In this document: positions 1-34,598 of the stretch, piece by piece | How positions within the stretch are numbered: position 1 is the first letter of the stretch | Layout: every line of letters starts with the position of its first letter | NCBI GenBank assembly: GCA_029245065.1 | Contig: JAQWQB010000031.1 | Span: 1-34,598 of the forward strand | DNA length: 34,598 bases | Reading direction: 5' to 3' | Source: Flavobacteriales bacterium | GTDB lineage: Bacteria; Bacteroidota; Bacteroidia; Flavobacteriales_D; Sanyastnellaceae | The notes under the pieces: generated by a model | Told to the model about the DNA's origin: nothing | The model's database searches: none | What the model saw: the letters and a program-made list of their open reading frames with translations, nothing else | Made by a program: the position numbers and the translations under genes

Positions 1-104
1 ACAGAACGGATTACAGCACTGCTGAGCTAGAAAGCGGAATGTACACAGTACGTTTATCATCACTTAACCACGCTGATTACCAAAAGCTAGTGGTTACTAA
101 GTAA
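1..104 (+). CDS. C-terminal end of a T9SS type A-sorted secreted protein (partial)
   Basis: Only the last 33 codons are in the window. The reading frame begins at base 3 and stops with TAA at 102-104; the 5' part lies outside. The visible tail has a G-M-Y-T-V-R-L segment followed by a basic K-L-V-V-T-K end. That is the pattern of the Por secretion system C-terminal sorting domain (type A CTD), which ends in a beta strand with a Lys near the C-terminus. Such proteins carry a Sec signal peptide, cross the outer membrane by T9SS and are then cleaved and anchored or released. The cargo's own function cannot be read from this fragment. A perfect hairpin terminator follows at once. Confidence 0.75.
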   Translation, partial: RTDYSTAELESGMYTVRLSSLNHADYQKLVVTK

Positions 105-125
105 GACTTAGAATACACCTATATA

Positions 126-159
126 AAAAGAGGCTTCAACAGATGTTGAAGCCTCTTTT
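126..159 (+). terminator. Rho-independent terminator of the T9SS cargo gene
   Basis: A perfect 15-bp inverted repeat (126-140 pairs with 145-159) with a 4-nt loop AGAT sits 21 bases after the stop codon at 104. The 3' arm ends in TTTT and further T-rich sequence follows. The stem is rich in A on the 5' side, so it could also work in the minus direction. Confidence 0.85.
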
Positions 160-204
160 GCTTTTAAATGGCTTTTGATTGCTTCTTTTTTTAAGAAGGA
201 TTCC

Positions 205-335
205 CCCCACACGGATGCCCCGCTTGCGCGCATCCGAATGGGGCCTTGATGATTTTATCAGCGGAAGCACGCAAGCGTAGCTTCCCTGTCTGGAGGCTTA
301 AATCAAATCCTTTTAGCCCCGCTTGCGTGCATCCG
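205..335. repeat. Cluster of three short GC-rich repeats (REP-like)
   Basis: The spacer between the cargo gene and the UbiA gene holds three copies of one motif. 217-236 and 316-335 are direct 20-bp copies (GCCCCGCTTGCGYGCATCCG) that differ at one base. The third copy is inverted: GCACGCAAGCG at 267-277 is the exact reverse complement of the core CGCTTGCGTGC. Copies one and three are each flanked by short inverted arms: CGGATG 212-217 with CATCCG 231-236, and GGAAGC 263-268 with GCTTCC 280-285. They are more GC-rich than the surrounding DNA. The arrangement resembles dispersed REP-type intergenic elements. No transposase is nearby. Confidence 0.6.
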
Positions 336-399
336 CATTTCGCCCAAGAAACCAGACGAGATCAATTTGCTATTAATAATGCGATTGGAAAAGGAAGGA

Positions 400-1374
400 T
401 TAGAACCAGAAAGGGAGTAAGGCAGCAATAAGAATTCCTCCGGCCATGCAGAACTTCGACCATTTGCTGGCCTTGGTAAAACCACTCTTATTCTTCGCTG
501 TGCGCACAAAGAACCAAGAGATCACCAATGGTAACATCACACAAAGGGAAATCATGGTGTAAAACATGGGAAGAGAAAATTCCACTTGGTAGAATTTTTG
601 AATCAGGAATGATGCGAAGATTACTCCTGCAAAAAGTATGGCGAGGAGAACGGATGTATAGCGCTTGCCTGCGCGAATGCCTATTCGAACTGGCAGGGTA
701 TCAAACCCAGCAATTTTATCGCCACGCACATCTTCCATGTCCTTCTGGACTTCTCTGATCAAGGTGACTAAAAAAGCGAAGCCGGTGTAGCCAAGAAGCC
801 ACAAGTTAGTTTCCGAGATGAAATCCACAGGGTCACCTCCGATTAGTGAAATGGTCTTCGTCAAAGAGCTCAACTCAAAAATACCTGACCACAACGGCAC
901 AACAGCCACCAGCGCTGCCACAACTAAATTGCCAATTAGAAACTGACGTTTGAAGGTCATGGAGTAAAACCACAAAAGCGCCGCCATTGCAATAGGAATA
1001 AGCACCGCCCAGTAATGCTGATAAGTATAGCCCAGATAAGCGGTTATCAGCACGGCAATCACATTGAGCGCATGATGTCCAAGCATGGCCACACGACGTT
1101 TTACTTTTCGTCCAACAAGCACTTTGTCAGGTTTGTTGAGCTTGTCGACCTTCACATCAAAGTAGTCATTTATGAGGTTTCCGGCCCCAGCAAGAAGCAT
1201 CATAACCAAGGTTGAAAGAGCAAAGTCGAATTCGGTCATGTCGAAATGAGTGAACAAATTCGTTTTAGACAATAGCGTATACTGAAGCCCCCATCGCATA
1301 GCGTACATGGTTACGCCTATGATAGCCAAATTGATAGGGCGAAGTAATCGAATAAAGGCTAGTGCGCTTTCCAT
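400..1374 (-). CDS. UbiA family prenyltransferase (geranylgeranylglycerol-phosphate geranylgeranyltransferase-like)
   Basis: A polytopic inner-membrane enzyme of 324 aa, the usual UbiA superfamily length. UbiA enzymes transfer a polyprenyl group from its diphosphate to an acceptor. Both Mg-diphosphate motifs are visible: N69-D70-x-x-D73-x-x-x-D77 in the first cytosolic loop, and D212-x-x-D215-x-x-x-D219 in the second. About eight or nine hydrophobic segments cover the rest. The overall pattern matches the Bacteroidota branch usually annotated as geranylgeranylglycerol-phosphate geranylgeranyltransferase, but the acceptor cannot be decided from sequence; a quinone-type acceptor remains possible. 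The ATG at 1374 is supported by a TAGGTTTG promoter box only four bases upstream, so the transcript may be almost leaderless. No quinone or lipid genes adjoin it. Confidence 0.85.
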   Translation of the reverse strand: MESALAFIRLLRPINLAIIGVTMYAMRWGLQYTLLSKTNLFTHFDMTEFDFALSTLVMMLLAGAGNLINDYFDVKVDKLNKPDKVLVGRKVKRRVAMLGHHALNVIAVLITAYLGYTYQHYWAVLIPIAMAALLWFYSMTFKRQFLIGNLVVAALVAVVPLWSGIFELSSLTKTISLIGGDPVDFISETNLWLLGYTGFAFLVTLIREVQKDMEDVRGDKIAGFDTLPVRIGIRAGKRYTSVLLAILFAGVIFASFLIQKFYQVEFSLPMFYTMISLCVMLPLVISWFFVRTAKNKSGFTKASKWSKFCMAGGILIAALLPFWF

Positions 1375-1378
1375 ACTT

Positions 1379-1386
1379 CAAACCTA
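1379..1386 (-). promoter_or_regulatory. Candidate Bacteroidota -7 box for the UbiA gene
   Basis: Read on the minus strand this is TAGGTTTG, a full match to the TAnnTTTG consensus used by the Bacteroidota primary sigma factor. It lies only AAGT away from the ATG, implying a start of transcription at or next to the start codon. No clear TTG -33 element is seen at the normal spacing. Confidence 0.45.
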
Positions 1387-1514
1387 CTTAAAAGAAAGGA
1401 GCGATTGGTTGATTCAAAAAAAGAAAAGCGTTTTAACCATTGTTGAAAAGATGGTGAATTGATAGTTGTCTCGAGCTAAAAAGGGAAGGGAATAGATGGT
1501 AGTTTAGAGAAGAA

Positions 1515-1522
1515 TAAACTTG
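1515..1522 (+). promoter_or_regulatory. Candidate -7 box for the degenerate receiver gene
   Basis: TAAACTTG matches TAnnTTTG at all but one position and is six bases upstream of the ATG at 1529. No matching -33 element is obvious, so this is a weak call. Confidence 0.3.
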
Positions 1523-1528
1523 TCCTTT

Positions 1529-1855
1529 ATGGAAGCTGAGAATCACTCGCACATTGTACTAGTAGTTGGAAGAAGAGATTATGTCCTAGAAACCCTAAGT
1601 GGTCTACTTGAGCGCGCGGGATATTCAGTATTGACAGCCATGGAAGACGATCAAGTCATCGAAAAATTAAAGTCTGCTCAACCTGATCTTCTTCTGATTG
1701 GAGGTGGAGTAGAGCCAAATTCTCGCCTTGGATTTAGAAGATTCGTGGTGTCTCAAATGCCAGAAGTAAAAATAGTTGAGCATTTCGGAGGACCAGCGAC
1801 GTTGGTTTCAGAAGTGAATCAAGCCCTCGGTGTTAGAGGTGCGATGGCGAATTAA
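1529..1855 (+). CDS. Small degenerate response-regulator receiver-like protein
   Basis: 108 aa from the ATG at 1529; a longer in-frame TTG start at 1520 would overlap the likely promoter box. The protein reads as one receiver (CheY-like) fold: beta-1 hydrophobic strand, an E-x-L-S-G-L-L-E-R-A-G-Y helix and strand, and a Q-P-D-L-L-L-I strand. The chemistry is lost. The acidic pair after beta-1 is replaced by G-R-R, and the phospho-acceptor Asp after L-L-L-I is replaced by Gly in I-G-G-G. The conserved K-P lysine is not visible. It is therefore probably a phosphorylation-independent pseudo-receiver, or a protein that only resembles the fold. There is no output domain. It stands alone on the plus strand, and its last 23 bases overlap the 3' end of the convergent asparaginase gene. 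Confidence 0.6.
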   Translation: MEAENHSHIVLVVGRRDYVLETLSGLLERAGYSVLTAMEDDQVIEKLKSAQPDLLLIGGGVEPNSRLGFRRFVVSQMPEVKIVEHFGGPATLVSEVNQALGVRGAMAN

Positions 1856-2807
1856 AAAGCTCATTTTTTCCATTCTTGTACAGCGCATAATTGAACCCTG
1901 GGTGGATCGCAAATGCCCCCACTTCGCCTGCTTTATTGGTGGCGAGGTAACCCACTTGAATTGAAGAAACATCATAGCGTTCAACAATACGTCTAATTCC
2001 TTCTTCACAGGCTTCTTGCGGACTCATCCCTTGGCGCATAAACTCAACAATTAAAAAGGAGCCCAATGTTTTCATAACGAATTCTCCCATTCCTGTTGCT
2101 GTTGCCGCACCTACTTCATTGTCAACGAACAAACCAGCCCCAATGATTGGACTATCTCCAACACGTCCATTCATTTTGTAAGCCACACCGCTGGTAGTGC
2201 ATGATCCAGCTAAGTCACCATTCTTGTCCATTGAAATCAAGCCAATGGTATCGTGATTTTCGATGTTGATGATTGGTGCATACTTGGCTTCTTTGGCCCA
2301 CTTCAACCATGCCTGACGAGAGGCTTCGGTGAGTAGGTTGGTTTTCTCAAAACCATTGTCAAGTGCGAAACGTTGCGCTCCATCACCAGCTAGCATCACG
2401 TGTGGTGTATCGTCCATTACCTTACGTGCAACCGAAATAGGGTGAAGAATTTCTTCTAAATAGGCCACAGACCCTGCGTTCCCGTTGGAATCCATTATAC
2501 ACGCGTCCAACGTTACATTTCCATCTCTATCTGGTAATCCGCCAATACCTACACTCTGACCTGTAGGGTCTTTCTCAACTTCCCGCGCGCCCATTTCAGC
2601 AGCGTCAACGGCGGTCCCTCCATTTTTGATGATGTTCCAAGCGGCCTTGTTGGCGGGAATGCCATGATTCCATGTACTGATGACCAATCCTTTTTTGTAC
2701 TTCGAATTGGCTCGTGTTGCCGGTCTTGCGAACGAGCTAAATGGCAATAGACTTGCTCCCACTGAGGCAGTAGTAAGCTTTTTAAGGAATGATCGACGGT
2801 TTGACAT
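1833..2807 (-). CDS. Exported N4-(beta-N-acetylglucosaminyl)-L-asparaginase (glycosylasparaginase, Ntn hydrolase)
   Basis: 324 aa, a normal family length. It cleaves the bond between Asn and GlcNAc in glyco-asparagine, and relatives also hydrolyse isoaspartyl or other beta-aspartyl bonds. The precursor self-cleaves to expose a catalytic Thr; here this is T187 in the N-H-D-T-I-G-L-I motif. The downstream substrate pocket R-V-G-D-S-P-I-I-G-A-G is intact, as is the T-A-T-G-M-G-E segment. The N-terminus S-N-R-R-S-F-L-K-K followed by a hydrophobic stretch is a twin-arginine signal, so the folded enzyme should act in the periplasm. The gene starts 26 bp after the HAD gene stop and is probably the last gene of the MMPL-HAD-asparaginase operon. 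Its 3' end overlaps the receiver-like gene by 23 bp, and no terminator is seen. Confidence 0.88.
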   Translation of the reverse strand: MSNRRSFLKKLTTASVGASLLPFSSFARPATRANSKYKKGLVISTWNHGIPANKAAWNIIKNGGTAVDAAEMGAREVEKDPTGQSVGIGGLPDRDGNVTLDACIMDSNGNAGSVAYLEEILHPISVARKVMDDTPHVMLAGDGAQRFALDNGFEKTNLLTEASRQAWLKWAKEAKYAPIINIENHDTIGLISMDKNGDLAGSCTTSGVAYKMNGRVGDSPIIGAGLFVDNEVGAATATGMGEFVMKTLGSFLIVEFMRQGMSPQEACEEGIRRIVERYDVSSIQVGYLATNKAGEVGAFAIHPGFNYALYKNGKNELFNSPSHL

Positions 2808-2833
2808 TTATGCGGAAGTTGGTTTCCCGCAAG

Positions 2834-3502
2834 TTAAAACGAAAAAAGATCTTCAACCTGAATGTGGTTGTAATTATGAATAACCTGCTTGGCACCAAGC
2901 GATTGGAGTTTTTCATTTTCCTGCACATCGACCCCAATGAACGGCCAGTCCAGCTGTTTCATCGTCTTGAGATCCCAACTACCATCGCCGAAATAATACC
3001 ACTGACTTGGTAGTTTTCCGTGATGCGCGGTGGCCTGTGCAAAGACATTCGAAGCAATTCCAGCGCGTGAATTACTGAGGTCTGCATGGGCGAAGAAGTA
3101 ATTTGAAAAATTGAAACCAGCCGTGTTCAACTTGATTTCTGCTGAAGCTTTCCATGATCCGGTTCCCAATCCAATAACGACTCCTCGAGCGGCTAGTATC
3201 TCCAAAAAAGCGTGTGCCCCAGGTACCGCAGAAAACCGTTCTGGTTCAGTTCGCGCCTTTTCCGCAAGAAGGGATAAGAAGTGTTGCTTAATCTCAGCAT
3301 ACTGTTCTTCCGTGCAAGGGCTGCCAGTGGTGCGTTCTACGGTTTCTCTTACAATGACAGGGTCTGTCACATGAGAAACAGATTCCCAATCGCACTCCAC
3401 GTTATTTCCTAGGAAATGCTGAAATGTTTCTGTCATGCAGAAATCATCTACGTCCGTGGAGTCTGTTAAGGTACCGTCAATGTCGAAAAGCGCTAATTTC
3501 AT
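2834..3502 (-). CDS. HAD superfamily hydrolase (phosphoglycolate phosphatase-like)
   Basis: 222 aa. The four HAD motifs can be followed: motif I D7-I-D9-G-T-L-T with nucleophile and acid Asp; motif II T114-G-S in G-L-G-T-G-S-W; motif III a Lys near K124; motif IV G-D173-G-S-W-D177. The segment between motifs I and II is a helical C1-type cap. This is the phosphoglycolate phosphatase / beta-phosphoglucomutase-like group of cytosolic phosphatases; substrate cannot be assigned. The start overlaps the stop of the MMPL gene by 4 bp (ATGA type), which points to translational coupling. The unusual W in motifs II and IV suggests a subgroup of its own. Confidence 0.82.
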   Translation of the reverse strand: MKLALFDIDGTLTDSTDVDDFCMTETFQHFLGNNVECDWESVSHVTDPVIVRETVERTTGSPCTEEQYAEIKQHFLSLLAEKARTEPERFSAVPGAHAFLEILAARGVVIGLGTGSWKASAEIKLNTAGFNFSNYFFAHADLSNSRAGIASNVFAQATAHHGKLPSQWYYFGDGSWDLKTMKQLDWPFIGVDVQENEKLQSLGAKQVIHNYNHIQVEDLFSF

Positions 3503-5808
3503 GATTGGATGAAGGCTATTTTTTTTCCTCTTATTTGCTTAGAGTTTTTGTTCTTGTAGAAGAGAAGTATCAAAATTGGGAGCAACAACAAATCTGAAAG
3601 AACGGCAAACAATAGCGTGAGGCTAATGAGGAGACCAATGTAGAATGTTCCGAGGAAATCTGACATGACCAACGTAAGGAAACCGCCACAGAGAATAATG
3701 CTTGTAATGATAATCGCTTTACCCGTACTCATGAAGGTTCGTTTCAGTGCATAAAGTACACTTCGTCCTTCACTTAAAAGCAACCTGAATTTCGACATAA
3801 AGTGTATGGTGTCATCAACAGCAATTCCGAAGGCAATGGTGAAAATTATCGAGGTACTAACTTTAAGATCGATGTCTGCAAAGCCCATGATTCCTGCTAT
3901 CATGAGAAGCGGAAGGAAGTTAGGTATCAAACAAATGATCACCATTTTGATATTTCTGAACATGAGTCCTACGATCAGAGCTACAACAAGGAAGGCAATG
4001 ACTAGTCCACTAATCATGTCTACCGCAAGGGTTTTGTTGTTGTGGTCTATGAGGTTGGCCGTTCCAGTTATGCGAACATCAAATTTTCGATCTGGTAATT
4101 CCTTTTCAAGGAATGCGTAGAGGCCTTCATTTTTCTCATTGAAGTACTTGGCGCCGTAATCTCCAACTTTTCCGTTGTAACGGGCCATTTGTTTTTCTTC
4201 GTTCACAAAAAGGGCCATCAGGCTGTCTTTGTCGAACCGTTTTGCCAATGAAACGATCTTATTGATTTCCCGCTGAGTGGCTGGAAGTGAATACGAATTC
4301 GCTTTGTTTCCGTTGAATTCTCTGTTGCCGAATTTCACCATGGTGGATGGTGAAATAAGGGACCCAACGCCGTATTCATCAACAAGATAATTATCAAGTT
4401 GGTCCAAGTCCTGAAGCACATCGATGTTGAAGACCGAAGCAGAATCGTCAAGTAGAATGGCCATTTCGAATGGACGTCCGCCCGAGAAGTTCTCTTCGAA
4501 GTAGGTGAATTCTTGTTTCAACGCATCCCCTTCACGCAAATCATCAAGAATGTAGTTGTTCACTTCTATTCTTGTCATTCCAATGCCGCAAACAACAATA
4601 ACAATCATTGAACCTACCAAGATGGCCACTTTATTCCGCATGGTGAAGTGGAAAGCCTTTCGGAGCTGTCGTGTCCAAAAGAGCTTTTCTTGTTTTTGAT
4701 CAGAGATGGCCGGTGCCTTGCTCAATATCAATACGGCTGGCAAGAGGGAATAGGCAAGTGCATAGGCAACGAACACCCCAATGGCCGTGTAGAGTCCGAA
4801 ATCTGCGATAGGGATGATGCTGGAAGTCAATAAGGTTAGAAAACCAATTGCTGTAGTGAGGGAGGTCAGAAAAGTGGCCAATCCGATTTCCTTGAACGAG
4901 ATTTTTATCGCTTCATACTTGGGAATCCCTTTTCTTAATTCTTCGAAATACTTTGAAAGTACATGGACGACATCACTCATGCCCACAACAAAAATGATGG
5001 TAGGCAAAACAATCAGCATGAGGTCAATTTCTTTTCCGGTGATTTTCATGATCCCGAGTATCCATACCACTGAGAGCAGGACAACCGTAATAGGCACCCA
5101 GATTCCCCAGGCGGAACGAAAGGCGATGAAGAGAAACAGCACGATCAAAACGATCCCCAATGAAACGAAGATGATCAACTCTGTTTGCATCATTTCTACA
5201 TAGTACGATTGCCCTACGGCACGTCCTACCACATGGGCCTCGTCAAAACCTGCGTTGAACACCGCTGCTTGCATCTCTACGGCAAGCGTGTCGCAAGCAA
5301 GTTTGGAAAGGTAGGGCGTGTGCTTCACCTGGAGGCAGACGGCCTTTCCGTCTTCAGAGAACAAGTTTCCAACCAGTTGGCCTTGTTCCCAAATCTTAGC
5401 ACTGTCTTGTTTTAGTGCAGTGGCACTGGAAGTTCGAAGTAGTGGGATGGAATGAAAATTTCCAATCGGATCTTTGTACGAAGTTTGAAGATTGGTCGGA
5501 GTGATGACACTGTCAACATTTGCAAGCTCACTCAGTACCGTTGAAATAGAATCTACCCGGGTCAGAAAGTCTTGTTCAAAAACGCCATCTTCACTTGAAA
5601 GGCCTACAATCACAAAATCGTTGTCGCTTTCAAAGTTGTGCCTGAATTCTCCAAAGAAGTCAGTTTCAGGGTCATTCTTCGGAAAGAAGTTCTCAAAATT
5701 GTAGTCGAAACCAAGGTTGGCGGCGAGCCAAACACACATGCCTGTTATGAGGACCAAGATGCCTAATGTCAACTTGGCACCGCGTTTATACTTCTGCTCT
5801 ACGTTCAT
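3499..5808 (-). CDS. RND/MMPL family transporter with sterol-sensing-like domains
   Basis: 769 aa inner-membrane protein with the duplicated MMPL plan. TM1 is at about 12-32, a large extracytoplasmic loop at about 33-208, and a five-helix bundle from about 210. A second lone helix follows, then a second loop and a second five-helix bundle reaching the C-terminus. Each bundle carries the conserved acidic motif of the family: G-M-S-D-V-V-H in the first half and G-I-A-V-D-D-T-I-H in the second, which in RND proteins carry the proton relay. Relatives move lipids, hopanoids or other hydrophobic molecules. No membrane-fusion or outer-membrane partner adjoins it, so it is more MmpL/HpnN-like than AcrB-like. 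It appears to head the operon with the HAD and asparaginase genes. Substrate unknown. Confidence 0.85.
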   Translation of the reverse strand: MNVEQKYKRGAKLTLGILVLITGMCVWLAANLGFDYNFENFFPKNDPETDFFGEFRHNFESDNDFVIVGLSSEDGVFEQDFLTRVDSISTVLSELANVDSVITPTNLQTSYKDPIGNFHSIPLLRTSSATALKQDSAKIWEQGQLVGNLFSEDGKAVCLQVKHTPYLSKLACDTLAVEMQAAVFNAGFDEAHVVGRAVGQSYYVEMMQTELIIFVSLGIVLIVLFLFIAFRSAWGIWVPITVVLLSVVWILGIMKITGKEIDLMLIVLPTIIFVVGMSDVVHVLSKYFEELRKGIPKYEAIKISFKEIGLATFLTSLTTAIGFLTLLTSSIIPIADFGLYTAIGVFVAYALAYSLLPAVLILSKAPAISDQKQEKLFWTRQLRKAFHFTMRNKVAILVGSMIVIVVCGIGMTRIEVNNYILDDLREGDALKQEFTYFEENFSGGRPFEMAILLDDSASVFNIDVLQDLDQLDNYLVDEYGVGSLISPSTMVKFGNREFNGNKANSYSLPATQREINKIVSLAKRFDKDSLMALFVNEEKQMARYNGKVGDYGAKYFNEKNEGLYAFLEKELPDRKFDVRITGTANLIDHNNKTLAVDMISGLVIAFLVVALIVGLMFRNIKMVIICLIPNFLPLLMIAGIMGFADIDLKVSTSIIFTIAFGIAVDDTIHFMSKFRLLLSEGRSVLYALKRTFMSTGKAIIITSIILCGGFLTLVMSDFLGTFYIGLLISLTLLFAVLSDLLLLPILILLFYKNKNSKQIRGKKIAFIQS

Positions 5809-5896
5809 TCTACATGCCTAACAAATGCAATGCAAATTAGTTTTCACAAATTAACTCTTGTCACAAAAAAGAAACAATTCCGAATGAGGGCAAAAA

Positions 5897-5924
5897 AAAA
5901 GACCGCTTGTGGCAGCGGTCTTTT
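5897..5924 (-). terminator. Rho-independent terminator of mscL
   Basis: Inverted repeat 5897-5907 / 5914-5924 with GACCGCT/AGCGGTC core and a 6-nt loop. On the minus strand the 3' arm runs into nine T. It lies 22 bases after the mscL stop codon. Confidence 0.85.
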
Positions 5925-5945
5925 CTCGAATGTCAAAACGGGAAT

Positions 5946-6347
5946 TTATTTCTTGAGAGCGTCTCTAATTTCAGCAAGAAGAACTTCTTCGTTAGAAGGA
6001 GCTGGAGGCGCAGCTGGCGCTTCTTCTTCTTTCTTCTTCATGTTGTTATATCCTTTTACAACCATAAAGATCGCAAACGCAACAATGATGAACGTAATGA
6101 TGGTATTAAGGAATGTACCGTAGTTAACGAAAACTTCAGTGATGTTTCCTTCGGCGTCAGTGTTCGCACCGATTAACATCTTAAGCTCGTTGAAGTCTAC
6201 ACCTCCAATTGCCTGACCAATTGGTGGCATGAGGATGTCGTTCACAAATGATTTGATGATGGCACCAAAGTATGTTGCCATGATAAGACCAACGGCCATG
6301 TCAAGCACGTTGCCTTTTGAAATAAACGCTTTAAATTCCTTTAGCAT
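5946..6347 (-). CDS. mscL: Large-conductance mechanosensitive channel MscL
   Basis: 133 aa, typical length. MscL forms a homopentameric inner-membrane pore that opens under membrane tension and releases solutes on osmotic downshock. The N-terminal helix K-E-F-K-A-F-I-S-K-G-N is followed by TM1 (L-D-M-A-V-G-L-I, about 15-36), with the small-residue pore constriction. Then come the F-V-N-D-I-L-M-P-P-I-G loop entry, a short periplasmic loop, TM2 at about 79-100, and a cytosolic charged linker rich in E, A and P. The C-terminal bundle helix L-L-A-E-I-R-D-A-L ends it. The gene is a single transcription unit, with the dnaK terminator upstream and its own terminator downstream. An inverted repeat lies about 105-120 bp upstream of the start. 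Confidence 0.96.
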   Translation of the reverse strand: MLKEFKAFISKGNVLDMAVGLIMATYFGAIIKSFVNDILMPPIGQAIGGVDFNELKMLIGANTDAEGNITEVFVNYGTFLNTIITFIIVAFAIFMVVKGYNNMKKKEEEAPAAPPAPSNEEVLLAEIRDALKK

Positions 6348-6452
6348 AACTATATGTTTTGATTATAGGTGGGTCAAAGAAAGCCAAAGCACTGGAAACT
6401 AGCACAAATTCTGTTGTTTTTTTTCAATACTATTTTCCACAAATCGGATAAT

Positions 6453-6467
6453 TTCCCAATATGGGAA
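6453..6467. promoter_or_regulatory. Inverted repeat TTCCCA-ATA-TGGGAA upstream of mscL
   Basis: A perfect 6-bp inverted repeat with a 3-bp spacer lies in the 177-bp gap between the mscL start (6347) and the dnaK stop (6525). It has no T-run on either side and is separate from the dnaK terminator, so it may be an operator. No regulator is indicated. Confidence 0.3.
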
Positions 6468-6479
6468 TATAGGGCGCAA

Positions 6480-6507
6480 AAAAAGGGAGACACAAGCCTC
6501 CCTTTTT
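6480..6507 (-). terminator. Rho-independent terminator of dnaK
   Basis: Stem 6480-6489 / 6498-6507 (GGGAG with CTCCC extended by A/T pairs) with an 8-nt loop. On the minus strand it ends in a run of seven T, 18 bases beyond the dnaK stop. Confidence 0.85.
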
Positions 6508-6524
6508 AGCATTGATATCAACGC

Positions 6525-8444
6525 TTATTTTTCGTCATTGACCTCTTCAAAGTCAACATCAGTTACTTCTTCATCAGCGGCTTCAGCGCTTCCGGCATCA
6601 CCAGCGTCTCCTTGAGGAGCTCCATCTGCTTGGCCTTCTTGACTTGCAGCGTACATATCCTGACTTGCAGCTTGGAATGCCGTGTTCAGCTTATCCATAG
6701 AAGCGGTAATAGCTTCTAGGTTTTTGCTTTCATGGGCAGCTTTCAATTCAGTCAACGCCTCATCAATCGGAGCGCGCTTCTCAGCAGGAATTTTGTCGCC
6801 GTATTCTTTCAACTGCTTCTCAGTTTGAAAGATCATGCTGTCTGCTTTATTCACTGTTTCGATCTCCTCACGTACTTTTTTGTCAGCATCTGCATTCGCT
6901 TCAGCTTCTTTACGCATACGTTCGATTTCATCATCTGTCAATCCTGAAGATGCTTCAATTCTGATCGATTGTTCTTTGTTCGTAGCCTTATCAATTGCGC
7001 TCACTTTAATGATTCCGTTCGCATCAATGTCAAAAACAACCTCAATTTGAGGCACACCACGTGGTGCAGGTGGCAGTCCGTCTAAGTGGAACTTTCCGAT
7101 GGTGCGGTTGTCAGCTGCTTGAGCACGTTCTCCTTGAAGAACGTGAATTTCAACAGATGGCTGGTTATCGCTAGCCGTAGAGAATGTTTCCGATTTCTTA
7201 GTTGGAATGGTCGTGTTTGCTTCAATCAACTTCGTGAAAACACCTCCCATCGTTTCGATACCTAGTGAAAGTGGAGTAACATCTAGAAGAAGTACATCTT
7301 TCACTTCACCTGTAAGAACACCTCCTTGGATAGCAGCACCAACGGCAACTACTTCGTCTGGGTTCACCCCTTTAGAAGGCTCTTTTCCGAAATATTTCTG
7401 AACAGCCTCTTGTACAGCAGGAATACGTGTAGACCCACCAACCAAGATTACTTCATCAATGTCAGACATAGACAACCCGGCAGCTTTCATTGCTGTTTCG
7501 CAAGGTTCAATAGAACGACGAACTAACGAATCAGCTAGTTGTTCAAATTTTGAACGTGACATAGAACGTACCAAGTGTTTTGGAATTCCATCCACTGGCA
7601 TGATGTATGGCAAGTTGATTTCTGTAGAAGTAGTTGAAGAAAGCTCGATTTTCGCTTTTTCTGCTGCTTCTTTTAGACGTTGCAACGCCATTGGATCTTT
7701 CGTCAAATCCAATCCGCCATTTTCATTCTTAAATTCTTCAACGAGGTAATCAATGATCACTTGGTCAAAATCGTCACCTCCAAGGTGCGTGTCTCCATCT
7801 GTAGACAACACTTCGAAGACACCGTCTCCTAGTTCAAGGATAGATACATCGTGTGTTCCACCACCAAGGTCGAATACCACAATCTTCTGATCAACTGATT
7901 TCTTGTCCAATCCATAAGCCAAGGCCGCAGCAGTTGGCTCGTTGATAATACGTTTTACGGCAAGTCCAGCGATCTCTCCAGCTTCTTTCGTTGCTTGACG
8001 CTGTGCATCATTGAAGTAGGCCGGTACAGTAATTACTGCTTCGCTTACTTCCGTTCCGAGGTAATCCTCTGCCGTCTTTTTCATTTTTTGAAGAATGATG
8101 GCAGAAATCTCTTGTGGAGAATACATTCTATCATCAATCTTAACACGAGGAGTATTGTTGTCTCCTTTCTGAACATCATAAGGTACGCGACCTGCCTCTT
8201 TCGTGCATTCGTCGTAGCTGTTCCCCATGAATCGTTTAATTGAGAAAACCGTTTTTGTTGGGTTCGTGATCGCTTGACGTTTCGCCGGATCTCCAACTTT
8301 ACGCTCGCCTCCTTCAACAAAAGCGACCATCGATGGTGTAGTTCTCTTTCCTTCGCTGTTGGTGATAACAACTGGTTCGTTACCTTCCATTACAGCAACA
8401 CAAGAGTTAGTAGTACCGAGGTCAATTCCGATAATCTTGCTCAT
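6525..8444 (-). CDS. dnaK: Molecular chaperone DnaK (Hsp70)
   Basis: 639 aa from the ATG at 8444, giving the standard N-terminus [13 protein letters not shown]. DnaK binds exposed hydrophobic peptides in the cytosol and cycles between ATP and ADP states with DnaJ and GrpE. The ATPase domain (to about 385) shows the phosphate-1, connect and phosphate-2 loops, including [12 protein letters not shown] and the linker [13 protein letters not shown]. The beta-sandwich and helical lid follow, ending in the acidic tail V-T-D-V-D-F-E-E-V. An in-frame TTG at 8465 preceded by GGAGGTG would add seven residues; the canonical protein start favours the ATG. No dnaJ or grpE adjoins it, so the gene stands alone with its own terminator. 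Confidence 0.97.
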
Positions 8445-8474
8445 ATTGTTGTTCGTTTTTTGCAATTTTTAATT

Positions 8475-8481
8475 CACCTCC
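8475..8481 (-). promoter_or_regulatory. Shine-Dalgarno-like GGAGGTG upstream of dnaK
   Basis: On the minus strand GGAGGTG lies about 30 bases before the ATG at 8444 but only 9 bases before an in-frame TTG at 8465. Strong SD sequences are uncommon in Bacteroidota, so the position is noteworthy: it fits the TTG, not the ATG that gives the family N-terminus. Confidence 0.35.
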
Positions 8482-8636
8482 ACTATGTCAAATCGTGTGC
8501 CACCGCTTTTTCATGCCATGTTTATGCAATTTTGACAGTATACCGCTGACAAAGCAATTCTTTTTCAATACTCCGCATGACAAAATGACGATGACATGCC
8601 TAGGTTCAGTAAATTGCGGGCACCAATTGAAAGACC

Positions 8637-9020
8637 ATGACGGAAGAGCAAGAGAAAATGAGCGTGTTGATTCAACTTGTTAAAGCAGACGGACTGTTAG
8701 CGCAAGAAGAACAGGAGCTTCTTTTAACGATCGCAAGCAAAGCGGGGATATCAGAAGAAGAACTCACAACAATTAGCGCCCAGAAACCAGGGAAAAAACG
8801 AAAGTTCTCTCCTTCAGATAAAATAAAGCTCTTCTATCAATCACTTCTTTTAGCAAATGCAGACGGTGAAATTTCTGATGAAGAAACCATGATGCTCCAT
8901 GACTTAGGAACGTCACTTGGATTGGACATGTTCAAAGTGCAGATTCTTATTCAAAATGTGAAGGAAGAAGGAAAAACAGCGCTGAGCGAAGATGACCTTG
9001 AAAATGTACTTCAACTGTAA
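8637..9020 (+). CDS. TerB-like (tellurite resistance protein B domain) protein
   Basis: 127 aa, all-helical and acidic. It shows the two-fold TerB pattern: V-K-A-D-G-L-L-A-Q-E-E near residues 15-25 and N-A-D-G-E-I-S-D-E-E near 79-89. Each is an acidic metal-binding-like turn at the start of a helix pair. TerB-like domains occur in stress and membrane-associated systems and bind divalent metal; the biochemical role is poorly defined, and most members have nothing to do with tellurite. No other ter genes are near. The stop codon shares a base with the next gene's ATG (TAATG), so the two are almost certainly translated together. That links the protein to a metal or cobalamin receptor. Confidence 0.7.
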   Translation: MTEEQEKMSVLIQLVKADGLLAQEEQELLLTIASKAGISEEELTTISAQKPGKKRKFSPSDKIKLFYQSLLLANADGEISDEETMMLHDLGTSLGLDMFKVQILIQNVKEEGKTALSEDDLENVLQL

Positions 9021-9823
9021 TGATGGAATTTAAAGATCAACTCGGCAGAGTTATCAAACTAGCCGAAAGACCTACTAGAATTGTATCGGTAGTTCCCAGC
9101 CAAACAGAGCTGCTTTTTGACCTTGGACTTGATGAAGAAGTGGTTGGGTTGACGAAATTTTGTGTACACCCCAATGACAAATGGAAGAGCGTTCAACGCG
9201 TTGGAGGAACCAAGAAACTTCATTTCAACGTAATTGACGATCTCAAACCTGACCTAATTATAGCCAACAAAGAGGAAAATACACAAGAAGAAATTGAACG
9301 ATTGGCCCAAAAGTACCCTGTTTGGATCTCTGATATTCGCAGCATTCCGGCCGCACTTGAGATGATCAAACAAGTTGGTGAGTTGGTCGGTAAAAGAGGA
9401 CAAGCCATTCAGCTGGCTGATAAGATTCAACTTGAGTGGGATGGACTGAAGGACAAAGCAAAGGAAATCAAAGTAGCTTATGCTATTTGGAATGAACCAT
9501 TGATGCTGGCCGGAAATGACACGTTCATTCATGAAGTACTAACTTGGATGGGGTTTGAAAATGTTGCGTTGAAGTTCAACGACCGCTATCCGTCAGCGTC
9601 TTCGTTGCAGCTGATTCAAGCTGAAGCCGAAATCGTCTTTTTATCAAGCGAGCCTTATCCATTTGATGAAAGCCATCAAAAACAATTTGTGCGAAAACTC
9701 CCGCAAATTGAACGTGGGTTTCCGCTGGTGGACGGGGAAATGTTTAGCTGGTACGGAAGTAGAATGTTACTTGCAACAGCTTACTTTAAGCGCCTGTTAA
9801 TGGAATTAAGCCTCCGACGCTGA
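9020..9823 (+). CDS. Helical-backbone metal receptor, BtuF/TroA-like, without signal peptide
   Basis: 267 aa. The protein opens directly with D-Q-L-G-R and P-T-R-I-V-S-V-V-P-S-Q-T-E-L-L-F-D-L-G-L, the first strand and helix of the periplasmic-binding-protein class III fold (BtuF, FhuD, TroA). The P-D-L-I-I-A-N segment, long backbone helix (about 115-150) and C-terminal lobe ending in A-T-A-Y-F-K-R-L follow. Relatives bind cobalamin, ferric siderophores or haem and pass them to an ABC importer. Here there is no signal peptide or lipobox, and no permease or ATPase gene adjoins, so it probably stays in the cytosol. A second ATG follows at 9023. It is in a two-gene operon with the TerB-like gene (1-bp overlap). 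Ligand unknown. Confidence 0.75.
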   Translation: MMEFKDQLGRVIKLAERPTRIVSVVPSQTELLFDLGLDEEVVGLTKFCVHPNDKWKSVQRVGGTKKLHFNVIDDLKPDLIIANKEENTQEEIERLAQKYPVWISDIRSIPAALEMIKQVGELVGKRGQAIQLADKIQLEWDGLKDKAKEIKVAYAIWNEPLMLAGNDTFIHEVLTWMGFENVALKFNDRYPSASSLQLIQAEAEIVFLSSEPYPFDESHQKQFVRKLPQIERGFPLVDGEMFSWYGSRMLLATAYFKRLLMELSLRR

Positions 9824-9890
9824 TAACTCCTAAAAAGAACGTTTCACGACGAAAATATTTGGTGCAACTTTGTAGTTATAGTCTTACACC

Positions 9891-12176
9891 ATGCGAACTA
9901 AGTCTCTCTTTATTTTACTGGCGATTGTCAGCTTCCTTTCTCCGTCCACTTTCGGACAGAAAGTAGGCGTAGTTCTCAGTGGAGGAGGTGCCAAAGGTGC
10001 TGCGCATATTGGCTTTCTGAAAGCGCTCGAAGAAAATGAAATTCCAATAGACTACATTGCAGGAAGTAGCATGGGCGCTGTCATTGGTGCCATGTATGCC
10101 TCCGGCCTAACGATTGAAGAAATTGAAGCGGTTGTTGTTTCGGATGAGTATAGAAGAATGGCCGAAGGCGAAATTGATGACGAGTTGCGCTACTTCTTCA
10201 AAGAGGATGATCCGAATGCCAGCATGGGGACCATCAAATTCAACAAAGGAAAGCTCACGACACCTACACTTCCGGTCAATTTGATCAACACTGCGCTACT
10301 CGACTTTAATTTGATGTTGGGCTTCAGCCAATCTTCGGCAGCGGCGAATTACAACTTTGACAGTCTGATGGTGCCTTTTCGATGTGTTGCAGCAGATATT
10401 CAACGAAAAGAACAAGTCATTTTCCGAAAAGGGCACCTCACTTCCGCGGTAAGAGCGTCAATGACTTTTCCCTTCTACTTGGAGCCGATTGAGTTGGACG
10501 GGGCCTTGCTTTTTGATGGAGGCCTTTACAACAATTTTCCCTCAGATGTCCTTTACAATGACTTCTTGCCAGATGTCATTCTAGGTTGCAACGTGAGTTC
10601 AAATGAAGATCCACCGAGGGCTGAAGACCCGCTGTCACAATTGAAAAGTATGGTGGTTTATGAAACAAATTTCGAATCGTTGTGTGACGAAATGTTGATT
10701 ATTGAACCCGACATGGAGGTTGGAACCTTCGACTTCAAGAAAGTTCAAGGTGCCATCAATACGGGGTATTCCGCAACAGTTGCTCGAATGCAAGAAGTGC
10801 TGGATTTGACGGAGCGAAGGGTAGATGCCGATGAAATTGCTGCTAAGAGAACCGCCTTCAATCAACAGAAAAAGGAATTGGTGTTTGACGAAATCACCGT
10901 AAGCGGACTCGAAAAGTCTCAGAAGAATTATGTTCGACGGTTCATGCGCCGAAAGGCAGATACCTTAGGGGTAGACGATTTGAAGAAGAAGTATTTCCGC
11001 GTTTATTCAGACGATAAGATTAGAACGATTTTTCCGACGGCAACATACAAGGAGCGCACGGGCTTTTACAGCCTCAACATGAACATGAAGAAAGAGAAAG
11101 ACGTCCTATTGTCCATTGGAGGAAACGTTTCTTCTCGTCCTTTGAACGTAGGATTCATTGATGTTCGATACAATGTATTTGGAAGGGTGAGCACCACGTT
11201 ACTAGCGAATTCCTACTTTGGAAAGTTCTATGGATCGACTTTCGTAGCTGCCAGGTTTGACTTTCCCACCCGAATTCCATTGTCTGTTGAACCTTCTTTC
11301 ACCCTCAATAGATGGGATTACTTCAGAAGTTTCGCCACATTTTTTGAAGAATCGCAGCCGTCCTTTATTGTCTCTACGGAACGTTTTGCAAGCCTGAAAT
11401 TGAGATTTCCATCGGGGAATAAAGGAAGGGTAGATTTTATAGGAAGTGGCGGAAGGCTAGCTGATGACTACTACCAAACCGAATCATTCACAGCGGCAGA
11501 CACAGCTGATAGAACGCGTTTCGACGCGCTTGTTTTCGATGCCATTTACGAACGAAATACCCTAAACCGAAAACTCTATTCGAACCGAGGAACGTATTTG
11601 AAATTTCGTTTCAAGCAAACAGGAGCCGACGAACAGACTATACCTGGATCGACTTCGTTGAATAGAGACACGGTTGATACCCAACGAAGTTGGTTCAATA
11701 TAAAGCTGACCTACATGAATTACTTCTATAAGAAAGGACCGTTTACCGCAGGTTATTTGGCAGAAGGGGTGTATTCAAATCAACCTGTTTTTCAGAATGC
11801 CACGGCCTCGCAAATTGCCCTACCGGCATTTCAACCCATTCCAGAAAGTAAATCGTTCTTCTTGAATCAATTCAGGGCACAGAGTTATGCAGCCACGGGG
11901 CTGATGCTCGTGACCTCATTTACCGAGAACTTGGATTTGAGGTTCGAGGGGTATGCCTTTGCAGGTATCGGAAACAATGACTCAAACGAAGAGGGAATAC
12001 CTTTTTTCGAATTCAATATTGAACCTGTATACCTTGGCTCAGGGGCACTTGTGTACCACTCACCAGTGGGCCCGCTAAGTCTTTCAGCGAACTATTACGA
12101 TAAAAAAGAGGAGAAATGGAGTTTCATCTTTAACTTCGGTTACCTCTTGTTCAATAGATCAGTGAGACACAATTAA
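9891..12176 (+). CDS. Patatin-like phospholipase fused to POTRA and outer-membrane beta-barrel (RssA/PlpD-like)
   Basis: 761 aa. A Sec signal peptide at 1-22 ends in S-T-F-G-Q. The patatin domain carries the oxyanion loop G31-G-G-A-K-G, the nucleophile motif G58-S-S60-M-G and the D209-G-G catalytic Asp, so the Ser-Asp dyad is intact. About residues 329-402 form a POTRA-like beta-alpha repeat (F-D-E-I-T-V-S-G-L). The remaining 350 residues are aromatic-rich alternating strands of an Omp85/BamA-type barrel. The plan matches PlpD-like type V autotransporters and their Bacteroidota relatives: lipase exported through or attached to its own barrel, cleaving phospholipids at the surface or in the periplasm. 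A near-consensus promoter box CAACTTTG lies at 9865-9872. Monocistronic by spacing. Confidence 0.88.
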   Translation: MRTKSLFILLAIVSFLSPSTFGQKVGVVLSGGGAKGAAHIGFLKALEENEIPIDYIAGSSMGAVIGAMYASGLTIEEIEAVVVSDEYRRMAEGEIDDELRYFFKEDDPNASMGTIKFNKGKLTTPTLPVNLINTALLDFNLMLGFSQSSAAANYNFDSLMVPFRCVAADIQRKEQVIFRKGHLTSAVRASMTFPFYLEPIELDGALLFDGGLYNNFPSDVLYNDFLPDVILGCNVSSNEDPPRAEDPLSQLKSMVVYETNFESLCDEMLIIEPDMEVGTFDFKKVQGAINTGYSATVARMQEVLDLTERRVDADEIAAKRTAFNQQKKELVFDEITVSGLEKSQKNYVRRFMRRKADTLGVDDLKKKYFRVYSDDKIRTIFPTATYKERTGFYSLNMNMKKEKDVLLSIGGNVSSRPLNVGFIDVRYNVFGRVSTTLLANSYFGKFYGSTFVAARFDFPTRIPLSVEPSFTLNRWDYFRSFATFFEESQPSFIVSTERFASLKLRFPSGNKGRVDFIGSGGRLADDYYQTESFTAADTADRTRFDALVFDAIYERNTLNRKLYSNRGTYLKFRFKQTGADEQTIPGSTSLNRDTVDTQRSWFNIKLTYMNYFYKKGPFTAGYLAEGVYSNQPVFQNATASQIALPAFQPIPESKSFFLNQFRAQSYAATGLMLVTSFTENLDLRFEGYAFAGIGNNDSNEEGIPFFEFNIEPVYLGSGALVYHSPVGPLSLSANYYDKKEEKWSFIFNFGYLLFNRSVRHN

Positions 12177-12195
12177 ATTCTGAAGGGGGATTTTC

Positions 12196-12203
12196 TACCT
12201 TTG
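12196..12203 (+). promoter_or_regulatory. Candidate -7 box for the glycan operon
   Basis: TACCTTTG is a full match to TAnnTTTG, 15 bases before the ATG at 12219. No clear -33 TTG is present at about 20 bp. It supports choosing ATG 12219 over the in-frame TTG at 12201, which would lie inside the promoter box. Confidence 0.5.
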
Positions 12204-12218
12204 TCCAAATTTTTTTCC

Positions 12219-13271
12219 ATGAATAAAGCGAAATTCGGAGTAATAGGTGCAGGCCATATTGGCAAACGTCATGCAGAAATGATTATGCGTAATGACGAAG
12301 CAGAGCTGATAGCTATTTGCGACAGAAGATCGAAAGAAACGTGTGCCGTTACTTGGGATGTTCCATTCTATGCTACGCCCGAAGAAATGATCGAAGCTCA
12401 TCCAGAGATTGAAGTGATTAGTGTGTGCACACCAAATGGATTGCACGCAGAACACGCATTGGCTGCTTTGGAAAATAAAAAGCATGTGGTGATTGAGAAG
12501 CCAATGGCGCTTTCAAAAGCTGATTGCGAAAAGATTATTTACACCGCTTTGAATCGTTCTCGTTTCGTTTTCGGCGTAATGCAGAACCGCTATTCTCCTC
12601 CTTCGCAATGGATCAAAGAACTCGTGGATTCTGGCAAACTAGGTGAAATTTTCATGGTCCAAATCAACTGCTTTTGGAACCGTGATGACAATTACTACGG
12701 GAAGGTGCATTGGAAAGGAACGCATGACCTTGATGGCGGAACACTATTTACGCAGTTCTCGCACTTCATTGATATTATGTATTGGCTGTTTGGAGATATC
12801 GAAAATATCCAAGCGCGCTTCAAAGACTTTAGACACCAGCACAACACTGATTTCGAAGATTCTGGATTCATCAGTTTTGATTTTGTGAATGAAGGAATTG
12901 GTAGCATTTCTTTTTCAACAGCAGTTGATCAAAAGAACTACGAGTCTTCAATGACAATCGTAGCTGAAAATGGCACCGTTAAGATTGGTGGACAGTACAT
13001 GAACGAAGTAGAGTATTGCTTGGTGAGAGACTATGAAATGCCAGAATTAGCGGAATCTAACCCGGCCAACGATTATGGGAGCTACAAAGGGTCTGCTGCC
13101 AATCATAACTACGTCATCCAAAATGTTATTGATGCGCTTCATGGGAATAAGGAAATCACAACGAACGCGCTTGAGGGCTTGAAAGTTGTTGATATCATCG
13201 AACGTATATACGCTTCTGGAGAACGCATTGTGAAAGTGAGAGAGGAGAGCGAAGAAAGTTCAGTTTCTTAA
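12219..13271 (+). CDS. Gfo/Idh/MocA family oxidoreductase, WbpB/WlbA-like sugar-nucleotide dehydrogenase
   Basis: 350 aa from ATG 12219. The N-terminal Rossmann fold has G10-A-G-H-I-G. The family's catalytic lysine sits in E93-K94-P. A G-G-T-L-F-T-Q-F-S-H182-F-I-D185 segment provides the active-site His and Asp of the C-terminal domain. Together with the M-Q-N-R-Y-S-P-P and N-C-F-W-N-R-D-D stretches it resembles WbpB/WlbA. Those enzymes use NAD to oxidise C3 of UDP-GlcNAc-uronic acid on the path to di-acetamido glucuronic acid; this exact substrate is inferred. It is the first gene of a plus-strand operon with flippase, glycosyltransferase and acyltransferase. The rest of a Wbp pathway (6-dehydrogenase, aminotransferase, acetyltransferase) is not in the window. 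Confidence 0.82.
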   Translation: MNKAKFGVIGAGHIGKRHAEMIMRNDEAELIAICDRRSKETCAVTWDVPFYATPEEMIEAHPEIEVISVCTPNGLHAEHALAALENKKHVVIEKPMALSKADCEKIIYTALNRSRFVFGVMQNRYSPPSQWIKELVDSGKLGEIFMVQINCFWNRDDNYYGKVHWKGTHDLDGGTLFTQFSHFIDIMYWLFGDIENIQARFKDFRHQHNTDFEDSGFISFDFVNEGIGSISFSTAVDQKNYESSMTIVAENGTVKIGGQYMNEVEYCLVRDYEMPELAESNPANDYGSYKGSAANHNYVIQNVIDALHGNKEITTNALEGLKVVDIIERIYASGERIVKVREESEESSVS

Positions 13272-13274
13272 CGC

Positions 13275-14555
13275 GTGTTGAAGGGCCTTCTAGCTTCAGA
13301 CTTCATTAAAAATGTTGTGACCTTGATGACAGGGACAGCGTTAGGACAAGTTATTGCCCTAGTATTGTCGCTTGTTGTTACCCGGTTCTACACCCCAGAA
13401 ATGTTCGCAAGCCTTGAACATTTCGCAATGATCTTGGGAATTCTTGGCGTGGTTGCAGGCGGTAAGTATGAACCAGCTATCATGCTTCCAGAGAAAAGCA
13501 CTTCGGCACTGAATGTTTTCGCATTGAGCCTTAGAATTGGGCTGGTTGTAAGTTTAGTTGCCTTCGTCATTACTTTATTCTTTAACCATCAAATAGCCAA
13601 CGCACTGGGCAATCCAGAATTAGCCAATGTGCTATTTCTTGTTGGACCGGCAACGTTTCTGTTTGTTTTCACTACCGGATGTACCTACTGGTTCGGAAGA
13701 AAGAAGAAGTACAAACCCGTTGCTTCAAGCAAGACCCTGTTCTCTGCAGTCAGTGAACCTTCCAAAATTGGTTTTGGTGCCATCGGTTTCAAGCCTGGAG
13801 GACTCGTTTGGGGTGTGTTTTTGGGGCATGTTTTCACCGCATTCTATTTGTGGATAGCCTTTGTGAGGGACATGAAAAAAGGGTTCTCTGGTGTGACGAA
13901 AACAGGGATTAGATCAGTTGCTGAGAAGTACAAAGATTATCCAAAATTCAGCATCGCAGGCAGCTTGCTCAATCGCACTGCTCAATGGTTGCACATCGCT
14001 TTATTCGGAATTCTCTACGAAGAGAAAGGACTAATTGCCGTAGGGGTGTTAGGTTTGTGCAGACGAATTCTGATGACACCGCTGAACGTACTTTCTACCT
14101 CGTTTTCCCAAGTGTATTTTCAGCGCATAACGGAGTTGAAAGACAACCAAGTTCTTCGCACTTATTACATTCGGTCACTGCTACGTTTCGCACTGATAGG
14201 TGCCGTTATGATTGGCGCTGTATGGATGATACCGGAAGGCACCATGACGTTCGTTTTCGGGGAAGGGTGGGAGCCTGTTTTACCATTTCTCCACATCTTG
14301 GTATTCTGGTTTGCTGCTAATTTCACCGTTAGTTCGTTGGGTTTTATTTTACACCGAGTTCAAAAGCAACGAGCTATGTTGAAGCTAGATGCTGTTCATT
14401 TCATACTAGTGTTGGTAGCACTTTTAGGAGCCTACCAATTGGGAATGGATGAACTTGGAGCGCTCCGTGCGTTTGTTTTAGCGAAAGTCATTTACTTTGC
14501 CATAAATATTATAGTGACCCTCCAGTTGCTCAAGAAAAATGCCGTTTCAGCATGA
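13275..14555 (+). CDS. Polysaccharide (lipid-linked oligosaccharide) flippase, Wzx/MATE-like
   Basis: 426 aa integral membrane protein with roughly a dozen hydrophobic segments, typical of the polysaccharide biosynthesis flippases of the MOP superfamily. These move undecaprenyl-linked repeat units across the inner membrane. The N-terminal T-L-M-T-G-T-A-L-G-Q-V-I-A-L helix is characteristic of the group. The start is GTG at 13275, three bases after the preceding stop codon; a TTG follows directly, and the first ATG (13326) would cut into the first helix. Tight spacing upstream and a 4-bp overlap downstream with the GT4 gene place it in the glycan operon, where it would flip the product made by its neighbours. 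Confidence 0.85.
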   Translation: MLKGLLASDFIKNVVTLMTGTALGQVIALVLSLVVTRFYTPEMFASLEHFAMILGILGVVAGGKYEPAIMLPEKSTSALNVFALSLRIGLVVSLVAFVITLFFNHQIANALGNPELANVLFLVGPATFLFVFTTGCTYWFGRKKKYKPVASSKTLFSAVSEPSKIGFGAIGFKPGGLVWGVFLGHVFTAFYLWIAFVRDMKKGFSGVTKTGIRSVAEKYKDYPKFSIAGSLLNRTAQWLHIALFGILYEEKGLIAVGVLGLCRRILMTPLNVLSTSFSQVYFQRITELKDNQVLRTYYIRSLLRFALIGAVMIGAVWMIPEGTMTFVFGEGWEPVLPFLHILVFWFAANFTVSSLGFILHRVQKQRAMLKLDAVHFILVLVALLGAYQLGMDELGALRAFVLAKVIYFAINIIVTLQLLKKNAVSA

Positions 14556-15691
14556 AAGAATTGAAAGTTGCCAACCTGGTTTTGAATAACTTCACCAATG
14601 ACAATAGGGTGTACAAGACGGCAAAGTCGCTAACTGATTTTGGCTACACAGTCACCATTATAGCCTTGTTGAAGGGAGATGTCAAAGCCAAAGATGAGAT
14701 TGATGGCATTCCGATTGAGCGAATTGAACTAAAGACCATGCGCTTGCCAGAAGGAACGCTTTGGGGGGCTATCAAGTACCTTGAAATTATCTGGAAGATG
14801 GTTTGGAGGTACCGCAAGTATGACATTTGGCACTGCAACGACTTTGAGATCTTTTTCATGGGGGTCTTAGCGAAGATGACAAGGCCAAAATTGAAGCTCG
14901 TCTACGACAGTCATGAATATCAATCTGAACGCTACGGTAAAGCCGGAATAGAGAAGAAATTCATTTCTAGAATGGAGAAGTGGACCATTCATAAGGCGGA
15001 AGCATTTATTACAGTGTCTGCTGGGATTGCTGAAGAATACAAAAGACGTTTCGGCGTGAAATCTCCTTACCTAGTCTATAACTCTCCACACCTGACAGAG
15101 GTGACAAAGTCAGATATTCTGCGTGACAAATTTGGGATAGGCAAGGAAGTGAAAATTTTCTTGTACCAAGGAGGCCTTGCAGTAAGTCGTGGAATGGAAC
15201 TTTTGCTGGAGACTTTTGAAAAAATGAACGACCCATCCATCCATTTGGTGATGATGGGAAGTGGAACGTTCCAACCATTAGTTGAGGAAGTTGCAGCAAG
15301 AAGCAGCGTTGTTCACTTTCACTCATCTGTGCCGTACCACGACCTCATCCAATACACAGCGAGTGTTGACGTAGGTATCATTTCTACACAAAACCTGTGC
15401 TTGAACAATTGGTTTTGTATGCCCAACAAACTCTTCGAATACATTCAGGCAGAGATACCTGTTCTAACCAATAATCTTCATGATTGCAGACAAGTAGTCA
15501 AAGAATGGGAAATAGGGGAGGTCATTCCTGAATACAACGCTGAAGACCTTGAGCGTTCCGTAAGAGCCATGGCGAAAAAAGACCTGTCGATTTACCAAGA
15601 GGGATTGAAGAAAGCCAAGAAGAACTTCCAATGGAACACAGAGGAAAAGAAGTTGGAAGAGATTTACGCCAACGTGGCTAAACAATTCTAA
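14552..15691 (+). CDS. Glycosyltransferase family 4 protein
   Basis: 379 aa with the GT-B plan. The N-terminal acceptor domain includes V-L-N-N-F-T-N-D-N-R-V near residues 10-20 and the W-H-C-N-D-F-E segment. The C-terminal donor domain shows Y-Q-G-G-L-A-V-S-R-G near the hinge, a V-M-M-G-S-G strand, and P-N-K-L-F-E-Y-I-Q-A-E-I-P-V-L, the GT4 donor-binding helix with its conserved Glu. Such enzymes are retaining transferases that add a sugar from a nucleotide donor to a lipid-linked or glycan acceptor at the cytosolic membrane face. Donor and acceptor cannot be told. The ATG overlaps the flippase stop by 4 bp. Confidence 0.88.
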   Translation: MKELKVANLVLNNFTNDNRVYKTAKSLTDFGYTVTIIALLKGDVKAKDEIDGIPIERIELKTMRLPEGTLWGAIKYLEIIWKMVWRYRKYDIWHCNDFEIFFMGVLAKMTRPKLKLVYDSHEYQSERYGKAGIEKKFISRMEKWTIHKAEAFITVSAGIAEEYKRRFGVKSPYLVYNSPHLTEVTKSDILRDKFGIGKEVKIFLYQGGLAVSRGMELLLETFEKMNDPSIHLVMMGSGTFQPLVEEVAARSSVVHFHSSVPYHDLIQYTASVDVGIISTQNLCLNNWFCMPNKLFEYIQAEIPVLTNNLHDCRQVVKEWEIGEVIPEYNAEDLERSVRAMAKKDLSIYQEGLKKAKKNFQWNTEEKKLEEIYANVAKQF

Positions 15692-15702
15692 GGAAACTAC
15701 GG

Positions 15703-16671
15703 ATGTCAGATTTTTCAGTTGTACGCAGTTCATCATGTCAAGAAGATTTTGACCGGCTGTCTGCTGCGCACGGCGGTGTTTTCTTCAATAAGGATGTGCT
15801 GCGATGTTCTGGAGAACGTGTTGAGCAGTTTGTTATTTGCGACGCGCAGGGAAAATGCATTGGTGGATTCAACCTACAAGTGATCAAACTAAAAGGAATT
15901 CCCGCTGTAACAGCGCCCAAATTTCATCCACACTGTGGATTGTTCGTCCTGCCATTTGAAGGAACCCTGTCTACTGTACAAGGCAAGATGAAGAAGGTCC
16001 TTTCGGTAGTCGCCGATTGCCTTGATGCGCGACCTGAGAAGATTGTATCAGTTCCTTTTCCGCCAGAGATTGAAGACATGCAGCCGTTTATTTGGTCTGG
16101 TTTTAAGACAAATGTCAAATATACCTACCAACTGAAAATCGATGAGCAGGCGTCGCCAATGGAGATGTTTAGTTCGAAGACGAGGAATTCAATTTCGAAA
16201 GGATTAAAATCGGGGTTGACATTTCAATTAAACCCGAAAGATGTTACTGAGGTCGTGGATTTATTGAATGCGAATGCGAAAGAGCAGGGCTTCAGCTATG
16301 AGCAAGAAGTAATGAGCAAGTTGGTAGATCAAGCGATGACGTCAAACGGAGGTGTTGGTGTAGCGATGCATGAAAACCGGATGGTAGCTTGCGCTGTTAC
16401 GCTGGCTGATGCAAAGCAAGCTTATTATTTTTTCGGGGGAGTAGATCGGAATTCATCGGTTCAAGGAGCGCTTGGTGTAGCACTCAACGAATTGATGAAC
16501 TTGTACCGAAAGAAAGGATTGGCTGTGTTTGACTTTGAAGGAAGCATGATCCCATCGGTTGAGAATTTCTTCAGAGGATTTGGAGGAAAACAAGTTCCAT
16601 ACTTCATGGTGACGAAAGCTCCATTTGTATTATCCACTCTGTTGAGAATGAAAGGGAAATCCGAGTTTTAA
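15703..16671 (+). CDS. FemAB/GNAT-like acyltransferase (acetyltransferase-6 type)
   Basis: 322 aa. The protein has the look of the double-GNAT FemAB-like fold. The first half has an A-x-K-F-H-P-H-C-G-L core, and the second half has the stretch S-K-T-R-N-S-I-S-K-G-L-K followed by N-A-N-A-K-E-Q-G. It then has a G-G-V-G-V-A-M-H-E-N-R-M-V-A-C-A-V acyl-CoA-site strand and F-F-G-G-V-D at about 245-252. Members transfer acyl or aminoacyl groups to peptidoglycan or to sugars of surface glycans. Last gene of the operon, 11 bp after the GT4 gene, so it may decorate the sugar being built. Its stop codon is interleaved with that of the convergent phosphatase gene. Substrate unknown. Confidence 0.7.
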   Translation: MSDFSVVRSSSCQEDFDRLSAAHGGVFFNKDVLRCSGERVEQFVICDAQGKCIGGFNLQVIKLKGIPAVTAPKFHPHCGLFVLPFEGTLSTVQGKMKKVLSVVADCLDARPEKIVSVPFPPEIEDMQPFIWSGFKTNVKYTYQLKIDEQASPMEMFSSKTRNSISKGLKSGLTFQLNPKDVTEVVDLLNANAKEQGFSYEQEVMSKLVDQAMTSNGGVGVAMHENRMVACAVTLADAKQAYYFFGGVDRNSSVQGALGVALNELMNLYRKKGLAVFDFEGSMIPSVENFFRGFGGKQVPYFMVTKAPFVLSTLLRMKGKSEF

Positions 16672-18443
16672 ACCCGAATCCCCATCACTAGAATATCGTC
16701 TATTTGTTCATTCGTGCCTTTCCAATCTTGAAGAGCACTTTTGATGGCCATTTCCTGTTCATACATCGTTAGGTCATGGTTGTCTAGTAACAACTGAGCG
16801 AAACGCTTGCGCATGAATTTCTTCTTTTTCGGTCCACCAAATTGATCAAAATATCCATCTGATGACATGTAAAAGGTGTCACCTGGTTTGAACGGAAGCG
16901 TTTGCTGTTTGAACTCTTTCTGAGCCATTTTGAACGTTCCGCCTAACGAATAACGATCGCCTCGAACTTGCTCCAATTCGCCATCACTAATTGTAAAAAG
17001 CGTTTGGAAGGCGCCCGCAAATTCGACGGTATTGGTGTCGTAGTTGAATTTACAAAGGGCAATATCCATCCCTGTAGAAATAAGCGTGTCAGAGTGGTGC
17101 TGTTTTAACTCGCGAATCACATATTCATCAATGGATTGGAGCACTTCAGCCGGACCATCAAGTTGGTGCTCGATGATGGCTTGATTGAGCATCTTAGAAG
17201 AAATCATACTCATCAATGCACCTGGAACACCGTGTCCCGTGCAATCAACACAAGCCACCCAACGCGTATTTTCATTCGAGTGGAACCAATAAAAATCACC
17301 ACTCACAATATCTTTCGGCCTCATGTAAACAAAGGCGTCTTCAAATGCATTGGCAATGCTGCTGTGCGAAGGCAACAAAAGTTGTTGAATACGCTTCGCC
17401 GCAATAATGCTATCTGTCATCTGAATGTAATTGTCCCGCATCACTTGGTTGATGCGTTCTCTTTCAGCCGCTTGCCCACGGAGCTTTTCGTTCAGAGTAG
17501 ACAACTCAAGCATACGCTGTGCAACGGTGTCTTCAAGTCTTTCAGCCACTTTCAAGGCTCTTTCTTCCGACCTTTTGATCTTGGTGTCGTCACTAAAACT
17601 TACGGTGAAGAATTGCGGTTTTGAAGGATCATAAACAGTCTTGATGCGTAGTTCTAGCCTTGAGCCTTTGAACGTTTTGGTTGAAAAGCAAAACTCAGAA
17701 CTGGTAACGCCGTGCGTAAATGATTCTAAACACTTGAGAACATGTCTATAAAATGATGCGGGGAAAAGCAAGTGAAAATCGGTAACGAGTTGCCCTCTAC
17801 TTCCAGCTTCGAATAGTTTCAGGGATTCTTCATTCACTGCAGTTGGAACAAAAGAATCTAACGCATTGCGCAATCTTGATATGCGCTCTTTGTTGCTGAT
17901 GTTTCGTTCCAGCAATTTGGTGAGATCTTCACCCGTAGACATTTCAAGAATGGCTACTCCAGCATGATCAAAGATGGATTTATAACGAAGTTCGCTGACG
18001 AATAATTCTCGTTCAACCTTTTTGCGTTGGTCTTCGCTTAATTTTCGTTGGATAGCTTTTTGGATAGCAATGTCAAGGCGAAGCATTGACGACTTAATAA
18101 TATAGTCGTCAATTCCTTCCTTGATACATTCTATAGCTGTTTCTTCAGTGAGTTCTCCGGTTACAATGATGAAGGGAACTTCAAGTCCCAATTTCTTCAC
18201 TGTAACGAACGCTTCCATTCCAGTATATTGAGGAAGAGAATAGTCGGATAAAACAACATCTGGGATGTTGACTTTGAAGTAATTTTCAAATTCCTCCTTG
18301 TCTGATACGTGGTCTACATTCCAATTGGGATGTGATCGTTTCAGTTGGGATTGAACCAGTTGCGCATCCAATGGGTAGTCTTCTAAGAGGAGTACCCTGA
18401 TGTCGTCTGGAGATGGGTTTGTTTCAGTTGTTAGCTTATTCAC
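16668..18443 (-). CDS. REC-PAS-like-coiled-coil-SpoIIE (PP2C) phosphatase
   Basis: 591 aa soluble signalling protein. Residues 15-135 are a receiver domain with the acidic pair E21-D22, acceptor D67 and K117. Residues about 150-290 look like a PAS sensor, and about 292-350 form a heptad-rich signalling helix. Residues 355-591 are a SpoIIE-type PP2C Ser/Thr phosphatase with metal-binding residues in S-G-D383, V-D400-C-T-G-H-G, M-S-S-D529-G and D582-D583. Phosphorylation of D67 likely switches phosphatase activity, as in RsbU/RssB-like regulators that act on STAS anti-anti-sigma proteins. No STAS or anti-sigma gene is in the window. The receiver closely resembles that of the kinase at 19965-21473, including the D-Y-S-L-P-Q-x-T-G-M-E-A stretch. 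Confidence 0.87.
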   Translation of the reverse strand: MNKLTTETNPSPDDIRVLLLEDYPLDAQLVQSQLKRSHPNWNVDHVSDKEEFENYFKVNIPDVVLSDYSLPQYTGMEAFVTVKKLGLEVPFIIVTGELTEETAIECIKEGIDDYIIKSSMLRLDIAIQKAIQRKLSEDQRKKVERELFVSELRYKSIFDHAGVAILEMSTGEDLTKLLERNISNKERISRLRNALDSFVPTAVNEESLKLFEAGSRGQLVTDFHLLFPASFYRHVLKCLESFTHGVTSSEFCFSTKTFKGSRLELRIKTVYDPSKPQFFTVSFSDDTKIKRSEERALKVAERLEDTVAQRMLELSTLNEKLRGQAAERERINQVMRDNYIQMTDSIIAAKRIQQLLLPSHSSIANAFEDAFVYMRPKDIVSGDFYWFHSNENTRWVACVDCTGHGVPGALMSMISSKMLNQAIIEHQLDGPAEVLQSIDEYVIRELKQHHSDTLISTGMDIALCKFNYDTNTVEFAGAFQTLFTISDGELEQVRGDRYSLGGTFKMAQKEFKQQTLPFKPGDTFYMSSDGYFDQFGGPKKKKFMRKRFAQLLLDNHDLTMYEQEMAIKSALQDWKGTNEQIDDILVMGIRV

Positions 18444-18547
18444 GATTGCTTAAAATTGCTATAGCTAAATTACTGCAAGGGTTTCATCGCCGTTGAACGA
18501 CACTGGACGACATGAGTGTAGTAATTCAACACCCATGCCTTAGGTGT

Positions 18548-18566
18548 ATTCCTACACGGTAGGAAT
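18548..18566. promoter_or_regulatory. Perfect inverted repeat overlapping the stop codon of the LuxR-type regulator
   Basis: ATTCCTAC-ACG-GTAGGAAT has perfect 8-bp arms. It spans the last codons and TAG of the regulator gene and lies 105-123 bp upstream of the phosphatase start. A third half-site GTAGGA occurs at 18578-18583, 19 bp from the second. There is no T-run, so it does not look like a terminator. It may be an operator for one of the neighbouring NarL/LuxR regulators. Confidence 0.4.
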
Positions 18567-19193
18567 TAGGTTATGAAGTAGGATGAATTTAATGATGTCT
18601 GAATTGTTATCCATATTCAGTTTCGTCAAAATTCTACTACGGTAGGTTGAAATAGTTTTAGCACTCAAACTCAATTGACTTGCAATTTGATTGTTTGCTT
18701 TTCCTTCCCCAATGGCCAAGAAGACTTCATACTCCCTATCTGAAAGCGTCAAGTGTGGTAACTCTTGGTTCTTGTTGTTCATTTCACGATACAACAACTT
18801 GGTGATTTGAGGGCTCAGATACTCGCCGCCATTTTGAATGGTGCGAATTGCTTCGATCAAAACCTCTGGAGCAGAATCCTTGTGCAAATAACCCGACGCA
18901 CCCGCTTTCAACATACGAATCGCAAATTGATCTTCTGGGTACATACTTAAAACAAGAACTTTGATATCTGGATAGAAAATCTTGACTTGTTTAAGTACTT
19001 CTAGTCCACTTCTTCCAGGAAGTGATACATCCAATACAATGATGTCTGGTTCCGTCTTACGAAGGCGTTGTAACAATTCTTCTCCACTAGCGATATCATC
19101 TGCAATGATATGAATGTCAGGGAAGTTAGCGATGATTTTACTTAACCCTTCTCTTACGATCTTGTGATCGTCACAAATAACGACGTTTATCAT
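18552..19193 (-). CDS. NarL/LuxR-family response regulator (copy A)
   Basis: 213 aa. The N-terminal receiver carries D8-D9, acceptor D55 in V-L-D-V-S-L-P-G-R-S-G, and K105 in L-H-K-D-S. The C-terminal half is a LuxR-type helix-turn-helix: L-T-L-S-D-R-E-Y-E-V, then I-A-S-Q-L-S-L-S-A-K-T-I-S-T-Y-R-S-R-I, the recognition helix. Phosphorylation should favour dimer binding to inverted-repeat DNA. It is probably a partner of the adjacent HisKA_3 kinase, the usual cognate class for NarL/LuxR regulators. A TAGATTTG box lies 29 bases upstream of its ATG. It is a close paralogue of copy B next door, identical over S-M-Y-P-E-D-Q-F-A-I-R-M-L-K-A-G-A-S-G-Y; the recognition helices differ slightly. Confidence 0.93.
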   Translation of the reverse strand: MINVVICDDHKIVREGLSKIIANFPDIHIIADDIASGEELLQRLRKTEPDIIVLDVSLPGRSGLEVLKQVKIFYPDIKVLVLSMYPEDQFAIRMLKAGASGYLHKDSAPEVLIEAIRTIQNGGEYLSPQITKLLYREMNNKNQELPHLTLSDREYEVFLAIGEGKANNQIASQLSLSAKTISTYRSRILTKLNMDNNSDIIKFILLHNLIPTV

Positions 19194-19222
19194 GTCTGAT
19201 AAGTTTTGGTTGATTTCTGAAC

Positions 19223-19230
19223 CAAATCTA
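19223..19230 (-). promoter_or_regulatory. Candidate -7 box for regulator copy A
   Basis: On the minus strand TAGATTTG, a full TAnnTTTG match, lies 29 bases upstream of the ATG at 19193. A gap of 101 bp separates copy A from copy B, so a separate promoter is plausible. The inverted repeat at 19276-19291 would be centred about 57 bp upstream of this box, a position typical for an activator site. Confidence 0.45.
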
Positions 19231-19275
19231 AGTTGACAATTTTCGTTTCGCTATAGGATGCAATCTTTAGAGGAA

Positions 19276-19291
19276 GTAGGACGAATCCTAC
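19276..19291. promoter_or_regulatory. Inverted repeat GTAGGA-CGAA-TCCTAC upstream of regulator copy A
   Basis: Perfect 6-bp arms with a 4-bp spacer, directly after the stop codon of copy B and 83-98 bp before the ATG of copy A. It shares the GTAGGA/TCCTAC half-site with the repeat at 18548-18566, although the arms are in the opposite order. Confidence 0.4.
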
Positions 19292-19294
19292 AAG

Positions 19295-19936
19295 CTATGT
19301 TGCTTGAGGAGCAAGGTCATGTAGCATGATGTATTTAACAAGGTCTGAATTGTTGTCTAGTTGCATTTTCTCAAGTATCCGAGTTCGGTAAGTCGAAATC
19401 GTTTTAACACTAAGAGAAAGCTGAACCGCTATTTCAGAAATAGTCTTCCCTTCACCTATATATAAGAGTACCTCGTATTCCCTGTCAGAAAGTGTCTTAT
19501 GGGGCAGTACCTTATTCTCATTGTTCATTTCCATGAACAGAAGTTGCGTAATCTTTGGGCTGAGGAATTCACTTCCTCTTGAAATGGTACGAAGTGCTAC
19601 TACGAGAAGATTGGGCTCAGAGTCTTTATGTAAGTATCCGGAAGCTCCAGCCTTCAGCATACGAATGGCAAATTGATCTTCAGGGTACATACTCAATACA
19701 AGAATTTTAATCTTAGGGTTAAGAAGTTTGATTTGTTTGAGCACTTCTAGCCCGCTTCTACCAGGGAGAGAAACGTCAAGGATAATTATTTGTGGCTTGA
19801 GTGTCTTAAGTTCAGAAAAAAGCGCTTCACCGCTTTCAACGTCAGATATTACTTCGAAGTCATTGAACGCATTGATGATTTGCTTCAATCCTTCACGAAC
19901 GATTTTATGGTCGTCACAGATGATAACTCTAGTCAT
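19295..19936 (-). CDS. NarL/LuxR-family response regulator (copy B)
   Basis: 213 aa, same plan as copy A. The receiver has D8-D9, acceptor D54 and K104. The LuxR helix-turn-helix has T-L-S-D-R-E-Y-E-V and the recognition helix S-V-K-T-I-S-T-Y-R-T-R-I. Roughly 60 per cent of residues match copy A by eye, most densely around the acceptor, the 80-105 stretch and the DNA-binding helices. The loops differ and copy B is one residue shorter near position 33. The start lies 28 bases after the stop of the hybrid kinase, so it is probably co-transcribed with it and is the best candidate for the kinase's direct partner. Confidence 0.93.
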   Translation of the reverse strand: MTRVIICDDHKIVREGLKQIINAFNDFEVISDVESGEALFSELKTLKPQIIILDVSLPGRSGLEVLKQIKLLNPKIKILVLSMYPEDQFAIRMLKAGASGYLHKDSEPNLLVVALRTISRGSEFLSPKITQLLFMEMNNENKVLPHKTLSDREYEVLLYIGEGKTISEIAVQLSLSVKTISTYRTRILEKMQLDNNSDLVKYIMLHDLAPQAT

Positions 19937-19964
19937 GTGGCACGAGTTGATAATTAGCTTTCAG

Positions 19965-21473
19965 TTACAATTCTTCAACAAGGAAAGAGAGAGAGATGGT
20001 CGTTCCTTGTTCGGGTGCGCCGTGCATTTCAAACACGCCATTCCATTTTTTTATGCGTTCCCGCATTCCAAATAGACCAAGACTTTTGGATTTCATTGCT
20101 TTTTCAATGTCAAATCCAACCCCGTTGTCTTTGATAATCAAATTAAGAAAGTTTCCCGACCTTTCAAAGTTTACCCAAGCTTCAGATGCTTGTGCATGCC
20201 TATTTATATTCGTTAAAGCTTCTTGAGTCATTCGATAAATGGCAGTGCTGAAATCTTTATCAAATTTCATGTCGCCAATGTCCGTTTTCAAGTGACAAAC
20301 TACTTCATGATTTTCGTTGTAGTTTTCGATGTGCCACTCCAATGCTGGTACGAGGCCAATGTCGTCAAGTACTACAGGGCGAAGTTCGTGCGCAATTCTA
20401 CGAACGGTCTTGATGGTTTGTGTGGTGAGATCAACCAAATAGTCGATTTTCTCCAGCACTCCTTCAAAGTTGATATCCGAAGCATCTTCTTTGGATAGTT
20501 CCTGTCGAATCCAAAACAAGCCCAATTTGTTTCCGGTCAACTCTTGTCCAAGTTGATCGTGTATTTCCATGGCTATTTTTTTCTTCTCCTCATCTCTGAT
20601 ATCTTCTAAGTACTGGGTGAGGTGATGAAGTTTTTCGTTGAGTTCTTTCAACGCTATTTCCGCCTTAACGCGCTCGGTGATCTGGGTAGGAATAAAAACC
20701 ACACAATCTACTTCACCATTTTTCAGTACTGGTGCAAGTTTGCAAAAGTACCATTTGGATTCAGGGTCTTTCGGGTTACCTTTGATGTCAAAGTCGAATG
20801 CTTCCCCCGTTTCATAACAGTTTTCAAGCGCTTTTGTGATGATTGATCCATTTTCTTCGTTCACAAGCGAAAGAATAGAGCTACCAATCAATTGCGCTCG
20901 TGGTAGACCGTCAATGTCTCTGTTCACATAAAGGATTTCTCCCTTCTTATCTAATTTGTAGATACTGTCTGGTGCATGTTCTGCAAGCGCTTTGAAATTG
21001 GCTTCACTTTCTTCTAGGTCTGCAATGGCCTTTGCTCTTTCAATTACATTTGTCTTGGCAGTAAGTGCGTTCGTTATAGCGCTTGGCAATCTGCGAAGGC
21101 TGTCTTTCAGTACGTAGTCATCTGCTCCAGCCTTAATGCATGCCACGGCCGTTTCTTCATTGAGCGATCCCGTGCAAATGATAAAGGGGATGAATTCGCT
21201 AGAAGCACGAACGAAATTCAACGCTTCCATTCCGGTGAATTGTGGCAATGAATAATCGCTGATTACAAAGTGAGGCTTGAAGTCAACAAATGCTTTCTTG
21301 AATGATTCACCATCGCTAACATGTTGAACATCCAATTCCAATTCAGTCTTTCGCAACTGCAGTTTAATAAGCTCTGCGTCAGACGGGAAATCTTCAAGTA
21401 AAAGCAACCGAACCGGGCTATGGGGCTCGTTGATGTGGAAATAGTCGCTAGCGTAATCAATGGGAGAGGTCAT
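19965..21473 (-). CDS. REC-PAS-HisKA_3 histidine kinase, soluble
   Basis: 502 aa with no membrane segment. Residues 21-140 are a receiver: E27-D28, acceptor D73 in I-S-D-Y-S-L-P, and K123. Residues about 158-270 are a PAS domain (A-L-A-E-H-A-P-D-S-I-Y-K-L-D-K-K-G). A short coiled coil follows, then a HisKA_3 dimerisation domain with phospho-acceptor H305 in M-E-I-H-D-Q-L-G-Q. The C-terminus is an ATPase domain with N-box T-N-I-N-R-H-A, D-N-G-V-G-F-D and L-G-L-F-G-M-R-E-R. With the receiver at the N-terminus, phosphoryl input from another kinase may control this kinase, and its own H305 should feed the LuxR-type regulators downstream. It lies 14 bp after the stand-alone receiver gene. Confidence 0.92.
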   Translation of the reverse strand: MTSPIDYASDYFHINEPHSPVRLLLLEDFPSDAELIKLQLRKTELELDVQHVSDGESFKKAFVDFKPHFVISDYSLPQFTGMEALNFVRASSEFIPFIICTGSLNEETAVACIKAGADDYVLKDSLRRLPSAITNALTAKTNVIERAKAIADLEESEANFKALAEHAPDSIYKLDKKGEILYVNRDIDGLPRAQLIGSSILSLVNEENGSIITKALENCYETGEAFDFDIKGNPKDPESKWYFCKLAPVLKNGEVDCVVFIPTQITERVKAEIALKELNEKLHHLTQYLEDIRDEEKKKIAMEIHDQLGQELTGNKLGLFWIRQELSKEDASDINFEGVLEKIDYLVDLTTQTIKTVRRIAHELRPVVLDDIGLVPALEWHIENYNENHEVVCHLKTDIGDMKFDKDFSTAIYRMTQEALTNINRHAQASEAWVNFERSGNFLNLIIKDNGVGFDIEKAMKSKSLGLFGMRERIKKWNGVFEMHGAPEQGTTISLSFLVEEL

Positions 21474-21487
21474 ACTGCGGAAGTTTC

Positions 21488-21925
21488 TTAGTTCAAGGTT
21501 TTATTGATAGTGGTCCAGTACCGCACGGCTTCGGTGATGGCATTCGCGTGCATGCTGTATTCAATAGGCTTAACAATGTAGCTGTTCGCACCAAATTCGT
21601 AGGCCGTAGCGATGTCGCTTTCTACAGCCGAACTTGTTAGAATAACAATTGGAACGGTTCTCCATTTATCATGGGAGCGAAAAGACTTCAATACTTCAAA
21701 CCCGTTCACTTTCGGCATTTTCAAGTCGAGCAGAATGAGTTTCAACGAAGTTGAAAGCTGTTGCTGTGAAATTTCACTAGATGGGTCGAGAATCTCCAAC
21801 GCTTTGGCGCCGTCATTCAGAATTAAGATATTCAAATCCAATCCACCCTTTTTGAGCGCAAGCGTAGTCAGTTCCGCGTCATTGGCGTTATCTTCAATGA
21901 GCAGAACATCTATTTTTTTTTCCAT
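21488..21925 (-). CDS. Stand-alone response regulator (Rcp1-like receiver)
   Basis: 145 aa, a single receiver domain with no output. The acidic pocket E11-D12, acceptor D67 in L-L-D-L-K-M-P and K119-P120 are all present. The insertion after the first helices (D-P-S-S-E-I-S-Q-Q-Q) and the long C-terminal helix A-I-T-E-A-V-R-Y-W resemble Rcp1-type regulators, which pair with phytochrome-like or hybrid kinases and act as phosphate shuttles. It is the first gene of the receiver cluster and sits 14 bp ahead of the hybrid kinase. It could pass phosphate to the kinase pathway or drain it. No promoter box of the usual type was found; the terminator at 21968-21993 separates it from the gene upstream. 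Confidence 0.9.
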   Translation of the reverse strand: MEKKIDVLLIEDNANDAELTTLALKKGGLDLNILILNDGAKALEILDPSSEISQQQLSTSLKLILLDLKMPKVNGFEVLKSFRSHDKWRTVPIVILTSSAVESDIATAYEFGANSYIVKPIEYSMHANAITEAVRYWTTINKTLN

Positions 21926-21967
21926 TTCCAGATGATATAAGGTGAAGTTATGATTTCATTGGACACA

Positions 21968-21993
21968 AAAAAAGGGGCGTGAACCCCTTTTTT
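21968..21993 (-). terminator. Rho-independent terminator of the TPR-like gene
   Basis: Stem 21968-21977 / 21984-21993 (GGGG with CCCC extended by six A/T pairs) and a 6-nt loop. On the minus strand it ends in seven T, 18 bases past the stop at 22012. Confidence 0.85.
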
Positions 21994-22011
21994 AACTATT
22001 TCGTTTTGAAA

Positions 22012-22737
22012 CTATCCTACAATCATTCTGTAAGTAACGTTGAATTCTTTGTCTTCACCAAACATTGGTGCTCCCAATTCGAGCCATTCCTTGGCTTTGT
22101 CACGATCACCTGTTTCATCAAGTGTTTCTGCAGTAATGATGATTGACCGCTTAAGCAGTTCCTTTTGTTCATCTTGAAGCGAATCAAAATCACGTTCGCC
22201 TAAAATTCTTCGTGCTTCTTCCCAAGAAAGACTAGCGTCTTTTTTAGAGCGCATCATGTGCTCGCTGTACCCTTTCATCATCCACGCTCCAGGGTCTTCG
22301 CTATCAATATTGGTCATATACTTGTACATACCTTTCGCTCGTGTGTACTTCTCATTTCCAATTTCCAACTCTGCAGATTCCATGATGGCAGCGCGTACTT
22401 CGCTCATGTACTCGGTGAACTCGGCTACGAATTCATCTTTCTTGTCTTTTTTACGGTGCTTCACCAAGTACTTAATAGAGTTCTTAAACGCCTTTGGGTA
22501 TTTGGTTTTTACCGTTTCATTGTCTCCTTGAGAAATTCGAAAGTAGGCCATGCTCGCATAAATGTATGGAAGCGGCTCTTTCGATGTTTTCTCACTTTCA
22601 ATGTATCTCATCGACTTCTGGAGACAACGTTCGTATTTTTCATCCACGATTAATTCAAGCAAATCATGGTAATCTCCTTGAGCTTGTGTGAATAGGGATG
22701 CCCCTAGAATTAATGCAAATAGTAGTGTCTTCTTCAT
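22012..22737 (-). CDS. Secreted TPR-like hypothetical protein
   Basis: 241 aa from ATG 22737; 69 bases of open frame upstream have no signal and are left out. The start M-K-K-T-L-L-F-A-L-I-L-G-A-S-L-F-T-Q-A-Q is a clean Sec signal peptide. The rest is helical, with pairs such as L-I-V-D-E-K-Y-E-R-C-L-Q-K-S and L-E-I-G-N-E-K-Y-T-R-A-K-G-M-Y that look like divergent tetratricopeptide helices, and a D-P-G-A-W-M-M-K-G-Y segment typical of a TPR. No catalytic motif is seen. I do not recognise the family; it is probably a periplasmic or envelope scaffold. It has its own terminator, and its 5' end faces the divergent helicase gene. Confidence 0.75.
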   Translation of the reverse strand: MKKTLLFALILGASLFTQAQGDYHDLLELIVDEKYERCLQKSMRYIESEKTSKEPLPYIYASMAYFRISQGDNETVKTKYPKAFKNSIKYLVKHRKKDKKDEFVAEFTEYMSEVRAAIMESAELEIGNEKYTRAKGMYKYMTNIDSEDPGAWMMKGYSEHMMRSKKDASLSWEEARRILGERDFDSLQDEQKELLKRSIIITAETLDETGDRDKAKEWLELGAPMFGEDKEFNVTYRMIVG

Positions 22738-22822
22738 ATCAGTGTTATAGAATATCATCGAGTGATATACAAACTTGATGCCTAAAATACTTTGAATCTG
22801 TGGCAACTCAAAAATCCTAGGT

Positions 22823-22830
22823 TACTTTTG
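22823..22830 (+). promoter_or_regulatory. Candidate -7 box for the Lhr-like helicase
   Basis: TACTTTTG is a full match to TAnnTTTG and ends 10 bases before the ATG at 22841, giving a very short leader. No convincing TTG -33 element at about 20 bp. Confidence 0.5.
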
Positions 22831-22840
22831 CCCTAATTCC

Positions 22841-25282
22841 ATGAAAAAGAAATCCACTTCCACGTCGTTAAAAAAAGGAAAAGACTGGTTCGCCTCCAAT
22901 AATTGGAAGCCCTTTCCTTTCCAAGAATCTGCTTGGCGAGCTTACCTCGAAGGCAAAGATGGAATTATAAATGCGCCAACCGGAAGTGGTAAGACGTATT
23001 CGCTCCTCATGCCAATTGTGCTAGAAGGACTTGAAAGTAATACCACCAAAGGCCTTCAAGCGATTTGGATAACTCCCATTCGCGCATTGGCCAAAGAAAT
23101 CCATATTTCAGCAACACGACTTATTGAAGGGTTAGGACTTGATTGGGAGGTGGGTATTCGAACAGGAGACACGAGCCAGGCAGAAAGACAGAAGCAAAAA
23201 AGAAAAGTCCCTCAAATTTTGATCACTACTCCTGAGAGCCTCCATATTCTCATGGCTTCCAAAGGGTATCAGGGTGTCTTCAAAGATCTGAAGGCTTTGG
23301 TGGCAGATGAATGGCATGACCTGCTTGGTAGCAAACGAGGCGTACAATTGGAGTTGGCGCTGTCTCGATTGGGGACCATTTCTCCGATGATGCGTATTTG
23401 GGGAATTTCTGCTACCATAGGAAATTTGGGAATCGCAATGGACGTGCTTCTTGGCACATCAAGAGTTGAAAATGGGGTGCTTATTAAATCCGGGATTCGG
23501 AAAAAGCTGAATGTCGAATGCTTGATGCCTGAAGAAATCGAAAAAATGCCATGGTCAGGACACATTGGGACAAAACTCATCGATCAGGTTGAAAAGATCT
23601 TTAGCAAACACGGCTCAACAATTGTCTTTACCAATACACGTGCTCAGTGTGAAATTTGGTATCACGCGCTACTCGAAAAGTATCCAGAACTGGCCGGACA
23701 AATGGCCATGCACCACAGTGCTGTTTCAAAAGAGCTTCGGTATTGGGTGGAAGATGCGCTGTACGAAGGAAAGTTGAAAGCCGTTATTTGTACGTCTTCA
23801 TTGGATTTGGGAGTGGATTTTCGCCCTGTAGAGGCCATTATTCAAGTTGGAGGACCGAAAGGTGTAGCGCGTTTTGTGCAACGAGCAGGACGAAGTGGGC
23901 ACCAGCCTGGAGCACAAAGCAAAATTTACTTCCTTCCAACACATTCCCTAGAACTCATAGAGTCTGCTGCACTTCGAACTGCGATCAAAGAAGAATACCT
24001 CGAAGACCGAATTCCATACATCAGGTCTTTTGACACCTTGGTGCAATACCTCACAACGTTAGCGGTTTCAGACGGATTCAATCGGGAAGAAATTAGACTA
24101 GAAGTAGAAAAGACATTTTGTTTTCAAGGAATAACAGAACAAGAATGGAAGTGGTGTTTGCAGTTTATTACCACTGGAGGAGCTTCGTTATCTGCCTATG
24201 ACGAATACAAAAAGGTAGTGGCAGATGAAGGCCTTTATAAAATCGCAAACAACCGAATCGCACGAAGGCATCGCATGTCAATCGGTACCATTGTAGGCGA
24301 CACCATGATGGCCGTGAAGTACAAAAGAGGTTCAACTATTGGGCATGTTGAAGAAAGCTTTGGAGCTAGCCTGAGACCGAATGACGTCTTCTGGTTTGCC
24401 GGAAGGGGATTGGAACTTATTCGGATCAAGGAGAATACACTTGAAGTCCAAAATTCGAAAAAGACAACTGGGAAAATTCCAGCGTGGCAAGGCGGAAGAA
24501 TGCCTTTCTCATCTAAAATGTCTGATATGCTCCGACGAAAGATATCGGACTATACCAAAGGGATTATTGAAGACCCTGAGATGAAAAAAATCAAGCCACT
24601 GTTAGACTTGCAATCATACCGTTCCCATGTCCCAAAAGAAGATGAATTTCTTGTCGAACAAGTGAAAACGAAAGACGGATACCACGTTTTTATGTATCCT
24701 TTTGAAGGACGTTTGGTTCATGAAGGACTTGCCTCGCTTGTTGCATACAGAATTAGCTTACTCAGGCCAATATCATTCAGTCTTGCCTTCAACGATTATG
24801 GCTTCGAATTAATGTCCGATCAACCAATTGATCTTGAAGAGGCCTTTGATAATGAGGTTTTAACCGTTGAACACTTAATGGATGACCTGGAAGCGTCAGT
24901 AAATTCTGCAGAGCTGGCGCGAAGGAAATTCAGAGACATTGCGGTGATTTCTGGGTTGGTATTCCAAGGATTTCCGGGGAATCAGGTCAAAGACAGGCAC
25001 CTTCAATCCAGCTCTTCTTTGGTGTTTGATGTCTTTGAAGACTATGATTCCGAGAACTTATTGCTTCGTCAAGCTTACGATGAAATGATCGATCATCAGT
25101 TGGAATTTGAGCGTTTTCAGCTGGCCCTTAGTAGAATAGCTCGGCAGAAATTAGTCATTACCTATCCTGAGAAACCAACTCCTTTCGCATTTCCTATTAT
25201 GGCAGATCGCTTGAGACAAAAACTCACATCTGAGACAATCGGAGATCGAATTCAGAAAATGTCGCTTGAGTTCGGTCAATAG
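22841..25282 (+). CDS. Lhr-like, ligase-associated DNA damage response DEXH-box helicase
   Basis: 813 aa superfamily 2 ATPase. Motif I A-P-T-G-S-G-K51-T is at 45-52, motif Ia T-P-I-R-A-L near 79, T-P-E-S-L-H near 130, motif II D156-E-W-H and motif III S190-A-T. Motifs IV (I-V-F-T-N-T-R), V (T-S-S-L-D-L-G-V-D-F) and VI (Q-R-A-G-R-S-G-H) complete two RecA-like domains. The 400 residues after these match the Lhr-core winged-helix and barrel region. Within the family, D-E-W-H and the length fit the group usually found beside an ATP-dependent DNA ligase, an MBL-fold exonuclease and the PdeM phosphoesterase. None of these is nearby: upstream is the divergent TPR-like gene, downstream the TonB receptor. 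Expected role: 3'-5' translocation in DNA repair. Confidence 0.9.
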   Translation: MKKKSTSTSLKKGKDWFASNNWKPFPFQESAWRAYLEGKDGIINAPTGSGKTYSLLMPIVLEGLESNTTKGLQAIWITPIRALAKEIHISATRLIEGLGLDWEVGIRTGDTSQAERQKQKRKVPQILITTPESLHILMASKGYQGVFKDLKALVADEWHDLLGSKRGVQLELALSRLGTISPMMRIWGISATIGNLGIAMDVLLGTSRVENGVLIKSGIRKKLNVECLMPEEIEKMPWSGHIGTKLIDQVEKIFSKHGSTIVFTNTRAQCEIWYHALLEKYPELAGQMAMHHSAVSKELRYWVEDALYEGKLKAVICTSSLDLGVDFRPVEAIIQVGGPKGVARFVQRAGRSGHQPGAQSKIYFLPTHSLELIESAALRTAIKEEYLEDRIPYIRSFDTLVQYLTTLAVSDGFNREEIRLEVEKTFCFQGITEQEWKWCLQFITTGGASLSAYDEYKKVVADEGLYKIANNRIARRHRMSIGTIVGDTMMAVKYKRGSTIGHVEESFGASLRPNDVFWFAGRGLELIRIKENTLEVQNSKKTTGKIPAWQGGRMPFSSKMSDMLRRKISDYTKGIIEDPEMKKIKPLLDLQSYRSHVPKEDEFLVEQVKTKDGYHVFMYPFEGRLVHEGLASLVAYRISLLRPISFSLAFNDYGFELMSDQPIDLEEAFDNEVLTVEHLMDDLEASVNSAELARRKFRDIAVISGLVFQGFPGNQVKDRHLQSSSSLVFDVFEDYDSENLLLRQAYDEMIDHQLEFERFQLALSRIARQKLVITYPEKPTPFAFPIMADRLRQKLTSETIGDRIQKMSLEFGQ

Positions 25283-25313
25283 AAATGTGATATGTGGACG
25301 GATTTGGTGAATA

Positions 25314-27692
25314 ATGGTTCGCTTTACAGCAATCAAAATGGTATTTTCGCTGTTCTGTAAACCGAAGTACGTGCAAAAGATATTCAAATCTCTACTCCTT
25401 CTTTGTTTCCTATGTGTAGCAGGAGGAGTCTCAGCCCAGGCCATCATCAAAGGATTTGTGAAAGACAAGTCCAATGGAGAACCTGTTATGTTCGCCAACG
25501 TTTTTCTGAAAGATACCCAATATGGAATCACAACTGATGTCACCGGGTATTACTCATTAACCCAGATTCCTGCAGGAACCTACACGTTAGTCGTGAAGAA
25601 CATCGAGTACCAAGAAACTTCCATTGAAATAACTGTAGAGAAAGGAAAGGTTTACAACCGTAGTTTTCAAGTTGAACCGAGTGTTGTAGAGCTCGAAGGG
25701 GCAGAAATTCGTGCAAGCAAAGGGGAACAGGAAACGGAAGTTCGAACAGGTGTTGAAACCATTCGTCCGGCTGATTTGAAACGTGTTCCTTCATTTGGTG
25801 GACAAGCAGATATTGTACAAGTATTGCAGGTGCTCCCTGGATTCGTTTCCACAGGAGACCAAGGAGGTCAACTCTACATTCGTGGAGGTAGTCCCGTTCA
25901 GAACAAAGTGTTACTAGATGGAATGATCGTTTACAACGCCTTCCACAGTATTGGGTTGTTTTCTGTTTTTGATTCTGATATCATTGCCAACGCAGACGTT
26001 TATTCTGGAGGTTTCTCAGGAGAATTTGGTGGACGTGTAAGTTCAGTCATGGACATCACTACCCGTGACGGAAACAAAAAGCGTGTTTCTGGAAAAATAG
26101 GCGCCAGTCCATTTGGTGGGAAAATAATGGTTGAAGGACCATTGAAGAAACTTCAAGATAACGGAAGTGGAATCAGCTACGTATTCAGTGCCAAAAGGTC
26201 ATACTTGGAAGAGAGTTCTAAGATTTTCTACAGCTACATTGATGAAGATGGTCTGCCTTTCAACTTTACAGATTTGTATGGTAAAGTATCTTTTGCTGGA
26301 GGAAGTGGAAGTAAATTGAACATCTACGGATTTAGTTTCAATGACGATGTCCGCTACCAAGCACTCTCAGATCTTAGCTGGTCCAATACAGGTGGAGGTG
26401 GAAACTTCGTGGTAGTGCCTTCAGGTTCACCAGTACTCATTAGCGGTAACTTCGCTGTATCGAATTACGAAGTGACTTTGAAAGAAGACGATGTTGATAG
26501 AGAACGAAAAAGCTCAATCAATGGGTTCAACTTCGGATTGGATTTCAAGTACATCCTTGGTGATGATGATATCAAGTATGGAGTAGAAGTAGTTGGGTTG
26601 ACAACAGATTTTATCACTTTCAACCCACTTGGAGTGGAGGTTTCTCAAAAGCAAAACACCACTGAACTCGGCTTCTACGCGAAGTACAAAAAATCAGCCG
26701 GGAAATGGTTGATTAACCCAAGTATGCGTATTCAGTATTACGCCTCAGTTGGTAAAACACGGGTAGAACCAAGAATCGGATTGAAGTACAAAGCATCGAG
26801 AAGACTTCGATTCAAAGCTTCTGCTGGACTTTATTCTCAGAACCTTATTTCAGCGAACAGTGACAGAGATGTGGTGAACTTGTTCTACGGTTTCTTGACC
26901 GGCCCAGAAAACCTTCAGGATGAATTGGTTCTTCCAAACGGGGAAACTAGAGACGTTGAAAATGCCTTGCAACTTGCACGTCACGTAGTAGCAGGAATCG
27001 AATTCGACTTGACTGATAAGATTAATATCAACCTTGAAGGGTATGTGAAAGATTTTAACCAGTTGACTGGAATCAACAGAAATAAATTGTTTGAAGATTC
27101 TCCGGAAAATGCTGATGTTCCTGATGTATTGAAAAAGGATTTCATTGTGGAAACAGGAATTGCGCGAGGTGCAGACGTCGTGATTAAGTTCGAAGAGAAA
27201 AACCGCTCAGTATGGTTGGTCTACGGAATTGCAGATGTTGACAGATGGGACGGATTCCGCTGGTATGATCCTGTTTTTGACAGAAGACACAATGTGAACT
27301 TTGTAGCATCTCAATCCTTTGGTAAAAAGAAAACGTGGGAAGCAAGTTTGCGCTGGAATCTCGGTTCAGGGTTGCCTTTTACCCAGACTCAAGGGTATTA
27401 TCAAGCACCAGGACTTGACGGAAACATTTCGAGTGATTACGTAATCACCAACAGCAATGAATTAGGAATTACCTATGCTGGATTGAATGAAGGACGTCTT
27501 CCATATTACCACAGGCTTGACATCAACTTGAGAAAAACGTTGAAAATGTCTGGAAACAAAAGCCTCGAGTTTAACCTAGGAGCAACCAACGTATATAGCC
27601 GAGCAAACATCTTCTATGTAGACCGTGTGACGGGATCTCGTGTAGATCAATTGCCTTTCCTACCTAGTTTGGGAATGGACTTCCGTTTCTAA
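25314..27692 (+). CDS. TonB-dependent receptor with N-terminal carboxypeptidase-regulatory-like domain
   Basis: 792 aa outer-membrane receptor. The signal peptide ends near S40-A-Q; the n-region is long, and ATG at 25338 (residue 9) is an equally good start. A CarboxypepD_reg-like beta-sandwich spans about 45-120. The plug follows at about 140-245 (V-L-Q-V-L-P-G-F, Y-I-R-G-G-S-P, L-L-D-G-M-I-V-Y-N). The rest is a 22-strand barrel with a C-terminal F. These proteins take up siderophores, cobalamin, glycans or peptides using TonB/ExbB energy. No SusD lipoprotein, hydrolase or regulator adjoins, so it is not a polysaccharide-utilisation SusC. Ligand unknown. The terminator at 27714-27743 ends the unit. 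Confidence 0.92.
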   Translation: MVRFTAIKMVFSLFCKPKYVQKIFKSLLLLCFLCVAGGVSAQAIIKGFVKDKSNGEPVMFANVFLKDTQYGITTDVTGYYSLTQIPAGTYTLVVKNIEYQETSIEITVEKGKVYNRSFQVEPSVVELEGAEIRASKGEQETEVRTGVETIRPADLKRVPSFGGQADIVQVLQVLPGFVSTGDQGGQLYIRGGSPVQNKVLLDGMIVYNAFHSIGLFSVFDSDIIANADVYSGGFSGEFGGRVSSVMDITTRDGNKKRVSGKIGASPFGGKIMVEGPLKKLQDNGSGISYVFSAKRSYLEESSKIFYSYIDEDGLPFNFTDLYGKVSFAGGSGSKLNIYGFSFNDDVRYQALSDLSWSNTGGGGNFVVVPSGSPVLISGNFAVSNYEVTLKEDDVDRERKSSINGFNFGLDFKYILGDDDIKYGVEVVGLTTDFITFNPLGVEVSQKQNTTELGFYAKYKKSAGKWLINPSMRIQYYASVGKTRVEPRIGLKYKASRRLRFKASAGLYSQNLISANSDRDVVNLFYGFLTGPENLQDELVLPNGETRDVENALQLARHVVAGIEFDLTDKININLEGYVKDFNQLTGINRNKLFEDSPENADVPDVLKKDFIVETGIARGADVVIKFEEKNRSVWLVYGIADVDRWDGFRWYDPVFDRRHNVNFVASQSFGKKKTWEASLRWNLGSGLPFTQTQGYYQAPGLDGNISSDYVITNSNELGITYAGLNEGRLPYYHRLDINLRKTLKMSGNKSLEFNLGATNVYSRANIFYVDRVTGSRVDQLPFLPSLGMDFRF

Positions 27693-27713
27693 TTGGAAGA
27701 AAATGATATTCTG

Positions 27714-27743
27714 AAAAGGCCGAGCGATTGTTCGGCCTTTTTT
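27714..27743 (+). terminator. Rho-independent terminator of the TonB receptor gene
   Basis: Stem AAAAGGCCGA (27714-27723) pairs with 27732-27741 across an 8-nt loop and is followed by T residues. It starts 22 bases after the stop codon. Confidence 0.85.
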
Positions 27744-27822
27744 ATTTCAAGAATACCAGAATAACCTCAAAATTTCCAACACGCGGTTCAACATTAAGTA
27801 ACAACTTTTGTTCCTTGAAGAG

Positions 27823-30096
27823 ATGTCAAAGAAACTGACCATAGCACTGTGTATGTTATTCATGATGCCAATTAACATGTTGGCCCAGGAAGATCGTTTC
27901 TGGTATTTCGGAGTGAACGGTGTAGGGATTGATTTTGGCTCGTGTGAACCGCAACTGGTAGAAGGCGCCATCGATGGGTTCGAAGGGGCGTTAACCGTAA
28001 GCGACGAAGAAGGAAACCTGCTTTTCTATAGCAACAGTGATTACATCTGGAACGCCAACCATCAAATTATGCAAGGTGGTGAGGTCAACGGTTTTGCCTA
28101 TGACCCATTTTTTAATCCAGGTTTTCTATCCACAAACACACAATTGGCACTTGCTCAAAACCCAACAAACCCTGATTTATACTACCTGTTCACCGTTGAC
28201 GCCCAAAATGGTGGCTCCAACCCATGCATGTATACAACGGTAGATATGTCCCTTGATGGTGGACTTGGAGCTGTTACAGAGCAAGTGGAACTTCCTGTTG
28301 ATAATGTTGAAGAACGAATTTGTACGGTTCCCAAGGAAGATGGAAGTGGAATGTGGGTGATTACGCACGAATACCTCAATGATAAATTCTTGGCGTTTGA
28401 AGTCACGGGTGCCGGAGTGAACACTGTTCCGGTTGTATCCGAAGTAGGAGATGTTCATGAGGTCTATCCGAATAACTTGAATGCGCGTGGTGAAATGAGA
28501 GCCAATCTGGAAGGAAACCGCTTGGCGTTGGTGCAAGACCAGATGGGAGGATTGATAGAGCTTTTTGATTTCGATCAGAATACGGGAAGTGTTTCCAATC
28601 CAATTGAAGTGGGTGTGATTGACCATGGTTTCGGAATTAATTTTTCACCGAATAGCCAAGTTCTTTATGTGTCAACGTGGGTGAATTTTGACCCAGTTGA
28701 TAACAGATTGGTCCAATTTGATATTTCATCCAATGACCCTGTAATCATCCAAAATTCAGAAGTGGAATTGGCGACCTCTTCTATTTTTGAAAGCTTCGGA
28801 TCCATCCGGAATGCTCCTGATGAAAACATGTACGTTGCACGCCCCAATGACTTCTACAGCATCATAGAAAACCCAAACACGGTTGGTTTGGGATGCTCAT
28901 TTATAGACAATGGGATTTTCGTTGGAACGAATGAAGGAAGTTGGGGACTGAACAATCTGTGGGAAATAGAAGCACAACCATTGCAAACAGTGGAGCTTGA
29001 TTTAGGGGAAGATATTACTTCGTGCACACCCATAGAAATAGGAGCTACTGTGGACGATGGAGAGAATTACAGCTGGAACACCTCCGAAGAGACCCCGTTC
29101 ATAACGGTAGAAGAGAGTGGCGTTTACTCGCTTACGGTGGATATCGGTCCTTGTACCGACACCGATGAAATTGAGGTTGAAATTGGTCTCTTATCATTGG
29201 ACCTGGGAGAAGACATATCCGCTTGTGAAGGCGATGAGGTTGTGCTTGAAGTCCCCGGAGAAAACACTGATGTGGAATGGGGGAGTGGCGAAACGGAAAA
29301 CACATTATCAGTCACTTCGTCTGGAACCTATTCGGTGTTCATTACACAAGGTGATTGCGAAGCAGAAGATTCCATTGAGGTAACGTTTGTTGAAAGTCCC
29401 TCAGCTGTATTAGGCAATGATACGACGTCATGCGAATCAGTTACGTTGACACTTGATTTGAACGAAGGCGAAACGATCCTTTGGAATACAAATGAATCAA
29501 CAGCAAGTATTGAGGTTTCTGAGACGGGAGTTTACAACGCAACGGTCAGCATAGGTACCTGCTCGGCAACAGATGAAATTTCAATTGAGATTCTTGAGAC
29601 TCCTGCGACACCTTCCACCTTCATTGCAGAGTTCTGCGACGACACCACTATTCTCCTTGAGAAGCCCACAGGCTGGAATCATTGGTTGCTGTTGAATGAT
29701 TCACTTCCAGAATCAGTTGATTTCAGCCTAGGGTTTTATGAAGTTATGCTGGAAGATGAATGCACAACTGCAGTTTGGGAATTGCAGTTGAACGCCATTG
29801 ATTGTGATTGTCCTGTCTACTTCCCAAATGCCTTCACACCAAACTTGGACGGCCGAAATGAGGTCTTTTCAGCGGTGAAGGCGTGCGATGAAATGGAAAT
29901 AGTTATTTCTATTTTCAACCGCTGGGGAGAAGAGATTTATACATCAGAATCTGCGTTGACCAGTGGCTGGACCGGAAATGTAAATGGTGGAACGTATTAC
30001 GCCCCAGCAGGAATCTACTCATACCGAGCAGTGATTAATAATCCATATGTTGACGGGGACGAGGTAGTATACGGACATGTAACCCTTATTCGATAA
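27823..30096 (+). CDS. Large secreted protein with Ig-like repeats and gliding-motility C-terminal (CHU_C, T9SS type B) domain
   Basis: 757 aa from ATG 27823; an in-frame TTG at 27808 overlaps a near-consensus box AACTTTTG and is less likely. The signal peptide is M-S-K-K-L-T-I-A-L-C-M-L-F-M to about residue 21. Residues 25-385 form repeated blades with D-E-E-G-N-L-L-F-Y-S-N-like motifs, a probable beta-propeller. From about 389 come three Ig/PKD-like repeats of about 65-70 residues, each with L-G-x-D and two spaced Cys. The C-terminal 95 residues are the CHU_C domain: P-N-A-F-T-P-N-L-D-G-x-N-E-V-F, F-N-R-W-G-E and A-G-I-Y-S-Y. CHU_C directs proteins to the T9SS as type B cargo, so the product is a surface or extracellular adhesin-like protein. 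Ligand unknown. Confidence 0.88.
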   Translation: MSKKLTIALCMLFMMPINMLAQEDRFWYFGVNGVGIDFGSCEPQLVEGAIDGFEGALTVSDEEGNLLFYSNSDYIWNANHQIMQGGEVNGFAYDPFFNPGFLSTNTQLALAQNPTNPDLYYLFTVDAQNGGSNPCMYTTVDMSLDGGLGAVTEQVELPVDNVEERICTVPKEDGSGMWVITHEYLNDKFLAFEVTGAGVNTVPVVSEVGDVHEVYPNNLNARGEMRANLEGNRLALVQDQMGGLIELFDFDQNTGSVSNPIEVGVIDHGFGINFSPNSQVLYVSTWVNFDPVDNRLVQFDISSNDPVIIQNSEVELATSSIFESFGSIRNAPDENMYVARPNDFYSIIENPNTVGLGCSFIDNGIFVGTNEGSWGLNNLWEIEAQPLQTVELDLGEDITSCTPIEIGATVDDGENYSWNTSEETPFITVEESGVYSLTVDIGPCTDTDEIEVEIGLLSLDLGEDISACEGDEVVLEVPGENTDVEWGSGETENTLSVTSSGTYSVFITQGDCEAEDSIEVTFVESPSAVLGNDTTSCESVTLTLDLNEGETILWNTNESTASIEVSETGVYNATVSIGTCSATDEISIEILETPATPSTFIAEFCDDTTILLEKPTGWNHWLLLNDSLPESVDFSLGFYEVMLEDECTTAVWELQLNAIDCDCPVYFPNAFTPNLDGRNEVFSAVKACDEMEIVISIFNRWGEEIYTSESALTSGWTGNVNGGTYYAPAGIYSYRAVINNPYVDGDEVVYGHVTLIR

Positions 30097-30103
30097 AGGT
30101 TTT

Positions 30104-31753
30104 TTAGTTCATCAATGCCTTGGCGTGTTCTCTTGCACTATCGGTAACTTGCTCTCCAGAAAGCATAGACGCCAATTCTTCCAACCTTGCTGCAGTATCC
30201 AATTGTACGATAGAAGTCTGAGTGGTGCCTTGGGCAGTAGACTTTAATACTTTGTAGTGCTGTTTCGCTTTTCCCGCAACTTGTGGTAAGTGTGAAATGG
30301 CAATCAATTGAAGTTCTTCTGACATGTGTTTCATCACATCCGCCATTCTAGCCGCCACATCTCCTGAAACACCGGTATCAATTTCATCTAAAATAAGGGT
30401 AGGCAGTTTTTTGTAGGCAGATACCGCAGCTTTTAATGCCAGCATGAGTCGAGATAATTCACCACCGCTAGCAACTTTTTCAAGTGGCAAGGCAGCACTC
30501 CCTTTGTTCGCTGAGAAAAGTAACTCGAGATCTGCGCAACCATTCTTATCAAGTGTCGTGCTAGGAGTCATATGAAATGAGATGATGGCATCAGGCATTT
30601 TCATGGCCTTCAAATGGGCTTGAATTTCTTTTTGGAGCGTTACTCCCGCTTTCTCGCGTCCCTTGTGTAGCGTTTGGGCTTGCTTCAATAAACCTGTTTC
30701 CTCTTGCTCAATCCAACGCTCAAGATCGATGATACGATCCTCGACAGAGTCGATTGAGTTGATTTTAGCATCGAGTTCATCTCGTAAAGCAATAAGTTCT
30801 TCTGCTGAAGTTAACTGGTGCTTGTTTTGAAGGGCGTAGAGTCCGTCTAAGACACCTTCAATTTGAGCAAGTCGTTCCGGGTTGCCTTCGGCTTTGTCCC
30901 GAAGAGAAGTGGCTTCTTCAGCAATGTCTTTTAATTCAATCAGCGACGATTTTAAGCGTTCTTGCAGTTGGGCGCTTTCTCCATGCACACGGGAAGTTCC
31001 GTCAAGTGCGTCACTCACTCTTTTCAATTCTTCTAGGATGGAAGACTCCGCTTCCTCTAGACCAAAAACAACCTTTCCAAAAGAATGTGCGATGTCTTCT
31101 GCATTGCGGTGCATCGCTGCTTCACTTTCCAAGGCCTCTTGATTCAGTTGATCAAGGTTGAGCTCTTGGAGCTCTTCAAATTGAAACCTGAAGTAATCAA
31201 GGTCTCTTTTTGATTGAGCTGCCGCGGCTTTTAACTCTTCAAGCTCTTCTAATTTGTTCTTCCAAAGAGCAAATCTTGTTTTCCAAGCGAGAACCTCCGT
31301 TTGTTGCTTGGCAGCAGCATCTAGTAACTCAAATTGAAAAGAGGTATCGCGAAGCTGCCCTGTGCCCATTTGGCTATGAACATCAACCATTTGATCACCA
31401 AATAGTTTGAGTGTCTTCAGGTTGACCGGTGTGTCATTGATGAATGCCCTCGATTTTCCGGAAGGCGAGAGTTCCCTTCGAACAATGGTTTCTTGCTCAA
31501 AGTCTAGGTCATGCTTCTCAAAAAATGATTTGTGCTCTTCAGCTGTTTGAAGGTGTGCCTCAATGACACATTTTTCTGTTTTGACACGCAAAGCATCAAG
31601 GTCGGCTCGTTCACCTAGAACGAGGCTTAGAGCGCCAAGTAGAATTGATTTACCACTTCCAGTTTCTCCTGTGATAACAGAAAGACCTTCGGTGAATTCC
31701 ACTTCAACGTGTGAAATGAGGGCGTAATTTGAAATGGAAAGTTTCGAGAGCAT
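30104..31753 (-). CDS. recN: DNA repair protein RecN
   Basis: 549 aa, normal for RecN, an SMC-like ATPase that assembles at double-strand breaks and helps join ends. Walker A G-E-T-G-S-G-K35-S is at 29-36. The middle is two long coiled-coil arms rich in E, K, L and Q. The C-terminal head carries the ABC signature A-S-G-G-E-L-S-R and Walker B L-I-L-D-E-I-D-T-G-V-S-G. The start is one base after the stop of the DUF4835 gene, so it is translated as part of the operon coaBC-DUF4835-recN. It converges on the CHU_C protein gene with only 7 bp between stops and no hairpin. No LexA-type box is obvious upstream because the operon promoter is far away. Confidence 0.95.
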   Translation of the reverse strand: MLSKLSISNYALISHVEVEFTEGLSVITGETGSGKSILLGALSLVLGERADLDALRVKTEKCVIEAHLQTAEEHKSFFEKHDLDFEQETIVRRELSPSGKSRAFINDTPVNLKTLKLFGDQMVDVHSQMGTGQLRDTSFQFELLDAAAKQQTEVLAWKTRFALWKNKLEELEELKAAAAQSKRDLDYFRFQFEELQELNLDQLNQEALESEAAMHRNAEDIAHSFGKVVFGLEEAESSILEELKRVSDALDGTSRVHGESAQLQERLKSSLIELKDIAEEATSLRDKAEGNPERLAQIEGVLDGLYALQNKHQLTSAEELIALRDELDAKINSIDSVEDRIIDLERWIEQEETGLLKQAQTLHKGREKAGVTLQKEIQAHLKAMKMPDAIISFHMTPSTTLDKNGCADLELLFSANKGSAALPLEKVASGGELSRLMLALKAAVSAYKKLPTLILDEIDTGVSGDVAARMADVMKHMSEELQLIAISHLPQVAGKAKQHYKVLKSTAQGTTQTSIVQLDTAARLEELASMLSGEQVTDSAREHAKALMN

Positions 31754-31754
31754 A

Positions 31755-32663
31755 TTAACTCAGTCTGCTATCGTATTTCACAATGTTTCCGGGGTCCAGT
31801 TCTTTTAACACCGGCAAGATCCGCTGTTTTTCAGGAGAGGGTGCCGGTTCAAAAAGCTTGATGATTTCTTCTGACTTCGCAACAAAGAACAACTGCACGT
31901 TGTAAGAACTCGGACGAATACGGTGAATGTTTCTCAATTCAATCAACGCATCACTAATTGTTTTACGCGACTCATCGAGGTCATCAAATAGTTTATCAAA
32001 TCCTTGACGGTGGTAGTAATAAGAGCATTCTCTCAAAGGCCTAAAGGTCTGAGAAAGGATGTTCTCAACAAGCCAGTAACGGTTACGCTGTCCTTCGCTC
32101 GCTCTCCAGCCTTCTTCTCCCGCGTTTTGTGCGTTGGCAACAATTGTTTGAGCCTTCAAGTAAAATTCTGTTCCACCTTCCAACGCCATGGAATCGTAGT
32201 CTGCACCAATAATCATGTATGCATAGTAGGCCAGGGTAGAAGAGAGGTTGTCTCTGTGCTGGTCTGGACTAAACTGAATCATGGCATTGTCTATGAACTG
32301 AAAAGAGAATGCTCCGTCATTTACAGAGAACAGGGGAGTGTTGTAATCAGTATTGTAGACGGGTCTACTGCTTTGAATTTGCAGTGTAGCGTTGAAACTC
32401 GTTTGGCTTGGTGCACTGTTTATGGTAATTAACATGTTGCACTCAATGCGCTCCGTCAAGTCAAAGTTGTCATTCGTCCATTTTCGAGAATTCATGAAAT
32501 CACGGATGGTCTCTTCAATGACTTCAAAACGCGACGGGTCAATATTCGAGACCTGAGGCGCTTGAATTTGAACATCACAATTGAGTTCTTGTGCAAAGAG
32601 GCTCGAAGGCGCAACTAGCGCCAACAAAATGAGTGAAGTGAGTATATTTTTTATCAATCGCAT
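31755..32663 (-). CDS. DUF4835 family protein (T9SS PorD-like)
   Basis: 302 aa with a Sec signal peptide ending S-L-F-A-Q (about residue 25). The mature part has the D-V-Q-I-Q-A-P-Q-V start and a strand-rich N-terminal half. It then has D-Y-D-S-M-A-L-E-G-G-T and Y-Y-Y-H-R-Q-G-F-D segments characteristic of the DUF4835 family. Members occur almost only in Bacteroidota, are exported, and have been linked to the type IX secretion system under the name PorD. I rely on family recall for this and treat the role as likely, not shown. Its start overlaps the coaBC stop by 10 bp and its stop is next to recN, the usual Bacteroidota order. The window's T9SS cargo genes make a T9SS role fitting. Confidence 0.8.
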   Translation of the reverse strand: MRLIKNILTSLILLALVAPSSLFAQELNCDVQIQAPQVSNIDPSRFEVIEETIRDFMNSRKWTNDNFDLTERIECNMLITINSAPSQTSFNATLQIQSSRPVYNTDYNTPLFSVNDGAFSFQFIDNAMIQFSPDQHRDNLSSTLAYYAYMIIGADYDSMALEGGTEFYLKAQTIVANAQNAGEEGWRASEGQRNRYWLVENILSQTFRPLRECSYYYHRQGFDKLFDDLDESRKTISDALIELRNIHRIRPSSYNVQLFFVAKSEEIIKLFEPAPSPEKQRILPVLKELDPGNIVKYDSRLS

Positions 32664-33862
32664 AGCGTCAAAATCTTTTCTACAATGTCTTGGGCAACTT
32701 TCTCCTTGGATTTCAACTCAAAACTAGCCAAATTATTACTTCGATCGAGCATAGAAATCTTGTTGGTGGCATGTCCAAATCCTGCACCGTCATCATTTAG
32801 TGAGTTCAAAACAATCAAATCAAGGTTTTTGCGGGCAAGTTTGCCGCGGGCGTTTTCAACCTCATTGTCTGTCTCCAATGCGAAACCAATGAGTAGCTGT
32901 CCTTCCTTTTTGGCTTGCCCAAGGCCTTTTAGAATGTCGTCTGTTGGCTCCAGGTCAATGTTCAACTGTTGGTCAGACTTTTTAATCTTGTTTTGAACCT
33001 GTTGTTTTGGCCTGTAGTCTGCCACAGCGGCTGACATGACAAAAATATCGCTGTTCGCGAAATGGTGATCGGCTTGTTCCTTCATGTCAGCAGCAGAAAC
33101 AATGTTGATACGCTTCACCGAAGGGTCTTGTAACTCCAATTGGGTGGGGCCACAGATTAGTGTTACTTCTGCACCTTTTCGGCTGAATTCATTCGCAATG
33201 CGCATGCCCATTCTACCAGAGCTATGGTTCCCAATAAAGCGCACTGCATCAATTGCTTCATAAGTCGGACCTGCTGTTACAACTACCTTTTTTCCGTTGA
33301 AAGGTGCTTTCGCCAGAAAGTGGTCATTTAGGGCTTGCATTATTTCTTCAGGTTCAGCCATTCTTCCTTTTCCTACCAAACCACTTGCTAATTCTCCCGT
33401 TCCTGGCTCAATGAGAATATGCTCTCTCACTTTGAGGGCTTCGAGATTTTCTTGCGTGGATTCATGCTTGAACATGTCCAAATCCATAGCAGGAGCCACG
33501 GCAATTTGACATTTTGCACTGAGGTAAACCGCTAGCAGTAGGTTATTGGAAGCGCCGTGTACCATTTTAGAAATGGTATTCGCAGTTGCTGGAGCAATGA
33601 GCATCACGTCTGCCCATATTCCAAGGTCAACATGATTGACCCATGTTCCGTTGTGCTTGTCTTCCGTAAAATCAGAATGAACAGGGTGCTTCGATAGTGT
33701 AGCTAAGGTCAATGGTGTGATAAATTCCTCTGCATCGGGGGTCATCACCACTTTCACTTCGGCTCCCGCTTTCACGAGCAATCGAACAAGAAAGGCAGAC
33801 TTGTAAGCGGCTATACTTCCACTTACCCCTATGAGTATTCTCTTTTGATATAGCATATTCAT
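32654..33862 (-). CDS. coaBC: Bifunctional phosphopantothenoylcysteine decarboxylase / phosphopantothenate-cysteine ligase
   Basis: 402 aa from ATG 33862; a GTG three codons earlier is possible. This enzyme makes 4'-phosphopantetheine in coenzyme A synthesis. The N-terminal half is the FMN decarboxylase CoaC, with G-V-S-G-S-I-A-A-Y-K, the catalytic His in N-H77-V-D-L, the A-P-A-T-A-N-T and A-S-N-N motifs and P-A-M-D-x-D-M-F near 125-131. The C-terminal half is the ligase CoaB: V-V-V-T-A-G-P-T-Y-E near 193-202, D-A-V-R-F-I-G-N-H-S-S-G-R-M-G, and S-A-A-V-A-D-Y with the cysteine-ligase K-I-K-K loop. It begins the operon with DUF4835 and recN; a cluster of palindromes lies upstream and the rpoZ terminator ends the previous unit. 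Confidence 0.95.
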   Translation of the reverse strand: MNMLYQKRILIGVSGSIAAYKSAFLVRLLVKAGAEVKVVMTPDAEEFITPLTLATLSKHPVHSDFTEDKHNGTWVNHVDLGIWADVMLIAPATANTISKMVHGASNNLLLAVYLSAKCQIAVAPAMDLDMFKHESTQENLEALKVREHILIEPGTGELASGLVGKGRMAEPEEIMQALNDHFLAKAPFNGKKVVVTAGPTYEAIDAVRFIGNHSSGRMGMRIANEFSRKGAEVTLICGPTQLELQDPSVKRINIVSAADMKEQADHHFANSDIFVMSAAVADYRPKQQVQNKIKKSDQQLNIDLEPTDDILKGLGQAKKEGQLLIGFALETDNEVENARGKLARKNLDLIVLNSLNDDGAGFGHATNKISMLDRSNNLASFELKSKEKVAQDIVEKILTLCD

Positions 33863-33897
33863 TGCGAGCACTAAGTTCGGAGTTTATCGTCAAACGC

Positions 33898-33915
33898 ACA
33901 CGTGTTTAAACGTTT
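33898..33915. promoter_or_regulatory. Three overlapping palindromes upstream of coaBC
   Basis: ACACGTGT (33898-33905), GTTTAAAC (33904-33911) and AAACGTTT (33908-33915) are perfect 8-bp palindromes that overlap each other. They lie 36-53 bp upstream of the chosen coaBC start. Such a dense set could be an operator, but no match to a known site is claimed. Confidence 0.3.
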
Positions 33916-33956
33916 AATGGTGCTGTTTGCATTGGGGATCGCTATTAATGGGCACA

Positions 33957-33984
33957 AAAAAAGGTGATTGTTACATCACCTTTT
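33957..33984 (-). terminator. Rho-independent terminator after rpoZ
   Basis: Stem AAAAGGTGAT (33959-33968) pairs with 33975-33984 around a 6-nt loop. On the minus strand seven T follow. It lies about 21 bases past the rpoZ stop and separates the bamD-rpoZ unit from coaBC. Confidence 0.85.
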
Positions 33985-34005
33985 CGTATTTCGTCAACTT
34001 AACTA

Positions 34006-34374
34006 TTAAGCTTCTTCTTCATTTTTCTTAACTGAAGGAGGTAGTTGAGCTACCTCTTCGTCTGGTCTACGGAAGTATACTTTACCGTCCAAGAGCTCAT
34101 CAATAGCAACACTATGTGGCTTCGGAAGACGCTCATAAAAACGAGAGATTTCAATTTGCTCACGGTTCTCGAAAACTTCCTCGAGGTTGTCCTGTGTTGT
34201 TGCAAATTCTTCAAGCTTGGAAGTCAATTCTTCTTTCACAACCTTTTGAATCTGATTTGCTCGCTTCGACACAACAACGATTGCTTCAAAGAGATTTCCA
34301 CCAACCTGCTGATCAATCTCAAATGTTGAACGTGTTACCGTAGTACGTTCTGCTTTTGAATTCTTTATGCTCAT
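34006..34374 (-). CDS. rpoZ: DNA-directed RNA polymerase omega subunit
   Basis: 122 aa, matching the Bacteroidota form of omega, which is longer than the Escherichia coli protein. Omega helps fold and hold the beta-prime subunit. The core helices E-I-D-Q-Q-V-G-G-N-L-F-E-A-I-V-V-V-S-K-R-A-N-Q-I give the N-L-Y-E-A-v-v-v-x-a-x-R-A-x-Q-I type signature. The tail is the family's conserved P-H-S-V-A-I-D-E-L-L-x-G-K-V-Y-F-R-x-P. Its start overlaps the stop of bamD by 4 bp (ATGA type), so translation is coupled, and the terminator after it closes the operon. Confidence 0.93.
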   Translation of the reverse strand: MSIKNSKAERTTVTRSTFEIDQQVGGNLFEAIVVVSKRANQIQKVVKEELTSKLEEFATTQDNLEEVFENREQIEISRFYERLPKPHSVAIDELLDGKVYFRRPDEEVAQLPPSVKKNEEEA

Positions 34375-34598
34375 AATTTCTCGTTCAATCTATCGATCTC
34401 TTTTCTACTCTCTTCAAAGTAGAATTCCGCAGTCTTTAACTTGTCACTATCGGGATAAGAGGCTACAAATTTATAATAATGTTCGATGCAGTCGTTAAAT
34501 CTTTCCAATTTTACTTCATCTACGCTTCGTTCGGCGAACTTATAACTTGCTCGAACCATCAAAAAATACATTTCTTCTTTGTACGGAGAAGTAGGGTA
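34371..34598 (-). CDS. bamD: Outer membrane protein assembly factor BamD, C-terminal part (partial)
   Basis: The frame runs off the right edge; 75 codons are visible. BamD is a lipoprotein of TPR repeats that holds BamA and helps insert barrel proteins in the outer membrane. The visible part holds the last TPR helices: Y-P-T-S-P-Y-K-E-E-M-Y-F-L, then S-Y-K-F-A-E-R-S-V-D-E-V-K-L-E-R-F, then H-Y-Y-K-F-V-A-S-Y-P-D-S-D-K-L. This is the standard C-terminal pattern, including the Y-P-x-S before each helix. An internal ATG at 34571 is not a gene start. It overlaps rpoZ by 4 bp, as is usual in this phylum. Confidence 0.88.
   Translation of the reverse strand, partial: YPTSPYKEEMYFLMVRASYKFAERSVDEVKLERFNDCIEHYYKFVASYPDSDKLKTAEFYFEESRKEIDRLNEKL

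Follow-up and report, generated by a model that had tools for sequence, protein, structure and literature searches.

A five-gene signalling cluster

The window (the whole stretch of 34,598 nucleotides analysed here) contains five minus-strand open reading frames in the order receiver, REC-PAS-HisKA_3 kinase, two NarL-type regulators and REC-SpoIIE phosphatase, which confirms the gene order and positions described in a previous sequence-only reading. The first gene encodes a stand-alone receiver, REC1 (21488..21925; 145 aa; Pfam PF00072), and the second a REC-PAS_4-HisKA_3-HATPase kinase (19965..21473; 502 aa; Pfam, alignment and PDB search). These are followed by two REC-GerE regulators of the NarL/GacA type, the upstream copy NarLa (19295..19936; 213 aa) and NarLb (18552..19193; 213 aa), both characterized by Pfam, NCBIfam, alignment and tree, and by a phosphatase with a GTG start (16668..18443; 591 aa; Pfam, NCBIfam and PDB search), in which a middle region and a putative helical linker separate the receiver from a SpoIIE domain that is SiaA-like. 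In the five proteins, all of these domains were above the Pfam cut-offs, the exception being a PAS domain that had been assigned to the phosphatase. Alignments showed that the acidic pocket, the acceptor Asp and the Lys are retained in all five receivers, as the sequence-only reading had claimed for the Asp and Lys. By 19-residue hydropathy, no transmembrane-like segment was seen in any of the five (maximum 1.35, compared with 2.39 and 3.32 for two membrane controls); thus, the claim that no transmembrane sensor is encoded holds at the cluster locus.

By sequence, REC1 belongs to the same type as Rcp1, a phytochrome response regulator; its PDB matches include Rcp1 (1i3c/1jlk) and RcpB/RcpA (1k66/1k68). 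No phytochrome kinase was found beside it by Pfam, the only kinase of the locus being REC-PAS-HisKA_3. The closest PDB match of the receiver of this kinase was LvrB (8vc9, 9.3e-31), and the phosphoacceptor residues are present in this N-terminal receiver, as for LvrB-type Rec-controlled kinases. PAS_4 sits between the receiver and HisKA_3, in place of the direct helical linker of a Rec-DHp-CA arrangement; a shorter form of the kinase in one g10 genome (G009) had no PAS match.

For both NarL proteins, the best NCBIfam match was GacA/UvrY (NF007018), with 171.3 bits for NarLb and 159 bits for NarLa, below the curated cut-off of 280. When 16 stretches were compared among the 11 full-cluster genomes (10 for tonB and 9 for oxr), NarLb ranked first in conservation, with a mean identity of 88%. 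The NarL alignment left out G081, g10 and the broken NarLa of G031. In the NarL tree (40 sequences, with G111 and G029 left out), the single NarL of g10 grouped with NarLa.

The phosphatase matched SiaA (NF038263) with 216.4 bits (7.5e-64) over its C-terminal half only, below the cut-off of 700. Its PDB match was 6k4e_A (5.2e-40), a SiaA structure. Five acidic PP2C residues (D383, D400, D529, D582 and D583) are invariant in 11 aligned phosphatases. When five phosphatases of the source genome were typed, C76 alone had no SiaA match at E 1e-8, and the cluster phosphatase had one; by these matches we class it as SiaA-like. The PAS domain that the sequence-only reading had placed in this protein was not supported. 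No PAS model matched the middle region (about residues 141-300) of the window protein at E 0.1, and no other stretch compared evolves as fast as this region (mean identity 31%); among the 11 homologues PAS_9 and PAS each matched one, weakly (E 0.019 and 0.053), and hhalign against the PAS profile of the kinase gave a probability of 6. We infer a helical linker in the phosphatase from its sequence and from homologous linkers (PMC12143880); in RssB, such a linker joins the receiver to a PP2C-type domain (PMC6482189, PMC12143880). HsbR/CrsR and RssB likewise carry a receiver ahead of a PP2C-type domain, whereas in the window phosphatase the middle region comes in addition and the catalytic domain is SiaA-like. 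Unlike HsbR, it ends with SpoIIE, and Pfam identified no HATPase or C-terminal kinase/anti-sigma domain.

Retention and loss of the cluster

The full five-gene order was identified in 11 of 114 genomes of the family, belonging to six genera (the source genome and 10 more); NarLa is interrupted in one of them (G031). Because the same order occurs in 10 further genomes, it goes beyond chance, and the conserved synteny that the sequence-only reading had suggested looking for is present; a lack of conservation around the locus, which that reading had named as refuting, was thus not observed. At the equivalent site, no cluster genes were found beside the flanking genes in any of 14 cluster-free relatives; 13 of these sites were readable on both sides, and in the other (L219 of G018) the contig stops just past the TPR-like gene. 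On a flank-gene tree (FastTree) of 41 genomes, 39 from the family and two from another family (f5), at least three losses of the block are needed if it was ancestral and never regained. This tree left out the g10 genomes G117, G119, G120 and G122 and all cluster-free genomes except the 14. The cluster is thus kept or missing as a block at a single site, and its genes behave as one evolutionary unit. The most widely retained part is the HisKA_3 kinase-NarL core, which was also found in the f5 genomes, in G034 and in g10, and in the two f5 genomes a PAS-PAS-HisKA kinase stands at the head of the cluster. The genes flanking the cluster are colinear across genomes as well. In a scan of contigs from named organisms, the best 80 among the matches listed came from distant relatives, with a best-segment identity of at most 48%.

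An intrinsic-terminator-like hairpin lies on the minus strand between the TPR-like gene and REC1 (21968..21993; folding and alignment). Equal stability was reached in 2 of 200 shuffles, folding being limited to the window, and a hairpin of this kind was seen by eye upstream of REC1 in all 10 aligned genomes; it is likely the upstream boundary of the cluster transcription unit. The TPR-like gene (about 22012-22746) adjoins the cluster, yet it is separated by this hairpin and is found, with or without the cluster, in 105 of the 114 family genomes, and it was rejected as a sixth member. RNA structure in the spacer between narLb and the phosphatase gene was also rejected: the window gave z -2.4, and the alignment revealed no conserved feature. 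A receiver with a 30% match to REC1 was observed about 5 kb from one cluster-free site (L214, G019).

A trans-encoded kinase and a shared promoter

Elsewhere in the genome, an operon encodes the receiver REC121, a HisKA kinase (240 aa) and a REC-HisKA kinase (about 725-740 aa). The length of the latter and the Rcp1-like REC1 had raised the suspicion of a bacteriophytochrome, which was rejected, as the only Pfam matches were REC, HisKA and HATPase. At 244-267 bits, this trans kinase was found in all 11 genomes with a full or near-full cluster, and 26 further genomes of the family gave no match of that strength (Fisher test, 1e-9, without phylogenetic correction, the genomes not being phylogenetically independent). 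Within genus g18, the kinase accompanies three cluster genes in G034, and both kinase and cluster genes are missing from G017; the operon of G034 lacks REC121 and the box described below. It should be noted that an equally strong HisKA match (249.8 bits) came from G045, a cluster-free genome that does not belong to the family, so orthology does not follow from the bit score by itself. On the basis of these sequence comparisons, the trans kinase appears to be the best candidate for the upstream kinase. The sequence-only reading had suggested that the trigger would be cytosolic or a further kinase that acts on the N-terminal receivers. This possibility gains support from the soluble, co-occurring HisKA candidate with the same type of promoter, and from the HisKA kinase that heads the f5 clusters.

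In the receiver tree, the receivers of the HisKA_3 kinase and the phosphatase form a group that includes a single further REC-kinase receiver (support 0.73), and the g10 kinase receiver falls outside this group. Of the 15 g10 kinases, 14 were readable (G123 is broken), and the receiver is intact in 13 of them; in G009 the phosphatase receiver is degenerate. Joint decay of both N-terminal receivers in g10 was therefore rejected. Since the kinase receiver there is mostly intact and the phosphatase receiver decayed, the idea that one kinase feeds everything is probably too simple. The trans kinase was not found in either of the two g10 genomes tested, G009, whose receiver is intact, and G029, whose kinase lacks a receiver; thus, another partner can serve the receiver. 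This agrees with an alternative in which small phosphodonors or unrelated kinases charge the N-terminal receivers, and the trans operon runs in parallel and shares only transcriptional control. For LvrB, acetyl phosphate has been put forward as one input that might act (PMC5863495). Such a scheme does not explain why trans kinase and cluster are absent together, even inside genus g18, nor why the f5 clusters carry a HisKA kinase in place, and we regard it as rather unlikely.

The narLb gene is preceded on the minus strand by an operator, TGTAGG-N6-CCTACT (19275..19292; alignment and promoter scan). The promoter scan also placed a second half-site, TCCTAT (19253..19258), 34 bp and a -7-like element, TAGATTTG (19223..19230), 62 bp downstream of the operator start. 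The same architecture, a GacA-box-like TGTAGGA-N4-TCCTACA with the second half-site and TANNTTTG 61-63 bp downstream, was found in 12 of 12 genomes. A composite score of at least 19 was reached upstream of narLb in 12 of 12 cases, of rec121 in all eight that were readable and of rec125 in 9 of 10, REC125 being a stand-alone receiver encoded elsewhere in the genome behind a narLb-type promoter. The rec121 upstream region is missing from L241 and L242, L246 lacks REC121, and two 200-base placeholders (L250 and L329) were left out of the counts. With a score of at least 20, five matches occurred in 1.17 Mb of the source genome, compared with none in six Markov-2 shuffles (7.03 Mb), which gave three at 19. 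No score of at least 19 was found in 18 cluster-negative loci (250 kb), 18 g10 loci (110 kb) or 80 loci of other organisms (1.23 Mb). Thus, the narLb promoter is common to two further signalling loci, the trans operon and rec125, which is reported here for the first time. REC1 is preceded by a box in genus g16 only (2 of 11). In one genome, G061, a box scoring 20 precedes rec125, yet NarLb was not found, perhaps because of its assembly (80% complete, about 630 contigs).

It could be argued that the cluster is an ordinary HisKA_3-NarL pair with accessory receivers, merely ancient neighbours, and that the trans loci obey a different GacA-like regulator. The wide retention of the kinase-NarL core and the colinearity of the flanking genes would agree with this, and the role of NarLb as binder of the box is a prediction. 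The absence of the whole block where the flanks are in place, the fixed-spacing promoter common to three loci, the co-occurrence of trans kinase and cluster, and the lack of any box with a score of at least 19 in the loci of g10, where the one NarL present falls with NarLa, all speak against it, and it seems to us quite unlikely.

Candidate phosphatase partners and a proposed circuit

Three SiaC genes are present in the source genome, and two DUF6272 (SiaB-like) proteins, seen as SiaC neighbours, adjoin two of them; none lies beside the cluster phosphatase. SiaC was found in 101 of 114 family genomes, and this near universality means that it is not specific to the cluster phosphatase. A different SiaC locus, L323, was not counted. 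Two STAS genes were above the cut-off in the source genome, both among housekeeping-like genes by eye, and no STAS match was found on the contig of the window; a stand-alone HATPase_c_2 protein is also encoded. That one HisKA_3 kinase charges all receivers and the phosphatase runs a STAS/anti-sigma switch, as the sequence-only reading had it, would fit the same cluster, the two STAS matches and the HATPase_c_2 protein, but is very unlikely given the SiaA-like phosphatase, the context of the STAS genes, the three SiaC genes, C76 as the better STAS-type candidate, and the two receiver classes with a separate kinase.

Because the genes are kept or lost together and share their promoter with two other loci, they probably form one soluble, self-reinforcing circuit and not a lone operon. 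The balance of these sequence comparisons leans towards the cluster being the core of a soluble two-component network with several kinases over three loci. First, the HisKA kinases of the trans operon would charge REC1 together with the two LvrB-like receivers that stand at the N termini of the HisKA_3 kinase and the phosphatase. Second, this would switch the HisKA_3 kinase, as in LvrB, and its NarL partners would then be phosphorylated. Third, phosphorylated NarLb, alone or with NarLa, would bind TGTAGGA-N4-TCCTACA and activate narLb as well as the trans operon and rec125, closing a positive loop. Finally, the phosphatase may dephosphorylate a SiaC protein against SiaB as a second, post-translational output.

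A more far-reaching version, possible rather than probable, is that this closed loop serves the Bacteroidota lineage as a global switch similar to GacA, gained or lost whole. One hyper-conserved NarL would control its own gene, a further receiver and the operon that encodes the kinases feeding it; the loop would span three loci, with three kinases and eight receivers, and have the receiver-gated SiaA-like phosphatase as second output. No description of a self-amplifying several-kinase circuit of such design was met in the papers found. Five domain architectures would in this way become a circuit with named parts, namely a trans kinase, an operator, three or more promoters and a candidate substrate for the phosphatase, and block loss combined with a shared fixed-spacing promoter may offer a way to wire orphan receivers and kinases from sequence. 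If true, this would be a GacA-box type regulon outside proteobacteria, would link a Rec-controlled kinase to a SiaA-like switch, and would allow one to ask, in a clean system, why conservation is far higher in a transcription factor than in the kinase driving it.

Several known systems share parts of this design. The LvrA-LvrB-LvrC system of Leptospira shares a soluble histidine kinase with an N-terminal receiver. LvrB is phosphorylated by the upstream kinase LvrA (PMC5863495) and activated through Rec phosphorylation (PMC13269768), whereas an upstream kinase for the window kinase is a proposal and, unlike LvrA, would be encoded in trans. The window kinase also differs from LvrB in its intervening PAS domain, its HisKA_3 type and its presumed NarL partners, the Lvr partner being a REC-anti-sigma protein. 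The SiaA/SiaB/SiaC(/SiaD) system of Pseudomonas aeruginosa shares the SiaA-like phosphatase domain and SiaB- and SiaC-type genes; in contrast with SiaA, the window phosphatase has an N-terminal receiver and no membrane segment, and its gene lies away from those of SiaB and SiaC. A single-domain receiver acts as a hub before a partner switch in the alphaproteobacterial MrrA/PhyR stress network (PMC5964349), which resembles the proposed stand-alone receiver hub; its output proteins are unrelated, and we found no evidence for a sigma factor in the window system. GacA/UvrY, the best family for both NarL proteins although below its cut-off, differs in that the window has two tandem paralogues and predicted targets that are mostly signalling genes, whereas the published box precedes csrB small RNAs in the part of that work considered here (PMC3171408). 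This UvrY/GacA box, TGTAAGN6CTTACA (PMC3171408), has the same N6 spacing as the window operator, and the rec121 site of G014 matches it exactly.

The five-gene block and its retention among relatives

The sequence-only reading had proposed a single phosphorelay built from five minus-strand genes for receiver-domain proteins, and all five genes were borne out. In transcription order they encode the stand-alone receiver REC1 (21925-21488), a REC-PAS_4-HisKA_3-HATPase kinase (21473-19965), the NarL-type regulators NarLa (19936-19295) and NarLb (19193-18552) and a REC-SpoIIE phosphatase (18443-16668), with gaps of 14, 28, 101 and 108 bases. The 3' end of the phosphatase gene overlaps a convergent gene (15703-16671) by four bases (16668-16671). 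Alignments confirmed that the phosphorylation residues are kept in all cluster receivers, and a membrane-like segment was found in none of the five proteins, in agreement with the proposed lack of a transmembrane sensor. The domain types of the cluster proteins were established with one correction only: the middle region of the phosphatase, previously described as PAS, cannot be called so.

By searching 60 relatives with the kinase, inspecting the fetched neighbourhoods and searching 114 family genomes with the phosphatase and NarLb, we identified the full five-gene order in 11 genomes, which represent six genera (the window's own genome, G004, G024, G011, G031, G081, G014, G015, G033, G025 and G005), and the synteny suggested for checking is conserved. 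NarLa is broken in G031 (L043:8923-9612), with the adjoining NarLb intact, and in G034 just the kinase, NarLa and NarLb remain. Outside this family, in family f5, two genomes contain the kinase and one NarL gene, with REC1 also in G040, and their clusters are headed by a soluble PAS-PAS-HisKA kinase. Among 399 genomes of the order, only 13 family genomes and the two f5 genomes passed E 1e-70 with the kinase profile; among 395 genomes of the class, no match from outside the family exceeded 285.3 bits, whereas the three sampled family members scored 852-879 bits.

The flanks are colinear as well, so synteny alone proves little, and therefore 14 cluster-free relatives were inspected at the site. 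The upstream TPR-like gene (about 22012-22746) was present in all 14, and none of the five cluster genes was found there (13 sites were readable on both sides; the contig of G018 stops at this point). A FastTree phylogeny of four flanking proteins from 41 genomes, with basal supports of just 0.66-0.8, placed the cluster in early branches. Assuming no regain, this tree would need at least three block losses: in a clade of eight sampled genomes, in a clade of five next to genus g10 and in G017 beside its congener G034. The cluster behaves as a unit, beyond mere colinearity.

Compared among the 11 full-cluster genomes, NarLb has a mean identity of 88% and NarLa of 76%; REC1 and the main kinase and phosphatase domains lie at 53-65%, the kinase PAS domain at 50% and the phosphatase middle region at 31%, and seven flanking proteins range from 37 to 76%. 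The NarLa/NarLb duplication predates the branching of the full-cluster genera. In the DNA-binding domain, the stretch L-S-x-K-T-I-S-T-Y, which we take to be the recognition helix, was unchanged across 23 NarLa, NarLb and f5 sequences (L176, S177 and K179 to Y184 invariant).

Genus g10 retains a shortened kinase, one NarL gene, which grouped with NarLa in the tree (joint-clade support 0.64), and the phosphatase. In none of its 15 phosphatases (L053, L193-L202, L204-L207) are the receiver residues conserved: every one has lost the Lys or has a gap in that column, and Asp occupies the acceptor column only in G120, where the alignment is poor. The five PP2C acidic residues are retained in 14, L197 being cut short. 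The g10 phosphatase receiver has decayed into a pseudo-receiver. The full receiver residue set was observed in 13 of 14 readable g10 kinases; an additional kinase, that of G029, has no receiver.

A promoter architecture common to three loci

The gap 5' of narLb contained TANNTTTG in 12 of 12 genomes, and a near-palindrome, TGTAGG-N6-CCTACA, lies 61-63 bp upstream of it, with 0-2 mismatches in 11 genomes and 3 in G034. Its N6 spacing is identical to that of the UvrY/GacA box TGTAAGN6CTTACA, as given in PMC3171408. The narLb sites themselves supplied the pattern, so their counts are descriptive, and the test lies in the other loci and the spacing. A scan of all fetched loci found a narLb-type box 5' of the trans operon (REC121, a 240-aa HisKA kinase and a 725-aa REC-HisKA kinase, encoded away from the cluster) in the own genome and two others. 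Excluding two genomes cut by contig ends and G034, which is without REC121, the rec121 box was present in all eight readable genomes (1-2 mismatches); six of these have the -7 element at 61-62 bp, and in the other two it is imperfect.

Scanning 0.78 Mb of the own genome, with the -7 element allowed at 57-67 bp, added four sites: three have the element at exactly 62 bp (2, 2 and 3 mismatches) and the fourth, with 3 mismatches, at 65 bp. Those at 62 bp belong to REC125, a stand-alone receiver gene on contig C90, to a lipoprotein-like gene (C17) and to the REC-sigma54/FIST/hybrid-kinase operon of C7, the last two sites being seen in the own genome only. The lipoprotein-like gene (L269:2187-3297) has no Pfam match and carries a strong promoter copy (score 22); the operon (L260:7765-12594; promoter score 20) encodes a REC-sigma54 regulator, a FIST-domain protein and a PAS hybrid kinase.

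When operator, second half-site and -7 element were combined in a composite score, 1.17 Mb of the own genome contained five sites scoring at least 20 and seven scoring 18. In seven Mb of second-order shuffled sequence, the score was 19 three times, 18 on 18 occasions and never 20 or higher. No site scored 19 or more in 18 loci of cluster-free relatives (250 kb), 18 g10 loci (110 kb), two f5 loci or 80 loci of other organisms (1.23 Mb). The rec125 site scored at least 19 in nine of the ten cluster-positive genomes examined; in G033 a box with 2 mismatches was visible by eye, with an imperfect -7 element. This site also occurred in G061, where the NarLb search found none. In four cluster-free genomes examined, the surroundings of SiaC yielded neither REC125 nor its neighbour HMGL. 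The promoter architecture is common to narLb, the trans operon and rec125. In genus g16, an operator copy was also observed 5' of REC1, where the TPR-like gene ends (L045:6603-6620, L046:11503-11520).

The position of the narLb-type box is the one expected for an activator. Given this and the lack of any scoring box in the g10 loci, which have no NarLb, NarLb is the likeliest candidate binder.

The trans-encoded kinase

We searched with a profile built from the additional kinase of the f5 clusters (matches listed to E 1e-40) and considered 37 family genomes. All 11 genomes with a full or near-full cluster had a HisKA kinase match of 244-267 bits in a 721-780-aa open frame, with common neighbouring genes wherever readable, and a match of this strength was found in none of the 26 others, including G009 and G029 of g10. 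The kinase is missing even from cluster-free genomes of large size, G007 (3.9 Mb) and G030 (3.2 Mb) among them, so its absence cannot be put down to genome reduction alone. Outside the family, G045 reached 249.8 bits with the cluster absent. Trans kinase and cluster co-occur (Fisher's p 1e-9, uncorrected for relatedness and with few independent contrasts).

Weaker matches (178-204 bits) in three of the 26 genomes lay in sets of a HisKA kinase, an Rcp1-like receiver and a REC-kinase. Such sets, with the three genes side by side, recur outside the own genome (L247, L248, L249 and L253) and look like the ancestral form of REC1 plus the REC-kinase.

Proposed signal flow and the SiaC switch

NarL regulators are served by HisKA_3 kinases, and on the basis of these known families the cluster kinase would serve its NarL regulators. 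Its N-terminal receiver would be charged by another kinase and would switch its own kinase, as described for LvrB, whose N-terminal receiver is phosphorylated by LvrA and in turn switches the LvrB kinase (PMC5863495, PMC13269768). Every part of the system belongs to a known kind, and word searches of the open-licence literature found no paper on the five-gene arrangement or the three-locus control.

The catalytic part of the phosphatase matched NCBIfam SiaA (7.5e-64, with a score well under the equivalog cut-off) and PDB entry 6k4e (5.2e-40). Five other SpoIIE matches were present in the genome, of which four were typed: three also matched SiaA, the C67 gene, cut by a contig end, only weakly (7.7e-13), and the C76 gene had no SiaA match at E 1e-8. 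In Pseudomonas aeruginosa, SiaC phosphorylation is set by SiaA and SiaB (PMC7647112, PMC8457831), and helical linkers have been proposed as the signal path from the receiver to phosphatases of this kind (PMC12143880). The own genome has three SiaC genes, located on C90 with a SiaB-like gene, on C135 adjoining a DUF6272 protein and a SpoIIE gene, and on C67 adjoining a SpoIIE gene. Since SiaC is present in 101 of 114 family genomes, the SiaC switch is core and the cluster phosphatase would be an added, receiver-controlled input. L056:5192-6367 encodes a SiaB-like protein of 391 aa that matches DUF6272 twice and may be a double SiaB kinase formed by fusion; SiaC and a TPR-SpoIIE gene adjoin it.
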